This document shows, piece after piece, positions 1 through 64,000 of a stretch of 64,000 nucleotides of DNA. The translations under genes and the position numbers were made by a program. Source of the DNA: Microbacterium oxydans (lineage in GTDB: Bacteria; Actinomycetota; Actinomycetes; Actinomycetales; Microbacteriaceae). The notes under the pieces were generated by a model. That model worked only from the letters and a program-made list of their open reading frames with translations, did no database searches and was not told the origin of the DNA. The stretch lies in NCBI RefSeq assembly GCF_000956405.1, contig NZ_JYIV01000013.1:18291-82290 (forward strand), in the 5' to 3' direction. Every line of letters begins with the position of its first letter. Within the stretch, counting starts at the first letter, position 1.

Positions 1-689
1 GCGTCCGCCCGCGCCCAGGCCAGGATCACGTCCAGCAGCCGAGCGAGCACGAGCACCGAGGTCGCCTCGTCGACGGGGGTGGCCGCGGCCGGACCGGACT
101 GCTGCCATGCCTCGGTCGAAGCGGGTGCGCTGCTGGCGGCCAGCCGTCGCGCGGACACCTGGGCCGAGGTCGGGTCGTGCTCGTCGAGCGCGAGCGGATC
201 GATCAGGATGCTCTCGCCCTCACGGTACACACGCAGCCAGGCGACACCCCGCAGGGGAAGCATGTCGAGGTCGGCCCACCGACGACGGTCGTGCGCATCC
301 TCGGCATAGGCGACCACGAGGGAGGCGTCCCCCGGCAGCGCGGACGCCGGATCGAGGACGGTGACCCGCGCGCCCCAGGCCTGCAGCACGCGTTCGAGCT
401 CATCGACGAGTGGGCCTGCTCCCAGAAGGCAGACATCGCGGCGTTCGTCCGGCCAGCGGCGAAGTGCATCCGCGGACTCGCGCTCCTGCACCTCGACCGT
501 CAGGCGGCCGAGGAAGGCGGAGGATGTGCCGTCCACAGCACGGTCGAGAGCGTCGAACAGCTCGGCGGGTGGTGCGTCGATCAGGACGAACCGTCCGGTG
601 CGCAGGCGGATCCGGGGGCGGCCGTCTGCGCCGAGGACGAGATGGGCTCCCGAGTCGGGGAGCGGCAGGATACGGGAGTCGGAAGTCAT
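1..689 (-). CDS. TOMM/azole RiPP maturation protein, E1-like leader-binding subunit (partial)
   Basis: This frame is open from an ATG at 689 to the window edge, giving at least 229 residues with no stop, so the C-terminus is missing. The N-terminal ~80 residues look like a small beta-rich domain. They are followed by a degenerate Rossmann segment (LLGAGPLVDELERVL, about residues 88-102), then strands and an Ala-rich stretch. This layout resembles the ThiF/E1-like 'TOMM precursor leader peptide-binding' (cyclodehydratase partner) proteins, which present a precursor to a YcaO enzyme. The gene lies directly downstream of a 32-residue precursor-like ORF on the same strand, separated by a strong hairpin. 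No classical CxxC zinc pairs are seen in the visible part. Family assignment is inference from this pattern and context. A YcaO domain may follow in the same protein or in the next gene. Confidence 0.6.
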   Translation of the reverse strand, partial: MTSDSRILPLPDSGAHLVLGADGRPRIRLRTGRFVLIDAPPAELFDALDRAVDGTSSAFLGRLTVEVQERESADALRRWPDERRDVCLLGAGPLVDELERVLQAWGARVTVLDPASALPGDASLVVAYAEDAHDRRRWADLDMLPLRGVAWLRVYREGESILIDPLALDEHDPTSAQVSARRLAASSAPASTEAWQQSGPAAATPVDEATSVLVLARLLDVILAWARAD

Positions 690-709
690 GGATTCTCTCG
701 GTGAAGGGC

Positions 710-735
710 CCGGCCGGGCGCGAACGCCCGGCCGG
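710..735 (-). terminator. UUCG-capped hairpin between precursor and maturation gene (attenuator-like)
   Basis: A perfect 11-bp stem (710-720 with 725-735) is closed by a tetraloop that reads UUCG on the minus-strand transcript. It lies 39 nt past the precursor stop and 21 nt before the next start. No T-run follows, so it is more likely a partial terminator or mRNA-stabilising structure. Such an element would let the peptide be made in excess over its enzymes, a usual arrangement in RiPP operons. The function is inferred. Confidence 0.6.
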
Positions 736-774
736 ACTGGAGTGCGCTCGAGAGCGCGACGGAAGGATCCGCGA

Positions 775-873
775 TCAGTCGAACGGGTTCTCGACCAGTG
801 CGTTGGAGTGCGATGCCGACAGGTGCGCCAGCTGCTCGGACTCTTCGATCTCGGCGAGGATCTGCTTTTCCAT
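775..873 (-). CDS. RiPP precursor peptide, 32 aa (candidate metallophore precursor)
   Basis: A short ORF encodes MEKQILAEIEESEQLAHLSA followed by SHSNALVENPFD. The ATG is preceded by a strong ribosome site (AGAAGGAG, 6 nt upstream). Residues 1-18 form an acidic amphipathic leader-like helix. The tail holds Ser19-Ala-Ser21-His-Ser23 and ends Asn-Pro-Phe-Asp. There is no Cys or Thr, so azole chemistry would use Ser (oxazoles/oxazolines). A His between two Ser residues would leave an imidazole beside the heterocycles, a plausible metal ligand set. It sits directly upstream of a TOMM maturation protein and faces a FecCD-type importer across a Fur-family box. The peptide is too short for most gene callers. 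The RiPP role is inferred from size, position, ribosome site and partner gene; the product is unknown to me. Confidence 0.7.
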   Translation of the reverse strand: MEKQILAEIEESEQLAHLSASHSNALVENPFD

Positions 874-946
874 TTCGTTCTCCTTCTGTGAGGTTTCCGA
901 CCCGCGGGGTGCGGGGCGGGTCCACGGTGGGACGAGATCGACCCTA

Positions 947-977
947 ATTGATAATGATTCTCAATATCTACTAGTCT
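947..977. promoter_or_regulatory. Fur-family (Zur/Fur-type) operator overlapping a divergent promoter
   Basis: Positions 947-965 form a 9-1-9 inverted repeat (ATTGATAAT-G-ATTCTCAAT) with a single mismatched pair. The core at 949-963 fits the actinobacterial Zur pattern TGAnAATnATTnTCA exactly, and 950-968 also matches 16 of 19 bases of the classical Fur box. On the plus strand, TTGATA (948-953) and TAGTCT (972-977) make a -35/-10 pair with an 18-bp spacer. Transcription would start at about the ATG at 985, giving a leaderless mRNA. The operator covers the -35 and lies upstream of the precursor on the other strand, so it could repress both directions. Whether Zn or Fe is sensed cannot be told from sequence. 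Confidence 0.75.
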
Positions 978-984
978 GGCGACC

Positions 985-2190
985 ATGCCCTCCTCGCTTC
1001 CCCTCCTCGCCGCTGATCACCGGGCCGGGACCGTCTTCGAGATTCATGGCGACTCCCGGCGTGTCGCGGTGGCCGACAGCTGGCTCGCCGAGCACGCCGG
1101 ATTCCTCCGCCTGCCCTCCGGCCCGAACGGCCGCTGGGCGTTCGCCGACGACCGCGGCGGTGCTCTGGTCGTCGGCGGCGGCGACACCGTGCGACGCATC
1201 CCGATCGCCATCCCCGCCGAACACCTCGCCTGCGACCCGTCTGGTCGTCACGTCGTCGTCTCCTCCGGCCTGGGGGCGAACGAGGAAGCCTGGAGCGACC
1301 TGGTCACCGTCGTCGATCTCGCGACCGACTCATCCGTGCGGTTCCGGGCCCGAGTCGGCGAGCCCGGGGTCGTCGTCGCTCCCGACCAGGCCTCCGGCGA
1401 GCCGACGATCGTGCTCCGTCACCGCGAACCCGGGGCCGTCGAAGCGATCCCCCTCGCCGCGGCGCTCGCGGTCGGACCCCACGCCCCGGTGCTCCACGGA
1501 CGCGTTCTCACCGACATCGCCGCGGACGGCCACGGCGACGTGATCGACCCCGTGTCCGGCATCATCGGCATCGCGACGAGCCGCGGGCTCGAGCGCTTCG
1601 TCGTCGACGGGGGTGCACCTCGGGCCATCGGCAGCATCCCCTGGCCCGTCGACGGACGGGCGTACTACCTGCGTCTCGCCGGCGACACCGGGCGGGCGAC
1701 CGGGATCGTGCGCGGGGGACCGGCCGCCCCTGGATCGTGGCCGGAATGGACGAACACGTTCGTCGAGATCGACCTCGCATCCGGCTCCTCCCGTGCCGTA
1801 CCGCTGCCCCCGGGACTCGCGTTCCGGTTCGCGCTGGCTGCAGGCGTCGCGGCGGTCGCCGTCATCCACCCCGACGGAGATGCGGTGGTCGTGATCGATC
1901 GCGAAGACGCACGAGTCTCACAGATCGTCCCGATCCCGGCGATGGCCCACCCCCCTCGCGCCGGTCGGCTGCCGTGGGACGGTGTCGACGGCCGCCCCGC
2001 CCAACGCCGGTCCATCGCGATCGACCCCGTCGGCGGGACGATCGCCGTCACCAGCGGCGGCGACGGCACGATCCATCTCCTCCGCGGGACGGACATCTCG
2101 ACGGTCGAGCTCCCCACCCCGCTCGACGAGGGCGGGCATCTGCTGTGGGCGTCCGAGGGCGACCGCGTCGACGACCTGGTGGGCCGATGA
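985..2190 (+). CDS. Beta-propeller-like protein of RiPP/uptake operon, unknown function
   Basis: A 401-residue soluble protein with no signal peptide or membrane segment. It consists of repeated short beta-strand modules with Asp-Gly/Ser-Gly turns (for example near residues 31-60, 85-115, 300-345 and 350-385), which suggests a YVTN/WD-like propeller. I do not recognise a named family. It is the first gene after the Fur-family operator. Its stop overlaps the start of an S9 peptidase (ATGA), and that peptidase also has an N-terminal propeller, so this protein may be a relative of that propeller without the hydrolase. Possible roles are binding the modified peptide or metal complex in the cytosol, or assisting the peptidase; both are guesses. 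Confidence 0.6.
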   Translation: MPSSLPLLAADHRAGTVFEIHGDSRRVAVADSWLAEHAGFLRLPSGPNGRWAFADDRGGALVVGGGDTVRRIPIAIPAEHLACDPSGRHVVVSSGLGANEEAWSDLVTVVDLATDSSVRFRARVGEPGVVVAPDQASGEPTIVLRHREPGAVEAIPLAAALAVGPHAPVLHGRVLTDIAADGHGDVIDPVSGIIGIATSRGLERFVVDGGAPRAIGSIPWPVDGRAYYLRLAGDTGRATGIVRGGPAAPGSWPEWTNTFVEIDLASGSSRAVPLPPGLAFRFALAAGVAAVAVIHPDGDAVVVIDREDARVSQIVPIPAMAHPPRAGRLPWDGVDGRPAQRRSIAIDPVGGTIAVTSGGDGTIHLLRGTDISTVELPTPLDEGGHLLWASEGDRVDDLVGR

Positions 2191-3968
2191 ACACGCATCG
2201 GGGAGTGCTCGACGATGCCCTCACCCGCGCCGAGCACCACGGTCGGCCTGGTCTTCCACTCGGCGGCTTCGCACTGGGGCGTGCGGACGGGCGCACCCGC
2301 CGCGGCATCCATCGTCTCGACGGTTCGACGGTGATCGAGCCGGACGGACACCTCCATCGGATCTTCCCCTCCCCCGACCGTCGCCTCATCGCGGTGGAAT
2401 GGGCGCCCACCGCCGACGAGAACGCCGTCCTCGGCCTCGTCGACGTCGCCGCGGGCACGCTGCACCTCCATCACGACATCCGCCTGCGCTACGACACGGT
2501 GCTCTGGACGGCCGACTCGCGGAGCCTCGACGTGGTCGCCAGCCGCGACCGCCAGCTCGTGACCCTCGACGTGGAAACCGGCGAGACCCGGGTGGCTCCC
2601 CTGGCGAATGAGGGCCGGCTGCGACTGTTCCCCGGGGGAGCGAGTGGCCTGCGCGCCCTCAGCTCGACAGGGGCGGGAACCACTCTGACCGACCGGGCGA
2701 CGGGGACGCCGCTGGGCCGGTGGTCCGCACTGTTCCGCGCCGGCCCGCTCGGCTCCGGGGTGCTCGTGTGGCACGACAGGGGCTTGGATGCCGTGTCGAT
2801 CGACGCCGCAGCCGACAGCGCAAACGACAGCACACTCTGGCACTGGCATGACCCCGACGTGCGGATCGTCGACGTCGCGGTGCAGGACGATCGGGTGGTG
2901 GCGCTCGCCGTGGCGGAAGGGCGGAGCGTGCTCATCGACCTCGACGACGGCATCGAGGTCGGCCGCGCAGAACCTGCCTCTTCCGACGCCGATGTGCTCA
3001 CCACGACGATGATCGGCGTCGACGACGGCGGGCTGCATCTGGGCGTCGAAGGCCCGCTCACGCCACCCCGCATCGTCGAGCGCGCACAGCTCGGGACCAC
3101 GATCGCGCCGCCCTCCCCGTACTCCCGCGCGACCACCGTGCGCCACGACATCCCGGCCGCCGACGGCACGACCCTCACGGTGCACGTGACGTCGCCGAGC
3201 ACTGCGGAGGGGATCACGGGCGCGGGGACGACAGATCCGCTGCCGATGATCCTCACCTGCTACGGCGGCTTCGGCGTGCCGCACCTGCCCGTGTTCGAAC
3301 CGACCGTGCCCGCGTGGATCGAGGTCGGCGGTGCCTACGCCTTCGCCCAGCTCCGTGGTGGGGGCGAGCGCGGTGAGGCCTGGCGCGAAGCCGGATACGG
3401 CGAGCGCAAGCACCGCACCGTCGCCGATCTCGCCGACGTCGCCCGCGGTCTCATCGCGGCCGGTGTCACCCGTCCCGATCTACTCGTCCTCGCCGGGGCC
3501 TCGCTGGGCGGGGTCGTCGCTGCCGCGTGCGCGCTCGAACATCCGGAGCTGTGCGCGGGGTTCGTGACCACAGCCGCCCCGCTCGACGTGCTCGCCCTCG
3601 AGGATCATCCGCTCGGGGCGGGCTGGCGCGCGGAGTTCGGCGACGACGGCACACCCGCGTCCCGTGCGCGACTCGGTGCGCTGTCTCCGCTCGCACGCGC
3701 CGAGTCCCTTCCGGTCGGTGCGCCGGTCCCCTCCTATCTGGGAGTGGTGCTCGGCGAAGACACCAGGGTCCTCGCCCGCGACACGCACCGGATGGTCGAG
3801 TCGCTGCGTCGGGCGGGCGGCTCGGCCCGCTCATGGACGGCAGCGGGGGCAGGTCATGGCGCGAACGAGTCCGTCGCCCTGCACGACCTCGGCCTCGCGG
3901 TGCTCGACTTCGCCGCAGAGGTCACATCGACCAGCACAGCAGGCACCACGACCGGAGACACCCGATGA
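2187..3968 (+). CDS. S9 family prolyl-oligopeptidase-like serine peptidase
   Basis: The protein has 593 residues with a start fixed by the ATGA overlap with the preceding gene. The first ~330 residues resemble the beta-propeller domain of prolyl oligopeptidases. The C-terminal alpha/beta-hydrolase domain has the usual triad: Ser439 in GASLGG (most POPs have GGSNGG), Asp525 in GEDTR and His557 in AGHG, plus an oxyanion-side CYGGFG motif. There is no secretion signal, so it acts in the cytosol. Within this operon it may remove the leader from the modified precursor, or cleave the imported metal-peptide to release metal. The triad supports peptidase chemistry; the substrate is inferred from context only. 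Confidence 0.85.
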   Translation: MNTHRGVLDDALTRAEHHGRPGLPLGGFALGRADGRTRRGIHRLDGSTVIEPDGHLHRIFPSPDRRLIAVEWAPTADENAVLGLVDVAAGTLHLHHDIRLRYDTVLWTADSRSLDVVASRDRQLVTLDVETGETRVAPLANEGRLRLFPGGASGLRALSSTGAGTTLTDRATGTPLGRWSALFRAGPLGSGVLVWHDRGLDAVSIDAAADSANDSTLWHWHDPDVRIVDVAVQDDRVVALAVAEGRSVLIDLDDGIEVGRAEPASSDADVLTTTMIGVDDGGLHLGVEGPLTPPRIVERAQLGTTIAPPSPYSRATTVRHDIPAADGTTLTVHVTSPSTAEGITGAGTTDPLPMILTCYGGFGVPHLPVFEPTVPAWIEVGGAYAFAQLRGGGERGEAWREAGYGERKHRTVADLADVARGLIAAGVTRPDLLVLAGASLGGVVAAACALEHPELCAGFVTTAAPLDVLALEDHPLGAGWRAEFGDDGTPASRARLGALSPLARAESLPVGAPVPSYLGVVLGEDTRVLARDTHRMVESLRRAGGSARSWTAAGAGHGANESVALHDLGLAVLDFAAEVTSTSTAGTTTGDTR

Positions 3969-5110
3969 GCGATTCGACAGCCGCCCTCCCCGAACGACGC
4001 GTCCGACGCCTGTCCTTCCGAAGGCAGGGGAGCCGAGAGCACGCTCTGCACCGCAGCGGAAGTCGACGGATCCTCCCGGTCGGCCCGACGGTGACGACGA
4101 TCGTCGTGCTCGCCGTTCTCGTCCTCGTCGTCTCCGCCGCCACCGGCCCCGTCGGCGTCTCCCCCCTCGATGCCGCCAAGATCGTGATCGGCCACCTGAT
4201 CCCCGGCATGCCCTGGATGTCAGACGGCACGCTCACCCCGCTGCAGGACCAGGCCGTGTGGCAGTTCCGGGTGCCCCGGTCGCTCCTGGCCGCACTTTCG
4301 GGGGCGGGACTCGCTCTCGCCGGAGCCATGATGCAAGCCGTCGTGCGCAATCCCCTCGCCGAGCCGTACATCCTCGGCGTCTCCTCGGGCGCGAGCGTCG
4401 GCGCCGTGCTGGTGATCGTCTCCGGAGGCGCCACCTTCCTCGGGCTGACGATGAGCGGTGCGGCGTTCGTGGGGGCGATGGTCGCCTGCCTCCTCGTGGC
4501 CATGCTCGCGCGCATCCGCGGAGAGCTGTCCCCGACCAGGATGATCCTCGCCGGTGTCGCGCTCGGCGCCCTGCTGAGCGCGGTGACCAGCTACCTCACC
4601 CTCACCACCGACGCCCAGAACGTCGTGAGCGTGATGTTCTTCCTGCTCGGCAGCGTGTCGGCCGCCGACATGTCAACGCTCCTGATCCCTGCGGTCGCGC
4701 TCGCGATCGCCTGCATCGCCGTGTTCGGGCTCTCCCGTTCCATGAACGCGCTGCTCGCGGGCGACGAATCGGCGCTGGCCGTCGGAGTGCGCACGACCCG
4801 GGTGCGGGGCGTGCTGCTCGTGCTCGCGTCGCTGCTGACCGGAGCGATCGTCGCGGTGAGTGGCGGTATCGGATTCGTCGGGCTCGTCGTGCCGCACATG
4901 GCCCGACTCCTCGTCGGCTCCGAGCACCGGCGGATGCTGCCGATCACGATCCTCGGCGGCGCTCTGTTCCTGATGGTCGCCGACCTGCTCGCGCGGACGG
5001 TCGCGATGCCCACCGAGATCCCCCTGGGCATCCTCACCGCCTTCGTCGGGGCTCCGTTCTTCCTGTGGTTGATGCGCAGCGGGGGCGACCGGGCGGGGTT
5101 CGACCGATGA
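3965..5110 (+). CDS. FecCD-type ABC transporter permease (metallophore uptake)
   Basis: A 381-residue integral membrane protein whose start overlaps the peptidase stop (ATGA). The N-terminal ~45 residues are Arg-rich and cytosolic, followed by roughly nine to ten hydrophobic helices. FecCD hallmarks are visible: RVPRSLLAALSGAGLALAGA, NPLAEPYILGVSSGAS, and GGIGFVGLVVPHMARLLVGS near the C-terminus. It would form a homodimeric channel, since only one permease is encoded here, unlike the two-permease locus at 17.9-20 kb. It works with the ATPase and lipoprotein immediately downstream. The substrate is most likely a metal chelate; in this context it may be the product of the adjacent RiPP genes. 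Confidence 0.92.
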   Translation: MSDSTAALPERRVRRLSFRRQGSREHALHRSGSRRILPVGPTVTTIVVLAVLVLVVSAATGPVGVSPLDAAKIVIGHLIPGMPWMSDGTLTPLQDQAVWQFRVPRSLLAALSGAGLALAGAMMQAVVRNPLAEPYILGVSSGASVGAVLVIVSGGATFLGLTMSGAAFVGAMVACLLVAMLARIRGELSPTRMILAGVALGALLSAVTSYLTLTTDAQNVVSVMFFLLGSVSAADMSTLLIPAVALAIACIAVFGLSRSMNALLAGDESALAVGVRTTRVRGVLLVLASLLTGAIVAVSGGIGFVGLVVPHMARLLVGSEHRRMLPITILGGALFLMVADLLARTVAMPTEIPLGILTAFVGAPFFLWLMRSGGDRAGFDR

Positions 5111-5889
5111 GCGTGCACTTCGACGGCGTGAGCGTCGCCCGCGGCGGACGCACGGTGCTGCACGGGATCGACCTCGAGGTCGCCACAGGCCGCATCGTGG
5201 GTCTCCTCGGCCCGAACGGCAGCGGCAAATCCACCCTGCTGCGCACCCTGTTCACGGGCCAGCGTCCGCAGCAGGGGCGTGTCCTGATCGACGGGGTCGA
5301 CGTCTCACAATTGCCACCGCGCACGCTCGCGCGCACCGTGTCCGTCATGCTCCAGGACGCCCCGTCCGAGTTCGATCTCACCGTGCGCGAGACAGTGCTG
5401 GTCGGCCGCTCACCCCATCGTCCGCCGTTCAGCCGGGACACCCCGGAGGATCAGCGCATCGTCGACCAGGCCCTGCGCACCGCGGACGTGCACGATCTCG
5501 GCGACCGACTGGTGCGTCGACTCTCGGGCGGTCAGCGCCAGCGGGTGATGCTCGCCAGAGCCCTCGCGCAGAGCGGCGAGATCCTCGTACTGGACGAACC
5601 GACGAACCACCTCGACATCGCGCACCAGCTCGATCTGATGCGTGTGGTGAGCGGCCTCGGCACGACCGTGATCGCCGCCCTCCACGATCTCAACATCGCC
5701 GCCGCGTTCTGCGACGACGTCGCGGTGATCGACGAGGGCAGGATCGTGGCCTTCGGCGCTCCGGACACCGTGCTCACCCCCGCGCTCGTCGACGAGGTCT
5801 TCCATGTGACCGCCCGCATCGCCGTCGAGGTCGACACGGGAGCACGCGCGATGACCTTCCACCCCAGACAGCCCCAACCCCTCACCTAG
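5107..5889 (+). CDS. FecE/FepC-type ABC transporter ATP-binding protein
   Basis: A 260-residue ATPase with Walker A GPNGSGKST (residues 35-43), signature LSGGQRQR, Walker B ILVLDEPTNH and the H-loop ALHDLN. These are all intact and typical of siderophore/cobalamin importers. Its ATG overlaps the permease stop by 4 nt, and the binding-protein gene follows 10 nt after its stop, so the three are translated as one importer module. It energises uptake through the upstream FecCD permease. Confidence 0.93.
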   Translation: MSVHFDGVSVARGGRTVLHGIDLEVATGRIVGLLGPNGSGKSTLLRTLFTGQRPQQGRVLIDGVDVSQLPPRTLARTVSVMLQDAPSEFDLTVRETVLVGRSPHRPPFSRDTPEDQRIVDQALRTADVHDLGDRLVRRLSGGQRQRVMLARALAQSGEILVLDEPTNHLDIAHQLDLMRVVSGLGTTVIAALHDLNIAAAFCDDVAVIDEGRIVAFGAPDTVLTPALVDEVFHVTARIAVEVDTGARAMTFHPRQPQPLT

Positions 5890-5899
5890 GAGAAGAAGA

Positions 5900-6916
5900 A
5901 TGACACCACGTACCCGATCCACCCGCCTGCTCGCCGCCGTATCCGTCGGCCTCGGCGCGATCGCCCTCACCGCCTGCGGCAGCGGAGTCTCCACAGGAGC
6001 AGCACCCGTCTCCTCCGAAGGGGCGATCAGCATCGAGAACTGCGGCCGGACCGTCGAGATCCCGGCCACGCCGACGGCCGTCGTCGGACTGCACCCCTCG
6101 CAGACCGAGCTGCTACTACGCCTGGGTCTCGCCGATTCGCTCGTCGGACAGGCGCAGGCCACCGCGGAGGAGTTGCCGAGCGACGTCGCGGACCTCGCGG
6201 CCGATGTGCCCGTCATCGGCGGAGACGCCCCGCCCAGCCGGGAGGAACTGCTCGCCGTCGAACCCGACTTCGTCTACTCGCCGACCACCTACGAGTTCAC
6301 CGCGGAGCAGGGCTTCGCCAGCATCGAGCAGCTCTCCGAAGCCGGCGTCGCCGCGTACACCGCGACCGGCGGATGCTTCGACCGGCGCATGGAGGGCACG
6401 GTCGACGACCTCTTCATCGACCTCGAGAACCTCGGCGAGATCTTCCATGTCGAGGACGAGGCGAAGGACCTGATCGAGTCGTCCAAGGCCGAGCTCGCGA
6501 CCGTCGAGGCGGCGCTCGACGGCCAGGATCGTCCCCGCGTCGCTCAGATCTTCGTGGAGGGGACGACCCTCACCGCGATCGGCGCCGGCATCGAGTACGA
6601 CATCCTGAAGCGCGCCGGTGCCGACAACGTCTTCACGCCGGACGACCCCGCGTTCGCCGACTTCTTCGCCGCCGAGATCACCCCGGAGTCACTCGCGTCA
6701 GAGGCACCGGACGCGATCGTCTTCGCGGTGTCCGACCCCGCGCACGAGGCAGCCGTCCGCTCCTACCTCGCCGCGACGTTCCCCGACATGCCCGCCGTGC
6801 GCGACGGCCGACTGATCGCGGTGCCCTCGACCGACCTGTTCCCCGGCACACTCGGCAACGTCTCGGCCGTGCGACTGATCGCCGAGGGCCTCCACCCCGA
6901 CGTCGTCTTCGACTGA
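5900..6916 (+). CDS. Metallophore-binding lipoprotein (FepB/BtuF-like)
   Basis: A 338-residue extracytoplasmic binding protein. A hydrophobic signal ends in the lipobox LTAC with Cys26, so it is membrane-anchored outside the cell. The body fits the helical-backbone type III binding-protein fold: PTAVVGLHPSQTELLLRLGL early, then GDAPPSREELLAVEPDFVYS, and a C-terminal lobe ending in GNVSAVRLIAEGLHPDVVFD. A strong ribosome site (AGGAGAAGAAG) precedes the ATG. It is the last gene of the operon and is followed by a hairpin. It delivers the ligand to the FecCD/ATPase pair just upstream. The ligand is unknown. Confidence 0.9.
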   Translation: MTPRTRSTRLLAAVSVGLGAIALTACGSGVSTGAAPVSSEGAISIENCGRTVEIPATPTAVVGLHPSQTELLLRLGLADSLVGQAQATAEELPSDVADLAADVPVIGGDAPPSREELLAVEPDFVYSPTTYEFTAEQGFASIEQLSEAGVAAYTATGGCFDRRMEGTVDDLFIDLENLGEIFHVEDEAKDLIESSKAELATVEAALDGQDRPRVAQIFVEGTTLTAIGAGIEYDILKRAGADNVFTPDDPAFADFFAAEITPESLASEAPDAIVFAVSDPAHEAAVRSYLAATFPDMPAVRDGRLIAVPSTDLFPGTLGNVSAVRLIAEGLHPDVVFD

Positions 6917-6934
6917 GCAGCACTGCCGCGCCTG

Positions 6935-6966
6935 CACCCCCGGAGAGCACACGCCCTTCGGGGGTG
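6935..6966. terminator. Hairpin between convergent uptake operon and toxin gene
   Basis: An 8-bp GC-rich stem (6935-6942 with 6959-6966) with a 16-nt loop lies between the lipoprotein stop and the convergent RelE stop. There is no T-run; actinobacterial terminators often lack one. It could serve both directions. Confidence 0.5.
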
Positions 6967-6971
6967 TGGCG

Positions 6972-7235
6972 TCAGATCTCGTAGACGTCTCGACGGTGCG
7001 CGACACGCACCAGGGTCACGAGCACCTGATCGTCGATCACTTCGTAGAGCACGCGGTAGTCGCCGATGCGCACCCGCCAGGCATTGTCATAGCCGGAGAG
7101 CTTTCGGACACCGGGAGGGCGGGGCTCCCGTTCCAGCTCAGCGATGCCGACGAGAATCCGTCGACGGATCTGCGCGTCGAGTTTGCGTATCTCCTTGGCG
7201 GCCGCTGTGGTGAACTCGACCCGGTAGCTCGTCAC
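6972..7235 (-). CDS. RelE/ParE-family toxin
   Basis: An 87-residue basic protein with the RelE layout: an N-terminal beta-hairpin/helix (TTAAAKEIRKLDAQIRRRI), the PPGVRKLSGYDNAWRVRIGDYRVLY core, and a short C-terminal strand with HRRDVYE. RelE-type toxins cleave mRNA on the ribosome, and the conserved Arg/Tyr residues used for this are present. Its start overlaps the antitoxin stop by 4 nt, the standard antitoxin-first order. Being next to a RiPP locus is probably chance. Confidence 0.88.
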   Translation of the reverse strand: MTSYRVEFTTAAAKEIRKLDAQIRRRILVGIAELEREPRPPGVRKLSGYDNAWRVRIGDYRVLYEVIDDQVLVTLVRVAHRRDVYEI

Positions 7236-7492
7236 GCAACTTCCGTGATGAGCTCATCGAGCGACACCCGCTGACCATCATCCGCAGCCTTGGCGGCCGC
7301 GAACTCGGCCGCATCGCGCGCGGCTTCGAGCTCTTCGAGCAGTTCCAGATCAGCCACGCTGATCACGACGGCCGTGAGCTTGCCGTGGCGGGTGACGCCC
7401 ACGCGCTCGGAACCGTAGGCGACACCTCCGAGAACGTCGGCCAGGCTGTCGCGAAGATCCTTCGACGGGACGCTGCGGCTGATCGTGTTCAT
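7232..7492 (-). CDS. Phd/YefM-family antitoxin
   Basis: An 86-residue protein with the Phd/YefM N-terminal DNA-binding fold (SRSVPSKDLRDSLADVLGGV, then RVGVTRHGKLTAVVISVADLELLEEL) and an acidic C-terminal tail that would wrap the toxin. It is translated just ahead of, and overlapping, the RelE-type toxin. A perfect palindrome in its promoter suggests autoregulation by the antitoxin or the complex. Confidence 0.88.
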   Translation of the reverse strand: MNTISRSVPSKDLRDSLADVLGGVAYGSERVGVTRHGKLTAVVISVADLELLEELEAARDAAEFAAAKAADDGQRVSLDELITEVA

Positions 7493-7498
7493 GTCACC

Positions 7499-7521
7499 AT
7501 TCTACCCCTTATGTACATAAG
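7499..7521 (-). promoter_or_regulatory. Toxin-antitoxin promoter with palindromic operator
   Basis: CTTATGTACATAAG at 7508-7521 is a perfect 14-bp palindrome. TAGAAT at 7504-7499 on the minus strand is a good -10, so the palindrome lies in the -35/-10 spacer, where a bound antitoxin would block RNA polymerase. The ATG follows 6 nt after the -10, so the leader is very short or absent. Confidence 0.65.
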
Positions 7522-7539
7522 AGCGAGAAGATACCTGAA

Positions 7540-7929
7540 TCAGGCCTGCATGACGGCGAGGACGTTGCCCGCGGGGTCGCGGAACCACGCGATGTCCGGT
7601 CCCCGCCCGTTGCCGCGGACGATGCCGCGCTCGTCGGAGGGGAACTCCTCGTCGCTGTAGATCTTCGTCTGCACGCCCCGGGCGATGAGCTCATCCACGG
7701 CGGCGTCGACATCCGCCACCGGGAAGTTCAGGATCGTGAAGCTCGCCGGCGTGTGGTTCGGCTTCGGGTACACGAGGATCGAGCCGCCGCGAGGCAGGCG
7801 CAGGTCGAGGAAACCCATCGCGTTGCGCTCGACGTCGAGCCCCAGGGTCGTGCCGTAGAACTCCTCCGCCGCGTCGATGTCGTCGACGCTGAATCCGCTG
7901 AACGCGTTGTCCGCTGTGAAAGCTGCCAT
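7540..7929 (-). CDS. VOC (glyoxalase/bleomycin-resistance-like) family protein
   Basis: A 129-residue single VOC domain with two beta-alpha-beta-beta-beta halves: [19 protein letters not shown] at the N-terminus, and [18 protein letters not shown] then [14 protein letters not shown] at the C-terminus. VOC proteins are metal-dependent isomerases, dioxygenases or drug-binding proteins, and the sequence does not say which. The gene stands alone between the toxin-antitoxin pair and the Van-like ligase, transcribed with the latter's strand. Confidence 0.8.
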
Positions 7930-7982
7930 GGCTCCAGCATCCGCCTCCTGGGCCCGGTTGTCGATGCCTTCTCGACTCCTCC

Positions 7983-8930
7983 TCACACCGCGGCGTGCAC
8001 GAGCCTGCCGACCAGGTCGACGTAGTCCACTCCCGCAGCCGCGAACATCCGCGGCACCTGCGACGCTGCGGTCAACCCCGGCATCGTGTTCACCTCGTTC
8101 AGCAGGGGACCCCTGTCCGTGAGGAAGAAGTCCATCCGCGCGACGCCATCGCACCCCAGGGCGTCGAACATCGCGATGGCAGCACGCTTGAGGGCGGCCG
8201 CCTCGCCCGCGTCGAGCTGAGCCGGCACCGTGAAGCGCGCGCTCCCGTCGTACTTCGTCGCGGTGTCGAAGAGTCCGGTCGCGTGGATCTCGAGCGGCGG
8301 AGCCGCCCACCGGATGCCCCCCTTCTCGCGCAGCACGGCCACGTCGATCTCCCGCGCCCGGACGACCTCCTCGACCAGGATGCGCCGGTCGAAGCGCGCA
8401 GCCTCGTGCAGCGCGGCGAGCAGATCCTCCTCCTGAGTCACGAGGCTCACGCCGTGGCTCGATCCCGCCGACACCGGTTTCACGACGACCTCGCCGTCGA
8501 ACTCCACGTCCCCGATGTCGTCCGCCGAGACCAACCGCCCCCGTGCGGTCCCGATCCCCACCGCATCCGCCACCAGCTTCGTCGTCCATTTGTCCATGCC
8601 GATCGCCCCCGCTCGCAGACCCGAGCCCACCACGCGGACTCCGGCGAGCGCGCACAGCGCTGCCAGTGCGCCATCCTCGCCGAGCGCACCGTGCACAGCG
8701 GGGAAGACCACGTCCGTGCGCGTGAGCAGGGGAAGCGCGAGCGCCAGCGACTCGGCGGTGGATCCCCCGTTCGGGCGTCCGTCGACGCGCCAGATGCCGT
8801 CTCGATCGATCGTCACGCACGTCACCTCGTGACCGCCCAGCCGCAGGGCTGCGGCGACCGCGGCCGCTGATGCCAGCGACACGTCGTGCTCGGCGTTCTG
8901 CCCTCCCCCGATGACCAGCACCCTCGTCAT
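7983..8930 (-). CDS. D-alanine--D-X ligase, Van/Ddl family (ATP-grasp)
   Basis: A 315-residue ATP-grasp ligase. It shows the N-terminal [15 protein letters not shown] motif (Ddl/Van GGxSxEHxVS), [11 protein letters not shown] in the ATP-binding loop, [23 protein letters not shown] for Mg2+ binding, and a C-terminal half close to Van-type ligases (RMFAAAG). It joins D-Ala to D-Ala, D-Ser or D-Lac to make the end of the peptidoglycan stem. The overlap (TCAT) with the racemase gene and co-transcription with a VanY-like protein point to a resistance-type or remodelling ligase rather than the housekeeping Ddl. Second-substrate specificity cannot be read by eye. Confidence 0.85.
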
Positions 8931-10051
8931 GCCGCACTCCTCCGCACTCGCGCTCCGATCCCGGTGACGATGGTGTGCGGGATCGTCCCCGCCCACCGCG
9001 CCCACTCCTGCACCGAGGGCACCGGGCCCCCGTCCGGCCCGAACACGGTCGCGATCGTGCCGCGCGGGAACAGCGCGGCCCCGGTGTCGACCACGATCTG
9101 ATCCATCGACACCCGTCCGACGATCGGATGCCGCACGCCGCCGATCTCGACGCCGGCGCCAGGCGCGAGCTCGCGCGGGATCCCATCGGCGTACCCGACG
9201 CCCACCACCGCGAGGTGCGTCTCGGTGCGGCTGACATGGCTTCCCGCATACCCGACAGCCGTGCCGGCCGGGGCGAGAGCACCGTGCACGACGGGGGCGG
9301 TCCAGCGCGCGGCCCCGACCAGTGGCGTCGTCTCCGAGGGGTCGATCCCGACCAGGCCCGCGCCGATCCGAACCATCCCGAAATGCGTCGCGGGATCGGT
9401 CAGCGCCCCCGACGTCGCCGCCAGATGCACGAGCACCGGACCGAGCCCGGCGCGCAGGACCGCATCCCTCCCCTGCCGCATGCGCAGCACCGACGCCGCG
9501 TTCGCGCGCGGGTCGCCCTCGTCGGCACACGGCAGATGACCCATGACGCCCATGACCTCGACACGCCCCCTCCCGGCGCGGGCCAGCCGGAACAGCTCGG
9601 GCCATTCCTCCAACGGAGACCCGCCGCGGGCCATCCCGGTGTCCAGGTGCAGATGCACTCTGACCGGGCGGGACGCATCGGAGATCAGCTGGTGCAGTTC
9701 TTCGGCCGAACCCACCGCGATGTCGATGCGATGCTCCGCCGCCGCCTCCGCATCGATACCCGCAGGGTTCAACCAGGAGAGGATGGGCACGGCGAGTCCG
9801 GCCTCTCGAAGTGCGACACCCTCGGCGACCTGCGTCACCCCGAGCCATTCCGCCCCCGCCGCGACCGCTGCTCTGGCCACCACGACGGCACCGTGTCCGT
9901 AGCCGTCCGCCTTCACGACGGCCATGATCGGCACCGAGGTCGCGGCCCTGACGATCCGCAGGTTCTCGGCGACGGCGTCGGGGAGCGTGGTCAGCGTCGG
10001 CGCATGCAGGCGCGAGGCGATCGCGGGATGAGGGACGGTCATGATGGTCAT
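8927..10051 (-). CDS. Alanine racemase (VanT-like context, soluble)
   Basis: A 374-residue PLP fold-type III racemase. The PLP lysine is K47 in [10 protein letters not shown], the catalytic tyrosine lies in [10 protein letters not shown], and [10 protein letters not shown] is in the C-terminal domain. The start was chosen at 10051 because it overlaps the VanY-like stop by ATGA. It supplies a D-amino acid (Ala or Ser) to the ligase encoded next, whose start overlaps its stop. Unlike the VanT serine racemases of enterococci, it has no N-terminal membrane acyltransferase domain. Confidence 0.88.
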
Positions 10052-10710
10052 CGCTGCATCCTCGGGTCTTCGGTGGGGTCGGCGTACATCTCGGGGCACC
10101 CCTGATCGATCGCCTCGGGGCGCAGTTCGTAGTGCCAGGACTCGTTCGCGTAGGTCTGGCACAGCCCGTAGTGGGAGCCGTGCTGGGCGAGCCAGTCGAG
10201 CGTGGGCAGCGGACCGACGTCCACGGCATCACCCGACACGTGCGCCGACGTCTGCGGCGTCGCCACCCAGCGACGCGCTTCGTCCTCCGAGCCGTAGTCG
10301 GCGATCGCGTCCTGGAGCATCCGCTCCTGGAGCCCCGGCGAGCGCCATCCGCTGTTCACCAGGAACGTGACGCCGTCGCGCTCGGCGTCCGAGGCCGCCC
10401 GCTGCAGGGCGTCGAGCAGCGCGGGGTCGAGGTTGCCGACCGCGACGCGGTCCACGTCGAACACCGTGGGCTGATCCCCGTCACGGATCGCCCCGTCGGC
10501 GTCACCCGGCACGTCGACGGGCTGCACCTCGTCGGGCACCGGGGTCGGCACGGGCGTGGGGAGCGTCTTCGCCGTGTCGGCGAAAGCCACGGACAACGAC
10601 TGCTGCACCGCGAACGCCAGGATCACGGCGGCGGCGAGCGCGACCACGGCGCCGGCGACCCGACGGCGGCGGCGTGCCCGCGGCAGGAGGGACGAGCTGT
10701 TGGTGTTCAT
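10048..10710 (-). CDS. VanY-type D,D-carboxypeptidase (M15), membrane-anchored
   Basis: A 220-residue protein. Residues 1-15 are basic, a single hydrophobic segment follows (about 18-40), then a Thr-Pro/Val-Pro stalk. The M15 zinc site is complete: SAHVSGDAVDVG supplies a His and an Asp, and SWHYE supplies the third ligand and the catalytic Glu side. The upstream SGWRSP loop is also typical. It would trim the terminal D-Ala from stem peptides outside the membrane. The gene heads the racemase-ligase operon and diverges from vanR/vanS-like genes. Confidence 0.87.
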   Translation of the reverse strand: MNTNSSSLLPRARRRRRVAGAVVALAAAVILAFAVQQSLSVAFADTAKTLPTPVPTPVPDEVQPVDVPGDADGAIRDGDQPTVFDVDRVAVGNLDPALLDALQRAASDAERDGVTFLVNSGWRSPGLQERMLQDAIADYGSEDEARRWVATPQTSAHVSGDAVDVGPLPTLDWLAQHGSHYGLCQTYANESWHYELRPEAIDQGCPEMYADPTEDPRMQR

Positions 10711-10757
10711 GCTCCCAGTGAAGAAGGAGCGCAGTTGCGACGGCGTATGCGCTTTTC

Positions 10758-10790
10758 CATATGCTCGCGATATGCCGGGGTGCGTAGGAT
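10758..10790 (+). promoter_or_regulatory. Promoter region of the Van-like divergent operons
   Basis: TAGGAT at 10785-10790 is a fitting -10 for the response-regulator gene (ATG 10798). Just upstream, 10758-10774 holds an inverted repeat (CATAT, 7 nt, ATATG) in AT-richer sequence, a candidate binding site for the response regulator shared by both directions. No clear -35 was found. Confidence 0.4.
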
Positions 10791-10797
10791 CGCTGCC

Positions 10798-11469
10798 ATG
10801 CGTGTGCTGATCGTCGAGGACGAGCCCTACCTCGCCGAGGCGGTCCGCGATGGGCTGCGCCTGGAGGCGATCGCGGCCGACATCGCGGGCGACGGCGACA
10901 CGGCGCTCGAACTGCTGAGCATCAACTCCTACGACCTCGCCGTGCTCGACCGTGATGTGCCTGGCCCCTCCGGCGACGACATCGCCCGCTGGATCGTCGC
11001 GTCGGGAAGCGGCATCCCCATCCTCATGCTCACCGCGGCCGACCGGCTCGACGACAAGGCGAGCGGCTTCGAGATCGGTGCCGACGACTACCTCACCAAG
11101 CCGTTCGAGATGCGCGAGCTGGTGCTGCGTCTGCGCGCCCTCGACCGTCGCCGTCAGCGCAGTCGGCCTCCCGTGCTGGAGGTCTCCGGCCTCCGCCTCG
11201 ATCCGTTCCGTCGTGAGGTGTACCGCGACGACCGCTATGTGGCACTCACCCGCAAGCAGTTCGCCGTGCTGGAGGTGCTCGTCGACGCCGAGGGCGGTGT
11301 CGTCAGCGCGGAGGAGCTGCTCGAGCGCGCCTGGGACGAGAACGCCGACCCGTTCACCAATGCCGTGCGCATCACGGTCTCCTCCCTGCGCAAACGCCTG
11401 GGCGAGCCGTGGATCATCCTCACCGTGCCGGGTGTCGGCTATCGGATCGGAACGGACGCCGATGCCTAG
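10798..11469 (+). CDS. OmpR-family response regulator (VanR-like)
   Basis: A 223-residue regulator. The receiver domain (1-~118) has the acidic pair E7/D8, phospho-acceptor D51 (LAVLDRDVPG), the Thr of LMLTAAD and the Lys of DDYLTKPFE. The C-terminal winged helix (~128-220) has the OmpR pattern ALTRKQFAVLEVLV...TNAVRITVSSLRKRL and ends with GVGYRIG. It is divergent from the carboxypeptidase/racemase/ligase operon and overlaps the kinase gene by 8 nt. It probably switches that operon on in response to cell-wall stress; this link is inferred from position. Confidence 0.92.
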   Translation: MRVLIVEDEPYLAEAVRDGLRLEAIAADIAGDGDTALELLSINSYDLAVLDRDVPGPSGDDIARWIVASGSGIPILMLTAADRLDDKASGFEIGADDYLTKPFEMRELVLRLRALDRRRQRSRPPVLEVSGLRLDPFRREVYRDDRYVALTRKQFAVLEVLVDAEGGVVSAEELLERAWDENADPFTNAVRITVSSLRKRLGEPWIILTVPGVGYRIGTDADA

Positions 11470-12547
11470 GCGCCGCGGGATGAGCGCTCGCCTCAAGCTC
11501 ACCCTCAGCTATGCGGGCATCGTGGTGGTCTCCGGCGTCCTGCTGTTGGGAGCGGTGGTCTTCTACCTGTTGCGGTATGTCCCGGACACCGTCGAAGTAT
11601 TTCCCAACCGCAGCGACCTCATGCGGGTATTCGTTCCCGTCGCTGCGATAGCGATGCTGATCCTATTCGTGATCGGTCTAGCCGGAGGCTGGATCCTCGC
11701 CGGACGCATGCTGGCACCGTTGGGGCGTATCGGCGATGCAGCGCGTCTGGCAGCGCAGGGATCGCTTTCACACCGGATCAGGCTCCCCGGTCCCGGCGAT
11801 GAGTTTCGCGGCCTGGCCGACGTCTTCGACTCGATGCTCGAGCAGCTCGAAGCGCACGTCGCCGAGCAGCAGCGGTTCGCCGCCAACGCCTCGCACGAGC
11901 TGCGCACTCCCCTCGCGATCTCGCAGTCTCTACTCGAAGTCGCCCGCGACGACCCGGACCGTGACGTGGACGAGCTGATCGTCCGGCTGCAGCGGGTGAA
12001 CACGCGAGCGATCGATCTCACCGAAGCGCTGCTGCTGCTGAGCCGGGCGGAACGTCGGACGTTCCCGCGGGAGATCGTCGATCTCTCCCTTCTCGCCGAG
12101 GAGGCCGTCGAGGCGCTGGTGCCCCTGGCCGACCGTCGCGGAGTCGCGATGGAGGTCGGCGGTGTCCCCGCGCCGGTGCTCGGATCCGCGGCGCTCCTGC
12201 CGCAGCTGGTGACGAACCTCGTGCTCAATGCCATCGTGCACAACCTGCCGACCGGCGGCGCCGTGGCCGTGCGCACGCACTCGATGCCGCACGCGGTCGC
12301 GCTGGTCGTGGAGAACACCGGCGAGCAGCTGCCCGCGCATCGCGTCGCCACCCTGGTCGAACCGTTCCAGCGCGGCGCCGAGCGCACCCGCAGCGACGAC
12401 CATGCCGGGGCTGGACTCGGCCTCGCGATCGTCGACCGCATCACGCAGGCGCACGGCGGCACACTGGTGCTCACCCCGCGATCGGGCGGCGGGCTGATCG
12501 TGACCGTGTGGCTGCCGCACCCCTACCCGACGGAGCTTCCCAGCTGA
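11462..12547 (+). CDS. Sensor histidine kinase (VanS-like)
   Basis: A 361-residue kinase with two membrane helices (about residues 16-38 and 56-80) and a short extracytoplasmic loop of only ~15 residues. A HAMP segment follows, then the phospho-acceptor His145 in ASHELRTPLA, the N box LVTNLVLNAIVHN, and the G box AGAGLGLAIV. The small external loop suggests sensing within the membrane or by a small ligand, as proposed for VanS-type kinases. It starts inside the end of the response-regulator gene. Confidence 0.9.
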   Translation: MPRRRGMSARLKLTLSYAGIVVVSGVLLLGAVVFYLLRYVPDTVEVFPNRSDLMRVFVPVAAIAMLILFVIGLAGGWILAGRMLAPLGRIGDAARLAAQGSLSHRIRLPGPGDEFRGLADVFDSMLEQLEAHVAEQQRFAANASHELRTPLAISQSLLEVARDDPDRDVDELIVRLQRVNTRAIDLTEALLLLSRAERRTFPREIVDLSLLAEEAVEALVPLADRRGVAMEVGGVPAPVLGSAALLPQLVTNLVLNAIVHNLPTGGAVAVRTHSMPHAVALVVENTGEQLPAHRVATLVEPFQRGAERTRSDDHAGAGLGLAIVDRITQAHGGTLVLTPRSGGGLIVTVWLPHPYPTELPS

Positions 12548-12560
12548 CCGACCACCTGGG

Positions 12561-12621
12561 CTTCGAATCGCGCAAATGGTCGGATGCGGGGCCCAGAAGG
12601 AACCATTTGCGCGATTCGAAG
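12561..12621. repeat. Long intergenic hairpin repeat, copy 1
   Basis: A perfect 20-bp inverted repeat (12561-12580 with 12602-12621) encloses a 21-nt loop between the convergent kinase and SDR genes. Its right arm GGAACCATTTGCGCGATTCG is nearly the same as that of the hairpin at 20954-21012, so the two are members of one repeat family. It may act as a bidirectional terminator. Confidence 0.75.
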
Positions 12622-12635
12622 ACCGGCAACGGGCG

Positions 12636-14156
12636 TCACCAGGGGCTGGGTTCGTAGTCCTTCAGGAACACACCGTGGATGTCCTCGCCGGCCTCGCCGC
12701 GCACGATCGGGTCGTACACGCGGGCGGCACCGTCGACCAGGTCGAGCGGGGCGTGGAATCCCTCTTCGGCGAGGCGCACCTTCGTGTAGTGCGGGCGCTC
12801 GTCCGTGATCCAGCCCGTGTCGACGGCGGTCATGAGGATGCCGTCCTTCTCCAGCATCTCCCCTGCGCTGGTGCGGGTGAGCATGTTGAGAGCGGCCTTG
12901 GCCATGTTCGTGTGCGGGTGTCCAGGTCCCTTGTAGCGGCGGGAGAACTGCCCCTCCATGGCCGAGACGTTGACCACGTACTTGCGGTGCGAGTCGGAAG
13001 CGGCCATCGACGCGCGCAACCGGCTGATCAGCAGGAACGGAGCGGTGGTGTTGGCGAGCTGCACCTCGAGCATCTCGAGCGGATCGACCTGCTCGATCGA
13101 CTGCACCCAGCTGTTCACGCGGTTCACGTCGGGCACGAGACCGCCGGCGTCGATCGCTGTGCCGTCCGCATGCTTCTCGAGCGACGAGGATCCGGGGGCC
13201 ATCGCGAGCCGGGCGAGGTCTTCGGCCGTGAGCGCCTGTCCACCCTGCTCGGCGACCGTGCCGCCGAGGGCAGCGACCGACAGCAGCGGATGCGCATCGA
13301 CCGAGGCCTGCAGCGCCTGCGGGTGCGGATCGGCCGTGTGACCGAAGGTCTCCATCTCGGGCAGGGGCCCGTCCGGAAGCGGCTGCAGCTCGGCATCCGC
13401 CAGCAGGGAGTACGCACCCGGGGAGCGGCGCACAGTCTGAGCGGCGTTGTTGATCAGGATGTCGAGCGGACCCTGCGCCGCGACCGAGTCAGCGAGGCCG
13501 ATCACCTGGGCGGGGTCTCGCAGGTCGATGCCGACCACACGCAGACGGTGCAGCCAGTCGGCAGAGTCGGGCAGGGCCGAGAAGCGCCGCACGGCATCAC
13601 GGGGGAAGCGGGTCGTGATCGTGGTGTGCGCGCCGTCACGCAGCAGCCGCAACGCGATGTGCATGCCGATCTTGGCGCGGCCACCCGTCAGCAGGGCACG
13701 CTTGCCGGTGAGGTCGGTGCGGGCGTTGCGCTTGCCGTGGCTGAAGCGCGCGCAGTCCGGGCAGAGCTGGTGGTAGAAGGCGTCGACCTGTGTGTAGGGC
13801 TGCTTGCAGATGTAGCAGTTGCGGGGCTTGAGCAGCTCTCCCGCGATCGGGGCGTCCACCACGCTGGTGGCGAGGTCGTTGCCACGGGTCTCGTCGTCGA
13901 TGCGGTCAGGGGCGCCCGTGGCGGTGCGGGCGACCACGGCCTTGTCGGCCTCGGCGATGGCGTCGCGGATCTGCTTGCGGCGCACGCGCTTCACGTCTTT
14001 GAACATCGCCGCGGTGGCCTGGCGCACCGCGATGAAGTCGGGGTGCTCGTTGTCGATCCGGTGCAGCTCGCGCAGCACACGCAGCGTGGTGGCGAGATCG
14101 TCGGGGTCGACGCCCGGTCCGAGTTCGGGTGCAGCGTCGGAGGGGGCGTCGGTCAT
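12636..14156 (-). CDS. SDR-family oxidoreductase with N-terminal zinc ribbon
   Basis: A 506-residue protein. Residues 1-110 are a charged helical region. A CxxC-14-CxxC zinc ribbon follows (C114, C117, C132, C135), then a Rossmann SDR domain starting TGGRAKIG (157-164) with NNAAQT and an inserted ~100-residue loop. The usual SDR active-site Tyr-x-x-x-Lys is replaced by a region with NVSAMEGQFSRRYKG, HTNMAKAALNML holding the Lys. I know such zinc-ribbon SDRs in actinobacteria and fungi but not their substrate. A single-gene unit is likely. Confidence 0.75.
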   Translation of the reverse strand: MTDAPSDAAPELGPGVDPDDLATTLRVLRELHRIDNEHPDFIAVRQATAAMFKDVKRVRRKQIRDAIAEADKAVVARTATGAPDRIDDETRGNDLATSVVDAPIAGELLKPRNCYICKQPYTQVDAFYHQLCPDCARFSHGKRNARTDLTGKRALLTGGRAKIGMHIALRLLRDGAHTTITTRFPRDAVRRFSALPDSADWLHRLRVVGIDLRDPAQVIGLADSVAAQGPLDILINNAAQTVRRSPGAYSLLADAELQPLPDGPLPEMETFGHTADPHPQALQASVDAHPLLSVAALGGTVAEQGGQALTAEDLARLAMAPGSSSLEKHADGTAIDAGGLVPDVNRVNSWVQSIEQVDPLEMLEVQLANTTAPFLLISRLRASMAASDSHRKYVVNVSAMEGQFSRRYKGPGHPHTNMAKAALNMLTRTSAGEMLEKDGILMTAVDTGWITDERPHYTKVRLAEEGFHAPLDLVDGAARVYDPIVRGEAGEDIHGVFLKDYEPSPW

Positions 14157-14338
14157 TGTCCCGATTTTACGCGAGCATCCTGCACGTCCGCCCCCTCCCT
14201 CCTCCTCCTTTCCTTCGAGTGCACGGGATGTCACCGAGTGCACCGTGTACCCGCGCGCCGATGCCGTGTGCTCAGCGAGAACCCGTGCGCTCGGCGACGC
14301 GAGCTCCTGCTCCGCTCGCGAAGGCGCAGACTGGAGGC

Positions 14339-14782
14339 ATGAGCGAACCCGATCCGCACCTGATCGACCCCGGACTCCTTCCGACGCCGTTCACCGCCGA
14401 CGAGATCCGCGACGCCACCGGGACCGGCACCACGATCCATCTGCTCCTGGAAGGGCCGGACGGCCCGCTCGCCGAGCACGTCAACCGCTACCACGACGTG
14501 GACGACGAGGGCGCGACGCTCGACCGGTGGTCGGTCGACGACCCGAAGGCGATCGTCTCGAACCGGGTGACCTGGCTCGAGCTCCAGGGCCACTCCGCGT
14601 TCGATCCCGAGACGACGAGTGTGTCGACAGTGAGCCTGACGACTCCCCTCGGCACACTCACCTGCCGCAGGTACGACACCGTCGACGGTGTCTTCTGGTT
14701 CTCGGTCGACCACCCCGGCATGCCGGTGCAGTTCGAGTCCGACGGCCTGCGCACGACCGTGCTGAGCATCGAGCGCGACTGA
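14339..14782 (+). CDS. Hypothetical protein, 147 aa
   Basis: A soluble 147-residue acidic protein with no signal or membrane segment. The pattern is beta-rich, and the central region (residues ~60-125) has Val/Thr-rich strands ending VQFESDGLRTTVLSIE. GGAGG lies only 2 nt before the ATG, and the next in-frame starts are far inside, so this start is kept. It is transcribed away from the SDR gene across a 182-bp gap. I do not recognise a family; codon use matches the neighbours. Confidence 0.6.
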   Translation: MSEPDPHLIDPGLLPTPFTADEIRDATGTGTTIHLLLEGPDGPLAEHVNRYHDVDDEGATLDRWSVDDPKAIVSNRVTWLELQGHSAFDPETTSVSTVSLTTPLGTLTCRRYDTVDGVFWFSVDHPGMPVQFESDGLRTTVLSIERD

Positions 14783-14812
14783 GACGCCGCGGCCAGGCCC
14801 TCCGCGGTCTGC

Positions 14813-14900
14813 AGGGCTCTCGCGAAAACAGGCCAACACGCGAGAACAGGCCATCGTGCGGCGGAACTGCCTGTTTCGACGCGTCCGCCTGATCCCGCGC
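14813..14900. repeat. Intergenic AACAGGC repeat segment
   Basis: The 181-bp gap before the M4 protease gene contains three copies of the core AACAGGC, or its complement GCCTGTT. It also has CGCCTGATCCCGCG, a string found again in the repeat blocks at 36.4-36.7 kb. It looks like a short degraded member of that repeat family. No clear promoter was seen inside it. Confidence 0.45.
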
Positions 14901-14963
14901 GCGGCTGACCACGCCGGGAGTGGGACACCCCCGAACGTCGGCACCCCGGCGTAGGGTCGCACC

Positions 14964-16034
14964 ATGAGCAGCACAGCATCCGGAGAACGTCATGGAGTGG
15001 TCCCCTCCTATCTGCTCGCGCGTCTGGCCGAGTCGGGCCGCTTCCCGAAGGCTGCAGCTGCCGCGCGACAGACCCTGACCGCCGGGCGACCGCCGTTCCG
15101 CGCCCGCATCGACCTGTCGATTGACGAGAACGGCGACCTCGTGGCGCAGCTGTCCGACGCCCCCAACCGCACGATCAGCGACGCCGGCAACACCCAGCAG
15201 CTGCCGGGCGCGATCGTGCGCGGCGAAGACGATGCCCCGGTCGAAGACACCGCGGTGAACGAGGCCTACGACGGACTCGGCGCCACTTTCGAGATGCTCC
15301 TGGCGGCGTTCAACCGCAACTCCCTCGACGACGCGGGTGCCCCGCTGGACGCGACCGTGCACTACGGCGTCGACTACGACAACGCCTTCTGGGACGGTGA
15401 GCGTATGGTCTTCGGCGACGGAGACGGAGAGGTGTTCCAGCACTTCACGGGCTCTCTCACCGTCATCGGCCACGAACTCGCCCATGGGGTGGTGCAGCAC
15501 ACCGCCAACCTCGAGTACCAGGGGCAGCCCGGTGCCCTGAACGAGTCGATCGCCGACGTGTTCGGCGCCCTGACCGAGCAGTACGCCCTCGGGCAGACGG
15601 CCGACCAGGCGACGTGGCTCATCGGCGCGGAGATCTTCACCGATGCCGTGGAAGGGTCGGCGCTGCGCTCGATGATCGCGCCCGGCACCGCTTACGACGA
15701 CGACGAGCTCGGCCGCGATCCGCAGCCCGACCACATGAGCGGCTTCGTCCGCACGACCGAAGACAACGGCGGGGTGCACATCAACTCCGGCATCCCCAAC
15801 CGCGCGTTCGCCCTCTTCGCGACCGACCTCGGCGGCAACGCCTGGGAGCGCGCGGGGACCGTCTGGTATCGCGCCCTCGCCGGAGGCCTGTCGAGCACCG
15901 CGACCTTCACGCAGTTCGCCGACGCCACGGTCGCCGCGGCCGCGACGTTCGACCGGTCGACGGTCACCGCCGCTCGACGGGCGTGGACGACCGTGGGAGT
16001 CTATGAGGATGAGCGAGTCCCCTCCACCGACTGA
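14964..16034 (+). CDS. Protealysin-like M4 (thermolysin family) metallopeptidase
   Basis: A 356-residue M4 peptidase with no secretion signal. The N-terminal ~50 residues form a short propeptide carrying HGVVPSYLLARLA, the counterpart of the protealysin-type propeptide motif. Catalytic residues are intact: H170-E171-L-A-H174, E194 in NESIAD and H272 in GGVHINSGIPNRAF. Lack of a signal and the short propeptide separate it from secreted thermolysins with long propeptides. The next gene encodes an emfourin-type inhibitor and overlaps it by 32 nt, so protease and inhibitor are made together. Confidence 0.9.
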   Translation: MSSTASGERHGVVPSYLLARLAESGRFPKAAAAARQTLTAGRPPFRARIDLSIDENGDLVAQLSDAPNRTISDAGNTQQLPGAIVRGEDDAPVEDTAVNEAYDGLGATFEMLLAAFNRNSLDDAGAPLDATVHYGVDYDNAFWDGERMVFGDGDGEVFQHFTGSLTVIGHELAHGVVQHTANLEYQGQPGALNESIADVFGALTEQYALGQTADQATWLIGAEIFTDAVEGSALRSMIAPGTAYDDDELGRDPQPDHMSGFVRTTEDNGGVHINSGIPNRAFALFATDLGGNAWERAGTVWYRALAGGLSSTATFTQFADATVAAAATFDRSTVTAARRAWTTVGVYEDERVPSTD

Positions 16035-16314
16035 CGCACAGGTCGTCATCGCGGTGGTGCGCACGGGCGGCATCGCCGGCATCCGTCGTCAGTGGCGGGT
16101 CGAAGCGGAACCCGACGACGCCGTGGAGTGGATCGACTTGATCGACCGCTGCCCGTGGGACCAGGAAACGGAATCCGGACGGGGCGCCGACCGGTTCATG
16201 TGGAGCATCCGCGCGCGCACGCCGTCCGAGAGACGCGAACGCGAGCTGCCGGACTCCGCACTCGACGGCCCCTGGCGCACACTCGTCGACGCCGTGCGCG
16301 CGGCCTCCACCTGA
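16003..16314 (+). CDS. Emfourin-like inhibitor of protealysin-type M4 protease
   Basis: A 103-residue protein (ATG 16003; ATG 16009 is also possible) starting inside the protease gene. Near residue 20 it has the strand-turn VVRTGGIAGIRRQWRVE, matching the SGGFAGI-type N-terminal region of emfourins, the slow-binding protein inhibitors of protealysin. The rest is an Asp/Arg-rich alpha-beta domain. The overlap suggests translational coupling and a fixed protease/inhibitor ratio. It is named from motif and neighbour; inhibition is not shown here. Confidence 0.8.
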   Translation: MRMSESPPPTDAQVVIAVVRTGGIAGIRRQWRVEAEPDDAVEWIDLIDRCPWDQETESGRGADRFMWSIRARTPSERRERELPDSALDGPWRTLVDAVRAAST

Positions 16315-16376
16315 CACGCCCATCCGACGTACGCTCTCAGGTGAGCCGTGGACCGGCGGCCTCGCGAAGGGGGATC

Positions 16377-16712
16377 ATGCTGACGACGGACGAAGCAGAA
16401 CGGCTGCTCGGAGCAGCACGAGATGCGTACACCAGGGGTGACCCCCTTCTCCATCTGCACGTCGAGGTCAGTCGCCTCACCGGGGCCCCGTCGTCCTGGG
16501 GGTCGGCGGAGAACGACTACCTCCAGAACGAGAGCGTCGGCTACTTCCTCGGCGAAGTGGAGCGGGTCGGCTGGCGTCTCGAGCACACCGGATACGCCTT
16601 CGTCGACTCCGGCGCCACCACCTCGGATCGGCTGATGAGCACTGGAACAGGCGTTGTCAATCACGGTGGCGTCTCGGGGTACTTCACCTTCCGCCGCACG
16701 GCCTCCACCTGA
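16377..16712 (+). CDS. Hypothetical small protein, 111 aa
   Basis: A 111-residue soluble protein preceded by a strong AAGGGGGA ribosome site. It begins MLTTDEAERLLGAARDAYTRGD, has Trp/Gly-rich strands in the middle and ends FRRTAST. That tail resembles the AAST end of the preceding inhibitor only by chance. The alpha-then-beta order suggests a compact single domain. No family is recognised. It may belong to the protease-inhibitor transcription unit, since it lies 62 nt after it on the same strand. Confidence 0.6.
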   Translation: MLTTDEAERLLGAARDAYTRGDPLLHLHVEVSRLTGAPSSWGSAENDYLQNESVGYFLGEVERVGWRLEHTGYAFVDSGATTSDRLMSTGTGVVNHGGVSGYFTFRRTAST

Positions 16713-16784
16713 CGCGCCCGGCACTCGGCGGCATCCGATCAATCGCGTGTGAATCCGGCCCTGTCTCGGCGGCACGGGGTCACA

Positions 16785-17036
16785 ATGGACCCCATGGGAC
16801 TTTTCCAACAGAAGCCTGAAGAAGAAGAGAACCAGTGGGTGCTGCCTTCTGAGCCTCTCGAGCGCTCCGAATCAGAAGTCCTCGACACGGCACCCGTCGT
16901 CGATCCGCTGTCGATCGGACTCGGCGCAGAGACCAGCGGTGACCTGAGTTCGGTGCTGTTCCCCGTCGCGCCTCCCGAGCCGGAAGCCACTGCGACCGAG
17001 AACCGGGAACCCGAGGACGACCCCGAAAACGACTGA
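16785..17036 (+). CDS. Hypothetical acidic small protein
   Basis: An 83-residue, very acidic, Pro/Glu-rich protein that looks disordered: a MGLFQQKPEEEEN-like start, then Ser/Glu-rich sequence ending in EDDPEND. ATG at 16785 or 16794 are both possible starts; neither has a strong ribosome site. Function is unknown. It lies convergent to the SIP reductase gene. Confidence 0.5.
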   Translation: MDPMGLFQQKPEEEENQWVLPSEPLERSESEVLDTAPVVDPLSIGLGAETSGDLSSVLFPVAPPEPEATATENREPEDDPEND

Positions 17037-17059
17037 CAGACCGGCCAGACCCGCCGATC

Positions 17060-17866
17060 TCAGCCCCGCGCCTCACCCAGTCTCCAGTACCCCGAGAACG
17101 TGATCCGGTCCTTGGAGACGCCACGATCGACCAGGTGTCGGCGCAGCTCCTGCACCGCGAGTCGCTCTCCGCACACCCACGCATAGTCGATCACCTCGGG
17201 AAGCTCAGCGGCCCGTACCGCCTGCTGCAGCCTCGCCCCCGGCAACTCACCCCGGCGTTCGACCCAGGTGACGGCGCCCGCGAGATCCTGTCTCTCCGCG
17301 GCGTCCGCGATCTCGATGAAGACGTGGGTCTCCGAACCCCCCGTCTCCTCGAGGATGCGGGCGATCGCGGGCAGTGACGACTCATCGCCGATGATCACCC
17401 GCGCGCGAGTCTCGGGCAGCGGCGCATACAGTGCCGTGCACTCGCGGATGCCGAGAGCCGAGCCGACGCGCGCCCGTCCGGCGAATCGAGTTCCGGGACC
17501 CTCGTCACCGTGCACGACGAAGTCGACATCGATCTCGCGAGCCTCGGGACGGTGGTCGCGCACCGTGTACCAGCGCAGATCCGGCCGCTCCGTCTCGGGG
17601 ATGGCCGCGACCGCCGCACGGATGTTCTCCGTCCCATCGTTCGCGGGCAGCACGAGCGGAGCGCTCTCGTCGCGGGGCAGCAGCAGGCCGAGGTACTCGT
17701 CCGGTCCCGCGGGCGCGTAGTCGGCGAACTCCACCGCGGACATGGTGAGCCGCCGCATGTGCGGGGTGAGATCGCGCACGGCCGTGACGCGGGCCGCGAA
17801 GACGCGAGCGCCGGAGCGGCGAGGACGCTGGGGAGGACGGACGCGGTGGATGGTGCGCTCAGCCAC
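17060..17866 (-). CDS. Siderophore-interacting protein (SIP), FAD-dependent ferric reductase
   Basis: A 268-residue SIP-family flavoprotein. The N-terminal FAD domain has TPHMRRLTM, RWYTVRDHRPEAREIDVDFVVHGDEGPG (the RxYTxR and HGxxGP motifs), and the C-terminal NAD(P)H domain ends in YWRLGEARG. SIPs reduce and release iron from imported ferric siderophores in the cytosol. It overlaps the upstream permease gene by 8 nt and closes the operon controlled by the box at 19956, so it works on whatever the two permeases import. Confidence 0.92.
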   Translation of the reverse strand: MAERTIHRVRPPQRPRRSGARVFAARVTAVRDLTPHMRRLTMSAVEFADYAPAGPDEYLGLLLPRDESAPLVLPANDGTENIRAAVAAIPETERPDLRWYTVRDHRPEAREIDVDFVVHGDEGPGTRFAGRARVGSALGIRECTALYAPLPETRARVIIGDESSLPAIARILEETGGSETHVFIEIADAAERQDLAGAVTWVERRGELPGARLQQAVRAAELPEVIDYAWVCGERLAVQELRRHLVDRGVSKDRITFSGYWRLGEARG

Positions 17867-18908
17867 GCCGAGCCCCCTCTCTCCAGAGCAGCCACAGGAA
17901 GAACGCGCCGCCGACGGTGATGGTGACGACGCCGACCGGGATCGGCGCCGGGAAGATGTTCTGCGCGAGCAGGTCGCTGGTGAGCAGCAGCAGCGCCCCC
18001 ACGAGTCCCGAGGCGAGGAAGCTCGTCGCGCCGGTCAGACCCCTGGCGATGTGCGGGGCGATCAGCGCGACGAACGAGATCGGCCCGGCCGTGGCGACGG
18101 CGACCGCCACGAGCAGAGTGGCTGCCGCGAGCAGGATCCATCGCGCGCGCACGGTCCGCACGCCCAGCGCGGTCGAGACGCTGTCACCGAGTGCCATCAT
18201 CCGCGCAGCCGGCGCCGCCCGGACCAGGAGCGGGATGATCAGGAGCAACGCGATCAACGCCGGGAGCAGGTCACCCCATCCGCGGCCCTGCAGCGAGCCG
18301 ATCAGCCAGGTCTGCGCCGTGGTCGCGCTCGCGACGAACACCTGGGTCAGCACGTAGTCGACCACGGCCATCGCGGTGGCCGACAGCGCGACACCGGTGA
18401 GGATCAACTGCACACCGTGGAGCCCGGAACGCGCGGTGAACAGCACGATCACGCCCGCGATGACGAGGGCACCGATGACTGCTCCGAAGGCCGCCTGCGC
18501 CAGGGATCCGCCCAGCACGAGCATCACGACCACCGCGCCCACCGAGGCGCCGCTGCTGATCCCGATCACGTCGGGGCTGGCGAGAGGATTGCGCGTCAGG
18601 CTCTGGAACACGGCACCGGCGACGGCGAGGCTCGCACCGACGACGATCGCGACGAGGCTTCGCGGCAGACGGCGACCGAGCACGAAGAACCCGTCCAGTC
18701 GCTCCGGCGGGCGACCGAGCAGCGTCTCGATCAGTGCGGCCGGGGTGACGATGTACTCGCCGATCATGAGCGCGGCGATCAGCAGCACCAGCAGGGCACC
18801 AGCGAGGATGCCGCACACGAGGGCCGTGCGATGGCTGAACCGGAAGGACCAGCGCTCTCCGCGGAGAACACGGTCGTCGGACGTCAACGCGACGGTGCGC
18901 GGGCTCAT
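17859..18908 (-). CDS. FecCD-type siderophore ABC transporter permease (FepG-like)
   Basis: A 349-residue permease with about ten hydrophobic helices and the family motifs LPRSLVAIVVGASLAVAGA, NPLASPDVIGISSGASVGA and GPISFVALIAPHIARGL. It overlaps the upstream permease gene by 4 nt and the SIP gene by 8 nt. With that permease it forms a heterodimeric channel for a ferric siderophore, energised by the ATPase at 21.0 kb. Confidence 0.93.
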   Translation of the reverse strand: MSPRTVALTSDDRVLRGERWSFRFSHRTALVCGILAGALLVLLIAALMIGEYIVTPAALIETLLGRPPERLDGFFVLGRRLPRSLVAIVVGASLAVAGAVFQSLTRNPLASPDVIGISSGASVGAVVVMLVLGGSLAQAAFGAVIGALVIAGVIVLFTARSGLHGVQLILTGVALSATAMAVVDYVLTQVFVASATTAQTWLIGSLQGRGWGDLLPALIALLLIIPLLVRAAPAARMMALGDSVSTALGVRTVRARWILLAAATLLVAVAVATAGPISFVALIAPHIARGLTGATSFLASGLVGALLLLTSDLLAQNIFPAPIPVGVVTITVGGAFFLWLLWREGARRG

Positions 18909-19954
18909 GAGATACCCGCCGTCCGCTTGCCGACCACGAAGGCGATGAGCAGCGGGCCGCCGATCAGAGCCGTGACGATGCCGACCTGCACCTCTCCGCC
19001 TCCGCCGATCACGCGGCCGAGAGTGTCCGCCAGAAGCAGCATCGCCGGGGCTGCGAGCAGCGACAGCGGCAGCACGATGCGCAGGTCGGATCCGACAAGG
19101 CGACGGAGCAGATGCGGGATGACCAGACCGACGAACGCGATAGGTCCGGCGATCGCGGTCGCCGTTCCGCAGAGCAGCGTGACGGCGACGAGCACGAGCG
19201 CGCGCACGACACCGGGCTTCACTCCGAGCGCGATCGCGCTGTCGTCACCGAGTGCCATCAGGTTCAGTGCGGGCCCGAGCAGCAGAGCGAGGATCACCCC
19301 GACGACGATGAAGGCCACCAGCGGCAGCGCCTCTTCCACCGGTCGGGCGGTGAGGGAGCCTACTCTCCAGAACCGGAACGCGTCGAGCACCGTCTCATCG
19401 GTCAGCACGATCGCCTGCGAGAGCCCGGCCAGGATGGCCGAGAACGCGACCCCCGCGAGGATCAGTCGCACGGGCGATCCCGAGGCGAACCGGGTGCCCG
19501 AGAACCAGAAGATCACCGCGGATGCGAGAGCCGCTCCGGCGAGCGCGAGCCAGATCGTGCCTCCGACGCCGAGGGCGCCCAGCACGCTCATGCCCGCGAC
19601 GACGCCGAACGAAGCGCCGGCGCTGACGCCCAGCATCCCCGGGTCCGCGATCGGGTTGCGGGTGAGCGCCTGCATCAGCACACCGGCAGCACCGAGCGCG
19701 ACGCCGCAGATGACCGCGTTGACGGTGCGGGTCACGCGCAGCTCGCCGACGATGTTCAGGACGTTCTGGTCACCCGTGCCGAACAGCGAGAGCACGACCT
19801 CGTCGAGGGGCACGAACCGCGCGCCGACGGCGAGACTCGATGCCAGCGAGATCGCCAGCAGGGCCACGACCAGGGCGATGCCGAACCGCGTGGGGAAGCG
19901 GGATGCCGCGAGCGGGGTGCGACGGCGCGCGACGACGACCGGTTCGGAACTCAT
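18905..19954 (-). CDS. FecCD-type siderophore ABC transporter permease (FepD-like)
   Basis: A 349-residue permease with motifs VNAVICGVALGAAGVLMQ, NPIADPGMLGVSAGASFG and GPIAFVGLVIPHLLRRLVGSD. It is the first gene of the leftward operon. The start codon lies one base from the DtxR-type box, so the operator sits on its promoter and the leader must be short or absent. It is the partner of the next permease and, across the divergent promoter, of the binding lipoprotein. Confidence 0.93.
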   Translation of the reverse strand: MSSEPVVVARRRTPLAASRFPTRFGIALVVALLAISLASSLAVGARFVPLDEVVLSLFGTGDQNVLNIVGELRVTRTVNAVICGVALGAAGVLMQALTRNPIADPGMLGVSAGASFGVVAGMSVLGALGVGGTIWLALAGAALASAVIFWFSGTRFASGSPVRLILAGVAFSAILAGLSQAIVLTDETVLDAFRFWRVGSLTARPVEEALPLVAFIVVGVILALLLGPALNLMALGDDSAIALGVKPGVVRALVLVAVTLLCGTATAIAGPIAFVGLVIPHLLRRLVGSDLRIVLPLSLLAAPAMLLLADTLGRVIGGGGEVQVGIVTALIGGPLLIAFVVGKRTAGIS

Positions 19955-19955
19955 A

Positions 19956-19974
19956 TTTGGATAGCCTAACCAAA
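19956..19974. promoter_or_regulatory. DtxR/IdeR-type iron box
   Basis: The 19-bp TTTGGATAGCCTAACCAAA is a palindrome with one central and one paired deviation and fits the IdeR/DtxR consensus (TTAGGTTAGGCTAACCTAA). It lies between divergent permease and binding-protein genes and should repress both with Fe2+-loaded DtxR/IdeR. It differs from the Fur/Zur-like operator of the first uptake locus. Confidence 0.85.
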
Positions 19975-19994
19975 CATCACTAGGGTTGTGAGAC

Positions 19995-20948
19995 GTGAAC
20001 AGACCTCATCGAACGCGCTTCCGTCCGCTCGCCACCGCTGTCGCCTCTCTGGCCGCGATCACCCTGATCGCCACCGGATGCTCGAGCACTCCCGCAGCGG
20101 AGGAATCCGCTCCCGCAACGGACACGAGCTATACCGTGGTGCACGCGATGGGCGAGACGGAGTTCGAGTCGGTCCCCGAGCGGATCGTCGTGCTCGACTC
20201 CCCGCAGATGGACGCGCTGGTCGCCCTGGGCATCACTCCGGTCGGCGCACCGGAGATCGGGGCCGGACGCGGCTTCCCGGCCTACCTCGCCGATGAGCTC
20301 GACGGCACCGAATCGATCGGCTTCATCGCCGAGCCCGACGTCGACGCGATCGCGAACCTCGCCCCCGACCTGATCATCGGCTCGAAGGTGCGGCACGAGG
20401 CGCTCTACGAGGAGCTGTCGGCCATCGCGCCCACCGTCTTCTCGGAGGACACCGGCACCAACTGGACCGAGCAGGCCGTGCTGACCGCCGCCGCCGTGGA
20501 CCAGAGCGACAAGATGGACGAGCTCATCAAGGGCGTCCAGGATCGAGCGGCCGAGATCGGCTCGGCGGTCGAAGCCGACGGCACCACCGCGTCGATCGTG
20601 CGCTTCCGCTCCGACAACTTCCGCCTGTACGGGCCCGGCACGTTCTCGGGATCGCTGCTCACCGACATGGGATTCGACCTGGGCGCAGACCGCGACTGGA
20701 ACGAGTACTCGATGATGGAGCTCAGCCCCGAGCTCTACGAGCAGATCGACGGCGACGTGGTGTTCTACATGAGCCCCGGTGGAGACCCCACCGCGACCAC
20801 GCAGGAGCGAATCACCGGCCTGTGGGGCGCCCAGCCCGGCCCTTCCGGCGACAAGGCCTTCCAGGTGGAGGACGACACCTGGATGGTCGGCATCGGCGTG
20901 ATCGGTGCCAACCTGGTGATCGACCAGGTCGAAGACCTGCTCGGCTGA
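19995..20948 (+). CDS. Ferric-siderophore-binding lipoprotein (FepB-like)
   Basis: A 317-residue binding protein with a GTG start, 21 nt after the DtxR box. The signal ends in ATGC with lipobox Cys29. The N-lobe has ERIVVLDSPQMDALVALGI and the C-lobe has the typical periplasmic-binding helix region. It captures the siderophore outside the membrane for the two permeases on the opposite strand. It is followed by a long hairpin, then the ATPase gene. Confidence 0.9.
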   Translation: MNRPHRTRFRPLATAVASLAAITLIATGCSSTPAAEESAPATDTSYTVVHAMGETEFESVPERIVVLDSPQMDALVALGITPVGAPEIGAGRGFPAYLADELDGTESIGFIAEPDVDAIANLAPDLIIGSKVRHEALYEELSAIAPTVFSEDTGTNWTEQAVLTAAAVDQSDKMDELIKGVQDRAAEIGSAVEADGTTASIVRFRSDNFRLYGPGTFSGSLLTDMGFDLGADRDWNEYSMMELSPELYEQIDGDVVFYMSPGGDPTATTQERITGLWGAQPGPSGDKAFQVEDDTWMVGIGVIGANLVIDQVEDLLG

Positions 20949-20953
20949 TCCCT

Positions 20954-21012
20954 TTCGAATCGCCCGAATGGTTCCCTCCCACCCGAAAAGGGAACCATTC
21001 GGGCGATTCGAA
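20954..21012. repeat. Long intergenic hairpin repeat, copy 2
   Basis: A perfect 24-bp inverted repeat (20954-20977 with 20989-21012) with an 11-nt loop. It sits between the binding-protein and ATPase genes of one operon, so here it cannot be a simple full terminator. Its arm shares about 20 of 23 bases with the hairpin at 12561-12621. Confidence 0.8.
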
Positions 21013-21026
21013 CACCCGGAGGAACG

Positions 21027-21809
21027 ATGACCACGCCGCACCCGGCACTCGAAGCTCGCGGACTCGTCGTCGCCTACGACGGCAAGGTCGTCGTCGACGG
21101 CGTCGATCTGGCGCTGCCGGAGGGGTCGTTCACCGTGATCCTCGGGCCGAACGCCTCGGGCAAGTCCACCGTGCTGCGCACCCTCGCCCGCGTGCTGAAG
21201 CCCGAATCCGGCGACGTGCTCTTCGACGGCCGCGCGCTCGGCGAGTACGGCTCCAAGGAACTCGCCCGCAGGATGGGACTCCTGCCACAGGATGCCATCG
21301 CTCCCGAGGGGATGCGGGTCGCAGACCTGGTCTCGCGCGGCAGGTATCCCCACCACTCCGCACTGCAGCGGTGGACGGCCGCCGACGACACCGCCACGCG
21401 CGAGGCCCTCGCCGCGACGAACACCACCGATCTCGCCGAGCGCTACGTGGACCAGCTCTCCGGCGGGCAGCGGCAGCGCGTCTGGGTCGCGCTCCTGCTC
21501 GCCCAGCAGACCCCGGTGATGCTGCTCGACGAGCCGACGACCTTCCTCGACATCGCGCACCAGTACGAGCTGCTCGACCTGCTGCGGGACCTGAACGCGC
21601 AGGGCAAGACCGTCATCGCGGTGCTGCACGACCTCAACCAGGCGGCACGGTATGCGGACAACCTCGTGCTCATGAAGGAGGGGCGCGTGGTCGCCACCGG
21701 GACCCCGTCCGGGCTCATCACGGCAGAGCGCGTGGGAGACGTCTTCGGCATCGACGCGGTGGTGACACCCGATCCGGTGACCGGCACCCCGATGGTGGTC
21801 CGGCGGTGA
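21027..21809 (+). CDS. Siderophore ABC transporter ATP-binding protein (FepC-like)
   Basis: A 260-residue ATPase with Walker A GPNASGKST, Q-loop LLPQDAIAPEGM, signature LSGGQRQRVW, Walker B VMLLDEPTTFLDIAHQ and H-loop VLHDLNQA. GGAGG precedes the ATG. It completes the importer formed by the two FecCD permeases and the lipoprotein. It is separated from the lipoprotein gene by the long hairpin, which may lower its expression relative to the binding protein. Confidence 0.93.
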   Translation: MTTPHPALEARGLVVAYDGKVVVDGVDLALPEGSFTVILGPNASGKSTVLRTLARVLKPESGDVLFDGRALGEYGSKELARRMGLLPQDAIAPEGMRVADLVSRGRYPHHSALQRWTAADDTATREALAATNTTDLAERYVDQLSGGQRQRVWVALLLAQQTPVMLLDEPTTFLDIAHQYELLDLLRDLNAQGKTVIAVLHDLNQAARYADNLVLMKEGRVVATGTPSGLITAERVGDVFGIDAVVTPDPVTGTPMVVRR

Positions 21810-21843
21810 TTTCCGCGTCGTCCCCCACCGTTACGGTTGAAGG

Positions 21844-22611
21844 ATGACGATCACCGCCGCCGCAGACGGCTCCGCCCTGGGCAACCCCGGCCCCAACGGC
21901 TGGGCCTGGTACATCGACGACGCGAACTGGGCGGCCGGCGGTTCGCCGCACGGCACCAACAACCAGGGCGAACTGCGCGCCGTTCTCGAACTGCTGCGCG
22001 CGACGGCCGGCACCGACGAGAAGCTGCTGATCGAGTGCGACAGCCGCTACGTGATCGACTCCGTGACCAAGTGGATGCCGGGGTGGAAGCGCAAGGGCTG
22101 GCGCAAATCCGACGGCGGGCCGGTGCTGAACCGCGACCTGCTGGAGGGCATCGACGAAGCCATCCGCGGCCGTGACGTCGAGTTCTCCTGGGTCAAGGGC
22201 CACGCAGGGCACCCGTTGAACGAAGCCGCCGACGAGCGCGCGAACGCCGCCGCCAAGGCCTACCAGGCGAAGCAGGAACCGCGTCGGGGGCCCGGCTTCA
22301 CGATGGCGACGGATGCCGGAGCCGCGGTCGCCGCGTCCGCTGCAGTCGTCGCCTCCGCTCCCTCCTCCGCCCGGACGGCTTCGACGCCGGCCTCCACCCC
22401 TGCTCCCTCGGCTGCGGCCTCCCCCGCACCAGCCCCGGCCGCAGAGACACTGTGGGCCGAGGCCTCCGACCTCCTCGACGGACTGGATGCGCCGGAGGAC
22501 GACCCGATCGAGCTGCGCATCCCGCTGTCGTCCGACGAGCACGCGAGGCTGCGGGACCGCGCCGAGGCCCAGGGCGTCTCGCTCGAAGAGGCGCTCCGCC
22601 GCCTGATCTGA
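21844..22611 (+). CDS. rnhA: Ribonuclease HI with C-terminal extension
   Basis: A 255-residue protein. Residues 1-140 are an RNase HI domain with the four acidic metal ligands D8, E43, D66 and D130 and the HAGHPLNEAADERAN C-terminal motif (His in the flexible loop). It cleaves RNA in RNA-DNA hybrids. A ~70-residue Ala/Pro-rich linker (about 156-200) follows, then a ~35-residue helical tail with LRIPLSSDEHARLRDRAEAQ. The tail looks like a ribbon-helix-helix or short dimerisation element. Typical RNase HI is ~155 residues, so the extension is unusual. Confidence 0.9.
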   Translation: MTITAAADGSALGNPGPNGWAWYIDDANWAAGGSPHGTNNQGELRAVLELLRATAGTDEKLLIECDSRYVIDSVTKWMPGWKRKGWRKSDGGPVLNRDLLEGIDEAIRGRDVEFSWVKGHAGHPLNEAADERANAAAKAYQAKQEPRRGPGFTMATDAGAAVAASAAVVASAPSSARTASTPASTPAPSAAASPAPAPAAETLWAEASDLLDGLDAPEDDPIELRIPLSSDEHARLRDRAEAQGVSLEEALRRLI

Positions 22612-22640
22612 GCGCGGCGACCGAGGCGTACACTCGCACC

Positions 22641-23030
22641 ATGTCGACTCCCGCCCACACCATCGGCCGTATCTTCCTCGGCGCCTCGCTCGTCTTCGCC
22701 GGCGTCTCCCACCTGACGGTGGCCCGCGAGGAGTTCCAGGCGCAGGTGCCGGAGTCGCTGCCTCTCGACCCCGACACCACGGTGCTGGCCTCCGGCGTGG
22801 CCGAGGTCGCACTCGGTTCCGCTCTGCTGCTGGCACGCCGTCGTCGGCGCACGGTCGGCACGATCGCCGCTCTGTTCTTCGTCGCCGTGTTCCCCGGCAA
22901 CGTGGCGCAGTGGATGCACCACCGCGACGGATTCGGCCTCGACACCGACATGAAGCGCTTCGTGCGGCTGTTCTTCCAGCCTGTGCTCGTCGCTCTGTCG
23001 CTGTGGTCGACCCGCGAGCCGCGACGCTGA
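22641..23030 (+). CDS. DoxX-like small integral membrane protein
   Basis: A 129-residue protein with four predicted membrane segments (about residues 8-25, 48-67, 73-90 and 103-120). It carries the DoxX-type features GRIFLGASLVFAGVSHL and FPGNVAQWMHHRDGFGLDT near the third helix. Members of this group are often annotated as DoxX or 'YkgB-like' without a defined reaction. It stands alone between RNase HI and another membrane protein on the same strand. Confidence 0.7.
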   Translation: MSTPAHTIGRIFLGASLVFAGVSHLTVAREEFQAQVPESLPLDPDTTVLASGVAEVALGSALLLARRRRRTVGTIAALFFVAVFPGNVAQWMHHRDGFGLDTDMKRFVRLFFQPVLVALSLWSTREPRR

Positions 23031-23111
23031 GCGAACGTCGCGGGTGAGGGGCGCCCGCTGCGGCACGGCGGGTCCTCCGAGGTGCGGTCCGTAGACTCGG
23101 CGGATGACGGA

Positions 23112-23837
23112 ATGGGTGGTGACGCAGCGGTGAAGGCCCGCACCGCCTTCGGCCTGCTCCGCCTCGGTGCCGCCGCCGTCTGCCTGGTGGCGCTCATCCA
23201 CAGGCTCGCCTGGGGCCTGGCGTCGAACACCATCGCGAGCCAGAACTTCTTCGCGTATCTGACCAACCAGTCGAACATCGCGTTCGTGGTGCTGTTGAGC
23301 ATCGCGGGTGTGATCGCCCTGCGCACGGCGCGCGATCCGCGCTGGCTCACGGTCGCGCTGGCTCTCGTGCTGACGTGGACGATCACGGCCGGACTCGTGT
23401 TCGCGATCCTGGTCTGGCAGGCCGGGGTCCGCGGTATCCGCATCGACGTCCCGTGGTCGGATCAGGTGCTGCACTTCTGGCTGCCCGCGGTGACGGTGGC
23501 GGCATGGGCGCTCGCCCCCGGGCACCGTTCCGTCCCGTGGCGGGTGGTGCCGGTGACACTCGCCTATCCCGTGCTCTGGGGCGTGTTCACGATGATCCGC
23601 GGCCCGTTGATCGGCTGGTACCCGTACTACTTCCTCGACCCGAGACAGGTGAGCGGTCCCCTGGAGTTCCTCGTGTCGTCGGCGATCGCCCTCGCCACAT
23701 TCGCCCTCGTCGCGACGATGCTGGTGCTCATCAGCCGCATGCCGCTGCCCCGGCTGCTGCAGAGGGAAGCCGAGCAGAGCGCGGAGACGACGACGGACGA
23801 ACAGGTTCCGATCGGCGAGCGCGTCGGTCAGACGTAG
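23112..23837 (+). CDS. Pr6Pr-like (FAR-17a/AIG1) integral membrane protein
   Basis: A 241-residue protein with six hydrophobic segments. FFAYLTNQSNIAF after the first helix and YPVLWGVFTMIRGPLIGWYPYYFLDPRQV near the fourth are marks of the Pr6Pr/FAR-17a family. Its biochemical role in bacteria is unknown to me. ATG 23112 is chosen; GTG 23130 is an alternative. The C-terminal tail is hydrophilic and its stop overlaps the convergent amine oxidase gene by 10 nt. Confidence 0.75.
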   Translation: MGGDAAVKARTAFGLLRLGAAAVCLVALIHRLAWGLASNTIASQNFFAYLTNQSNIAFVVLLSIAGVIALRTARDPRWLTVALALVLTWTITAGLVFAILVWQAGVRGIRIDVPWSDQVLHFWLPAVTVAAWALAPGHRSVPWRVVPVTLAYPVLWGVFTMIRGPLIGWYPYYFLDPRQVSGPLEFLVSSAIALATFALVATMLVLISRMPLPRLLQREAEQSAETTTDEQVPIGERVGQT

Positions 23838-25180
23838 AGGGAGAGCGAGGCGAGGGCGGCTTCGATCGCCTCGTCGTCGTCGAGCTGCGCGAACTCGGCT
23901 GCCGCAGCACCGCCCACGATTCCCACGAGCACGTTCTCGCCCGTCGCGGGTCGCAGGTTGATCCAGGTCGGGATCGTCACGTCGGCGCCGACCGCGTGCC
24001 AGATCGCCTCCTCGCTGTCCCAGAACGCCTCGTCCCAGCGCAGCCAGACCGTCTCGATCGCGCCCATGCCGAGAGCCGACACCGCGCCGCGGTTGGAGAA
24101 GGGCAGGGGTGGGTCGAACTCGATGCTCCGGTCCTGCAGCACGCCGAGCGGCACGGTGACGACGACGCGGTCGAAAGACAGCGCCTCCCCGGTGCCGAGA
24201 CGCACGCTCACCCCCGAGTCGTCGTACGCCAGCCTCGCGACGGGCGAGTTGAGGCCGACGGTGACGCCGTCGAGCGTCTTCTCGATGAACGGCGTGAGGT
24301 CGCCCGTCGCCGCCTTCGGGTCTCCTGTGGGCAGCGGCGGCGCGAACCAGCTCGAGAGTTCGTCGGCGCCGGCTCCGGTGCGGGCGGCGAGGATCGCGAG
24401 CAGTGCGGCGGTCGCGGGGTCTGCAGGGTCGATGCCCGCGGCGGTCAGCGCGTCGGCCACGGAGGTGTCTTCGGGAGCAGCCTGGGCCGTGGTGATCGCG
24501 GCGTCGAAGGGCTGCGGGTCGACCGGGTCGATGTCGCCGTCCGGTCCGCGCCAGAGCTCACCGGCGAGATCGACGATCCCGACCTCCCCGCTGCTCAGAC
24601 GATCGAGCACCTCGCTGTCGTCCGCGCTGAAGAGCCAGGCCCCGAGCTGCGCCGGTACGGGCCAGGAGTCGTCGAGGCGCGAATAGACCCGTCCGCCGAC
24701 GCGGTCTCGTGCCTCGAAGACCGTCACCTCCATGCCGCCTTCGGCGAGGAGCGCGGCGACCGTCGCGCCGGCGAGGCCTGCGCCCACGACGGCGATGCGT
24801 TCGCCCGAGGTTGCAGGGATCATGACCTCTTCGGCGGCGCGGGTGCCAGAGGCGATGGCTCCGCGCACCGTGCCGGGAGCGTCCACGTCTGTCGCCTCAC
24901 CTGCGAAGAACAGCCGCTTGCCGACAGGCCGCGCCAGTGCGGAGCGGGTGTCGGACAGCACGCGGACCGGGGTGAAGCTGACCGCGCCGAGAGAGTACGG
25001 GTCCGTGGTCCAGGTGCTGCGCACGCTGCCTGCCGCGGCGGGGACCCCGGGTGGCGGTTCGGGTTCGCGCGTGCGGGTGGGGGTCGGCGTGGGAGCGGGT
25101 TCGGGGGTGCACGAGGCGAGAAGCACCGAAGCGACACCGGCTCCGGCGCCGAGGAGCAGAGTGCGGCGCGTGATCCTCAT
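23828..25180 (-). CDS. Circularly permuted flavin amine oxidase, Tat/lipoprotein signal
   Basis: A 450-residue protein. The N-terminus has a twin-arginine signal (R5-R6, TLLLGAGAG) and lipobox LASC (C24), so it is an exported, folded, FAD-loaded lipoprotein. The domain order is odd. Residues 57-120 (WTTDPYSLGAVSF, FFAGEATDVDAPGTVRGAIA, GTRAAEEV) are what normally ends an amine oxidase. The N-terminal Rossmann motif VVGAGLAGAT (131-140) with FEARDRVGGRVYS comes after it. The chain then ends at LVGIVGGAAAAEFAQL plus ~20 residues, exactly where the displaced block would usually start. This is a circular permutation of the flavin monoamine oxidase fold. The substrate is unknown. Confidence 0.85.
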   Translation of the reverse strand: MRITRRTLLLGAGAGVASVLLASCTPEPAPTPTPTRTREPEPPPGVPAAAGSVRSTWTTDPYSLGAVSFTPVRVLSDTRSALARPVGKRLFFAGEATDVDAPGTVRGAIASGTRAAEEVMIPATSGERIAVVGAGLAGATVAALLAEGGMEVTVFEARDRVGGRVYSRLDDSWPVPAQLGAWLFSADDSEVLDRLSSGEVGIVDLAGELWRGPDGDIDPVDPQPFDAAITTAQAAPEDTSVADALTAAGIDPADPATAALLAILAARTGAGADELSSWFAPPLPTGDPKAATGDLTPFIEKTLDGVTVGLNSPVARLAYDDSGVSVRLGTGEALSFDRVVVTVPLGVLQDRSIEFDPPLPFSNRGAVSALGMGAIETVWLRWDEAFWDSEEAIWHAVGADVTIPTWINLRPATGENVLVGIVGGAAAAEFAQLDDDEAIEAALASLSLYV

Positions 25181-25248
25181 CGTGTCGCCACCTTATCCCG
25201 AACACCTGCCCGGACGTGCGGCACCTCGACGCGCGGCCTCGTCGGGAC

Positions 25249-25336
25249 AGGCGAAAACGCCGGGTCAGGCGAAACGTCGCATCAGGCAAAACCGCCGGAT
25301 CAGGCGAAACGCCGCATCAGGCAAAAACGCCGGATC
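25249..25336. repeat. Minisatellite of 17/18-nt units
   Basis: Five tandem units alternate 18-17-18-17-18 nt (25249, 25267, 25284, 25302, 25319), each starting AGGCRAAA and ending in a G(G/C)(A/G)TC-type junction, so the true period is about 35 nt. It lies in the 234-bp gap between the SRPBCC and amine oxidase genes. Units are too short and lack spacers for a CRISPR. Confidence 0.85.
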
Positions 25337-25370
25337 AGGCCGCCTCGAGGGAGATCGGCCTGACCCGGCG
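25328..25370 (-). terminator. Hairpin terminator of the ArsR-SRPBCC operon
   Basis: A 15-bp stem with one mismatch (25328-25342 with 25356-25370) is formed between the last minisatellite unit and an inverted copy of the unit. It follows the SRPBCC stop by 45 nt on the minus strand. The repeat itself thus appears to supply the terminator. Confidence 0.6.
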
Positions 25371-25414
25371 TGAGCGCCTGAAACCGCGACGGCTTCCGCG
25401 CGCAGGATCCGACG

Positions 25415-26392
25415 CTAGACGGAGAGCAGCTCCCGCTCCAGGCGGGCGAACGACGACTCCATGCCGTCCACCATGCCGGTGGCGAGGATCATGTCGCGCG
25501 TCTCCTTGTCGGGGTACTCGATGAGCAGCGTGACGAGGGTCGCGCCGTCCTCCTCGTACAGGTTAAGGTCGTTGAGCGTCTCGGTGGGCATCCCCTGCAT
25601 CCGCTCGGTGGTGACCGCGCGGCGCGGAGCGTCGATGAGGAGCGCCTCCCCCTCGAAGCCGAACGGCTGCCCCTCGGTGTCGCCCACCGGCGCCCACGAA
25701 TTCCGGTACGACTGACCGACCTCGGTGGCAGCGACGCACTCCGTCATCTCCCACCCGTCGGGGCCGAGCATCCACTTGCGGATGAGGTCCGGCTCGAAGT
25801 GCGCGCGCCACACCAGCTCGCGCGGACCATCGACCAGGCGGGTGATGCGCACGTGCGTGTCGTCGAGCAGCTCCAGTCGCGTGCCCTTGCCCTGGGCGTA
25901 GTCGCGGAGGTCCTGCAGCACGGCGTCGAGCTGCGCCATGGCCATCTTGATCCCCTCGACCTGACCCATCTCGACGACCTGTTCGAGCGCGTCGACCGAG
26001 TCGAAGTGGCTCGTGGTGGTCATGCGGGTGCCGTCGGCGGTGGACTCGAAGGCGAAGGTCATCCGCTGGGCGGGGAAGCCGTCGAGCGGTGTGCCGTTCT
26101 CGTCGACGAACGAGTCGATGACCTCGAACGCGTTCGGCGCATCGATCGAGATGAACTCCCACGACCCGGACGACTTCTCCCCGCGCGGACCGTTCATCGA
26201 GTACTGCGCACGACCGCCGACGGTGTGGTCCCACGCGGTGAAGGTGGCCGGCCATCCGGGAGGGCCCCAGAAGCGCTCGAGCTGCCGCGGGTCGGAGTAG
26301 GCGCTCCACACCCGCTCGATCGGGGCGGCGAAGTCGGCGACCACGGTCATGGTCAGATTCTCGGCATCGGTGATGACGTCGGTGACAGGCAT
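25415..26392 (-). CDS. Tandem SRPBCC (AHSA1-like) protein
   Basis: A 325-residue protein with two SRPBCC/AHSA1 domains. The first (~10-155) has FAAPIERVWSAYSDPRQLERFWGPPGW; the second (~175-320) has RLVDGPRELVWRAHFEPDLIRKWMLGPDGW. These domains form a hydrophobic pocket, and in such ArsR-paired bacterial operons the ligand is usually unknown. AAGGAG precedes the ATG, which lies 2 nt after the ArsR stop, so the pair is translationally coupled. Single-domain homologues are more common than this duplicated form. Confidence 0.85.
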   Translation of the reverse strand: MPVTDVITDAENLTMTVVADFAAPIERVWSAYSDPRQLERFWGPPGWPATFTAWDHTVGGRAQYSMNGPRGEKSSGSWEFISIDAPNAFEVIDSFVDENGTPLDGFPAQRMTFAFESTADGTRMTTTSHFDSVDALEQVVEMGQVEGIKMAMAQLDAVLQDLRDYAQGKGTRLELLDDTHVRITRLVDGPRELVWRAHFEPDLIRKWMLGPDGWEMTECVAATEVGQSYRNSWAPVGDTEGQPFGFEGEALLIDAPRRAVTTERMQGMPTETLNDLNLYEEDGATLVTLLIEYPDKETRDMILATGMVDGMESSFARLERELLSV

Positions 26393-26394
26393 GT

Positions 26395-26784
26395 TCAGTC
26401 TCCTTGTGCGTTCTTGTCGGTATCGCTGTTGTCGGATGAGCCGGACCCCACGGTCTCGGCGAGCAGATCGTCGAGTCGGGCGATGCGCGACCGCCACAGC
26501 TCTTCGTATCGGGCGAGGAGCGCCCTGGCGCGGGCGATCATCTCGGGGTTCGCGCGGACGAGCCGCTCGCGTCCCTCGGCGCGCTTGACGATGAGGTTCG
26601 CGGCCTCGAGCACGGCGACGTGCTTCTGCACCGCGGCGAACGACATCTCGTATTCGGAGGCGAGAGTCGAGACCGACTGCTCCCGCTCGATCGTCCGGCG
26701 CAGGATGTCGCGCCGGGTCGACGTCGCCAGTGCGTGGAAGACACGGTCGACCTCCGCTTCGCTCAATTCTCTTTGTGCAACCAT
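26395..26784 (-). CDS. ArsR-family transcriptional regulator
   Basis: A 129-residue winged-helix regulator: FHALATSTRRDILRRTIEREQSVSTLASEYEMSFAAVQKHVAVLEAANLI is the complete HTH region. No cysteine metal sites are visible, so it is of the non-metal ArsR type commonly paired with SRPBCC proteins. A palindrome covers its start codon, suggesting autoregulation of the two-gene operon. The C-terminal ~15 residues are Ser/Asp-rich and probably disordered. Confidence 0.9.
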   Translation of the reverse strand: MVAQRELSEAEVDRVFHALATSTRRDILRRTIEREQSVSTLASEYEMSFAAVQKHVAVLEAANLIVKRAEGRERLVRANPEMIARARALLARYEELWRSRIARLDDLLAETVGSGSSDNSDTDKNAQGD

Positions 26785-26791
26785 TTGGTTG
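26778..26791 (-). promoter_or_regulatory. Palindrome over the arsR start
   Basis: CAACCATTTGGTTG is a 5-4-5 inverted repeat that contains the ATG of the ArsR gene (complement of 26782-26784). This fits an ArsR operator on a leaderless transcript. No second copy was seen nearby. Confidence 0.5.
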
Positions 26792-26905
26792 TACGTTATG
26801 CCTGCGGAGCGGGTGTGTCAAGAGGGGTTTTGCGAATCGCGCCCCGGTGTCGGCGACCCGCGATACCGTCGCATCACAGCCCACGTCATCACGGAAGAGG
26901 CCCCC

Positions 26906-28048
26906 TTGTCTCGACACTCCGTCCTCGACGTCGGCGAGCATGACCTCGAAGATCTGCGACGGCGGCTGCGCGACACACGCTGGGCCGAGCCGTGGCCCGT
27001 GGAGGACTGGGAGGCGGGCACCGACCAGGCGGAGCTTCGCCGGCTCGTCGACGTGTGGCTGAACGGCTTCGACTGGCGCGCGCAGCAACAACAGATCGAG
27101 GAGCTGCCCTGGCACAGGGCGGACATCGACGGGACGCCGGTCGCTTATCTCCGCTTCGATGCCGAGCCGGGAGGGACCGGGATTCCCGTTCTGCTCACGA
27201 ACGGCTGGCCGAGCACAGCACTCGAACTCGTGGATGTCGCTCGACGCCTGGCGACACCATCGCGTTTCGGGGGCGATCCCGCCCATGCCGCCACCGTGAT
27301 CGTGCCCGCGCTTCCCGGGCTGCCGTTCTCACCGCAACGCCCCCGACTCGGCGTGCAGACGCACGACCTGTGGCACCTCCTGATGACGGAGCATCTCGCC
27401 TTCCCCCGATACCTCGCGCACGGCGGCGACCTGGGGGAGGGGATCACCTCCCGTCTCGCGCAGGCATACCCCGAGGAGGTGGTCGGCATCCACCTGCTGT
27501 CCACAGCCGCTCCCGCACACCTCGACGAGGAGTCGATCACCGCCGAGGAGCAGGCCCACCTCGACCGGGTACAGGAGTGGTCGGCCTCCGAAGGCGGATA
27601 CCAGCACCAGCAGCAGACGCGGCCGCTCACACTGGCGGCCGCCGTCTCGGACTCCCCTGCCGGATTGCTGTCATGGATCCTGGAGAAGCATCGATCATGG
27701 AGCGACTGCGGTGGCGACGTCTCCTCCCGCTTCAGCGACGACTACCTGCTGACGCTTGCGACCGTGTACTGGTTCACGAACTCGATCGGCACGTCGTTCC
27801 GCCCCTATTACGAGTACGCAGCGGGATTGACCTCACGCATAGAACGGGTGGAGGTGCCGACCGCCGTCGCCCTGTTCCCGCACGACCTGGCGTCGCCGCC
27901 ACGGAGCTGGATCGAACGCACGTACAACCTCGTCCGCTACAACCGAATGCCGCGCGGGGGTCATTTCGCGCCGCACGAGGAGCCGGCACTGCTCGCCGAC
28001 GACATCTCCACATTCGCCCGCGCACTTCCGCACGCATCCTCCGCGTGA
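26906..28048 (+). CDS. Epoxide hydrolase-like alpha/beta-hydrolase
   Basis: A 380-residue protein from a TTG start with AGAGG 5 nt upstream; no good ATG is near. The N-terminal ~90 residues are the epoxide-hydrolase cap-like N domain (LRRRLRDTRW, WLNGFDWRAQQQQIEELP). The nucleophile Asp lies in YLAHGGDLGEG and the catalytic His in RGGHFAPHEEP, as in microsomal-type epoxide hydrolases. The usual oxyanion HGWPGS motif reads NGWPST, losing the His. It opens or binds an epoxide or ester-like substrate; the substrate is unknown. Confidence 0.8.
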   Translation: MSRHSVLDVGEHDLEDLRRRLRDTRWAEPWPVEDWEAGTDQAELRRLVDVWLNGFDWRAQQQQIEELPWHRADIDGTPVAYLRFDAEPGGTGIPVLLTNGWPSTALELVDVARRLATPSRFGGDPAHAATVIVPALPGLPFSPQRPRLGVQTHDLWHLLMTEHLAFPRYLAHGGDLGEGITSRLAQAYPEEVVGIHLLSTAAPAHLDEESITAEEQAHLDRVQEWSASEGGYQHQQQTRPLTLAAAVSDSPAGLLSWILEKHRSWSDCGGDVSSRFSDDYLLTLATVYWFTNSIGTSFRPYYEYAAGLTSRIERVEVPTAVALFPHDLASPPRSWIERTYNLVRYNRMPRGGHFAPHEEPALLADDISTFARALPHASSA

Positions 28049-28106
28049 ATCCACCTCCCCATCGCGGACCATGCGGCGCGGCGGCATCGATCGCCCCATC
28101 GACTGA

Positions 28107-28898
28107 TCACAGCATCGACGTGAGCACTCCGCCATCCGCACGCACAGCCGCCCCGTTCGTGGCCGACGCGCGGGGACTCGCCAGGTAGGCGACCAGGTCG
28201 GCCACCTCGGTCGGGTCGAGGAACCGCTCGATCAGAGTGGTCCGGTTCTGGTCGATGATGACCTGCTTCATGGCCTCCGGCGACAGATCCTGCACTCGAG
28301 CCACAGCCTCGACCGCCGCAGCGACCCCATCAGAGTAGGTCGGCCCGCCCAGGACCGTGTTCACGGTGACCGAGGTACCGCGGGTGAGCTTCGACAGACC
28401 GTTGCCGAGAGCGATCATCGCCGCTTTGGTCACGCCGTAATGCACCATATCGGCGGGGACATTCACCCCGGACTCGCTGCTGACGAGGATCATCCGGCCC
28501 CAGCCTCGCTCGATCATCCCGCCCAGCAGGTGTCGTGCGAGCCGGACTCCGCTCATCACGTTGACCTCGAAGTAGCGCTCCCACTCGGCGTCGTCGACGG
28601 CCTCGAACTCCGCGAGCCCGAACACGCCCACATTGTTGACGAGGATGTCGACATCGCCCAGCTCCTCGAGAAGCCTTGCGACGTCATCCGCGTTCGCGAA
28701 GTCGGCGACGAGCCCGGAGACAGACGCCCCGGCGTGCTCCGCTCGCAGGCGCCCCACCGCCGCATCGACCGCCGTCGAGTCACGACCGTTCACGATCACT
28801 CGCACACCCTCGGCCGCGAGCGCCTCGGCGATCGCGTATCCGATCCCGCGGCTCGAACCGCTGATGAACGCCGTCTTCCCCTGCAGCTGTAGATCCAT
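28107..28898 (-). CDS. SDR-family oxidoreductase
   Basis: A 263-residue classical SDR: nucleotide motif SGSSRGIG (14-21), NNVGVFG, active-site Ser in ILVSSESG and Y-x-x-x-K in HYGVTKAAM, and ADGG near the end. It is NAD(P)-dependent; the substrate is unknown. AGGAGG sits 6 nt before the ATG. It is divergent from a MarR regulator, and two direct copies of a putative operator lie between them, so it is the likely target of that regulator. Confidence 0.9.
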   Translation of the reverse strand: MDLQLQGKTAFISGSSRGIGYAIAEALAAEGVRVIVNGRDSTAVDAAVGRLRAEHAGASVSGLVADFANADDVARLLEELGDVDILVNNVGVFGLAEFEAVDDAEWERYFEVNVMSGVRLARHLLGGMIERGWGRMILVSSESGVNVPADMVHYGVTKAAMIALGNGLSKLTRGTSVTVNTVLGGPTYSDGVAAAVEAVARVQDLSPEAMKQVIIDQNRTTLIERFLDPTEVADLVAYLASPRASATNGAAVRADGGVLTSML

Positions 28899-28932
28899 TC
28901 GCTTTCCTCCTCTTGACGCCGAACACGGCAAA

Positions 28933-28981
28933 TCACTTGCTCGGGAAAGCGACTCTAGATCATTTCACTTGCTCAGGAAAG
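28933..28981. promoter_or_regulatory. Direct-repeat MarR operator pair
   Basis: TCACTTGCTCGGGAAAG (28933-28949) recurs as TCACTTGCTCAGGAAAG (28965-28981), start-to-start 32 bp, or three helical turns. Each copy is a weak dyad (CTTgC...GgAAAG). The pair lies between the SDR and the marR gene and is the natural place for that regulator to bind. Confidence 0.65.
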
Positions 28982-29025
28982 TCAATACCCGCGGATCTTC
29001 ACGCTCGATGACCTATCCTTGACGC

Positions 29026-29526
29026 ATGTCCGAGCAGCCGACTCCCCTGCACCTGAGCGACGATCAGCTGACGATCTGGTCCTCCGTCGCCACGCTGTTG
29101 GAGCGCCTCCCCACGGCTCTCGATGCGCAGCTGCAGCGCGACAGCGGCCTCACGCACTTCGAGCACGGCATCCTCTTCGCGCTCGATTCCGCACCGGATC
29201 GTCGCCTTCGCCTGAGCACCCTCGCCGCCTATGCGAGCTGCACGCTGTCGCGCCTGTCGCGCGCGATCTCGCGACTGGAATCCAAGGGATGGGTGCGTCG
29301 GGAGATCGACGCGGCCGACGGGCGATTCACCCTCGGCGTACTGACGGACGACGGCCACGTCAAAGTCGCCGAGTCCACGCCGGGCCACCAGGCGCTGGTG
29401 CAGCAGCTCGTCTTCGACAGTCTCACCGCTGCACAGGCGCGACAGCTGGGGTCGATCAGCACCCGCATCTCCGCGGCGATCAGTCCTGATCCGACCTGGG
29501 CTCCTTCGCCACGCACCCTCCAGTGA
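29026..29526 (+). CDS. MarR-family transcriptional regulator
   Basis: A 166-residue MarR with the winged helix in the middle (RRLRLSTLAAYASCTLSRLSRAISRLESKGWVRREID) and DGRFTLGVLTDDG as the wing. Helices at both ends form the dimer interface. It is divergent from an SDR gene and likely represses it through the direct-repeat sites at 28933-28981. The inducer is unknown. Confidence 0.88.
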   Translation: MSEQPTPLHLSDDQLTIWSSVATLLERLPTALDAQLQRDSGLTHFEHGILFALDSAPDRRLRLSTLAAYASCTLSRLSRAISRLESKGWVRREIDAADGRFTLGVLTDDGHVKVAESTPGHQALVQQLVFDSLTAAQARQLGSISTRISAAISPDPTWAPSPRTLQ

Positions 29527-29533
29527 AGAATCC

Positions 29534-29545
29534 ATTCACGTGAAT
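29534..29545 (+). promoter_or_regulatory. 12-bp palindrome upstream of SDR gene
   Basis: ATTCACGTGAAT is a perfect 12-bp palindrome in the 111-bp gap between the MarR and the SDR gene. It is a candidate operator, but no cognate regulator is certain. Confidence 0.4.
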
Positions 29546-29637
29546 CCACCTCCGCTTTTCAGGCGTAGGCTGGAGTGAAGGACGGACCGTCCGAGAAGAT
29601 CTCCCGGCACCGCGCCCGCCCGGAAGTGGAGTCCCTC

Positions 29638-30390
29638 GTGGCTCAGTACGACGTCTCGAACCGCTCAGCGATCGTGACGGGAGCGGGCAGCGGAATCGGT
29701 CGCTCGACCGCCCTCCTGCTGGCGAAGAACGGTGCATCGGTCGTGGTCAACGACCTGAACGCGGATCACGCGAACGCGGTCGTCGAGGAGATCCGCGCAG
29801 CCGGCGGCACGGCCGAGGCCTCGGTCGGCGATGCGACCGATGCCTCGTGGATCGCCTCCTCCATCGAGCTGGCGAACTCCCTCGCCCCGCTGCGCATCGG
29901 CGTCAACAATGCCGGCATCGGCGGCGCATCCGCTCCGACGGCCGAATACGAGGACGAGGCGTGGGACAAGGTCATCGCGATCAACCTCAACGCGGTTTTC
30001 CGCAACATGAAGGCGCAGATCCCCTCGATCCTCGCGAACGGCGGCGGCTCGGTGGTCAACATCGCGTCGATCCTCGGCAGCGTCGGGTTCGCGAACTCAC
30101 CCGCCTACGTCACCGCCAAGCACGGCGTCGTCGGCATGACGAAGTCGGCGGCACTCGAGTACTCGGCACAGGGCGTGCGCGTGAACTCTGTTGGCCCCGG
30201 GTTCATCGACACTCCGCTGCTCGCCAACATGGGACCCGAGGCGAAGGACTTCCTGGTGTCGAAGCACCCGATCGGACGCCTCGGCCAGGCCGATGAGGTC
30301 GCGAACCTCATCGCGTTTCTCGCCAGCGACGCCGCGAGCTTCATCACCGGCAGCTACCACCTGGTCGACGGCGGCTACACCGCCCTCTGA
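29638..30390 (+). CDS. SDR-family 3-oxoacyl-reductase-like oxidoreductase
   Basis: A 250-residue protein from GTG 29638 (GGAAGTGGAG just upstream), a normal SDR length; the longer in-frame N-terminus looks non-coding. Motifs are TGAGSGIG, NNAGIG, Ser in VVNIASILGSVG, YVTAKHGV for the Tyr/Lys pair, PGFIDTPLL and DGGYTAL. This is the classical FabG/glucose-dehydrogenase-like subgroup with NAD(P)H. The substrate is unknown. The gene is followed by a strong hairpin. Confidence 0.9.
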   Translation: MAQYDVSNRSAIVTGAGSGIGRSTALLLAKNGASVVVNDLNADHANAVVEEIRAAGGTAEASVGDATDASWIASSIELANSLAPLRIGVNNAGIGGASAPTAEYEDEAWDKVIAINLNAVFRNMKAQIPSILANGGGSVVNIASILGSVGFANSPAYVTAKHGVVGMTKSAALEYSAQGVRVNSVGPGFIDTPLLANMGPEAKDFLVSKHPIGRLGQADEVANLIAFLASDAASFITGSYHLVDGGYTAL

Positions 30391-30394
30391 TCGA

Positions 30395-30439
30395 ATGGCA
30401 TCCGACCCCGGGACCCGATTCCCGGTGGTCGGATGCCAT
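30395..30439. terminator. Hairpin terminator between convergent genes
   Basis: A perfect 13-bp stem (30395-30407 with 30427-30439) with a 19-nt loop, only 4 nt past the SDR stop. The rest of the gap to 30537 shows nothing else. It probably terminates the SDR gene and may also serve the convergent small gene. Confidence 0.7.
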
Positions 30440-30537
30440 CAGCAGCGACGCAGATCCCCCCGGCGGCGTCGCTGCGCACCCCCATCCGCCTTCGCGCACA
30501 CTTTGCCCAGGAGCGCGTCGGCGGCGGAGGCGAGCTG

Positions 30538-30864
30538 TCAGGCGACCGCGTGCATCGCCGGAGCGGCGGACAGGAACGGCGCCAGCTCCAGGTCCGTCAG
30601 GTCAAGACCGTGCGCGGAGCTCGCCGCAGCCATCATCTTGACCAGCAATGGACGCTGAAGCTCGATCTCCTCTTCGACGGCGAAGCGCACCGGAATCGAC
30701 GCGTGCATCCACAGCGTCTCGGTGCCGGAACGCGACGTGCGCAGCGTGAGGGGAAACGACTCTCCGCGGCGGAGCTTCGTCACGGTGACGAGGCGAAGAT
30801 GGGCGAGCGTCGCATCATCGATCTCCACGATCTGCGATTCCCCGGCGTAACTGAGCTGGCCCAT
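30538..30864 (-). CDS. Small conserved protein (DUF7882-like), Microbacteriaceae type
   Basis: A 108-residue protein starting MGQLSYAGESQIVEIDD, followed by strands (HLRLVTVTKLRRGESFPLT) and a helix with VEEEIELQRPLLVKMMAAASS. I recall short proteins beginning MG.L.Y......I.DD in Microbacteriaceae, grouped as a domain of unknown function. No catalytic motif is visible. The upstream gap is AT-rich and holds a palindrome near the divergent side of a MarR gene. Confidence 0.7.
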   Translation of the reverse strand: MGQLSYAGESQIVEIDDATLAHLRLVTVTKLRRGESFPLTLRTSRSGTETLWMHASIPVRFAVEEEIELQRPLLVKMMAAASSAHGLDLTDLELAPFLSAAPAMHAVA

Positions 30865-30887
30865 GAGTCCCTCTTTCCCGCGTATTT

Positions 30888-30925
30888 TGTACAGGAAATA
30901 GATTACTAGTTTAGCTAGTTAAATG
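30888..30925 (-). promoter_or_regulatory. AT-rich promoter with ACTAG palindrome
   Basis: The gap upstream of the small gene is unusually AT-rich for this genome. ACTAG-5-CTAGT at 30905-30919 is a perfect 5-5-5 inverted repeat and a possible MarR operator. A similar ACTAG occurs upstream of the neighbouring marR gene near 31438. Confidence 0.45.
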
Positions 30926-30935
30926 GCAAGCGAAA

Positions 30936-31391
30936 CTATTCAATCGCATCGATCTCTGACGCCAGCCGCCGCAGGAATCGCGAGATCGCGGCGATCTCGT
31001 CGGGCGTGAAACCTTCTTCCACTCGCGCCACCCGCCGCGAGATCTCGTCCGCGGGCGAGTTGATGTCGCGAAGCGAAGGACGGATCACCTTCGATCGCCT
31101 GTCGTCCGGATGCGCCGTCACCACGATCTGGCCGCGATCGGACAGACGCCGGATCACGGAGGTGATCGCCGCGGTGCTGACCGCCAGGTGAGCGGCAAGA
31201 TCGCTCGGCGTCACGGGCGCATCGATCGGGGCCGCCGAGATGAATCGCAGGGCCGAGCGGTCGGTCTCGTTGGGCTGACGCCCCGCCATGAGGCGCCGCG
31301 CGAGCCGCGCCTCCACGCGCAGCAGTTCATCGACGTCGCGGTCGAGCCGAGACGCCATGACCCCCAGACTGTTCCCCATCACACCCCTCAT
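30936..31391 (-). CDS. MarR-family transcriptional regulator
   Basis: A 151-residue MarR with helix-turn-helix TPSDLAAHLAVSTAAITSVIRRLSDRGQIVV and wing AHPDDRRSKVIRPS. The start may also be ATG 31358, which is preceded by a G-rich site. It is transcribed toward the small DUF7882-like gene, and both promoter gaps carry ACTAG-type sites, which suggests it controls that gene and itself. The ligand is unknown. Confidence 0.85.
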   Translation of the reverse strand: MRGVMGNSLGVMASRLDRDVDELLRVEARLARRLMAGRQPNETDRSALRFISAAPIDAPVTPSDLAAHLAVSTAAITSVIRRLSDRGQIVVTAHPDDRRSKVIRPSLRDINSPADEISRRVARVEEGFTPDEIAAISRFLRRLASEIDAIE

Positions 31392-31508
31392 CGGCTCCGG
31401 ACACCCATCTTAGCTCGGAAGTCTTTTTATCTGTCTGACTAGCGAAATCCCGCGTGCATCACACCCTCACGCCGGTGAGAGGATGGATCTACCGCACGAA
31501 AGGACGTC

Positions 31509-31748
31509 ATGGTCGAGCGATCCGCACTCGAGAACGAGAAGTACATCGATTACGCCGCCCTCCTCGAGCGCCTGGAACGACAGTTCCCCACCATCTCCCG
31601 CGATCGGATCGAGCAGATCATCGTGGCCGAGAACGACGCGATCACCGGCGGTTTCCTCCTGGTCGTCCCCGCCGGGGTCGCGACAGGTGCGATCGAGATG
31701 CTGACGCGGGAATCCTCTCCCGCGGCAGACGGAGAGGCGGTGGCCTGA
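31509..31748 (+). CDS. Three-helix-bundle dimerisation-like small protein
   Basis: A 79-residue protein with AAAGGA before the ATG. YIDYAALLERLERQFP then SRDRIEQIIVAENDAITGG looks like the short three-helix bundle found in small actinobacterial proteins next to regulators. The stop overlaps the following marR start (TGATG), so the two are translated together. It may dimerise with or modulate that regulator; this is inference. Confidence 0.6.
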   Translation: MVERSALENEKYIDYAALLERLERQFPTISRDRIEQIIVAENDAITGGFLLVVPAGVATGAIEMLTRESSPAADGEAVA

Positions 31749-32302
31749 TGAGCGAGCCCCAGGAGTATGCACGCTCGGGGTACTGGTACCCCGACTCGGA
31801 GAGCGCCAGCACCGTCGATGTGCTGAACATGCTGCGGCGTTACCGGGCGGCCGAGACCGCGATGCGCGCCCGCACTCGGGCATCGATGGGCATGAACGAG
31901 ACCGACCTGATGGCGCTGCGCTTCCTGCTGCGTGAACAGCGCGCGGGCCGCATCGTCCGTCCGATCGACATCGCCAGGATGCTCGACATCTCCACCGCGT
32001 CGACGACCACGCTCATCGACCGCCTCGAGAAGGGCGGACATGTCCGTCGCGAGGCGCATCCGACGGACCGCCGCGCCGGAGTCGTGGTTCCGAGCGTGAG
32101 CAGCGACGAGGAGGTCAGGGCCACCCTCGGCGCCATGCATCGCCGCATGCTCACCCTGGTCGACGAACTCTCCGACCAGGAACGAGCGGTGGTCACACGG
32201 TTCCTCGCCGGGATGACCGCGTCGATCGAAGAGGCCTCCGACCTCGACCAGGAGCTCCGGAACGTGATCCGGGACGAGAAGGGCCCCCACGCGGCGGAGT
32301 GA
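31748..32302 (+). CDS. MarR-family transcriptional regulator
   Basis: A 184-residue MarR with a longer N-terminus than usual (SEPQEYARSGYWYPDSESAS). The DNA-binding region is VRPIDIARMLDISTASTTTLIDRLEKGGHVRREAHPTDRRAGVVV, followed by the C-terminal dimer helices. It is coupled to the small helical protein immediately upstream by a one-base overlap. Its target is unknown, and no structural gene adjoins on the same strand. Confidence 0.88.
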   Translation: MSEPQEYARSGYWYPDSESASTVDVLNMLRRYRAAETAMRARTRASMGMNETDLMALRFLLREQRAGRIVRPIDIARMLDISTASTTTLIDRLEKGGHVRREAHPTDRRAGVVVPSVSSDEEVRATLGAMHRRMLTLVDELSDQERAVVTRFLAGMTASIEEASDLDQELRNVIRDEKGPHAAE

Positions 32303-32311
32303 TCCCCCGCG

Positions 32312-32629
32312 CTACAGCCCTTCCGCGATCTCCTTGATCGCAGCGAGGCGGCGGTCCCACTCGCGTCCGATCACGTCGAGCTTCGCCGCCGTGGCGGAGA
32401 GCTCGGCACCGACGACGCGGAAGCGCACTTCGCGCCCCACACGAACCGGCTCGACGAGCCCCACCTCCTGCAGCACGGCGAGGTGCTTGGCGATCGCCTG
32501 ACGGGACACCGGAAGGCGCCCGGCGAGGGCGGATGCCGAGGCATCCCCCTCGCCGAGTGCCGTCAGGATGCTCCAGCGCGTCTCGTCCGCGAGTGCCGCG
32601 AACACGGGAAGCAGTGTTTCGGTCGTCAC
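32312..32629 (-). CDS. ArsR-family transcriptional regulator
   Basis: A 105-residue winged-helix regulator from GTG 32629, chosen because it overlaps the SRPBCC stop (GTGA). The HTH is FAALADETRWSILTALGEGDASASALAGRLPVSRQAIAKHLAVLQEVGLVEPVRVG. This is the non-metal ArsR type seen with SRPBCC proteins. Here the regulator is the second gene, the reverse of the order at 25.4-26.8 kb. Two operator-like dyads lie upstream of the operon. Confidence 0.9.
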   Translation of the reverse strand: MTTETLLPVFAALADETRWSILTALGEGDASASALAGRLPVSRQAIAKHLAVLQEVGLVEPVRVGREVRFRVVGAELSATAAKLDVIGREWDRRLAAIKEIAEGL

Positions 32630-33108
32630 GCTTCGCCTTCCACGAGCGTGACCATCTTGTCGAGCTCCAGATCCCAGCCGGTGCGGTGCGACTCGAGGTT
32701 GGCCCTGGGGTCGGAGGTGCGCTCGAACCCGCTCTCGACGACCGTGAGCCGCGTGCCGCCATCCGCGTCCTCGAGCGTGAAGGTGAAGACGGTCGAGGTC
32801 GACTCGTCGATGCTGTCCGGCAGCGCGCCGAGGGCATCGTCGTTGTTCCAGCGGTACGTGATGCGCCGCGGCTCGTCGAACTCCTCGACCCGGAGGGGGA
32901 TCACGTCGTAGTCGGGGAACGTCATCGTGCCGGTCGCTCCGACGCCGCTGCCCTCGAGCACCGTGCGCCCGAACCAGCGCGAGATGTGCTGCGGCTCTGC
33001 CACGGCTCGCCACACCTTGTCGACGGGTGCCGCGATCTGGATGCTCCGCCGCACCGAGAATGTCTCCTCGTCGACGACGGATGCCTCGTTCTGGGTCATG
33101 TTCACCAT
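32626..33108 (-). CDS. SRPBCC (AHSA1-like) protein
   Basis: A 160-residue single SRPBCC domain: RRSIQIAAPVDKVWRAVAEPQHISRWFG at the start and a long C-terminal helix (RTGWDLELDKMVTLVEG). AAAGGA precedes the ATG at 33108. It is co-transcribed with the ArsR gene, whose start it overlaps. The ligand is unknown. Confidence 0.88.
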   Translation of the reverse strand: MVNMTQNEASVVDEETFSVRRSIQIAAPVDKVWRAVAEPQHISRWFGRTVLEGSGVGATGTMTFPDYDVIPLRVEEFDEPRRITYRWNNDDALGALPDSIDESTSTVFTFTLEDADGGTRLTVVESGFERTSDPRANLESHRTGWDLELDKMVTLVEGEA

Positions 33109-33160
33109 GATGGGTCCTTTCGGGATTTCCTGCATGTCCCGTCGGCCGGATCAGCCGACT

Positions 33161-33210
33161 GCAACTCCAGGGTTGCACTTCTCGGCTCCACGCACAACCC
33201 TAGAGTTGCA
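33161..33210 (-). promoter_or_regulatory. Paired ArsR-type operators
   Basis: GCAACTCCAGGGTTGC (33161-33176) is a dyad, and a close second copy, ACAACCCTAGAGTTGC, lies at 33194-33209. The two sites, 33 bp apart start to start, are also inverted repeats of one another. They lie just upstream of the SRPBCC-ArsR operon and fit autoregulation. Confidence 0.65.
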
Positions 33211-33407
33211 GCATGCTCACCGCGCACCCCCATCGCTCACTCCACATCACGCCTCACGCCGGCCTCACCTGTCGGAGGAATTCACGAATGCATGAGGAAT
33301 CGCCGGAAGACCACCCGGCATCCGTGTTTTCTTCCGCCATCCGGAACCATCGGAACCCACGGAACGCAAGGGCACACCCGCACCACAACCGCAGGCCCGT
33401 GCCGGCC

Positions 33408-34631
33408 TCAGGCGCGAGGCCGCCGCCTCTCGAGGAAGCCCGCCAGCAGCACGGCGACGAGCGCGGCCACCGGCGCCACGAGGAGCCCCGCTCGCAGACT
33501 CTCGTTCTCGGCGATGTAGCCCACGAACGGCGGAGACAGCAGGAACCCGAGGCGCAGCAGCCACGACACGACCGTGAGCCCGACGCCCGGCCGCAGTCCC
33601 GGCAGTTCGTCCGCGGCATGCATCGCCGCAGGGATGAGCGTGGCGATGCCGAAGCCGACAGCCGCGAACCCGAGGATCGTGCCCGGCACCGAGGGGAATG
33701 CGAGCGCGAGGGTCATCCCGACGGCCGCGATGGCGCCACCGACCCGCGCGACCCACCGCTGACCGAAGCGATCCGTGAGCGGATCGCCGATGATCCGACC
33801 GATGAACTGCGCACCGACCAGGGCGATGAAACCGAGAGGAGCGATCGCCGCCGCAGCTCCGAGCGAGTCGGCGAGGTAAAGAGTCGCCCAGGAATTGCCC
33901 GCATCCTCGGCGACGGCGCCGGCCATGGCGATGAGGGTCAGGGCGATGATCGCGATGACGGTACGCGGCGTCACACCGCGGCGGAGCGTTCCGGCGAGTT
34001 CGGCCGGCTCGGCCGTAGCCTCCTCGTCGACCTCGTCGTCGCGGCCGGGGAGGCAGAAGCGCAGGGCGACGAGCGCGACCGTGGCGAACACGGCGGTCGA
34101 GATGCCCAGGTGCACGGCCAGCGGCAGCCGCAGCGCGATCGCCACCGCGGCCATCGCCCCACCCAGCACCGCGCCGATCGACCAGATGGCGTGGAAGCCG
34201 TTGATGATCGAACGCCCGTAGCGACGCTGCACCCGCAGACCGTGGGCGTTCTGAGCGACGTCGGTGATGGCGTCGGACGCCCCGCCGAGAAACAGCGCCA
34301 CCGCGAAGAGCACTCCCGAGGGAGCGAGTGCCGCCGACAGCAGGCCCAGGCTCGTGAGAACGGTGCCGATCACGGCGATGCGGGCGGAACCAAACCGACG
34401 GATCAGCACCGCGGCCAGGAGCCCGGCGGCGATCGCTCCGGCAGGGAACGCCGCGATCGCGAATCCGTAGCCGAGGTTGTCCAACCCCAGAGCGGACTTG
34501 ATCTCCGGGTACCGCGGGAGGATGTTCGCGAACAGCGCCCCGTTGGTCAGGAAGAGCGCGGAGACGGCGATGCGCGCGCGGCGGGATGCCTGATCCGGCA
34601 CAGGTCGTCGAATCGATTCGATGGAGGCCAT
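33408..34631 (-). CDS. MFS transporter
   Basis: A 407-residue protein with twelve hydrophobic segments, start ATG 34631 behind GGAGG on the minus strand. It has a loop-2 motif region IRRFGSARIAVIG, GGASDAITDVAQNAHGLRVQRRYGRSIINGFHAIWSIGAVLGG in helices 4-5, and a charged central loop (GRDDEVDEEATAEPAEL). The helix 4-5 sequence resembles the FucP/YbjJ-like sugar or multidrug group; substrate is unknown. It stands alone. The 197 bp between it and the operator pair show no gene. Confidence 0.85.
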   Translation of the reverse strand: MASIESIRRPVPDQASRRARIAVSALFLTNGALFANILPRYPEIKSALGLDNLGYGFAIAAFPAGAIAAGLLAAVLIRRFGSARIAVIGTVLTSLGLLSAALAPSGVLFAVALFLGGASDAITDVAQNAHGLRVQRRYGRSIINGFHAIWSIGAVLGGAMAAVAIALRLPLAVHLGISTAVFATVALVALRFCLPGRDDEVDEEATAEPAELAGTLRRGVTPRTVIAIIALTLIAMAGAVAEDAGNSWATLYLADSLGAAAAIAPLGFIALVGAQFIGRIIGDPLTDRFGQRWVARVGGAIAAVGMTLALAFPSVPGTILGFAAVGFGIATLIPAAMHAADELPGLRPGVGLTVVSWLLRLGFLLSPPFVGYIAENESLRAGLLVAPVAALVAVLLAGFLERRRPRA

Positions 34632-34780
34632 GTCTACGATCGTACGGTGCGCCGCGCGCCTCGGTCGACGAGATCGAGAGCCCACCGATCGAGACGCACC
34701 CGGCGCCGCACCTCTACCCAGCCCCGGCGCACCCCGCAACCCCGTTTCCGCAGGTCACTCCTCGGGCCTACGCTCTTGCC

Positions 34781-36478
34781 ATGTCGGAACTCACCCAGCC
34801 CACCGGTCGTGAAGATGCTCTGCGCGCCATCCCCCGCGATGATGGGACTCCGCCGCGGGCCCTCGTGCTCGGTGCGACCGGCTACATCGGCGGGCGGCTG
34901 ACCCCGCGACTGCTGAACGCCGGATACCGCGTGCGGGTGCTGGCGCGCGATGCGGCCCGCGCGGCTTCCTTCCCGTGGGGCGACGACTGCGAGATCGTCG
35001 AGGGCTCGGCGGATGATGCGGATGCCGTCGCCGCAGCCGTGGACGACGTCGACGTCGTCTACTACCTGATCCACTCCATGTCGGCAGGAAAGGGCTTCGA
35101 GGAGAGCGACGAGCGCGCTGCTCAGACCGTCGCGGATGCCGCTGCCCGAGCGGGCGTGCGACGCATCGTGTACCTCGGCGGACTGCATCCGGACGATGCG
35201 CAGCTCTCCCCGCACCTGCGCTCGCGCGTACGGGTCGGCGAGATCTTCCTGAACTCCGGAGTGCCGACACTCGTGCTCCAGGCGGGGGTCGTGATCGGCT
35301 CGGGCTCTGCGTCGTTCGAGATGATCCGCCACCTCACCGACGTGCTGCCGTACATGCCGGCGCCGAAGTGGGTGCGCAACCGCATCCAGCCCATCGCCGT
35401 GCGTGACGTGTTGCACTACCTCCTCGGGGCGGCGCGTGTGGAGGCGGACGTGAACCGCGCCGTCGACATCGGCGGACCCGACGTGCTGCGCTACGGCCAG
35501 ATGATGAACGGCTACGCGGTGGAAGCGGGCCTGCGCCAGCGGGCGATCGCCGCCCTCCCCGTGCTGACTCCCGGCCTCGCGTCGCACTGGGTGAACCTGG
35601 TCACGCCGGTGCCGCGGTCGATCGCCCGCCCTCTGGTGGCGTCGCTGCAGAACGAGTGCATCATGAAGGATCACGCCGTCGACGAGCTGATCCCCCGGCC
35701 CGAAGGCGGCCTGACCCCGTATCGACGTGCGGTCGACCTGGCGCTCGGCCGCGTGCGAGGCGACACCATCGAGACCAGTTGGCAGGACTCCGAGGTCTCC
35801 GGCGCACCGAGCGACCCGCTGCCGAGTGACCCCGACTGGGCAGGACGCACGGTCTTCACCGATTCGCGCTCGGTCACCACGACCGCGTCTCCCTCGGAGC
35901 TGTGGCGCGTGATCCTCGGTATCGGCGGGGAGAACGGCTGGTACTCCTCGCCGCTGCTGTGGGCGGTGCGCGGGTGGATGGACCGCATCGTAGGCGGCGT
36001 GGGCCTCAGCCGTGGCCGACGCAGTCGCACCGCCGCACGTGTGGGCGACGCGATCGACTTCTGGCGCGTCGAAGCGGTCGAGACCACGGACGCCGGATCG
36101 CTGCTGCGCCTCCGCGCCGAGATGAAGGTGCCGGGAGAGGCATGGCTCGAGCTGCGCGCGGTACCCGATGCGAAGGGGGCGCGCTACGAGCAGCGCGCGA
36201 TCTTCTTCCCGCGCGGTCTGACCGGACGCCTCTACTGGCTCGCCGTGCTGCCCTTCCACGGCGCGATCTTCGCGGGCATGGCCGCGCGCATCACCGCCGC
36301 CGCCGAGGACCTCGAGACTTCTCCCTCGGCACCGCCCCACCCCGCCGGAACAGGCGAACGCGCCGAAACGGGCGAACGCGCCGACTCAAGCGCACCCGCC
36401 GACTCAAGCGCACCCGCGACAACAGGAGAACGCGCGGCAACAGGCGAACCCGCGGCAAAGTCGCCTGATCCCGCGTGA
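34781..36478 (+). CDS. NAD(P)-binding/DUF2867-type oxidoreductase, repeat-extended C-terminus
   Basis: A 565-residue protein. Residues ~25-300 are an extended-SDR/NmrA-like Rossmann domain (VLGATGYIGGRLTPRLLNAGYRVRVLARD; VYYLIHSMSAGKGFEESD). Residues ~355-520 match the DUF2867/SRPBCC-like part (SPSELWRVILGIGGENGWYSSPLLWAVRGWMDR; FPRGLTGRLYWLAVLPFHGAIF). The last ~45 residues are low-complexity (TGERAETGERAD, SSAPADSSAPA) and coincide exactly with a DNA minisatellite, so the C-terminus seems to have been extended by repeat growth. The substrate is unknown. Confidence 0.85.
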   Translation: MSELTQPTGREDALRAIPRDDGTPPRALVLGATGYIGGRLTPRLLNAGYRVRVLARDAARAASFPWGDDCEIVEGSADDADAVAAAVDDVDVVYYLIHSMSAGKGFEESDERAAQTVADAAARAGVRRIVYLGGLHPDDAQLSPHLRSRVRVGEIFLNSGVPTLVLQAGVVIGSGSASFEMIRHLTDVLPYMPAPKWVRNRIQPIAVRDVLHYLLGAARVEADVNRAVDIGGPDVLRYGQMMNGYAVEAGLRQRAIAALPVLTPGLASHWVNLVTPVPRSIARPLVASLQNECIMKDHAVDELIPRPEGGLTPYRRAVDLALGRVRGDTIETSWQDSEVSGAPSDPLPSDPDWAGRTVFTDSRSVTTTASPSELWRVILGIGGENGWYSSPLLWAVRGWMDRIVGGVGLSRGRRSRTAARVGDAIDFWRVEAVETTDAGSLLRLRAEMKVPGEAWLELRAVPDAKGARYEQRAIFFPRGLTGRLYWLAVLPFHGAIFAGMAARITAAAEDLETSPSAPPHPAGTGERAETGERADSSAPADSSAPATTGERAATGEPAAKSPDPA

Positions 36479-36680
36479 TTGCCTGACCCGACGCACCGAC
36501 GCGCCCTGAGCCGACCCGCCCTGAGCCGACGCGCCCTGAGCCGACGGCCCACACGCTCGGCTGCACTCAAACGACCCACCCCGCCGACACAGGCGAACAC
36601 GCCGAAACAGGTGACTTCCCGGCAAAGTCGCCTGATCCCGCGTGATTGCCTGACCCGACGCATCGACTCGCCGGCCTGAC
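36341..36680. repeat. Minisatellite block with duplicated 43-bp segment
   Basis: Degenerate ~17-nt units around the core ACAGGCGAACRCGCCGAA run from 36341, inside the preceding coding region, to about 36680. A 43-nt stretch at 36453-36495 is repeated identically at 36620-36662, and three CGCCCTGAGCCGA-type units lie between them. The 288 bp from 36479 to the BCCT stop contain only this repeat; I see no gene. Confidence 0.8.
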
Positions 36681-36766
36681 CCGACGCACCGACTCGCCGA
36701 CCCGACGCGCACCACGCCCTGACGCGCACCCCGGCACCCCGGCACCCAGAGCCCCCGGGAGCGTCG

Positions 36767-38758
36767 TCAATCCGTGCGGGGCTGCGGAGCGGGGTCCGGG
36801 TCCACGGGGCCGTCTTCCAACGCAGCATCGACGACCGCGTCCACCTCGGCCGGCGGGATGATGTCGATCGCCTCGGTCGCGGCCTCGTACACCTCGGCCA
36901 ACGTGTCGTCGACGGTGTCCTCGTCGATCCAGGCGAGGTCGTCCTCCGAGTGGTCGTACTCGACGGGCACGAGGGCGAAGTCGTCGCCGTATTCCTCGAG
37001 CCCGGCCATGACGCTGTGGCGGACGGCGGCGCGGGCATACCGGTCGCGCAGGATCAGGGGATCCCGTCGCAGATCCTTCATGAACGCGATCATCATGAAC
37101 GTCATGATGATCGCGAACGGCAGCGCCGCGATGATCGTCGCGTTCTGCAGCGACTGCAGGCCGCTCCCCTCGGCCCCGCTGACGAGCAGCACGGCCGCGA
37201 TCACACCGACCAGCACGCCCCAGACGACGGCGACCCAGCGTGACGGCTCCGGACGACCCTGCTGGGAGAGCGTGCCCATGACGAGCGAGGCGGAGTCGGC
37301 GCCCGTGATGAAGAAGATCGCGATGAGGAGGATGAGCACGATGCTGGTGATGAGCGGGAACGGCAGGTTCTCCAGCACCCCGAACAGCACCTCCTCTGGC
37401 GGGTCGACGGTGAGCCCTGCGCCGTCCATCTGCTGCTGGATCGCCGTCGTGCCGAAGATCGCGAACCACACGAGCGAGATGGCGGACGGCACCACGATGA
37501 CGACCGACACGAACTGACGGAGCGAGCGTCCGCGGGAGATCTTCGCGATGAACATGCCGACGAACGGCGACCAGGAGATCCACCACGCCCAGTAGAAGAT
37601 CGTCCAGCTCGACAGGAAGGCCTGCGCGGTCTCGCCCTGCGACGCGGAGCGGCCGATCATGGTAGGCAGATCGCCGATGAACTGCACGGCGACCGACGGG
37701 ATCACGTTGAGGATCAGCAGTGTCGGACCGACGAAGAACACGAAGAACGCGAGCAGGATCGCGACCACGGCGTTGATGTTCGACAGCGCCCGGATGCCCT
37801 TGGAGACACCGGACACGGCGGAGGCGATGAAGCACGCCGTGAGCACCGCGATCACCGCGATGAGGATGCCGTTGCCGAGGGGCCCGATGCCGCTGACGAG
37901 CTCGACACCGTGGCCGATCTGCAACGCCCCGAGTCCGAGGGAGGCTGCCGTGCCGAACAGCGTCACGATGATGGAGAAGATGTCGATCGTGCGGCCGACC
38001 GGGCCCGTGGTGCGGTTCTCGCCGAGCAGCGGGGCGAAGATCGAGGAGATGAGCGGGGTGCGGCCGCGGCGGTAGGCGCCGTAGGCGATGGCACCGCCGA
38101 CGAGCGCGTAGAACGCCCAGGCCTGCGGACCCCAGTGGTACAGCACCTGGGCCTGCGCCGTGTGCATGGCCTCGAGGGTGTTCGCTTCGACGGTGCCCGG
38201 CGGCGGGTTCTCGAAGAACGTCAGCGGCTCGGCGGCGCCCCAGAACACCAGGCCGATGCCCATGCCCGCCGCGAAGAGCATCGAGATCCACGAGAACATC
38301 GAGAATTCGGGCTCCTCGTCGTCGCGGCCGAGGGGGATGCGCCCGTACTTGCTGAAGCCGACGAACAGCATGAACACGAGGATGATCGTGGCGATGGTCG
38401 TGAAGAAGAAGCCGAAGTACTCCACGACCCAGGCGAGGACCGTGCTCGTGGTGCCGGCGAGGTTGTCGCCCGCGAACACACCCCAGGCGATGAATCCGAG
38501 GGCGAAGGCGGCGGCGACGCCGAAGACGAGCGGGTCGGTGCGGTAGGTGCGCCCCGTCTCCTCGACCGAGACACCGGGCACGAGCGCCGGGTGCACGCTG
38601 CGCGGCGGAACGGTCGTGATATCTCGGACGATCTTGCGTGCCGTCTCGGAGGCCTTGGCCGGAAGGCGGTTCGTGCCGGTTCCGACGGCGTCGGTCTGCG
38701 GACGCGGAGGGTTCGATCCTGCGGAGCGTTCGTCGGGCTTCTCGTCAGGAGTGTCCAT
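36767..38758 (-). CDS. BCCT-family betaine/choline/carnitine transporter
   Basis: A 663-residue transporter with a ~65-residue hydrophilic N-terminus, twelve membrane helices and a ~105-residue acidic C-terminal tail. BCCT marks are GMGIGLVFWGAAEPLTFFENPP, YHWGPQAWAFYALVGGAIAY, and the helix-8 segment TIFYWAWWISWSPFVGMFIAKISRGRSLRQF, which bears the substrate-box Trp residues. It imports compatible solutes such as glycine betaine with Na+; the long tails suggest osmosensing. An ATG at 38776 is an alternative start; a hairpin-forming inverted repeat (38753-38760/38773-38780) spans both starts. Confidence 0.93.
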   Translation of the reverse strand: MDTPDEKPDERSAGSNPPRPQTDAVGTGTNRLPAKASETARKIVRDITTVPPRSVHPALVPGVSVEETGRTYRTDPLVFGVAAAFALGFIAWGVFAGDNLAGTTSTVLAWVVEYFGFFFTTIATIILVFMLFVGFSKYGRIPLGRDDEEPEFSMFSWISMLFAAGMGIGLVFWGAAEPLTFFENPPPGTVEANTLEAMHTAQAQVLYHWGPQAWAFYALVGGAIAYGAYRRGRTPLISSIFAPLLGENRTTGPVGRTIDIFSIIVTLFGTAASLGLGALQIGHGVELVSGIGPLGNGILIAVIAVLTACFIASAVSGVSKGIRALSNINAVVAILLAFFVFFVGPTLLILNVIPSVAVQFIGDLPTMIGRSASQGETAQAFLSSWTIFYWAWWISWSPFVGMFIAKISRGRSLRQFVSVVIVVPSAISLVWFAIFGTTAIQQQMDGAGLTVDPPEEVLFGVLENLPFPLITSIVLILLIAIFFITGADSASLVMGTLSQQGRPEPSRWVAVVWGVLVGVIAAVLLVSGAEGSGLQSLQNATIIAALPFAIIMTFMMIAFMKDLRRDPLILRDRYARAAVRHSVMAGLEEYGDDFALVPVEYDHSEDDLAWIDEDTVDDTLAEVYEAATEAIDIIPPAEVDAVVDAALEDGPVDPDPAPQPRTD

Positions 38759-38803
38759 GAGAGTCCATTTTGTCATGGACGCTGTCCGGCCGAGGCTGGG
38801 CCG

Positions 38804-38878
38804 AAACCCAGACCGTCGGCGCGAACCGCGGCGCGTCGGGCAGCGACGCGCCGGGCGGACGCTGTCTGCTCTGGGTTT
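38804..38878 (-). terminator. Nested hairpin downstream of ABC1 kinase gene
   Basis: An outer 9-bp stem (38804-38812 with 38870-38878) encloses a perfect 8-bp stem (38831-38838 with 38844-38851). It follows the kinase stop by 16 nt on the minus strand and separates it from the BCCT gene. Confidence 0.5.
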
Positions 38879-38893
38879 TCGGGCGCGTCGCAG

Positions 38894-40588
38894 TCAGCGC
38901 GGGCGGCGCCCGCCGAACAGCGCGTGCAGCAGCGGGAGTGCCGAGACGCAGACCAGGGTGATGCCCAGGGGCGGCACCGACGGCACGAGCAGCGCGCCGC
39001 CGACCAGCAGCGCCGCGAAGAGGACGCCGGAGCCGATGCGGCGCGCGATGCCCTCGAGCCGGTCCAGTCGACGCTCGAGTCGTGAGGTGTCGAAGGTGAC
39101 GTTGCCGTCGTCGAGGCGCGTGATGATCTTGTCGATGCGGCCGGGTAACGCCCAGGTCGTGGACATCGTGCCCATCGCCTGGTTCGCGAAGGCCTGCACG
39201 ATGTTGCCGCTCTCGTCGCGCAGCAGACGGCCGGCGTAGGGCTCCGCCGCATCCCACACGTTGAAAGCAGGGTCCAGGCCGCTGCACATGCCGGACGTCA
39301 GCGAGACGGCACGGATGAGCAGCAGCATGTTCTCGGGCAGCTGCAGCGGGAGCGAGCGCACCATGTCGCCGAACTCCTCCGCGAAGTCACGGAACTCGCG
39401 CGGGTCGACCTTGCTCAGCTCGGCGAACCCCATGCCTCCGAAACGGGCGAACAACGTGGTGAGCGCCCGTTCGAGCTCGGCCGTGTCGGCGGACGGAAGC
39501 AGCACGCCGATCTCCTGCGCGGCGGCGACGAGGCCACGACTGTCTCGACCGGCCACCGCGATCAGGAGTGTGCGCAATCCGTCGCGGAGGCTCGCAGGAA
39601 TCTCGGCCATCATGCCGAAGTCGATGAACGTGAGGCGGAAACCACGCCCCGTGCCGCCCTCCACCAGCGGCGAAGGCGTGACGAAGATGTTGCCGGGGTG
39701 GGGGTCGGCGTGCACGAAGCTGTGCGTGAACACCTGATCGAACATGACCTCGGCGAAGACGGCGGCGACCTCGGAGGGATCTATCCCCGCGGCGCGGAGG
39801 GCATCGATGTCGTTGATCTTGATGGCCGTGACGTCCGACAGCGTCAGCACCCGACGGGTCGAGCGCTCCCAGACGATCTCGGGAGTGTCGACGCGGGGAT
39901 CGTCTGCGAAGTTCTCGCGGAAGCGCTCCGCACTCGCGGCCTCGTGCAGGTAGTCGATCTCCTCGAGGCTGGTCGCGGCGAACTCCTCCACGAGTGCGGG
40001 CGCATCCACGCGATCGGCGACGATGCGCACGCGCGTCAGCCAGCGCGCGACCCGGCGGAGGGCCGCGAGATCGACCGCCACGATCTCATCGATGCCGGGT
40101 CGCTGAACCTTGACCACGACCTCGCCGAGCCCCGTGTCCGCCGCGTCGAGCGCCGACAGTCGGGCGCGGTGCACCTGGCCGAGGGAAGCCGCCGCGACGG
40201 GGTTCTCGTCGAACCAGGCGTACGCCCGTTCGAGCGGGATGCCGAGCTCGGCTTCGGCGAGCGCACGGATCGCCGGGGTTGGCACGGGCGGAACCTCGTC
40301 CTGCAGCCCTTCGAGCTCTTTCGTGATCTCCGGCGGCAGCACGTCGAGGCGCGACGACATGAACTGTCCGACCTTGATCATGAGTCCGCCGAGTTCGACC
40401 GCGAGCACATGGAACCGACGCGCGAACGTCTGCATCCGCTGCCCACGCGTCCGCTCCGAGATTCGGCTCATCCCGAAACGGGGCAGGACGAGTTCGAACC
40501 ACCAGATCTTGAGGAACTCACGACCGGCGAACGACAGGATGCGGCGGTACCTGGCGCGGTGCACACCCTGTGCCGCAGCATCCGTCAT
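38894..40588 (-). CDS. ABC1/AarF/UbiB-family atypical kinase
   Basis: A 564-residue protein. The family's KxGQ motif is MIKVGQFMSSR (about 71-81). The Ala-rich nucleotide loop is AAASLGQVHRARL, the ion-pair Glu is in LVEEFAATSLEEIDYLHEA, and the catalytic/metal segment is HADPHPGN with IDFGMM. Two hydrophobic segments at the C-terminus anchor it in the membrane. UbiB-type proteins support quinone biosynthesis or lipid handling through ATPase activity; the exact role here is unknown. The PadR gene upstream is on the same strand, 46 nt away. Confidence 0.9.
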   Translation of the reverse strand: MTDAAAQGVHRARYRRILSFAGREFLKIWWFELVLPRFGMSRISERTRGQRMQTFARRFHVLAVELGGLMIKVGQFMSSRLDVLPPEITKELEGLQDEVPPVPTPAIRALAEAELGIPLERAYAWFDENPVAAASLGQVHRARLSALDAADTGLGEVVVKVQRPGIDEIVAVDLAALRRVARWLTRVRIVADRVDAPALVEEFAATSLEEIDYLHEAASAERFRENFADDPRVDTPEIVWERSTRRVLTLSDVTAIKINDIDALRAAGIDPSEVAAVFAEVMFDQVFTHSFVHADPHPGNIFVTPSPLVEGGTGRGFRLTFIDFGMMAEIPASLRDGLRTLLIAVAGRDSRGLVAAAQEIGVLLPSADTAELERALTTLFARFGGMGFAELSKVDPREFRDFAEEFGDMVRSLPLQLPENMLLLIRAVSLTSGMCSGLDPAFNVWDAAEPYAGRLLRDESGNIVQAFANQAMGTMSTTWALPGRIDKIITRLDDGNVTFDTSRLERRLDRLEGIARRIGSGVLFAALLVGGALLVPSVPPLGITLVCVSALPLLHALFGGRRPR

Positions 40589-40633
40589 CGCGTGGTCCCT
40601 TCGCAGACCCCCACTCGATGCCGCACTGCGCGG

Positions 40634-41266
40634 TCAGTCCTGCGCGAGGATCGTGTACAGCCTACGGCGGGCCTCGTCGAGGACCTCGATCGTCTGCTGC
40701 ACCTGTTCGGCGGAACCGCTTCGACCGACCTGGGCAGCCGCGGCAGCGAGGTCGACGCCCGCCTTCGGCAGAGCGTGGAAGCGGGCATTGTCGCGCTGAC
40801 CGTCTTTGCCGGTCGATGACTCCCACGGCGCCGGGGTCTCCGAGCTCTCGTCGGCGACAGCACGGCCGGCCTCGGTGAGCGAGTAGGTCTTGCGGCCGTT
40901 CTGCTCCTCTGCCTCGATCAGCCCTTCGTCGGCGAGCAGCTGCAGGGTCGGATACACGGAACCGGCACTCGGCTTCCACATGCCGCCGCTGCGCTCGGCG
41001 ATCTCGTTGATGATCTGATAGCCGTGCATCGGCTTCTCGGAGAGGAGCGAGAGCACGGCCGTCCGTACGTCGCCGCGGGCCATGCGCGAACCACCGGACG
41101 GGCGCGACTCGAAGGACTTCCGGAGCTGATCCATCGCCTCGAAGATCGCGGATGCCGGGCCACCGGAGCCGGTGCCGAAGCCGGAACCGCCGAAGAGTCC
41201 GCCGGGTCCGCCACTGCTGGAGCCGCCGGTGCCGCCGAACGGGTTGGAGGGGAATGCGTTGTTCAT
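40634..41266 (-). CDS. PadR-family transcriptional regulator with Gly-rich N-terminus
   Basis: A 210-residue protein. The first ~45 residues are Gly/Ser/Phe-rich low-complexity sequence. A PadR domain follows: MARGDVRTAVLSLLSEKPMHGYQIINEIAERSGGMWKPSAGSVYPTLQLLADEGLI, with EQNGRKTYSLTEAGR as the wing, then a C-terminal dimer helix. Regulators of this shape often repress membrane-stress or transporter genes. A perfect palindrome lies just upstream of the gene. It may also control the ABC1 kinase gene downstream. Confidence 0.9.
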   Translation of the reverse strand: MNNAFPSNPFGGTGGSSSGGPGGLFGGSGFGTGSGGPASAIFEAMDQLRKSFESRPSGGSRMARGDVRTAVLSLLSEKPMHGYQIINEIAERSGGMWKPSAGSVYPTLQLLADEGLIEAEEQNGRKTYSLTEAGRAVADESSETPAPWESSTGKDGQRDNARFHALPKAGVDLAAAAAQVGRSGSAEQVQQTIEVLDEARRRLYTILAQD

Positions 41267-41299
41267 GATGACCTCCTGCTGTAGGTGTGAACGATACTC

Positions 41300-41313
41300 A
41301 ACGATATATCGTT
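41300..41313 (-). promoter_or_regulatory. PadR-type operator
   Basis: AACGATATATCGTT is a perfect 14-bp palindrome 33 bp upstream of the padR start, with an extra half-site AACGATA at 41290-41296. The site is AT-rich in a GC-rich background and fits autoregulation. Confidence 0.7.
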
Positions 41314-41355
41314 AACCCTGGGCGCGGGGTGGGAGTTCTGGATCCGAATGCCGGG

Positions 41356-42129
41356 TCAGTGAGACGGCAGCGTCAGGATCTCCGCGCCGCCCTCGGTGAT
41401 GGCGATCGTGTGCTCACTGTGCGCCGTGCGGCATCCGGTGGCGCTCCGCAGAGTCCAACCGTCGGCATCCGTGCGGAGCTCATCCGTGTCGGCCATGACC
41501 CAGGGTTCGAGTGCGAGCAGCAGGCCGGGGCGCAGCACATATCCCCTGCCCGGTCGACCGTCGTTCGCGACGTGAGGATCCTGATGCATGGTCGATCCGA
41601 TGCCGTGCCCGCCGAACTCGAGGTTGATCGGGTAGCCGGCAGCACTCAGGACAGTTCCGATCGCATGGGAGAGGTCGCCGATGCGCGCCCCGGGACGCGC
41701 GACGGCAATGGCGGCGGCGAGCGCGCGCTCGGTCGTCGCGATCAGCGCCAGGTCCTCGGCGGCAGGATTCCTACCGACCACGAAGCTGATGGCCGCATCG
41801 GCGGCGACTCCTCCCAGCGTGACGGCCAGGTCGAGCGTGAGCAGATCGCCGTCGACGAGCCGATAGTCGTGGGGCATGCCATGCAACACAGCGTCGTTCA
41901 CCGCCGTACAGACGTAGTGACCGAAGGGTCCGCGGCCGAACGACGGTGCGTAGTCGACATAACAGGACTCGGCACCGGCGCGCTCGATCAGCTCGCGGGC
42001 GCATCGGTCGAGGTCGAGCAGGTTCACACCGACCGCAGCACGAGCTCTCAGCTCCTGAAGCATGTCGCCGACGAGGGCGCCCGCCGCCCGTGCACGACCG
42101 AGCTCGTCGGCGTTCAGTATCTCGATCAC
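41356..42129 (-). CDS. map: Type I methionine aminopeptidase
   Basis: A 257-residue M24 peptidase from GTG 42129 with GAGGGAAG upstream. The metal ligands can be placed at D and D in LTLDLAVTLGGVAADAAISF, H in GGHGIGSTMHQDP, E in LALEPWVM and E in AHSEHTIAIT. The first helix is a normal MetAP start (IEILNADELGRARAAGALVGDML). It removes N-terminal Met from new proteins. Actinobacteria often carry more than one map; this copy is probably the accessory one, because it stands alone and divergent from an XRE regulator rather than by adk/infA. Confidence 0.85.
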   Translation of the reverse strand: MIEILNADELGRARAAGALVGDMLQELRARAAVGVNLLDLDRCARELIERAGAESCYVDYAPSFGRGPFGHYVCTAVNDAVLHGMPHDYRLVDGDLLTLDLAVTLGGVAADAAISFVVGRNPAAEDLALIATTERALAAAIAVARPGARIGDLSHAIGTVLSAAGYPINLEFGGHGIGSTMHQDPHVANDGRPGRGYVLRPGLLLALEPWVMADTDELRTDADGWTLRSATGCRTAHSEHTIAITEGGAEILTLPSH

Positions 42130-42154
42130 GATCTTCCCTCGTTGCTCCAATAAC

Positions 42155-42180
42155 AATCCCGGTAATACTATCCCGGGATT
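42155..42180. promoter_or_regulatory. Inverted-repeat operator between map and XRE gene
   Basis: AATCCCGG (42155-42162) is repeated inverted as CCGGGATT (42173-42180) with a 10-nt spacer TAATACTATC. The right part is itself the palindrome ATCCCGGGAT. It lies 4 nt before the XRE ATG and 26 nt upstream of map, so it could let the XRE protein control both. Confidence 0.6.
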
Positions 42181-42183
42181 AGA

Positions 42184-42474
42184 ATGGTCGCCATGATGGT
42201 CCGCCTGCCCCTCAGCCCCGAAGACATCGAACGCGGTGAGCGCCTCGGTGTCGTCCTGCGTCGGGCGCGCGGAGATCGGTCGATGCTGTCGGTCGCGCTG
42301 GAAGCCGGAATCTCCCCCGAGACGCTGCGGAAGATCGAGTCGGGGCGCGTGGCAACGCCTGCCTTCTCGACGATCGCAGCCGTGACCGACGTGCTGGGCC
42401 TCTCCCTGGACGCGGTGTGGGCGGAGATCGGTTCTCACACAGACAGCGGCCGCGCGCCGAGCATCGCCTCCTGA
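42184..42474 (+). CDS. XRE-family (Cro/C1-type) HTH regulator
   Basis: A 96-residue protein with a single Cro/C1-type helix-turn-helix: ERLGVVLRRARGDRSMLSVALEAGISPETLRKIESGRVATPAFSTIAAVTDVLGLSLDAVW. ATG 42184 is used; 42193 and 42196 are alternatives, since no ribosome site stands out and the transcript may be leaderless. It probably autoregulates through the inverted repeat just upstream and may regulate the divergent methionine aminopeptidase gene. Confidence 0.85.
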   Translation: MVAMMVRLPLSPEDIERGERLGVVLRRARGDRSMLSVALEAGISPETLRKIESGRVATPAFSTIAAVTDVLGLSLDAVWAEIGSHTDSGRAPSIAS

Positions 42475-42614
42475 CCCGCGCCAGCGCTTCATCCGCGATC
42501 AGCCGTCCGAGTCGAGTTCCCTCGCGCACACGCCCGACTGTCGCGCAAGCCCGGTGACGCACACAGGAAGACGTGGTTAGCTCTGGGAGTTGTCGACTTG
42601 GGGGAGTGAGACGT

Positions 42615-44249
42615 TTGTCACAGAGTGATCGGCCGGAGAAGAACAGCAGCGACACCGGCAACATCCGTGTGAGCGTGATCGTGCCGGTATGGCGACCGGG
42701 CCCCTCGTTCGACGACCTCATCGCGTCACTCGACCGACAGAGCCTGGGCACCGCGTCGTTCGAGGTGCTGCTGTGCGACGACGGCTCCGGCGAGCCCACG
42801 GCTGCCCGATTGGCCGACATCGCCCGCGATCGGCCGCACGTGCGCGTACTGTCGCTGGAGCATTCCGGATGGCCTGGCATGCCTCGCAATCATGGGGTCG
42901 ATGCGGCTCGTGGAACCTACGTGCAGTTCGTCGATCAGGACGACTACCTGTTCGACCGTGCGCTCGAGAAGCTGTCCGACTATGCAGACCTGCACTCCTC
43001 CGATGTGATCGTCGGCAAGGAGGTGGGCATCGGCCGCCGCCTTCCGAGCCGGATCTTCAGCCACGACATCCCGAACGCCGTCCTCGGAACCGACCCGCTG
43101 CTCGAGATGCTCACGCCGCACAAGATGTTCCGGACGTCGTTCCTGCGGGCCAACGGCATCCGCTTCCCCGAGGGCAAGGTGCGGCTGGAAGACCACCTCT
43201 TCGTGATGCAGGCGTACTTCGCGGCCTCGACGATCTCCGTCCTGGGGAGCGAGCCGTGCTACGCCTGGGTCAAGGAGCCCGGCAGCGCGAGTTCTTCGCG
43301 CATCGACCCGGAGTCGTACTTCCCGCACCTTGAAACGGTGCTCGACCTCGTCGAAGCGCACACCGAGCCGGGAAAGCTCCGCGATCGCCTTCTTCGGCAC
43401 TGGTTCCGAGGCAAGATCCTCAAGCGGCTCTCGGGCCGACAGATGGCCAGGTACCCCGACGACTACCGGGAACGCCTGCTCGATGTGGTCACGCCGCTGG
43501 TGCAGGAGCATTTCGGCCCCGGCGTCGATGCCGGCCTCGGGTTCCCCCACCGGATCCGCGCAGCTCTGCTGCGCGCCGGGCGACGTGACGACCTGCTGGA
43601 GCTGGCGCGTTTCGAATCCGAGATCACATGTCGCGCCGTCGTGACCGAGGTGCACTGGTCTCGCGGTGGCGGTCTGCACTTCACGATCCGCGTGACCCTC
43701 ACGAGAGCGGGTGAAGACGCGTTCGTCTTCGAAACCACGACCGAGCAGTCGGCGGACCCCGCATCCGGAGCCGCACGCTCCAAGAAGGTCACGCGGCTCA
43801 TCTCGCTCCCGGCCTCGACGACCGAGAGACTCCCGGAGGACCTCGTGATCGCCAACCGCGAGCTTCGCAACGATCGGGTCGACCTCTTCCTCCGCGATCG
43901 CGATACCGGTGCCGAGCGCCGTCTCGGAGGTCGACTTCCCCGCAAGCTCGACTCCGCCCGAGTGGCGATCGACCCCGTGAAGGTGTTCGGACCGGATGAC
44001 ACCTCCCGCGGGGGCGCGCTGACCGTGAAGGTCCGACATGCGGGGTGGACTTTCGAGACACCGCTCGAAGCCTCCCCTGCCGTGCTTGCCCGCGCCGGAC
44101 GGTCTCCGCTGCTGGCAGGCCGCTCCTGCACCCTCGTAGCGACCGACAAGGGCACGGTCGAACTGCGCCGCGAGTGGCCTGGCGGCCGGATGAAGGACCT
44201 CACCGGACGTGCTGTCCGTCGCGTGCGCGCTCTGACCAGGAAGAGCTGA
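42615..44249 (+). CDS. Family 2 glycosyltransferase
   Basis: A protein of 544 residues from TTG 42615 (GGGGGAG 8 nt upstream). GTG 42573 with AGGAAG is an equally possible start and would add 14 residues. The GT-A domain covers ~15-230: VSVIVPVWRPGPSFDDLIASLDRQ, CDDGSGEP, the DxD-like VDQDDYLF, and EDHLFVMQAYFA as the catalytic-base region. The C-terminal ~280 residues are a non-catalytic domain with many beta strands. It transfers a sugar from a nucleotide sugar to a cell-wall or secreted glycan; the acceptor is unknown. There is no neighbouring polysaccharide cluster. Confidence 0.88.
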   Translation: MSQSDRPEKNSSDTGNIRVSVIVPVWRPGPSFDDLIASLDRQSLGTASFEVLLCDDGSGEPTAARLADIARDRPHVRVLSLEHSGWPGMPRNHGVDAARGTYVQFVDQDDYLFDRALEKLSDYADLHSSDVIVGKEVGIGRRLPSRIFSHDIPNAVLGTDPLLEMLTPHKMFRTSFLRANGIRFPEGKVRLEDHLFVMQAYFAASTISVLGSEPCYAWVKEPGSASSSRIDPESYFPHLETVLDLVEAHTEPGKLRDRLLRHWFRGKILKRLSGRQMARYPDDYRERLLDVVTPLVQEHFGPGVDAGLGFPHRIRAALLRAGRRDDLLELARFESEITCRAVVTEVHWSRGGGLHFTIRVTLTRAGEDAFVFETTTEQSADPASGAARSKKVTRLISLPASTTERLPEDLVIANRELRNDRVDLFLRDRDTGAERRLGGRLPRKLDSARVAIDPVKVFGPDDTSRGGALTVKVRHAGWTFETPLEASPAVLARAGRSPLLAGRSCTLVATDKGTVELRREWPGGRMKDLTGRAVRRVRALTRKS

Positions 44250-44335
44250 CGCTCCCCCGCCACCCCGGCCGCCACGGGCGACGATCCCCACGAGCGACAC
44301 CCCGGCCGGCGGGCACAGCGCTCCAGCCGACAGCG

Positions 44336-45583
44336 TCACTGGAGGGCCGCTCGTGCGACAGCGCGCATCGCGGGGCTGATCGACCCGTACTCGCCCGGCG
44401 ATGAGAGCGCGCACAGGCTTTCGATCACCCGATGCACCCCAGCCGGATCGCCCGCGCGCCAGACGCTGCCGCCCAGATGCGCCCGCGGAGACCACTCGGA
44501 GAATCGTCCATCACCGCGCCCCTCCTCCACCGCAGCCTCCCCTCGCGCCACGACGGCGAACAGCTCGTCGAAGGTCGAGGCGGATCCGTCGGCGACAGCC
44601 AGCAGGGCGAGGGTGACCGCACGCGGCCAGCCGCTGGGGAACAGCCTCTCCCTCCCCAGCGCCCGCACGCCATCGATGATCCGCAGGAACGCCCGCACCT
44701 CACCGTCGGCCAGTGCTCGCCCGAGGTGCGTGACGACGATGCAGCCACGCAGCCGACGTATCGCCTTCGTCCGTCGCGCCAGCGACGCGAGAGCATCGAC
44801 CGGGTCGGGAAGGCCGGGGACCGCCACGGCCGGCCAGTCGAGAGCGTCGACGGCGTCGGAGACGATCGCGCGGGGCAGCCACCCGGCGGCCGGATCCTGG
44901 TCGACGCCGTCGGGGTCGACCCTCGTCACGAGAGTCCGGATGCCGGCCGTCGCCATCTCCGCGATCTCGGAGCCCGCCGCGGTCTCGTCGAACGGCACCG
45001 CGTCGATCAGCCGCGCATCGTCGAGGTGCGCGAGGAGGGCAAGGCGCCGAGCGGGAGACAGCCCGTCGCACAGTGCGGCCAGGGGCGAGAACGGACGGAG
45101 AGCATCGCCGGCCACTCCCCACGCCGCGGGGTCGAGGCGCGGCTGGACCAGGCCGAAACGCTGCGCGAGCTCGATCCCCACATGCTCCGCCCGGAAAGCC
45201 GGCCGCTGCGTCTGCCACTCCGTCGAGGGGTGCGCGGTCACCGGGTCGGATCCTGGCTCGATCACGGTGACCCGCGGGTCCCCCATCCGCGTCGCATAAG
45301 GTCCGCTGATCGCCACGTCCACCACGTCAGCGACGCCGGGGACAGGCACCTGTTGCGTCGGAGTTCTCCACACGCAGAGGTCGATGAGTGGCGACCGATC
45401 CGCGTCCGATTCGAGCTCGGGCGCTTCCGGTTCGAGCCCGAGACTCAGGCGATATGCCTCGATCAGCCAGTAGGAAGGGGCATCGCGCGGGACACCGATG
45501 ACGCGGGTGAGCTCGGGGCATCCTGCGACCGACATCTCGACATGAAGTGCCCACGTGACGTGGACGTGCTCGGAGAGGTTCAT
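44336..45583 (-). CDS. Hypothetical protein, 415 aa
   Basis: A 415-residue soluble protein. The N-terminus (VHVTWALHVEMSVAGCPELTRVIGVPRDAPSYWLIEAYRLSLGLEPE) has a strand-turn-helix layout that faintly recalls the pRiA4b ORF-3-like domain. The middle holds Asp/Val-rich alpha-beta segments, and the end is helical (DGVRALGRERLFPSGWPRAVTLALLAVAD). No catalytic motif or membrane segment is visible. Codon use matches the surroundings. I do not recognise a function; the gene stands alone, 122 bp upstream of panB's stop on the same strand. Confidence 0.6.
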   Translation of the reverse strand: MNLSEHVHVTWALHVEMSVAGCPELTRVIGVPRDAPSYWLIEAYRLSLGLEPEAPELESDADRSPLIDLCVWRTPTQQVPVPGVADVVDVAISGPYATRMGDPRVTVIEPGSDPVTAHPSTEWQTQRPAFRAEHVGIELAQRFGLVQPRLDPAAWGVAGDALRPFSPLAALCDGLSPARRLALLAHLDDARLIDAVPFDETAAGSEIAEMATAGIRTLVTRVDPDGVDQDPAAGWLPRAIVSDAVDALDWPAVAVPGLPDPVDALASLARRTKAIRRLRGCIVVTHLGRALADGEVRAFLRIIDGVRALGRERLFPSGWPRAVTLALLAVADGSASTFDELFAVVARGEAAVEEGRGDGRFSEWSPRAHLGGSVWRAGDPAGVHRVIESLCALSSPGEYGSISPAMRAVARAALQ

Positions 45584-45705
45584 CCGCGCAACGCTAGGTC
45601 GTCCGCAGCATCATCTCAGGACCCGAACCCACCGATTGTCGAGAACTCGACGAAGCCGTCTTCAGTGCAGAAGAGTTGCGACCACGAGCCCTGGGCAGGC
45701 GCGAT

Positions 45706-46575
45706 CTATCGGCTCGCGAGTAGCTCCTCGAGACGCGCGGCCTCCCCCTGCGCCATCGCGTACCCGTGCTCGGGCGCAGGGTAGGCGCCGCTGCGCACCT
45801 CCGAGGCGTACGCCCCGACCCCCGTGATCGCATCCGCCCGCAGCTCGGCGTACCGCTTCACGAACTTGGCGGCAGCCCCGTCATAGAGACCGAGCAGATC
45901 GTGGAAGACCAGCACCTGCCCGTCAGCCGCCCCGCCCGCTCCGATGCCGATCACCGGGATGTCCAGCAGCGGCATGAGCGCCGCCGTCACATCGGAGGGC
46001 ACGGCCTCCACGACGAGCATCGAGCACCCGGCCTCCTGCAGTGCGAGCGCATCGTCGATCACGGCCATGGCGGCTTCGGCGGAGCGCCCCTGCGCACGGT
46101 AGCCCCCGAGTGCGGTGGCGGTCTGCGGCGTGAGCCCGACATGACCGACGACCGGGATGCCCGCCTGCACGAGAGCCCTGGCGCGCTGGACCGTCGTCCC
46201 ACCACGCTCGATCTTCACGAGGTCGCAGCCGGCCTCCTTGATGAAGCGCTGGGCAGTGGCGATGGCGACCTCGTCGGAGGCCTCGTACGAGCCGAAGGGC
46301 AGGTCGCCGACGAGAAGAGGCACTGTAAGCCCTCGCCGCACCGCCTTGGTCAGCATCAGCATCTCGTCGAGCGTGACCGGCACCGTGCTGTCGTAGCCGA
46401 GCACGGTCATCGCGGCGGAGTCCCCGACGAGCACCACGTCGACGCCGGCGGCCTCGACGATCTGTGCGCTCGGGTGGTCGTACGCGGTGACCATCACGAT
46501 GGGCTCACCGGAGGCCTTCTTCGCGGCGAGGGCGGCGAGGGTGAGCTGGGTGCGGGGAGCGGCGTGAGCGCTCAT
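45706..46575 (-). CDS. panB: 3-methyl-2-oxobutanoate hydroxymethyltransferase
   Basis: A 289-residue TIM-barrel enzyme: AYDHPSAQIVEAAGVDVVLVGDSAAMTVLGYDSTVPVTLDEM (metal ligand Asp), KIERGG, VVGHVGLTPQTATALGG, VEAVPSDVTA (catalytic Glu) and GIGAGG. It transfers a hydroxymethyl group from methylene-tetrahydrofolate to 2-oxoisovalerate, the first committed step to pantothenate and CoA. Its start overlaps the panC stop (ATGA), making it the third gene of the panE-like/panC/panB operon. Confidence 0.96.
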   Translation of the reverse strand: MSAHAAPRTQLTLAALAAKKASGEPIVMVTAYDHPSAQIVEAAGVDVVLVGDSAAMTVLGYDSTVPVTLDEMLMLTKAVRRGLTVPLLVGDLPFGSYEASDEVAIATAQRFIKEAGCDLVKIERGGTTVQRARALVQAGIPVVGHVGLTPQTATALGGYRAQGRSAEAAMAVIDDALALQEAGCSMLVVEAVPSDVTAALMPLLDIPVIGIGAGGAADGQVLVFHDLLGLYDGAAAKFVKRYAELRADAITGVGAYASEVRSGAYPAPEHGYAMAQGEAARLEELLASR

Positions 46576-47456
46576 GCGCTGACCTCCGTATCGGTTGTCG
46601 CCGCGGCATCGGCGACGTGCAGGACGTGGTTGTCGATGAGACGGGCCGCCCCGACGTGCGCGGCGACCGCGAGCAGGGCGTCACGGTCGACGCGGGCGAG
46701 GGGCCGCAGCGTCTCGGCATCGCGGAGCTCGACATACTCGGGATCGATGCCGGCATCGGCGAGCACTCCGCGCGCCGTCGAGAGGATGCTCCCCGCGTCG
46801 CGATCGCCGGCCTCGAACGCGGCAGCCCCCGCGTCGAGCGCCCGGTTCAGAGCAGACGCCTGCGAGCGCGCCTCCGAGTCGAGGTAGACGTTCCGCGAGC
46901 TCATGGCGAGGCCGTCCGCCTCCCGCACGATCGGACAGGCGATGATCCGCACGTCGAGGTCGAGGTCTCGCACCACGCGGCGGACCACGAGCACCTGCTG
47001 CGCATCCTTCTGCCCGAAGTACGCGGCATCCGGTCGGACGATCCCGAACAGCTTGGTGACGACCGTGGCGACGCCGTCGAAGTGGTGCGCCCCACGACTC
47101 GCGCCATCGAGCACGTCGGCGAGACCGGCGACGTGGATGTTCGTCGCGAACCCGTCGGGATAGATCTCGGACTCGGTGGGAGCGAAGAGAATGTCGACGC
47201 CCGCGGCCTCCGCGAGCCCCGCGTCGCGGGCCTCGTCGCGCGGATACGCGCTGAGGTCTTCGTTCGCGCCGAACTGGGTCGGGTTGACGAAGTGCGAGAC
47301 GACGACGAGGTCGGACGCCTCGCGCGCAGCGCGCATGAGGGAGAGATGGCCATCGTGGAAAGCTCCCATGGTGGGCACGAGGCCGATGGTCTCACCCGCG
47401 GCTCTGGCGTCTCGGATCGCAGCGCGGACCTCGGGGATCGTGCGGAGGATTCTCAT
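46572..47456 (-). CDS. panC: Pantothenate synthetase
   Basis: A 294-residue ATP-dependent ligase of the HIGH-nucleotidyltransferase type: VPTMGAFHDGHLSLM, HFVNPTQFG, the KDAQQVLVVRR loop, and MSSRNVYLD near the C-domain. It joins pantoate and beta-alanine. Both ends overlap neighbours by 4 nt (upstream Rossmann gene, downstream panB). No panD is visible in the window. Confidence 0.96.
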   Translation of the reverse strand: MRILRTIPEVRAAIRDARAAGETIGLVPTMGAFHDGHLSLMRAAREASDLVVVSHFVNPTQFGANEDLSAYPRDEARDAGLAEAAGVDILFAPTESEIYPDGFATNIHVAGLADVLDGASRGAHHFDGVATVVTKLFGIVRPDAAYFGQKDAQQVLVVRRVVRDLDLDVRIIACPIVREADGLAMSSRNVYLDSEARSQASALNRALDAGAAAFEAGDRDAGSILSTARGVLADAGIDPEYVELRDAETLRPLARVDRDALLAVAAHVGAARLIDNHVLHVADAAATTDTEVSA

Positions 47457-48241
47457 GGCGTGGGCTCCTCGAGTGCGGGCGCGGGGGCGATGGCAGATGC
47501 GGTGGCGGTGGGTCGGGCGGCGACCTCGCGCGTGGCTGCCGCGAGTGCGTCGAACAGGTCGTCGAGTTCGAGGGCTTCCGCGGCAGCACGCTGGCGCGCC
47601 ACCGTCCCCTCGTCGCCTCGGGCGATGGGTCCGGTCAGCACCGCGGCAGCGCCGTTCTCCGCCCAGTTCTCGACCGTCTGACGCACGAGCGGGGCCAGGA
47701 GCGAACGGGTGATGTCGCGGGGAATCCCCGCATCAGAGGCCAGGCCCTCCGCGGCGTCGAGCACCGTGAGGACGAAGTTCGAGGCGAACGACGCGGCCGC
47801 GTGATAGCTCACGCGCTGTGCGTCGTCGATCTCGAACGGACTCGCGCCGAGGGCGGTGGCGAGCTGTTCCGCGACCTCGCGGGCTGCGGGCGTGCGACCG
47901 GCGATCGCGGCACCGATGCCGCGGAACACCTCGGCGGGCTCGTCGCCGGTGAAGGTCTGCAGCGGGTGGAGGCTGAAGTCCACGTCGGTGAGCGCTGTCG
48001 CGCCGGACACGTGCCCGAGGAAATCCGCGTGGGCGCGGGCGACGGGCGCAGCCTCGGCGATGGCCGCATCCGGGACGGTGAGGAGGACGACATCCACATC
48101 CGGAATCCGCTCGTCGCGTCCGAGGGGTCCGACGACGTCGAACCCGGCTGCCCGCAGAGCCCGCGCGAGTACGCGTCCGAGACGACCCGCGCCCACGATG
48201 GCGATGGTCGTCCCTGGTGCGAGAAAGGCGGATGTGTGCAT
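47453..48241 (-). CDS. Rossmann/DUF2520 protein, probable ketopantoate reductase-like
   Basis: A 262-residue protein with a Rossmann start (IAIVGAGRLGRVLARALRAAGFDVVG) and a DUF2520 C-terminal helical domain (SYHAAASFASNFVLTVLDAAEGLASDAGI). This family sits directly before panC in many actinobacteria. By context it may supply the ketopantoate reductase step that PanE or IlvC does elsewhere, but that is inferred. The C-terminal ~30 residues are Ala/Pro-rich. It is the first gene of the operon. Confidence 0.8.
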   Translation of the reverse strand: MHTSAFLAPGTTIAIVGAGRLGRVLARALRAAGFDVVGPLGRDERIPDVDVVLLTVPDAAIAEAAPVARAHADFLGHVSGATALTDVDFSLHPLQTFTGDEPAEVFRGIGAAIAGRTPAAREVAEQLATALGASPFEIDDAQRVSYHAAASFASNFVLTVLDAAEGLASDAGIPRDITRSLLAPLVRQTVENWAENGAAAVLTGPIARGDEGTVARQRAAAEALELDDLFDALAAATREVAARPTATASAIAPAPALEEPTP

Positions 48242-48410
48242 GTCGATTGCCGGGCCGGGTCACGCGGCGCGGGTGCCAGAAGTATCTGCCCGGCACCGCG
48301 TGCGATCCAAATCGCGGAGCAATGTGAGCATACGTACGCCGCCAGAGATAGCATTATGCTCGTTCTGGACCGCTTACACCTGTCTTTCCGCTCTCCGACG
48401 GAATCGACGA

Positions 48411-48442
48411 ACCCCTGAGGTACGCGGACGCACCCCAGGGGT
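48411..48442 (-). terminator. Weak hairpin after MFS exporter gene
   Basis: A 7-bp stem (48411-48417 with 48436-48442) lies 17 nt past the MFS stop. The remaining ~170 bp up to the panE-like start show a few AT-richer spots (TAGCATTATGC near 48354) but no gene. Confidence 0.35.
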
Positions 48443-48458
48443 CTCCCGCCCGCTGAGC

Positions 48459-49883
48459 TCAGTCGCGTGGCCAGACCACGACGATCCCCGCTCCGATGAC
48501 GGCGAGTGCCGCCGCCCCGAGGAAGAGCCAGGAGAATCCACCGGTGAGGGCAGTTGCCTCGGAGGCTCCCTCTGCGGACAGCGCCGCGGTGCGCAGACCG
48601 GCCACGGTCCCGAGAACGGCGAGTCCGACCGCGCCACCGATCTGCTGACTCGTGTTGATCAGACCGCCGGCGAGGCCGGATTCTCCCCCGTCGACGCCGT
48701 CCACCGCGAGCTGGGTCGTCGCCACGACAGCCCCGCCGAGACCGACTCCGACCAGGATCGTCGGCCCGAGCAGCTGCGCGAGGAACGTGGCATCGGACGG
48801 CGCGGCTGCGAGCCAGGCGAGCCCTCCGGCCAGGACGAGCAGAGAACCGATCAGGACCGGGCGGGTGCCGACGCGCGCGATGAGGGCGGGTGCCCCACCC
48901 GCCACGAGCACGAGCACACCCGCAAGCGGCAGCTGCGAGAGGCCGGCAGCGAGCGCGTCGTAGTGGAGCACGGCCTGCATGTAGACGGAGAGAGCGAAGA
49001 AGAGCGCCACCATCGCCGCCCCGCCGAGCAGCATCACGATGTTCCCGAGCGCCAGGTTGCGGTTGCGGAAGACCGCCAGCGGCACCAGCGGCTCTGCAGC
49101 GCGCCGCTCGATCAGGACGAACGCGACACCCAGCGCGAGCGCCGCTGCGAACAGGATCATCGGCAGTGGGTGCACGAATCCGAGCTGTTCTACGGCGCTG
49201 AGCGCGCCGACCAGAGCCACCAGAGCGCCCGTGACCGTGACCGCACCGGCGGCATCGAGTCGCCCGGGAGAACGGGCGCCGTCGCGGGTGATGAGCAGCG
49301 GGATGGCGATCAGCACGAGCGCGCCGACGGGGACGTTGACGAAGAACACCGACTGCCACCCGAGAGTGGCCGTGAGCACACCGCCGAGCAGAACTCCGGC
49401 CGCCGACCCGATCCCGGCGACGGCTCCCCATACGCCGAGGGCCTTCGTGCGCTCCTTGTCGTCAGGGAAGAGATGGGTGAGCAGTGCCAGCGCCGCGGGG
49501 GCGAGGAGTGCGGCCGAGGCGCCCTGGAGAGCTCTCGCGCCGAGGAGCATCTCGCTCGACACGGAGAACCCGGCGAGTGCGGAGGCCGCGACGAAGCCAC
49601 CCGCGCCGATCAGGAACACGCGGCGGTGTCCATAGCGGTCGGCGAGACGTCCGCCGAGGAGGAGAAGCCCGCCGAAAGCCAGCACATAGGCGGTGATCAC
49701 CCAGGCGAGGGCGGCCGTGCTCATGCCGAGCTGGGCGCCGAGCACGGGGAGCGCGATGTTCACGATCGAGGCGTCGAGCACGACGAGGAATTGCGCGAGG
49801 GCGAGCACGCTGAGCGCGAGCCAACGCCTGGAGCTGCGCGGTGAGGCGGTGGCTCGGGTCGTGGTGGCGGTGGGAGAGGTCAT
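48459..49883 (-). CDS. DHA2-type (14-TMS) MFS multidrug exporter
   Basis: A 474-residue exporter with fourteen hydrophobic segments. It has LDASIVNIALPVLGAQLGMS at helix 1, the motif A LGGRLADRYGHRRVFLIG, and the helix-5 antiporter motif C GSAAGVLLGGVLTATLGWQSVFFVNVP. It is a proton-drug antiporter by family. A perfect palindrome lies upstream that matches one at the start of the adjacent tetR gene, so that regulator very probably represses it. Confidence 0.92.
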   Translation of the reverse strand: MTSPTATTTRATASPRSSRRWLALSVLALAQFLVVLDASIVNIALPVLGAQLGMSTAALAWVITAYVLAFGGLLLLGGRLADRYGHRRVFLIGAGGFVAASALAGFSVSSEMLLGARALQGASAALLAPAALALLTHLFPDDKERTKALGVWGAVAGIGSAAGVLLGGVLTATLGWQSVFFVNVPVGALVLIAIPLLITRDGARSPGRLDAAGAVTVTGALVALVGALSAVEQLGFVHPLPMILFAAALALGVAFVLIERRAAEPLVPLAVFRNRNLALGNIVMLLGGAAMVALFFALSVYMQAVLHYDALAAGLSQLPLAGVLVLVAGGAPALIARVGTRPVLIGSLLVLAGGLAWLAAAPSDATFLAQLLGPTILVGVGLGGAVVATTQLAVDGVDGGESGLAGGLINTSQQIGGAVGLAVLGTVAGLRTAALSAEGASEATALTGGFSWLFLGAAALAVIGAGIVVVWPRD

Positions 49884-49932
49884 GGGATGCTCCTGTTCTT
49901 GTTCGGTGGTTGATTCGGTTCTGGGAAGTATC

Positions 49933-49950
49933 TGAGTGACTGCTCACTCA
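49933..49950 (-). promoter_or_regulatory. TetR operator at MFS exporter promoter
   Basis: TGAGTGA-CTGC-TCACTCA is a perfect 7-4-7 palindrome, followed by another CTC repeat. It recurs with one change at 50560-50577 next to the tetR start, so one regulator should bind both. Confidence 0.75.
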
Positions 49951-49991
49951 CTCTTGAAGGCAAACGAAGGCGCCCTTGCCGGGGACCGACG

Positions 49992-50558
49992 TCAGTCGGG
50001 GTGGGTGATCCCCCTGGTCAGGAGGGCGACCCAATCCCCCGGGCGCCCGTCGAGCTGCGTGGTGACGATCAGGTGGCAGAGCTGCCCGTAGGCGATGAAC
50101 CGCTGCACGTCGGCATCCTCGGCGCGCGAACGCTGTCGAGCGAAGACCGTGATGCGCTCGAGCCCCGCACGAAGCGCCTCGCCGATGGCCGGGATCTCCG
50201 CCACCGACTGCGCATGCACCTGCAGCATGAGCAGTTTCCGGTCGGAGATCAGGTGCGCGTAGGCGTCCCCCATCGCGTCGAGCAGACCCTCGGGCGAGGT
50301 GTCGCCCGCGGCATCCGCGCCTTCTTCGAGGGCGACGAGGATCGCATCGAAGCAGGCTTCCAGGGCGACGACGAACAGTGCCTCCTTGCCCGAGTAGAGC
50401 TTGAAGACGTAGGCCGGCGAGATCTTGGCCTCGCGTGCGACGTCGGCGACGGTCGTGCCGTGATACCCGCCCCGCGCGAATGCCGCCAGCGCAGCCGCGG
50501 CGACGACAGGCTTGCGGGCGTCCGCCGTGGAGAGGATCGAGCTGCGGTTCGTGGACAT
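49992..50558 (-). CDS. TetR-family transcriptional regulator
   Basis: A 188-residue regulator with the N-terminal HTH ARKPVVAAAALAAFARGGYHGTTVADVAREAKISPAYVFKLYSGKEALFVVAL and an all-helical ligand domain. Its ATG lies one base from an operator, so the transcript is leaderless or nearly so. It is upstream of the exporter on the same strand, and both promoters share the operator. The drug or inducer is unknown. Confidence 0.9.
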   Translation of the reverse strand: MSTNRSSILSTADARKPVVAAAALAAFARGGYHGTTVADVAREAKISPAYVFKLYSGKEALFVVALEACFDAILVALEEGADAAGDTSPEGLLDAMGDAYAHLISDRKLLMLQVHAQSVAEIPAIGEALRAGLERITVFARQRSRAEDADVQRFIAYGQLCHLIVTTQLDGRPGDWVALLTRGITHPD

Positions 50559-50559
50559 A

Positions 50560-50577
50560 TGAGTGACTGTACACTCA
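50560..50577 (-). promoter_or_regulatory. TetR operator at tetR start
   Basis: TGAGTGACTGTACACTCA is the second copy of the operator at 49933-49950, differing in the central bases and one arm position. It directly abuts the tetR ATG (50558), fitting autorepression. Confidence 0.7.
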
Positions 50578-50619
50578 CTCTCGCAGATCGACAAGATGAT
50601 CTTGTGCTTCGACGCAGAG

Positions 50620-50925
50620 TCAGTCGCGCAGCACCGAGTCCAGCAGCCCGGGGAACAGGGCGTCGAGGTCGTCGCGCCGCAGCGTGAGCATCCGCCGGCG
50701 TCCGTTCGGCTCGTTGCGGATGACACCCGCTTCGCGCAGCACCTTCATGAAATGCGACTTGGTCGACTTCGGGAGGTTGGGGTCGGTGGCGTGGCAGGCG
50801 GCCATGTCGAGCGGGCCGTCCGCGAGCTGACGCGTGATGGCGAGTCGCTCGGGGTCGCTGAGCGCGAAGAGCACGTCGGTGAGCTGGATCTCGGAGCGCT
50901 CCGGGTGAGGAAGATCGCCAGGCAT
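50620..50925 (-). CDS. ArsR-family transcriptional regulator
   Basis: A 101-residue regulator with the winged helix DVLFALSDPERLAITRQLADGPLDMAACHATDPNLPKSTKSHFMKVLREAGVIRNEPNGRRRMLTL. It has one Cys, so no metal site is evident. It diverges from an MFS gene, and two operator dyads lie in the 82-bp gap, so it most likely represses that transporter and itself. Confidence 0.9.
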   Translation of the reverse strand: MPGDLPHPERSEIQLTDVLFALSDPERLAITRQLADGPLDMAACHATDPNLPKSTKSHFMKVLREAGVIRNEPNGRRRMLTLRRDDLDALFPGLLDSVLRD

Positions 50926-50926
50926 A

Positions 50927-50991
50927 GTTCGATAATAGTTGAACAATTGACGAAACGCGCGTACGCTCCGATAGTTCGATGATTCTCGAAC
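50927..50991. promoter_or_regulatory. Paired ArsR operators between arsR and MFS gene
   Basis: GTTCGA-6-TCGAAC (50974-50991) is a perfect dyad. A second copy with one changed arm position (GTTCGATAATAGTTGAAC) lies at 50927-50944. The first abuts the arsR ATG and the other is ~17 bp before the MFS ATG, one for each promoter. Confidence 0.7.
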
Positions 50992-51007
50992 CGAACGAGG
51001 AGACGCC

Positions 51008-52228
51008 ATGACCACTACCGAGCCGATCGTCGCCGTCCCGCTGGCGAAGACCTCCCCGCAGACACGTACCCGGTTCGGGTTCGTGCTGGCGATCGTCGCA
51101 CAGGTCCTGATGATGGTCGGTGCGAGTGCGCCTTCGCCCTTCTACCCGGTGCTCGCGCAGCAGATCGGTTTCGCACCCGTCGTGATCAGCGCCGTGTTCG
51201 CGGTGTACGCGGTGGCGCTGCTCCTCACTCTCCTCACCGCCGGTTCCCTGTCGGATCACGTCGGACGCCGACCCGTGGTGATCGCAGGGTTGCTGCTGCT
51301 CGCCGGCAGCATGTTCCTGTTCTGGCACGCCGACGCCGTGGCGACACTCTTCCTCGCGCGCATCCTGCAGGGCGTCGCGAGCGGCCTGCTCATCTCGGCC
51401 CTCTCCGCCACGGTGCTCGACTTCGCTCCGGGCGGCCGCACGGGGACCGCTGCCCTGTGGAACGCACTCAGCCCCGGGATCGGCCTCGCGCTCGGAGCGC
51501 TCGTCTCGGGCGTGATGCTCGACGTCAGCGGCGAGGCCTTGCTCGACGTGTTCGCACCACTGAGCTCGGCGTACATCCTGCTCGCGGCGCTGTTCTTCCT
51601 CGTGCCGGAGACCGCACCGCGCAAGCCGGGCGTCTGGGCGTCACTGAGCTTCCGGCTGTCGATCCCGACCGCGATCAGGGCCGACTTCTGGCGTGGCGCT
51701 CCGGCGGTCATCGCGGGGTGGGCGACGGGCGGGCTGTTCCTGTCGCTCGGAGCCAACATCGTCCGAGGCGAGCTCGGGGGCGAGGCGCACATCTGGCAGG
51801 GGCTCGGCGTAGTGCTGCTCGCCGGCGTCGGAGCCCTGACCGCGTTCACGCTCCGGAAGCTCGCAGCACGGTCGATGGTGATGTTCGGCACTGCCGCCTT
51901 GGCGACCGGAACCCTGCTGTCGCTCATCGCCCTCGGGCTCGGCTCGCTGCCGTTCTATCTCCTCGCTGCCGCCGTGACCGGGATGGGGTTCGGCACCGCG
52001 TTCTCGGGAGTCGTCGCCTCGCTCGCCCCGCGGATCCCGGCGACCCAGCGCGCCGACACCTTCGCCGTGATCTATCTGCTCGCGTATCTGGCCTTCGGCG
52101 TACCGGCGGTCATCGCGGGCGCGCTGGTCGGAGTCGTCGGCCTCGAGGCGGTGTGCGTGGGCTACGGGATCGTCGTCATCGCGCTGGCGGGGATCGCGTT
52201 CACGCTGCGTATGCGCCGCGCGGCATAG
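51008..52228 (+). CDS. MFS transporter (drug-efflux-like)
   Basis: A 406-residue, twelve-helix protein with a ribosome site GAGGAG. It has ASAPSPFYPVLAQQIGF in helix 1-2, motif A TAGSLSDHVGRRPVVIAG, and helix 4-5 FLARILQGVASGLLISALSATVLDF. It is divergent from an ArsR gene with paired operators, implying inducible export or uptake. The substrate is unknown. Its stop is 15 nt from the convergent LacI gene. Confidence 0.9.
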   Translation: MTTTEPIVAVPLAKTSPQTRTRFGFVLAIVAQVLMMVGASAPSPFYPVLAQQIGFAPVVISAVFAVYAVALLLTLLTAGSLSDHVGRRPVVIAGLLLLAGSMFLFWHADAVATLFLARILQGVASGLLISALSATVLDFAPGGRTGTAALWNALSPGIGLALGALVSGVMLDVSGEALLDVFAPLSSAYILLAALFFLVPETAPRKPGVWASLSFRLSIPTAIRADFWRGAPAVIAGWATGGLFLSLGANIVRGELGGEAHIWQGLGVVLLAGVGALTAFTLRKLAARSMVMFGTAALATGTLLSLIALGLGSLPFYLLAAAVTGMGFGTAFSGVVASLAPRIPATQRADTFAVIYLLAYLAFGVPAVIAGALVGVVGLEAVCVGYGIVVIALAGIAFTLRMRRAA

Positions 52229-52243
52229 ACGCGGAAGAGCACG

Positions 52244-53248
52244 TCAGCGGACGACGAGCTCAGGCGTGATCAGCGCGTGCGCGGACCCGGACTGAAGCGT
52301 GCGCGGGGCGACGATCTCCCCCGTGGGGCCCATGAGGAGTTCGAGGACGGCCGTGGCCACATCCTCGGGCCGCTGCTCGACACTCGAGAAGCCCAGCGCC
52401 TCGGCCGTCGGGGTGTTGTCGAAGCCGATCACCGGAAGCGAGAGCCCGGCAGCGGCGACGGCCAGCAGGGCGCCGACGGCGAGCGAATCGCTGGCACAGA
52501 CGAGAGCGTCGGGCGCGTGACCTGCGGCGAGCGCCGCATCGACGCAGGCGCGTGCGAGGGGAACACCCTCCTCCGCGGTGAGCCGTTCGCCCTGCGCTCC
52601 AGCCGCAGCCATGGCCTCGCGCCAGCCGCGCTCGCGGTCGTCGCCGGTGCCCGAGCCGGTCGGCCATCCGAGGAAGGCCACCCGTCGGCCGTGCGTCAGC
52701 GCGTGCTCGGTCGCGGCACGTGTTCCCGCCGCACCGTCCACGTCCACCCAGAGGTGGCGCGGATCGGCGATGTCGTCCTCGCCCCAGGGGCGGCCGAACG
52801 AGATGAAGGGCAGCCCGTCCTGGTCGAGGCTGCGCACGCGCGGATCGTCGCGCGAGGTGCCGGTGATGATCGCGGCGTCGATCTCCGACCCCTCCCACAG
52901 CTCCGACAGTCGCTGGATCTCCTCTTCCCGCGTGCGGGCGGCGTAGACGAGCATCCGCATACCACGCTCGCTCGCCCGCTCCGTGACGGCGTGCACGAAG
53001 CGGTCGAGCACGACGCCGGAGATGCCGCCGAGATACGGATCGAGGCGGATCCCGATGGTCGAGCTGCGCCGCAGCCGCAGACGTCGAGCGGCCGCGTGGC
53101 GGCGATACCCGAGGTCGTGGATCGCCGTGAGCACGCGTTCCCTGGTCGCGGGGCGGACGATGTCCGGAGTGTTGAGCACGTTCGAGACCGTCTGCCGGGA
53201 GACGCCAGCGCGCTCGGCGACGTCTTCGACGGTCGGCGCCTTCGCCAT
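52244..53248 (-). CDS. LacI-family transcriptional regulator
   Basis: A 334-residue protein with HTH TVEDVAERAGVSRQTVSNVLN and hinge helix HAAARRLRLRRS, followed by a periplasmic-binding-like sugar domain (ISGVVLDRFVHAV; ALVCASDSLAVGALLAV; IGFDNTP). GGAGG precedes ATG 53248. It is divergent from a sugar ABC operon. A LacI-type operator TTTGATCGTTCAAA lies just downstream of that operon's promoter, so it is the local repressor, released by a sugar from the imported oligosaccharide. Confidence 0.92.
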   Translation of the reverse strand: MAKAPTVEDVAERAGVSRQTVSNVLNTPDIVRPATRERVLTAIHDLGYRRHAAARRLRLRRSSTIGIRLDPYLGGISGVVLDRFVHAVTERASERGMRMLVYAARTREEEIQRLSELWEGSEIDAAIITGTSRDDPRVRSLDQDGLPFISFGRPWGEDDIADPRHLWVDVDGAAGTRAATEHALTHGRRVAFLGWPTGSGTGDDRERGWREAMAAAGAQGERLTAEEGVPLARACVDAALAAGHAPDALVCASDSLAVGALLAVAAAGLSLPVIGFDNTPTAEALGFSSVEQRPEDVATAVLELLMGPTGEIVAPRTLQSGSAHALITPELVVR

Positions 53249-53283
53249 CGCACCTCCTCGTCCACGTTCGGGTCCGGTCCGGG

Positions 53284-53340
53284 TTGACACCTCCCGTGAC
53301 TCCCGCTTAGCCTATTCCACGCAGAGTTTGATCGTTCAAA
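53284..53340 (+). promoter_or_regulatory. Promoter and LacI operator of sugar ABC operon
   Basis: TTGACA (53284-53289) and TAGCCT (53308-53313), 18 bp apart, form a promoter. TTTGATCGTTCAAA (53327-53340) is a near-perfect 14-bp dyad of the LacI-family type (centre CG) and lies where the transcript would start, a classical repressing position. Confidence 0.75.
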
Positions 53341-53429
53341 TTTCTGCCACGGAGCCTGGACGGTCCTCCCGAGACCGTCGTCCGCACCACTTCATCGCAC
53401 CCGCAGTGACTCATCAAAGGAGAGAGACC

Positions 53430-54680
53430 ATGACACGGCACACCACTCGCGCAGTCTTCGGCACCGGGGCGGTGCTGCTCACCAGCGCGCTCGTGCTCAC
53501 CGGCTGCGGCTCCGGATTCGCCGGAGACGACACCAAGGCGGACAGCGAGGGACTCACCTCGTCCGACGACGCACTCACGGTGCTCATCGGCTCGTCCGGA
53601 GACGCCGAGACCGCGGCCGTACAGTCGGCGATCGACGCCTGGTCGGCCGACTCCGGCACGAAGGTGAAGCTGCAGACCGCGAGCAACCTCGACCAGGAGC
53701 TGTCGCAGGGCTTCGCCGCCGGCGACCCCGCCGACCTGTTCTACCTCTCCACCGACCAGGCTTCCGGCTACGCCGCCAACGGATCGCTCGAGGCCTATGG
53801 CGACCAGCTCTCCAACAAGGACGACTTCTACCCCTCTCTCGTGGAGAACTTCACGGTGGACGGCACGTTCTACTGCGCACCGAAGGACTTCTCGACGCTG
53901 TCGCTCATCATCAACACGCAGATGTGGACCGACGCCGGCCTCACCGACGCCGACCTCCCGAAGACCTGGGACGACCTCTCCGCGGTGGCACAGAAGCTCA
54001 CCACCGCCGACCACGTGGGCCTGGCCTTCGGCGCCGAGTACCAGCGCGTCGGCGTGTTCATGGCCCAGGCCGGTGGCGGTCTCGTCGACGACGGCACGGT
54101 CATCGCCGACGACGCCGCCAACGTCGAGGCCCTCGACTACGTGAAGTCACACCTGGTCGACGGCACCTTCGCCTACGCCAAGGACGTCGGGGCCGGCTGG
54201 GGCGGCGAGGCCCTGGGCAAGCAGTCCGCCGCGATGGTCATCGAGGGCAACTGGATCACCGGAGCGCTGTCGAACGACTACAGCAGCCTCGAGTACACGG
54301 TCGCCGAGCTCCCCGAGGGCGCGGGCGGCAAGGGCACGCTGCAGTTCACGAACTGCTGGGGCATGGCTGCCGACAGCCCGAACCAGCAGGCCGCCCTCGA
54401 ACTGGTCGAGTACCTGACGAGCGCCGACAGCCAGCTGGCGTTCTCGAAGGCGTTCGGCCCGATGCCGTCGATCAAGTCGGCCGCCGACGAGTGGACCGCC
54501 GCGAACCCCGAGCTCGCCCCGTTCCTCGCCGGTGCGGATTATGCCCAGTTCCCCCCGAACCAGGCCGGCACCGCCGACGTGATCGCCGACTTCAACTCGC
54601 AGCTCGAGTCGCTGAAGACAGCCGACCCGAAGACGATCCTCGACTCCGTGCAGTCGAACCTCGAAGCGGTCGTCGAGTAA
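53430..54680 (+). CDS. Sugar ABC transporter substrate-binding lipoprotein
   Basis: A 416-residue type-1 solute-binding protein, ribosome site AAAGGAGAG, with lipobox LTGC at Cys26. It has AVQSAIDAWSADSGTKVKL, the conserved GYAANGSLEAYGD and YCAPKDFSTLSLIINTQMWTDAGL for sugar stacking, and AMVIEGNWI near the C-lobe. It captures a mono- or oligosaccharide for the two permeases downstream. With a debranching-type hydrolase in the operon, an alpha-glucan oligosaccharide is likely. No ATPase is in the operon; a shared MsiK-type ATPase is expected elsewhere. Confidence 0.92.
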   Translation: MTRHTTRAVFGTGAVLLTSALVLTGCGSGFAGDDTKADSEGLTSSDDALTVLIGSSGDAETAAVQSAIDAWSADSGTKVKLQTASNLDQELSQGFAAGDPADLFYLSTDQASGYAANGSLEAYGDQLSNKDDFYPSLVENFTVDGTFYCAPKDFSTLSLIINTQMWTDAGLTDADLPKTWDDLSAVAQKLTTADHVGLAFGAEYQRVGVFMAQAGGGLVDDGTVIADDAANVEALDYVKSHLVDGTFAYAKDVGAGWGGEALGKQSAAMVIEGNWITGALSNDYSSLEYTVAELPEGAGGKGTLQFTNCWGMAADSPNQQAALELVEYLTSADSQLAFSKAFGPMPSIKSAADEWTAANPELAPFLAGADYAQFPPNQAGTADVIADFNSQLESLKTADPKTILDSVQSNLEAVVE

Positions 54681-54682
54681 CC

Positions 54683-55777
54683 ATGGCGGTCAAGGCAGCG
54701 TCTCGCCGCGGTGGGGCCTCCGGGCTCCGCCGCGGCGAGGCGGCAGCCGGATGGCTGTTCACGGCGCCGGTGATCGTGATCCTCGGTGTCTTCCTCCTCA
54801 TCCCGGTGCTCATGGCGCTGTGGGTGAGCGTCTCCGACTGGGGCGGCCGCGGCAGCCCCCTCTCCGGATCGGTCTCGTTCGTCGGCGCCGACAACTTCTC
54901 GGCCGTCCTCACCGACGGCGGTCTCGCGACCAAGGACTTCGGCACCGCACTGCGCAACAACGCCTGGTACGTGCTGCTCGTGGTCCCGCTGCAGACCGCG
55001 CTCGCCCTGTTCCTCGCGATCCTCGTCAACCGCGCCATGCTCCGCGGCCGCGGCTTCTTCCGCACCGCCTACTACTTCCCCTCCGTGACCAGCACCGTCG
55101 CGATCACGGTGCTGTGGATGTTCCTCTTCACCTCCAGCGGCGCCGTCAACGACGTGCTCTCCTGGTTCGGCATCAACGGGCCCAACTGGTTCAACGATCC
55201 GCGCGGCATCCTGCATCTGGCACTCGGCACGGTCGGCGTCGATGCCGGTCCCGCGGCGCTCACCCAGGGCGGCACACTCGGAGTGTCGTGGTGGGAGTGG
55301 CTCGCCGGTCCGTCCGTCGCGATGAGCGCGTACATCCTGATGGCCATCTTCACGACCTCCGGCACGTTCATGCTCATCTTCCTCGCCGGTCTGCAGAACC
55401 TCGGCGCCGACGTCGATGAAGCGGCCATGATGGACGGCGCGAACGGCTGGCAGCGCTTCTGGCGCATCACGCTCCCGCAGCTGCGCCCGACCCTGTTCAC
55501 CGTGCTGACCCTCGGCCTCATCGGCTGCTGGCAGGTGTTCGACCAGATCTATACGGGCACGCGGGGAGCGCCGAGCAAGACCACGCTCACCCCGGCCTAC
55601 CTCTCGTACCAGACGGCGTTCCAGAACCAGGAGTGGGGGCAGGGCGCGGCGATCGCGTTCATCCTGTTCGTCATCATCGTGATCTTCACGCTCCTGCAGC
55701 GCTGGGTGCTGCGCGACCGACCGGTGTCGAAGCGTCGCATCCGCGCGTACCAGTCGTCGAAGGGAGCATCGTCATGA
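54683..55777 (+). CDS. Sugar ABC transporter permease (MalF-like)
   Basis: A 364-residue permease with six to seven helices and the EAA loop DVDEAAMMDGANGWQRFWRITLPQLRP. The N-terminus is basic and cytosolic. A ~60-residue loop (NGPNWFNDPRGILHLALGTVGVDAGPAALTQGG) between helices 3 and 4 is longer than usual. It starts 2 nt after the binding-protein stop and overlaps the next permease by ATGA. It pairs with that permease. Confidence 0.93.
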   Translation: MAVKAASRRGGASGLRRGEAAAGWLFTAPVIVILGVFLLIPVLMALWVSVSDWGGRGSPLSGSVSFVGADNFSAVLTDGGLATKDFGTALRNNAWYVLLVVPLQTALALFLAILVNRAMLRGRGFFRTAYYFPSVTSTVAITVLWMFLFTSSGAVNDVLSWFGINGPNWFNDPRGILHLALGTVGVDAGPAALTQGGTLGVSWWEWLAGPSVAMSAYILMAIFTTSGTFMLIFLAGLQNLGADVDEAAMMDGANGWQRFWRITLPQLRPTLFTVLTLGLIGCWQVFDQIYTGTRGAPSKTTLTPAYLSYQTAFQNQEWGQGAAIAFILFVIIVIFTLLQRWVLRDRPVSKRRIRAYQSSKGASS

Positions 55778-56616
55778 GACGGCTCTCGTCGAAGCAGCTG
55801 ACCTGGCAGATCGCCCTCTACGCGCTGTTGATCATCCTCGCGATCATCTACATCTACCCGTTCCTGATCCAGGTCGCGACGAGCTTCAAGACCGATGAGG
55901 ATGCCGCGTCCAGCGGGATCACGCTGATCCCCGACGTCTGGACGTTCGCGGCGTACGAGCGCCTGTTCCGCAACTCCGACTTCCCTTCGTGGTTCGTGAA
56001 CAGCGCGATCGTGACGATCTTCGTCACCGCGGGCCGGGTGTTCTTCAACTCGCTCGCCGGGTACGCACTCGCCCGACTGCGCTTCCGTGGACGCGGTGTC
56101 GTCTTCGCGGCACTCGTGGCGGTGATGTCGGTTCCCACCGTGGTGCTGCTCATCCCCAAGTTCCTCGTGATCAACCAGCTCGGCATCTTCAACTCCTACG
56201 CCGGGATGATCCTGCCGCTGCTCGTCGATGCGGCCGGGGTGTTCATCATGAAGAACTTCTTCGAGTCCATCCCCGAGTCGGTCGAGGAGCAGGCGCGCAT
56301 CGACGGCGCCGGCACGTTCCGACTGTTCTGGTCGGTGGTGCTGCCGATGGCGACGCCCGCGCTCGTGACGATCGTGATCCTGTCGTTCCAGGGTTCCTGG
56401 AACGAGCTCAGCCACTTCATCGTGTCGACCAACGACCCTGCCCTGACCACCCTGACCAAGGGCGTCGCGTCCCTCGCCAGCGGTGGACTCAGCCAGGGCA
56501 CCCAGTATCCGCTCAAGCTGGCGGCCGCGCTCATCATGACGATCCCCGTCGCCGTGATGTTCTTCGTCTTCCAGCGCCGCATCATGAACTCCACAGAAGG
56601 AGCCGTCAAGGAATGA
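55774..56616 (+). CDS. Sugar ABC transporter permease (MalG-like)
   Basis: A 280-residue permease with six helices. It has FATSFKTDEDAASSG-like early periplasmic sequence and the EAA loop SVEEQARIDGAGTFRLFWSVVLPMATPAL. Both ends overlap neighbours by 4 nt, so it is translationally coupled to the first permease and to the glycoside hydrolase. It forms the second half of the channel. Confidence 0.93.
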   Translation: MRRLSSKQLTWQIALYALLIILAIIYIYPFLIQVATSFKTDEDAASSGITLIPDVWTFAAYERLFRNSDFPSWFVNSAIVTIFVTAGRVFFNSLAGYALARLRFRGRGVVFAALVAVMSVPTVVLLIPKFLVINQLGIFNSYAGMILPLLVDAAGVFIMKNFFESIPESVEEQARIDGAGTFRLFWSVVLPMATPALVTIVILSFQGSWNELSHFIVSTNDPALTTLTKGVASLASGGLSQGTQYPLKLAAALIMTIPVAVMFFVFQRRIMNSTEGAVKE

Positions 56617-58478
56617 CCCCCACCCCGCCCCTCCAGCCGTTGCTGGACGACGCCGTGATCATGCTCGAGGCGCCGACCCAGGCCTGGTCCGACGACATCG
56701 GCCGCATGGGTACCGCACCGATCCACGGGATCTACCACGGCGACGTCCGGCACATCCGGAGCATCGAGATCACCGTCGACGGCACCGCGCTCGAGTCCAT
56801 CGGGTGCGTGTCGGCGGTGCCGCAGCAGACGGTGCTGACCGACCTGCTGCGCGGGCTCGACGACGAATCGGCCGACCCGAAGGTGCGGATGGACCGTGAT
56901 CGCCGGGTCGCCGCCGGTGCGTTCTCGGAGCGGATCACGATCACCTCCCACCTCGACGCACCGGTCGCCACAGCAGTGACAGTGCGGGTGCTCCCGGACT
57001 TCGCGCCGATGCAGGAGGTCAAGGCGGGGCTGGGTACCGAGGCGACGTGGAGCTGGGACGGATCCATCTGCCGTGCAGGCGAGGCGTCGTTCACGCTCAC
57101 CGCTCCCGAAGCCGCGGTGACGCAGGACGGGGAGGCCCTGATGCTGCGGTGGGATGCGGTGGTGCCGCCACGCGGATCCGTCGCCCTCGGCTGGGCGGTC
57201 GACCTCGACGACCCGACGCTCGTCGTCACCGCTGCCCGTCCGTCGCGGGCTCCGCAGCCCGCCGTCCCCGCGGATTCGCGCGCTGCCCGCTGGATGGCGC
57301 AGGCGACCGCCGACCTCTCTGCGCTCCGCCTCGCGCTACCCGACCATCCGGACGACGCGTTCTACGCCGCAGGAGCCCCCTGGTTCTTCACTCTCTTCGG
57401 TCGGGACTCGCTCTGGGCAGCCCGCCTCGCCCTCGCGGTCGACCCCGACATGGCGGCCTCGACGCTGCGGGTGCTGGCCCGGCTCCAGGGCACCGCGCAC
57501 GACGCATCGACGGCCGAGGCTCCGGGCAAGATCGCGCATGAGCTGCGCAGCGGCGCCCTGTCGTTGCCGAACGAGGGCGTGCACCTGCCGCCGCTCTACT
57601 ACGGCACGGTGGATGCGACCCCGCTCTGGATCTGTCTGCTCGCCGACGCCCACGCCGAGGGCATGCCCGAGCGAGAGGTGCGGGCACTGCTCCCGGCACT
57701 TCGCGCCGCGTTGACCTGGATGACGGTGCACGGCGACGCCTCGGGCAGCGGCTTCATCGACTATGCGGATGAGTCGGGCCACGGACTCGCGAACCAGGGC
57801 TGGAAGGACTCCGGCGACTCGATCCAGTGGCGCGACGGGCGCTTGGCCGAGGGCCCCATCGCGCTCAGCGAGGTGCAGGGCTATGCGTACGAGGCCGCCG
57901 TGCGCGGCGCGGATCTGCTCGACACGTTCGGCGAACCTGGCGGCGCTGAGCTGCGGGCGTGGGCTGCCGACCTGCGCGAACGCTTCCGCGCTGCGTACTG
58001 GATCACCACGCCAGAGGGCCGCTACCCCGCGATCGCCCTCGACGCCCACGGCGCCCCGGTCGACACCCTCACCAGCAACATCGGACACCTGATCGGCACC
58101 GGCATCCTCGACCCCGAGGAGGAGCGGGCCTGCGCCGCACTGCTGACCGCGCCGAGCATGTCGAGCGGCTACGGCATCCGCACCATGTCGACCGACGCTG
58201 CCGGATACTGGCCGCTCAGCTATCACGGTGGCAGCGTATGGGCGCACGACACCGCGATCGCCGTGCACGGCATGATCCGCGCCGGGCTCGATGCCGAAGC
58301 ACGAGTGGTCGCCGAGCAGCTGCTCGACCTGGCGGAGGGCTTCGACTACCGCGTGCCCGAGCTGCACGCAGGTGATGCGCGCGTGCCCGGCGGCGCGCCC
58401 CTTCCCTACCCCGCCGCGTGTCGCCCGCAGGCGTGGTCGGCGGCCGCGGCCGTCGTCGTGACGCACGCCCTGGGCTGA
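56613..58478 (+). CDS. Amylo-alpha-1,6-glucosidase/glycogen-debranching-like hydrolase
   Basis: A 621-residue cytosolic protein with no signal. Residues ~1-215 are a glycogen-debranching N-terminal-type beta domain (HGIYHGDVRHIRSIEITVDG). Residues ~225-620 are an (alpha/alpha)6 barrel: WFFTLFGRDSLWAARLAL, GSGFIDYADESGHGLANQGWKDSGDSI, YPAIALDAHG, and GGSVWAHDTAIAVHGMI, the usual GH133-like landmarks with Asp/Glu in GRDS and WKDSGD. It would hydrolyse a glucoside after import by the preceding ABC system. The ATGA overlap with the permease supports this. Specificity is uncertain. Confidence 0.85.
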   Translation: MTPTPPLQPLLDDAVIMLEAPTQAWSDDIGRMGTAPIHGIYHGDVRHIRSIEITVDGTALESIGCVSAVPQQTVLTDLLRGLDDESADPKVRMDRDRRVAAGAFSERITITSHLDAPVATAVTVRVLPDFAPMQEVKAGLGTEATWSWDGSICRAGEASFTLTAPEAAVTQDGEALMLRWDAVVPPRGSVALGWAVDLDDPTLVVTAARPSRAPQPAVPADSRAARWMAQATADLSALRLALPDHPDDAFYAAGAPWFFTLFGRDSLWAARLALAVDPDMAASTLRVLARLQGTAHDASTAEAPGKIAHELRSGALSLPNEGVHLPPLYYGTVDATPLWICLLADAHAEGMPEREVRALLPALRAALTWMTVHGDASGSGFIDYADESGHGLANQGWKDSGDSIQWRDGRLAEGPIALSEVQGYAYEAAVRGADLLDTFGEPGGAELRAWAADLRERFRAAYWITTPEGRYPAIALDAHGAPVDTLTSNIGHLIGTGILDPEEERACAALLTAPSMSSGYGIRTMSTDAAGYWPLSYHGGSVWAHDTAIAVHGMIRAGLDAEARVVAEQLLDLAEGFDYRVPELHAGDARVPGGAPLPYPAACRPQAWSAAAAVVVTHALG

Positions 58479-58490
58479 CCCGGACGGATC

Positions 58491-58539
58491 GGACGAGCGA
58501 TCGGCTGAGCGCCCGCGGGCCTCAGTCGATCGCTCGTCC
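58491..58539. terminator. Long terminator hairpin overlapping hutI end
   Basis: A 19-bp stem with one mismatch (58491-58509 with 58521-58539) has an 11-nt loop. The right arm is inside the last codons of hutI. It lies between convergent operons and should stop both. Confidence 0.8.
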
Positions 58540-59685
58540 GTCCTTCCAGACGGTGTCGACGAGCGGAACGCCCGGCCGATAGGCGAGGTGGATGCGGGTC
58601 GGCGCCTTCAGCAGCACGAGGTCGGCTCTGGCCCCGGACGCGATCACGCCGACGTCGTCGCGGCGCAGTGCCTTCGCCCCGCCCGCCGTCGCGGCCCACA
58701 CGGCCTCGGCCGGGGTTATCCCCATGTCGCGCACGGCCACGGCGATGCAGAACGGCATCGACGAGGTGAAGCTCGACCCCGGGTTGGTGTCGCAGGCCAG
58801 AGCCACGGTCACTCCCGCGTCGATCAGGCGCCGGGCGTTCGGATACGGCTGCCGCGTCGAGAACTCGACCCCCGGCAGCAGGGTGAGCACGGTGTCGGAC
58901 CCGGCGAGCGCGTCGATGTCGGCGTCCGTCAGATAGGTGCCGTGGTCGATCGAGGCCGCACCGAGCTCGACGGCCAGACGCACGCCCTCTCCTGGACCGA
59001 GCTGGCTCGCATGCACGCGGGGGGCGAGTCCGCGCGCGATGCCGGCCTCCAACACCCGCCGCGACTGCGCGACCGTGAAGGCGCCGGTCTCGCAGAACAC
59101 GTCGATCCACTTCGAGTACGGGGCGCAGGCATCGAGCATGGGCCCTGTGACCAGATCGACGTACTCGTCCGGACGGTCGGCGTACTCGGCGGGCACGACG
59201 TGTGCGCCGAGGAAGGTCACCTCGGGCGTCACCTCTGCCGCTAGGCGCACCAGGCGCTCCTCGTCGGCGACGCTCAGCCCGTAGCCGCTCTTGATCTCGA
59301 CGGTCGTCGTGCCTTGGGCGAGCATCTCGTCGAGGAAGCCCCGCAGGCGGGCGCGCAGCTCGTCGTCGCTCGCGGCGCGGGTGGCCGCGACGGTCGAGCG
59401 GATGCCGCCGGCCGCATACTTCTGCCCCGCCATGCGCGCCTCGAACTCGACGGCGCGGTCGCCCCCGAAGACAAGGTGACTGTGGCTGTCGACGAATCCG
59501 GGAATCATCGCACGCCCGGCGGCGTCCACGACCTCGTCGGCTTCCGGGGCCTCTGCTGCCGCACCCACCCAGGCGATCCGCTCGCCCTCGATCAGCACCG
59601 CTGCGTCGGCCAGCGTCCCGGTGCGGTCATCAGCTGTCGCGACGTTCGTCGTCAGTTCCGCGATGTTCGTGATGAGCGTCGACAT
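58522..59685 (-). CDS. hutI: Imidazolonepropionase
   Basis: A 387-residue amidohydrolase: metal site [36 protein letters not shown], the second-shell [18 protein letters not shown], and [10 protein letters not shown] with SIDHGTYL and CDTNPGSS near the C-terminus. It opens imidazolone-5-propionate to formiminoglutamate, the third step of histidine breakdown. It is the last of three genes in the hutH-hutU-hutI order, 12 nt after hutU. No formiminoglutamase gene is in the window. Confidence 0.96.
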
Positions 59686-59697
59686 GTCCTCACCCTT

Positions 59698-61369
<1,672 letters not shown>

Positions 61370-61377
<8 letters not shown>

Positions 61378-62911
61378 GAGTGTGCTCCTTTGCGATGCGG
61401 GCGACGTCGCCCGACTGGACGAGGGCGGTGACGGCTTCCATGTCCGGGGACAGGAAGCGGTCGGGTCCAGGACCTGCGGCGACGGTGCGGACCAGGTCAC
61501 GAACGGCTCCGGTCGCGGGTCCCGCCTGCAACGGTGCGCGCAGATCGAGGGCGCGGGCGCCGGTGAGGATCTCGATGGCGAGCACGCGGCCGAGGCCGTC
61601 GATCGCGCGGCGCAGCTTGCGGGCGGCGGCCCATCCCATCGACACATGGTCCTCCTGCATGGCGGACGACGGGATCGAGTCGACAGATGCCGGGACGGCG
61701 AGACGCTTGAGCTCGGAGACGATGCCGGCTGCCGCGTACTGCGCGATCATGAGGCCGGAGTCGACGCCCACCTCGTCGGCGAGGAAGGGCGGGAGTCCGT
61801 GGCTGCGGGCCGGGTCGAGTGCGCGGTCGGTGCGACGCTCGGACACCGAGGCGACGTCGGCGACCGAGATGGCGAGGAAGTCGAGCACAGCGGCGACCGG
61901 AGCCCCGTGGAAGTTGCCGTTCGACTCGATGCGCCCGTCGAAGGTGATGACGGGGTTGTCGATCACGCTGGCGAGCTCGCGTCCGGCGATCAGCGTCGCG
62001 TGGGCGAGGGTGTCGCGGGCGGCGCCGTGCACCTGGGGCGAGCAGCGCAGCGAGTAGGCGTCCTGCACGCGGCCGTCATCCGGGCCCTTATGGCTCGCGA
62101 CCATGGGGGAGTCGCCGAGGAAGGCGCGGAGATTGGCCGCGGACTCGGCCTGGCCCATCTGTGCGCGGAGGGCCATCAGGTCAGCGGCGAACACGGCGTC
62201 GGTGCCGAGCTGCGACTCGACCGACATGGCCGCGGCGATGTCGGCGGTGAGCAGGAGCGTCTCGAGGTCGTGCAGGGCGAGCACCAGCATGCCGAGCATG
62301 CCGTCGGTGCCGTTGATGAGCGCGAGCCCCTCCTTCTCGACGAGGGTGAGCGGCTCGATGCCCGCAGCAGCCAGGGCGTCGGCTGCGGGGACCAGAGCGC
62401 CGGATGCGTCACGCACGTCGCCTTCGCCCATCGCGGCCAGGGCGATGTGGGCAAGAGGGGCGAGGTCGCCCGAGCAGCCGAGCGACCCGTACTCGCGCAC
62501 CACGGGGGTGATGCCCTCGTTGAGCAGGGCGGCGTAGGTCTCCACCACGACCGGGCGCACGCCGGTGCGTCCGGAGGCGAGGGTCTGCAGGCGCAGCAGC
62601 TGGAGTCCGCGGACGACCTCGCGCTCGACCTCGGCGCCGGTGCCCGCGGCGTGCGAGCGGATCAGGCTGGCCTGCAGCTGCAGGCGACGGTCGGGGGCGA
62701 TGAAGGTGGTCGCCAGGGCGCCGAATCCGGTGGAGACGCCGTAGTGCGGGTTCGGGTCAGCGGCGAGGCCGTCGATCACACGGCGGGTCTCGGCGACGCG
62801 GGCGAGCGCCTCGGCGTCGATCTGCACGGGGGCGTCGTGACGGACGACGGCGACGACATCGGCGGGCGACAGCGGGGCCGCTCCGACCAGCACGGGGGCG
62901 AGTTCGGTCAT
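61370..62911 (-). CDS. hutH: Histidine ammonia-lyase
   Basis: A 513-residue lyase. The MIO cofactor motif reads [16 protein letters not shown], so the triad is C146-S147-G148 rather than the common Ala-Ser-Gly. YGVSTGFG and [11 protein letters not shown] are typical substrate-site segments. It removes ammonia from histidine to give urocanate. It is the first gene of the hut operon, and its start is divergent from an IclR-type regulator with dyad sites between. Confidence 0.96.
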
Positions 62912-62930
62912 GGTTCGATTCCACACCCGA

Positions 62931-62982
62931 GGTGTCGTGCGGGACACCGGTTCGTGGGATGCTGTGTCTGTGATCCCAGACA
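62931..62982. promoter_or_regulatory. hutH/IclR divergent operator sites
   Basis: GGTGTC-6-GACACC (62931-62948) and TGTCTG-6-CAGACA (62965-62982) are perfect 6-6-6 dyads, 34 bp apart. The second overlaps the regulator's start codon. They are candidate sites for the IclR protein, repressing hut without histidine or urocanate. Confidence 0.55.
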
Positions 62983-63749
62983 AATCGCCTTCCGAGTCGT
63001 CCGGAGCGCAGGTGCCGGCTGCAGAGAACACGCTCCGCATCCTCAGCTACCTGGCTGCACGGCCCGCTCCTGTCGCGGCGTCGGCGATCGCGCGCGAACT
63101 CGAGCTGCCGCGATCGACGGTGTACCACCTGCTCACCACGCTCGCCGCGCACGGGTTCGTGCTGCATCTGCGGGAGGAGCGACGGTGGGGATTGGGCACT
63201 TCCGCCTTCGAGCTCGCCGGCGGCTACACACGCCAGCAGCCTCTTGCCCGCAGAGGACGGCCTCTGGTGGCTGCGCTGTCGGACCGTCTCGGAGAGAGCG
63301 CACACCTGGCGGTCATGAGTGGCGGGGATGTGCTGTACGTCGTCGAAGAGCGTGCGCCACGTCGGCCTGCGCTGGTCACTGATGTGGGTGTGCGACTTCC
63401 GGCTCACCTCACCGCGTCGGGACGGGCCATGCTCGCGGCGCTCCCCCGCGAGCAGGTGCGGGCCCTCTATCCCGATGTCTCGACTTTCCCCGATCGCACC
63501 GGGTTGGGTCCACAGACGCCGCGAGAGCTACGAGAACTACTGCGGGAGGTACGCACCCGGGGTTATGCGACGGAGAACAGTGAGATCGCGGAGGGCCTGC
63601 GCAGCGTCGGGGCCGCGGTTCTCGATGCTGCCGGCTGGCCTGTTGCGGCTGTGGCGGTGACATGGGGTCGTGAGGATCTGGACGAGGAGGAGATCGCTGC
63701 CGCCGTGCGCGAGTGCGCGGCGATGCTCGAGGCGCGCTTGAAGCGGTGA
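62970..63749 (+). CDS. IclR-family regulator, probable hut regulator
   Basis: A 259-residue regulator from GTG 62970 (GTG 62964 is equally possible). The winged-helix is NTLRILSYLAARPAPVAASAIARELELPRSTVYHLLTTLAAHGFV, and the IclR effector domain follows (LTASGRAMLAAL, GYATENSEIAEGLRSVGAAV, AVAVTWGRED). It diverges from hutH with 58 bp between. By position it controls the hut operon, probably in response to urocanate or histidine; this is inferred. Confidence 0.88.
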   Translation: MIPDKSPSESSGAQVPAAENTLRILSYLAARPAPVAASAIARELELPRSTVYHLLTTLAAHGFVLHLREERRWGLGTSAFELAGGYTRQQPLARRGRPLVAALSDRLGESAHLAVMSGGDVLYVVEERAPRRPALVTDVGVRLPAHLTASGRAMLAALPREQVRALYPDVSTFPDRTGLGPQTPRELRELLREVRTRGYATENSEIAEGLRSVGAAVLDAAGWPVAAVAVTWGREDLDEEEIAAAVRECAAMLEARLKR

Positions 63750-63775
63750 GGTTGGCACCGATGGGTGCGTTAACG

Positions 63776-63809
63776 CAGAAGAGCCACCCCACGAGGGATG
63801 GCTCTTCTG
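63776..63809 (+). terminator. Terminator of IclR gene
   Basis: An 11-bp stem (63776-63786 with 63799-63809) lies 27 nt past the IclR stop. Its start TAACGCAGAAGAGCCACCC is nearly the same as that of the next hairpin (TAACGCAAGAAAGCCACCC), so the two look duplicated. Confidence 0.75.
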
Positions 63810-63837
63810 TGTGCGTGGCGCTGATGCCTCGCTAACG

Positions 63838-63871
63838 CAAGAAAGCCACCCAGCATTGGGTGGCTTTCTTG
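63838..63871 (-). terminator. rRNA operon terminator
   Basis: A perfect 15-bp stem (63838-63852 with 63857-63871) has a 4-nt loop, 10 nt beyond the 5S rRNA 3' end on the minus strand. This is the expected strong terminator of the rRNA operon. Confidence 0.85.
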
Positions 63872-63881
63872 TCTAAAAGGA

Positions 63882-64000
63882 GTCCGGCGGTGTCCTACTC
63901 TCCCACAGGGTCCCCCCTGCAGTACCATCGGCGCTGTGAGGCTTAGCTTCCGGGTTCGGAATGTAACCGGGCGTTTCCCTCACGCTATGGCCGCCGAAAC
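63882..64000 (-). rRNA. rrf: 5S ribosomal RNA
   Basis: On the minus strand the sequence starts GTTTCGGCGGCCATAGCG, contains CGAACCCGGAAGCTAAGCCT and GCGCCGATGGTACTGC, and ends GGGAGAGTAGGACACCGCCGG. These are the standard 5S loops and helices. Terminal helix pairing (UUCGGCGG with CCGCCGGA) shows it is complete or misses only a base or two at the window edge. The 23S gene should lie just to the right. Confidence 0.97.

Follow-up and report, generated by a model that had tools for sequence, protein, structure and literature searches.

A Zur-type operator at a streptamidine-family RiPP cluster of Microbacterium oxydans suggests a part in zinc acquisition

A RiPP gene cluster at the left end of a 64,000-nucleotide stretch of Microbacterium oxydans DNA (the window) belongs, virtually without doubt, to the streptamidine (ami) family and is very probably controlled by the zinc regulator Zur; its peptide would be made, exported, re-imported and cleaved, and probably scavenges zinc when the metal is scarce. 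The family itself is already published; what is new here is that its operator is a Zur (zinc) box. Judged by titles and the openings of abstracts, the open-licence literature yielded no earlier report of a zinc link for the streptamidine family.

Positions 1-6916 of the window cover the right-hand portion of a cluster that extends beyond the window's edge, and gene calls and lists of open reading frames place the remainder in the left flank (Table 1). From left to right, the minus strand carries amiT2-amiT1-amiE-amiD-amiC-amiB-amiA; a divergent promoter of 111 bp follows, and then, on the plus strand, propeller-S9 peptidase-FecCD permease-ATPase-substrate-binding protein. (The genome is GC-rich; genes were called by codon score and from the reading-frame lists, amiE from the latter.) FecCD importers usually carry iron chelates or B12-type cofactors, and this substrate-binding protein and permease resemble the F420-0, B12 and siderophore types, with BtuC among the nearest models, and not ZnuA. 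Directly behind the substrate-binding protein gene lie genes for a RelE/ParE-type toxin (87 aa) and a Phd-type antitoxin (86 aa), at 6972-7492 on the minus strand.

Table 1. Features of the ami cluster. L002 is the locus with its left flank; window coordinate = L002 coordinate - 18290.
Feature	Coordinates	Strand	Basis
amiT2, CydDC-like ABC exporter	L002:11287-12984	-	family-model matches
amiT1, CydDC-like ABC exporter	L002:12981-14624	-	family-model matches
amiE, dehydrogenase-like by position	L002:14621-15796	-	ORF list
amiD, YcaO	L002:15793-17196	-	PF02624, 141.7 bits
amiC, S15/CocE hydrolase	L002:17193-18182	-	family-model matches
amiB, E1-like partner of YcaO enzyme	1..689, extends left; whole gene L002:18179-18979	-	predicted model
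amiA, streptamidine-family precursor, 32 residues, predicted core HLSASH	775..873	-	NF040714
Zur-type operator TGATAATGATTCTCA	949..963	.	divergent amiA/amiX promoter, consensus match
amiX-like beta-propeller, AztD-like fold (predicted)	985..2190	+	amiX name by position
S9 (prolyl oligopeptidase family) peptidase, Ser439-Asp525-His557	2187..3968	+	PF00326
FecCD-family permease	3965..5110	+	PF01032, 307 bits
ABC importer ATPase	5107..5889	+	PF00005
Substrate-binding protein, lipobox LTAC by inspection	5900..6916	+	PF01497, 77.7 bits

The precursor matches NCBIfam model NF040714 ("streptamidine family RiPP") with 66.5 bits, the cut-off being 40, and the other marks of the family are found beside it: the AmiD YcaO protein, AmiB, AmiC, AmiT1/T2 and the FecCD importer. 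AmiD scores 194.3 bits with TIGR03604, below that model's cut-off of 219.25; in pairwise comparison its identity to the YcaO proteins of four other precursor-bearing clusters is 59-62% across most of the sequence, and in Microbacterium oxydans locus L046, which has the layout of the window, AmiD is 96% identical. The predicted model of AmiB resembles McbB. The AmiE-position gene matches no Pfam or NCBIfam model above 11.2 bits; a similar gene stands at the corresponding position in 43 of the 80 loci compared (the best 80 of 377). In the window's genome AmiE carries an internal low-complexity repeat of ARDQAD-like units at about residues 250-290.

A sequence-only reading had taken positions 1-6916 for a putative metal-regulated RiPP metallophore locus; the gene arrangement that it saw is confirmed, its interpretation partly supported. 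It had also proposed to look for YcaO, dehydrogenase and exporter genes beyond the left edge: the YcaO gene and two ABC exporter genes are there, and the dehydrogenase-like gene is in place but matches no family model. Its statement that it knew of no described system of this form gives way to the streptamidine (ami) family (Russell et al. 2021, PMC8442711). Its oxazole-His chelator fares no better: in the characterised homologue from S. albidoflavus, the HLSATH hexapeptide, His1 and Leu2 form a six-membered amidine, and Ser and Thr are unmodified (PMC8442711). Because that homologue is an amidine, an azole product is not the default reading here, and the predicted core HLSASH is itself drawn by analogy with HLSATH.

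Streptamidine-type clusters are reported from >230 species and comprise FecBCDE-like genes, amiA-E and amiT1/T2, together with amiX, which is partly conserved and located upstream of the importer; the role of the clusters was unknown to the discoverers (Russell et al. 2021, PMC8442711). The ami cluster of Streptomyces albidoflavus J1074 (MIBiG BGC0002115) shares with the window the precursor family, AmiB, AmiC, AmiD, AmiE, AmiT1/T2 and a FecCD-type importer, and the two cores are near-identical. The differences are these: 1) in the window the importer genes diverge from amiA, and there is one permease instead of two; 2) an S9 peptidase gene stands between propeller and importer, whereas the word "peptidase" is absent from the main text of PMC8442711; 3) Zur control, present in the window as a box, goes unmentioned in that main text.

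The operator agrees at every position with tGaNNatSatNNtCa, the Zur consensus derived from ChIP-chip in S. coelicolor (PMC5472717). Apart from the operator, a scan of the whole 3.69-Mb genome finds a single site that differs from TGANAATNATTNTCA by at most one mismatch, and it sits directly before znuABC-zur, which encodes ZnuA, an ATPase, an ABC-3 permease and a Fur-family regulator. The best PDB matches of this regulator are 3mwm, which we take to be S. coelicolor Zur, and the zinc regulator FurB (2o03), far above Fur proteins. A two-mismatch site of the same genome (L134) heads no zinc gene.

Iron control of the ami cluster was considered and rejected: with a DtxR/IdeR consensus, no DtxR-like box is found within 3 mismatches at 874-984 of the window, or before amiA in 76 loci drawn from the best 80 of 377 (best 8 of 19). 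The window provides a built-in contrast in a second FecCD-type importer at 17859-21809, siderophore-like and with two permeases, a substrate-binding protein and an ATPase. Its divergent promoter has a DtxR/IdeR-like box at 19956-19974 (2 mismatches, 0.03 matches expected) and no Zur-type box within 3 mismatches; the iron-type box is there and the Zur-type box at the ami promoter.

Is the operator common to the family? Counting the window's own genome in both cases, NF040714 is found in 3 of 299 genomes sampled from the bacterial family and 3 of 396 sampled from the phylum; it is also found in 25 of 199 genomes from the genus of G405. Of the 31 precursor loci collected first, all but one (L021) carry a box with at most 2 mismatches. 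A second set, overlapping the first (L012/L120 and L013/L101 appear to be the same genomes), consists of the best 80 of 377 loci, so that Streptomyces and the window's near kin weigh heavily in it. Here the precursor is found in 76 of the 80, the regular expression used having failed to match in L053, L055, L056 and L061; the count leaves out a false precursor row (L065) and, in L063 and in L064, the second repeat. (The expression fixes S-x-ALVENP, so the conservation of that motif is partly built in, while QLAH, Ser3, Ala4 and His6 were free.) The 32-residue reading frame is thus conserved in related loci, as the sequence-only reading required, and the metal control that it read into the promoter is supported by the box sequence, refined to zinc rather than iron.

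Across those 76 loci (best 80 of 377) the box before amiA has 0 mismatches in 15, 1 in 24, 2 in 29 and 3 in 8, that is, at most 2 in 68 and at most 3 in all; counted against the published consensus, mismatches number 0 in 31, 1 in 22, 2 in 18, 3 in 4 and 4 in 1. The box starts 68-123 nt (median 80) before the amiA ATG. In first-order Markov shuffles, which include the three removed rows, a box within 2 mismatches occurs in 2 of 1580 and within 3 in 26 of 1580; random windows of the same loci, which may contain real second boxes, give 22 and 38 of 3040. Where amiX and the importer have a separate promoter (39 loci within the best 80 of 377: 38 Streptomyces and L081), a second box within 2 mismatches is present in 39 of 39, and in 2 of 840 shuffles. 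This set numbered 42 before the removal of L115, whose amiA is 180 bases off, and of L053 and L061, which have a divergent layout and no tblastn precursor match. Of 8 importers split off further away, 7 have a box with at most 3 mismatches and 3 have one with at most 2 (best 80 of 377). Precursors of the motif-B type (NF040715) occur in 4 of 299 genomes, and all 4 genomes have a box with at most 2 mismatches there. With a Zur box at nearly all related clusters examined, it appears likely that these widespread peptides help to gather zinc.

The company that the box keeps elsewhere points the same way. In five genomes, 14 sites within one mismatch were examined, a tally in which a tandem pair counts twice and further sites in G878, G879 and G881 are left out: 7 belong to ami genes, 6 to genes for ZnuA, an ABC-3 permease or a COG0523 protein, and the remaining one (L132) heads no zinc gene. 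COG0523 genes neighbour the cluster in 11 of 80 loci (best 80 of 377), one of them the window's own source; 4 of these 11 have a box within 2 mismatches, and 5 within 3.

Some loci have features of their own. Next to the ami cluster of L013, at 6798-7829 (-), lies a gene for a COG0523 (CobW_C) GTPase, which has a separate Zur-like box at 7845-7859. Nocardiopsis metallicus has a gene for an ArsR-type regulator, L133:1647-1940 (+), with a Zur-like box between it and the divergently oriented ami importer. Precursors with two tandem cores occur in L057-L060 and L062-L064 (Nocardiopsis and one Glycomyces record). The motif-B loci L139-L142 have two repeats of VLSAPQGPGTNALVHNPFA and a core without the His-x-Ser-Ala-Ser/Thr-His pattern. 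G437, of the same order, carries the ami cluster in three copies that share one precursor (L019, L020 and L021); the third copy lacks the box, and by eye appears to have lost this promoter stretch and also the start of the propeller gene.

The best solved fold for the predicted model of AmiX is that of the zinc chaperone AztD, AztD entries ranking first. Family NF038015 (AztD) has no match in the window's genome at E <= 0.001, AmiX profiles searched against Pfam and PDB sequences gave nothing convincing, and profile-profile comparison with AztD (hhalign) gave 22.6%, a single AztD sequence giving nothing. AmiX as a member of the AztD sequence family was consequently rejected, for want of an NF038015 match and with 22.6% being marginal; the likeness of fold was kept. 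AmiX has five nearly invariant His, which may or may not correspond to the three of the AztD pore zinc site (His124/167/218). No AmiX turned up in 6 of 80 loci (best 80 of 377), and long contigs carry four of these six (L067, L072, L073 and L084). By inspection neither AmiX nor the S9 peptidase has a signal peptide. The Ser-Asp-His triad of the peptidase is intact and kept in all 34 aligned sequences (the window's protein and 33 loci from the best 80 of 377, L074 having dropped out by length). The peptidase is encoded in 34 of 37 non-Streptomyces loci, the misses being L056 and L075 (short contigs) and L081, versus 0 of 43 Streptomyces loci (best 80 of 377, genera as named in the records). Since all 43 lack it, it cannot be a general step; the S9-bearing clusters are, by gene content, a variant layout of the ami family.

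The pathway proposed for the window would run as follows: 1) zinc-loaded Zur would hold both operons off and zinc starvation would release them, the box being seen and the response expected from it; 2) AmiB, AmiD, AmiC and AmiE would convert the HLSASH core to a peptide with an N-terminal amidine, as in the published homologue; 3) AmiT1/T2 are predicted to export it; 4) the substrate-binding protein, FecCD permease and ATPase are predicted to take the zinc complex back; 5) in the cytosol, the peptide would be cleaved by the S9 peptidase and its zinc passed to the AztD-fold propeller, a step suggested by co-regulation, the intact triad and the predicted fold.

Methanobactin is a RiPP metallophore for copper, and lasso-peptide clusters with an isopeptidase combine a RiPP, an S9-type hydrolase and an importer; the modifying enzymes of both differ from those of ami, and we know of no Zur control of either. 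Biosynthesis of the S. coelicolor zincophore coelibactin is under the same class of Zur box as the window, but coelibactin is made by an NRPS, its product and enzymes unrelated to ami (PMC5472717). The AztABCD zinc importer is Zur-controlled, and its chaperone has the same overall propeller fold as that predicted for AmiX; AztD works in the periplasm or on the cell surface, where it serves a ZnuA-type binding protein (PMC6689063), in contrast to AmiX with its apparent lack of a signal peptide.

The published properties of streptamidine count against a zincophore: it bound none of seven metals, among them zinc, cobalt, nickel and copper, and a delta-amiD mutant grew like the wild type under metal starvation (PMC8442711). 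So do the type of importer, the patchiness of AmiX together with its dispensability for streptamidine production in Streptomyces (PMC8442711), its marginal kinship to AztD, and the exceptions among the boxes (the 8 of 76 with 3 mismatches, best 80 of 377; the boxless L021; the non-zinc L132). The discoverers guessed at metal import from the FecBCDE genes, found no support for it, and suggested signalling or development (PMC8442711). How might these observations be accommodated? Streptamidine as isolated, a hexapeptide, may represent a spent fragment and not the zinc-binding form. Its appearance depends on the importer genes amiF1-F4, and AmiE is indispensable though streptamidine is non-oxidised (PMC8442711); both would follow if a longer or oxidised chelator were exported, re-imported and then cut, although a polar or indirect effect of the amiF1-F4 deletion is a simpler answer to the first. 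The lack of a delta-amiD phenotype may be due to redundancy with ZnuABC. Extended to the whole family, motif A and motif B alike, the proposal is that these RiPPs are Zur-regulon zincophores whose longer or oxidised chelator is exported, loaded with zinc, re-imported, cut by an S9-type or another peptidase and stripped of zinc by a cytosolic AztD-fold propeller, streptamidine being what is left; in this general form it is offered tentatively, at somewhat less than even chances.

The most serious competitor, though an unlikely one, is a zinc-timed signal or competition molecule that importer and S9 peptidase serve to sense, recycle or detoxify. It would account for a Zur box at the cluster of a peptide that bound no metal, it accords with the discoverers' own proposal, and peptidase and importer could serve for immunity or recycling; but streptamidine showed no antibacterial or antifungal activity (PMC8442711), and the AztD-like propeller and the COG0523 neighbours (11 of 80, best 80 of 377) point to zinc handling. 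A Zur-controlled metallophore for several metals, or for another metal replacing zinc (cobalt, nickel or copper, for example), is improbable: BtuC and the F420-0 type among the nearest importer models, and the failure to bind zinc, could be enlisted for it, but cobalt, nickel and copper likewise went unbound in the same assay (PMC8442711), and the predicted fold of the propeller is AztD-like. Less probable again is a zinc-saving or intracellular zinc-buffering system in which Zur binds the box and the peptide stays in the cell. Zur typically targets intracellular zinc proteins of the COG0523 type (PMC6103462), and AmiX and the peptidase seem to lack signal peptides; against this, exporter genes follow AmiD in 75 (AmiT1) and 74 (AmiT2) of 80 loci (best 80 of 377; the misses are short contigs, and raw tblastn counts of 79 and 78 include cross-matches to the importer ATPase), and the substrate-binding protein has a lipobox. 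An iron siderophore under Fur or DtxR control, for which the importer's kinship to FecCD/FecBCDE and the name "iron transporter" in the literature might be cited, is the least likely of all, given the lack of a DtxR-like box at 874-984 of the window and before amiA in 76 loci (best 80 of 377), the ami box held in common with znuABC-zur and a negative CAS assay (PMC8442711).

For the preferred reading, zinc scavenging, the conserved Zur box does two useful things: it names the metal, zinc, and the growth condition for producers, zinc starvation, and it offers a reason why a single mutant may look normal, znuABC still being present. If that reading is true, the streptamidine-type peptides would be a class of ribosomal zincophores, and their clusters would serve in genomes as a marker of actinobacteria competing for zinc.
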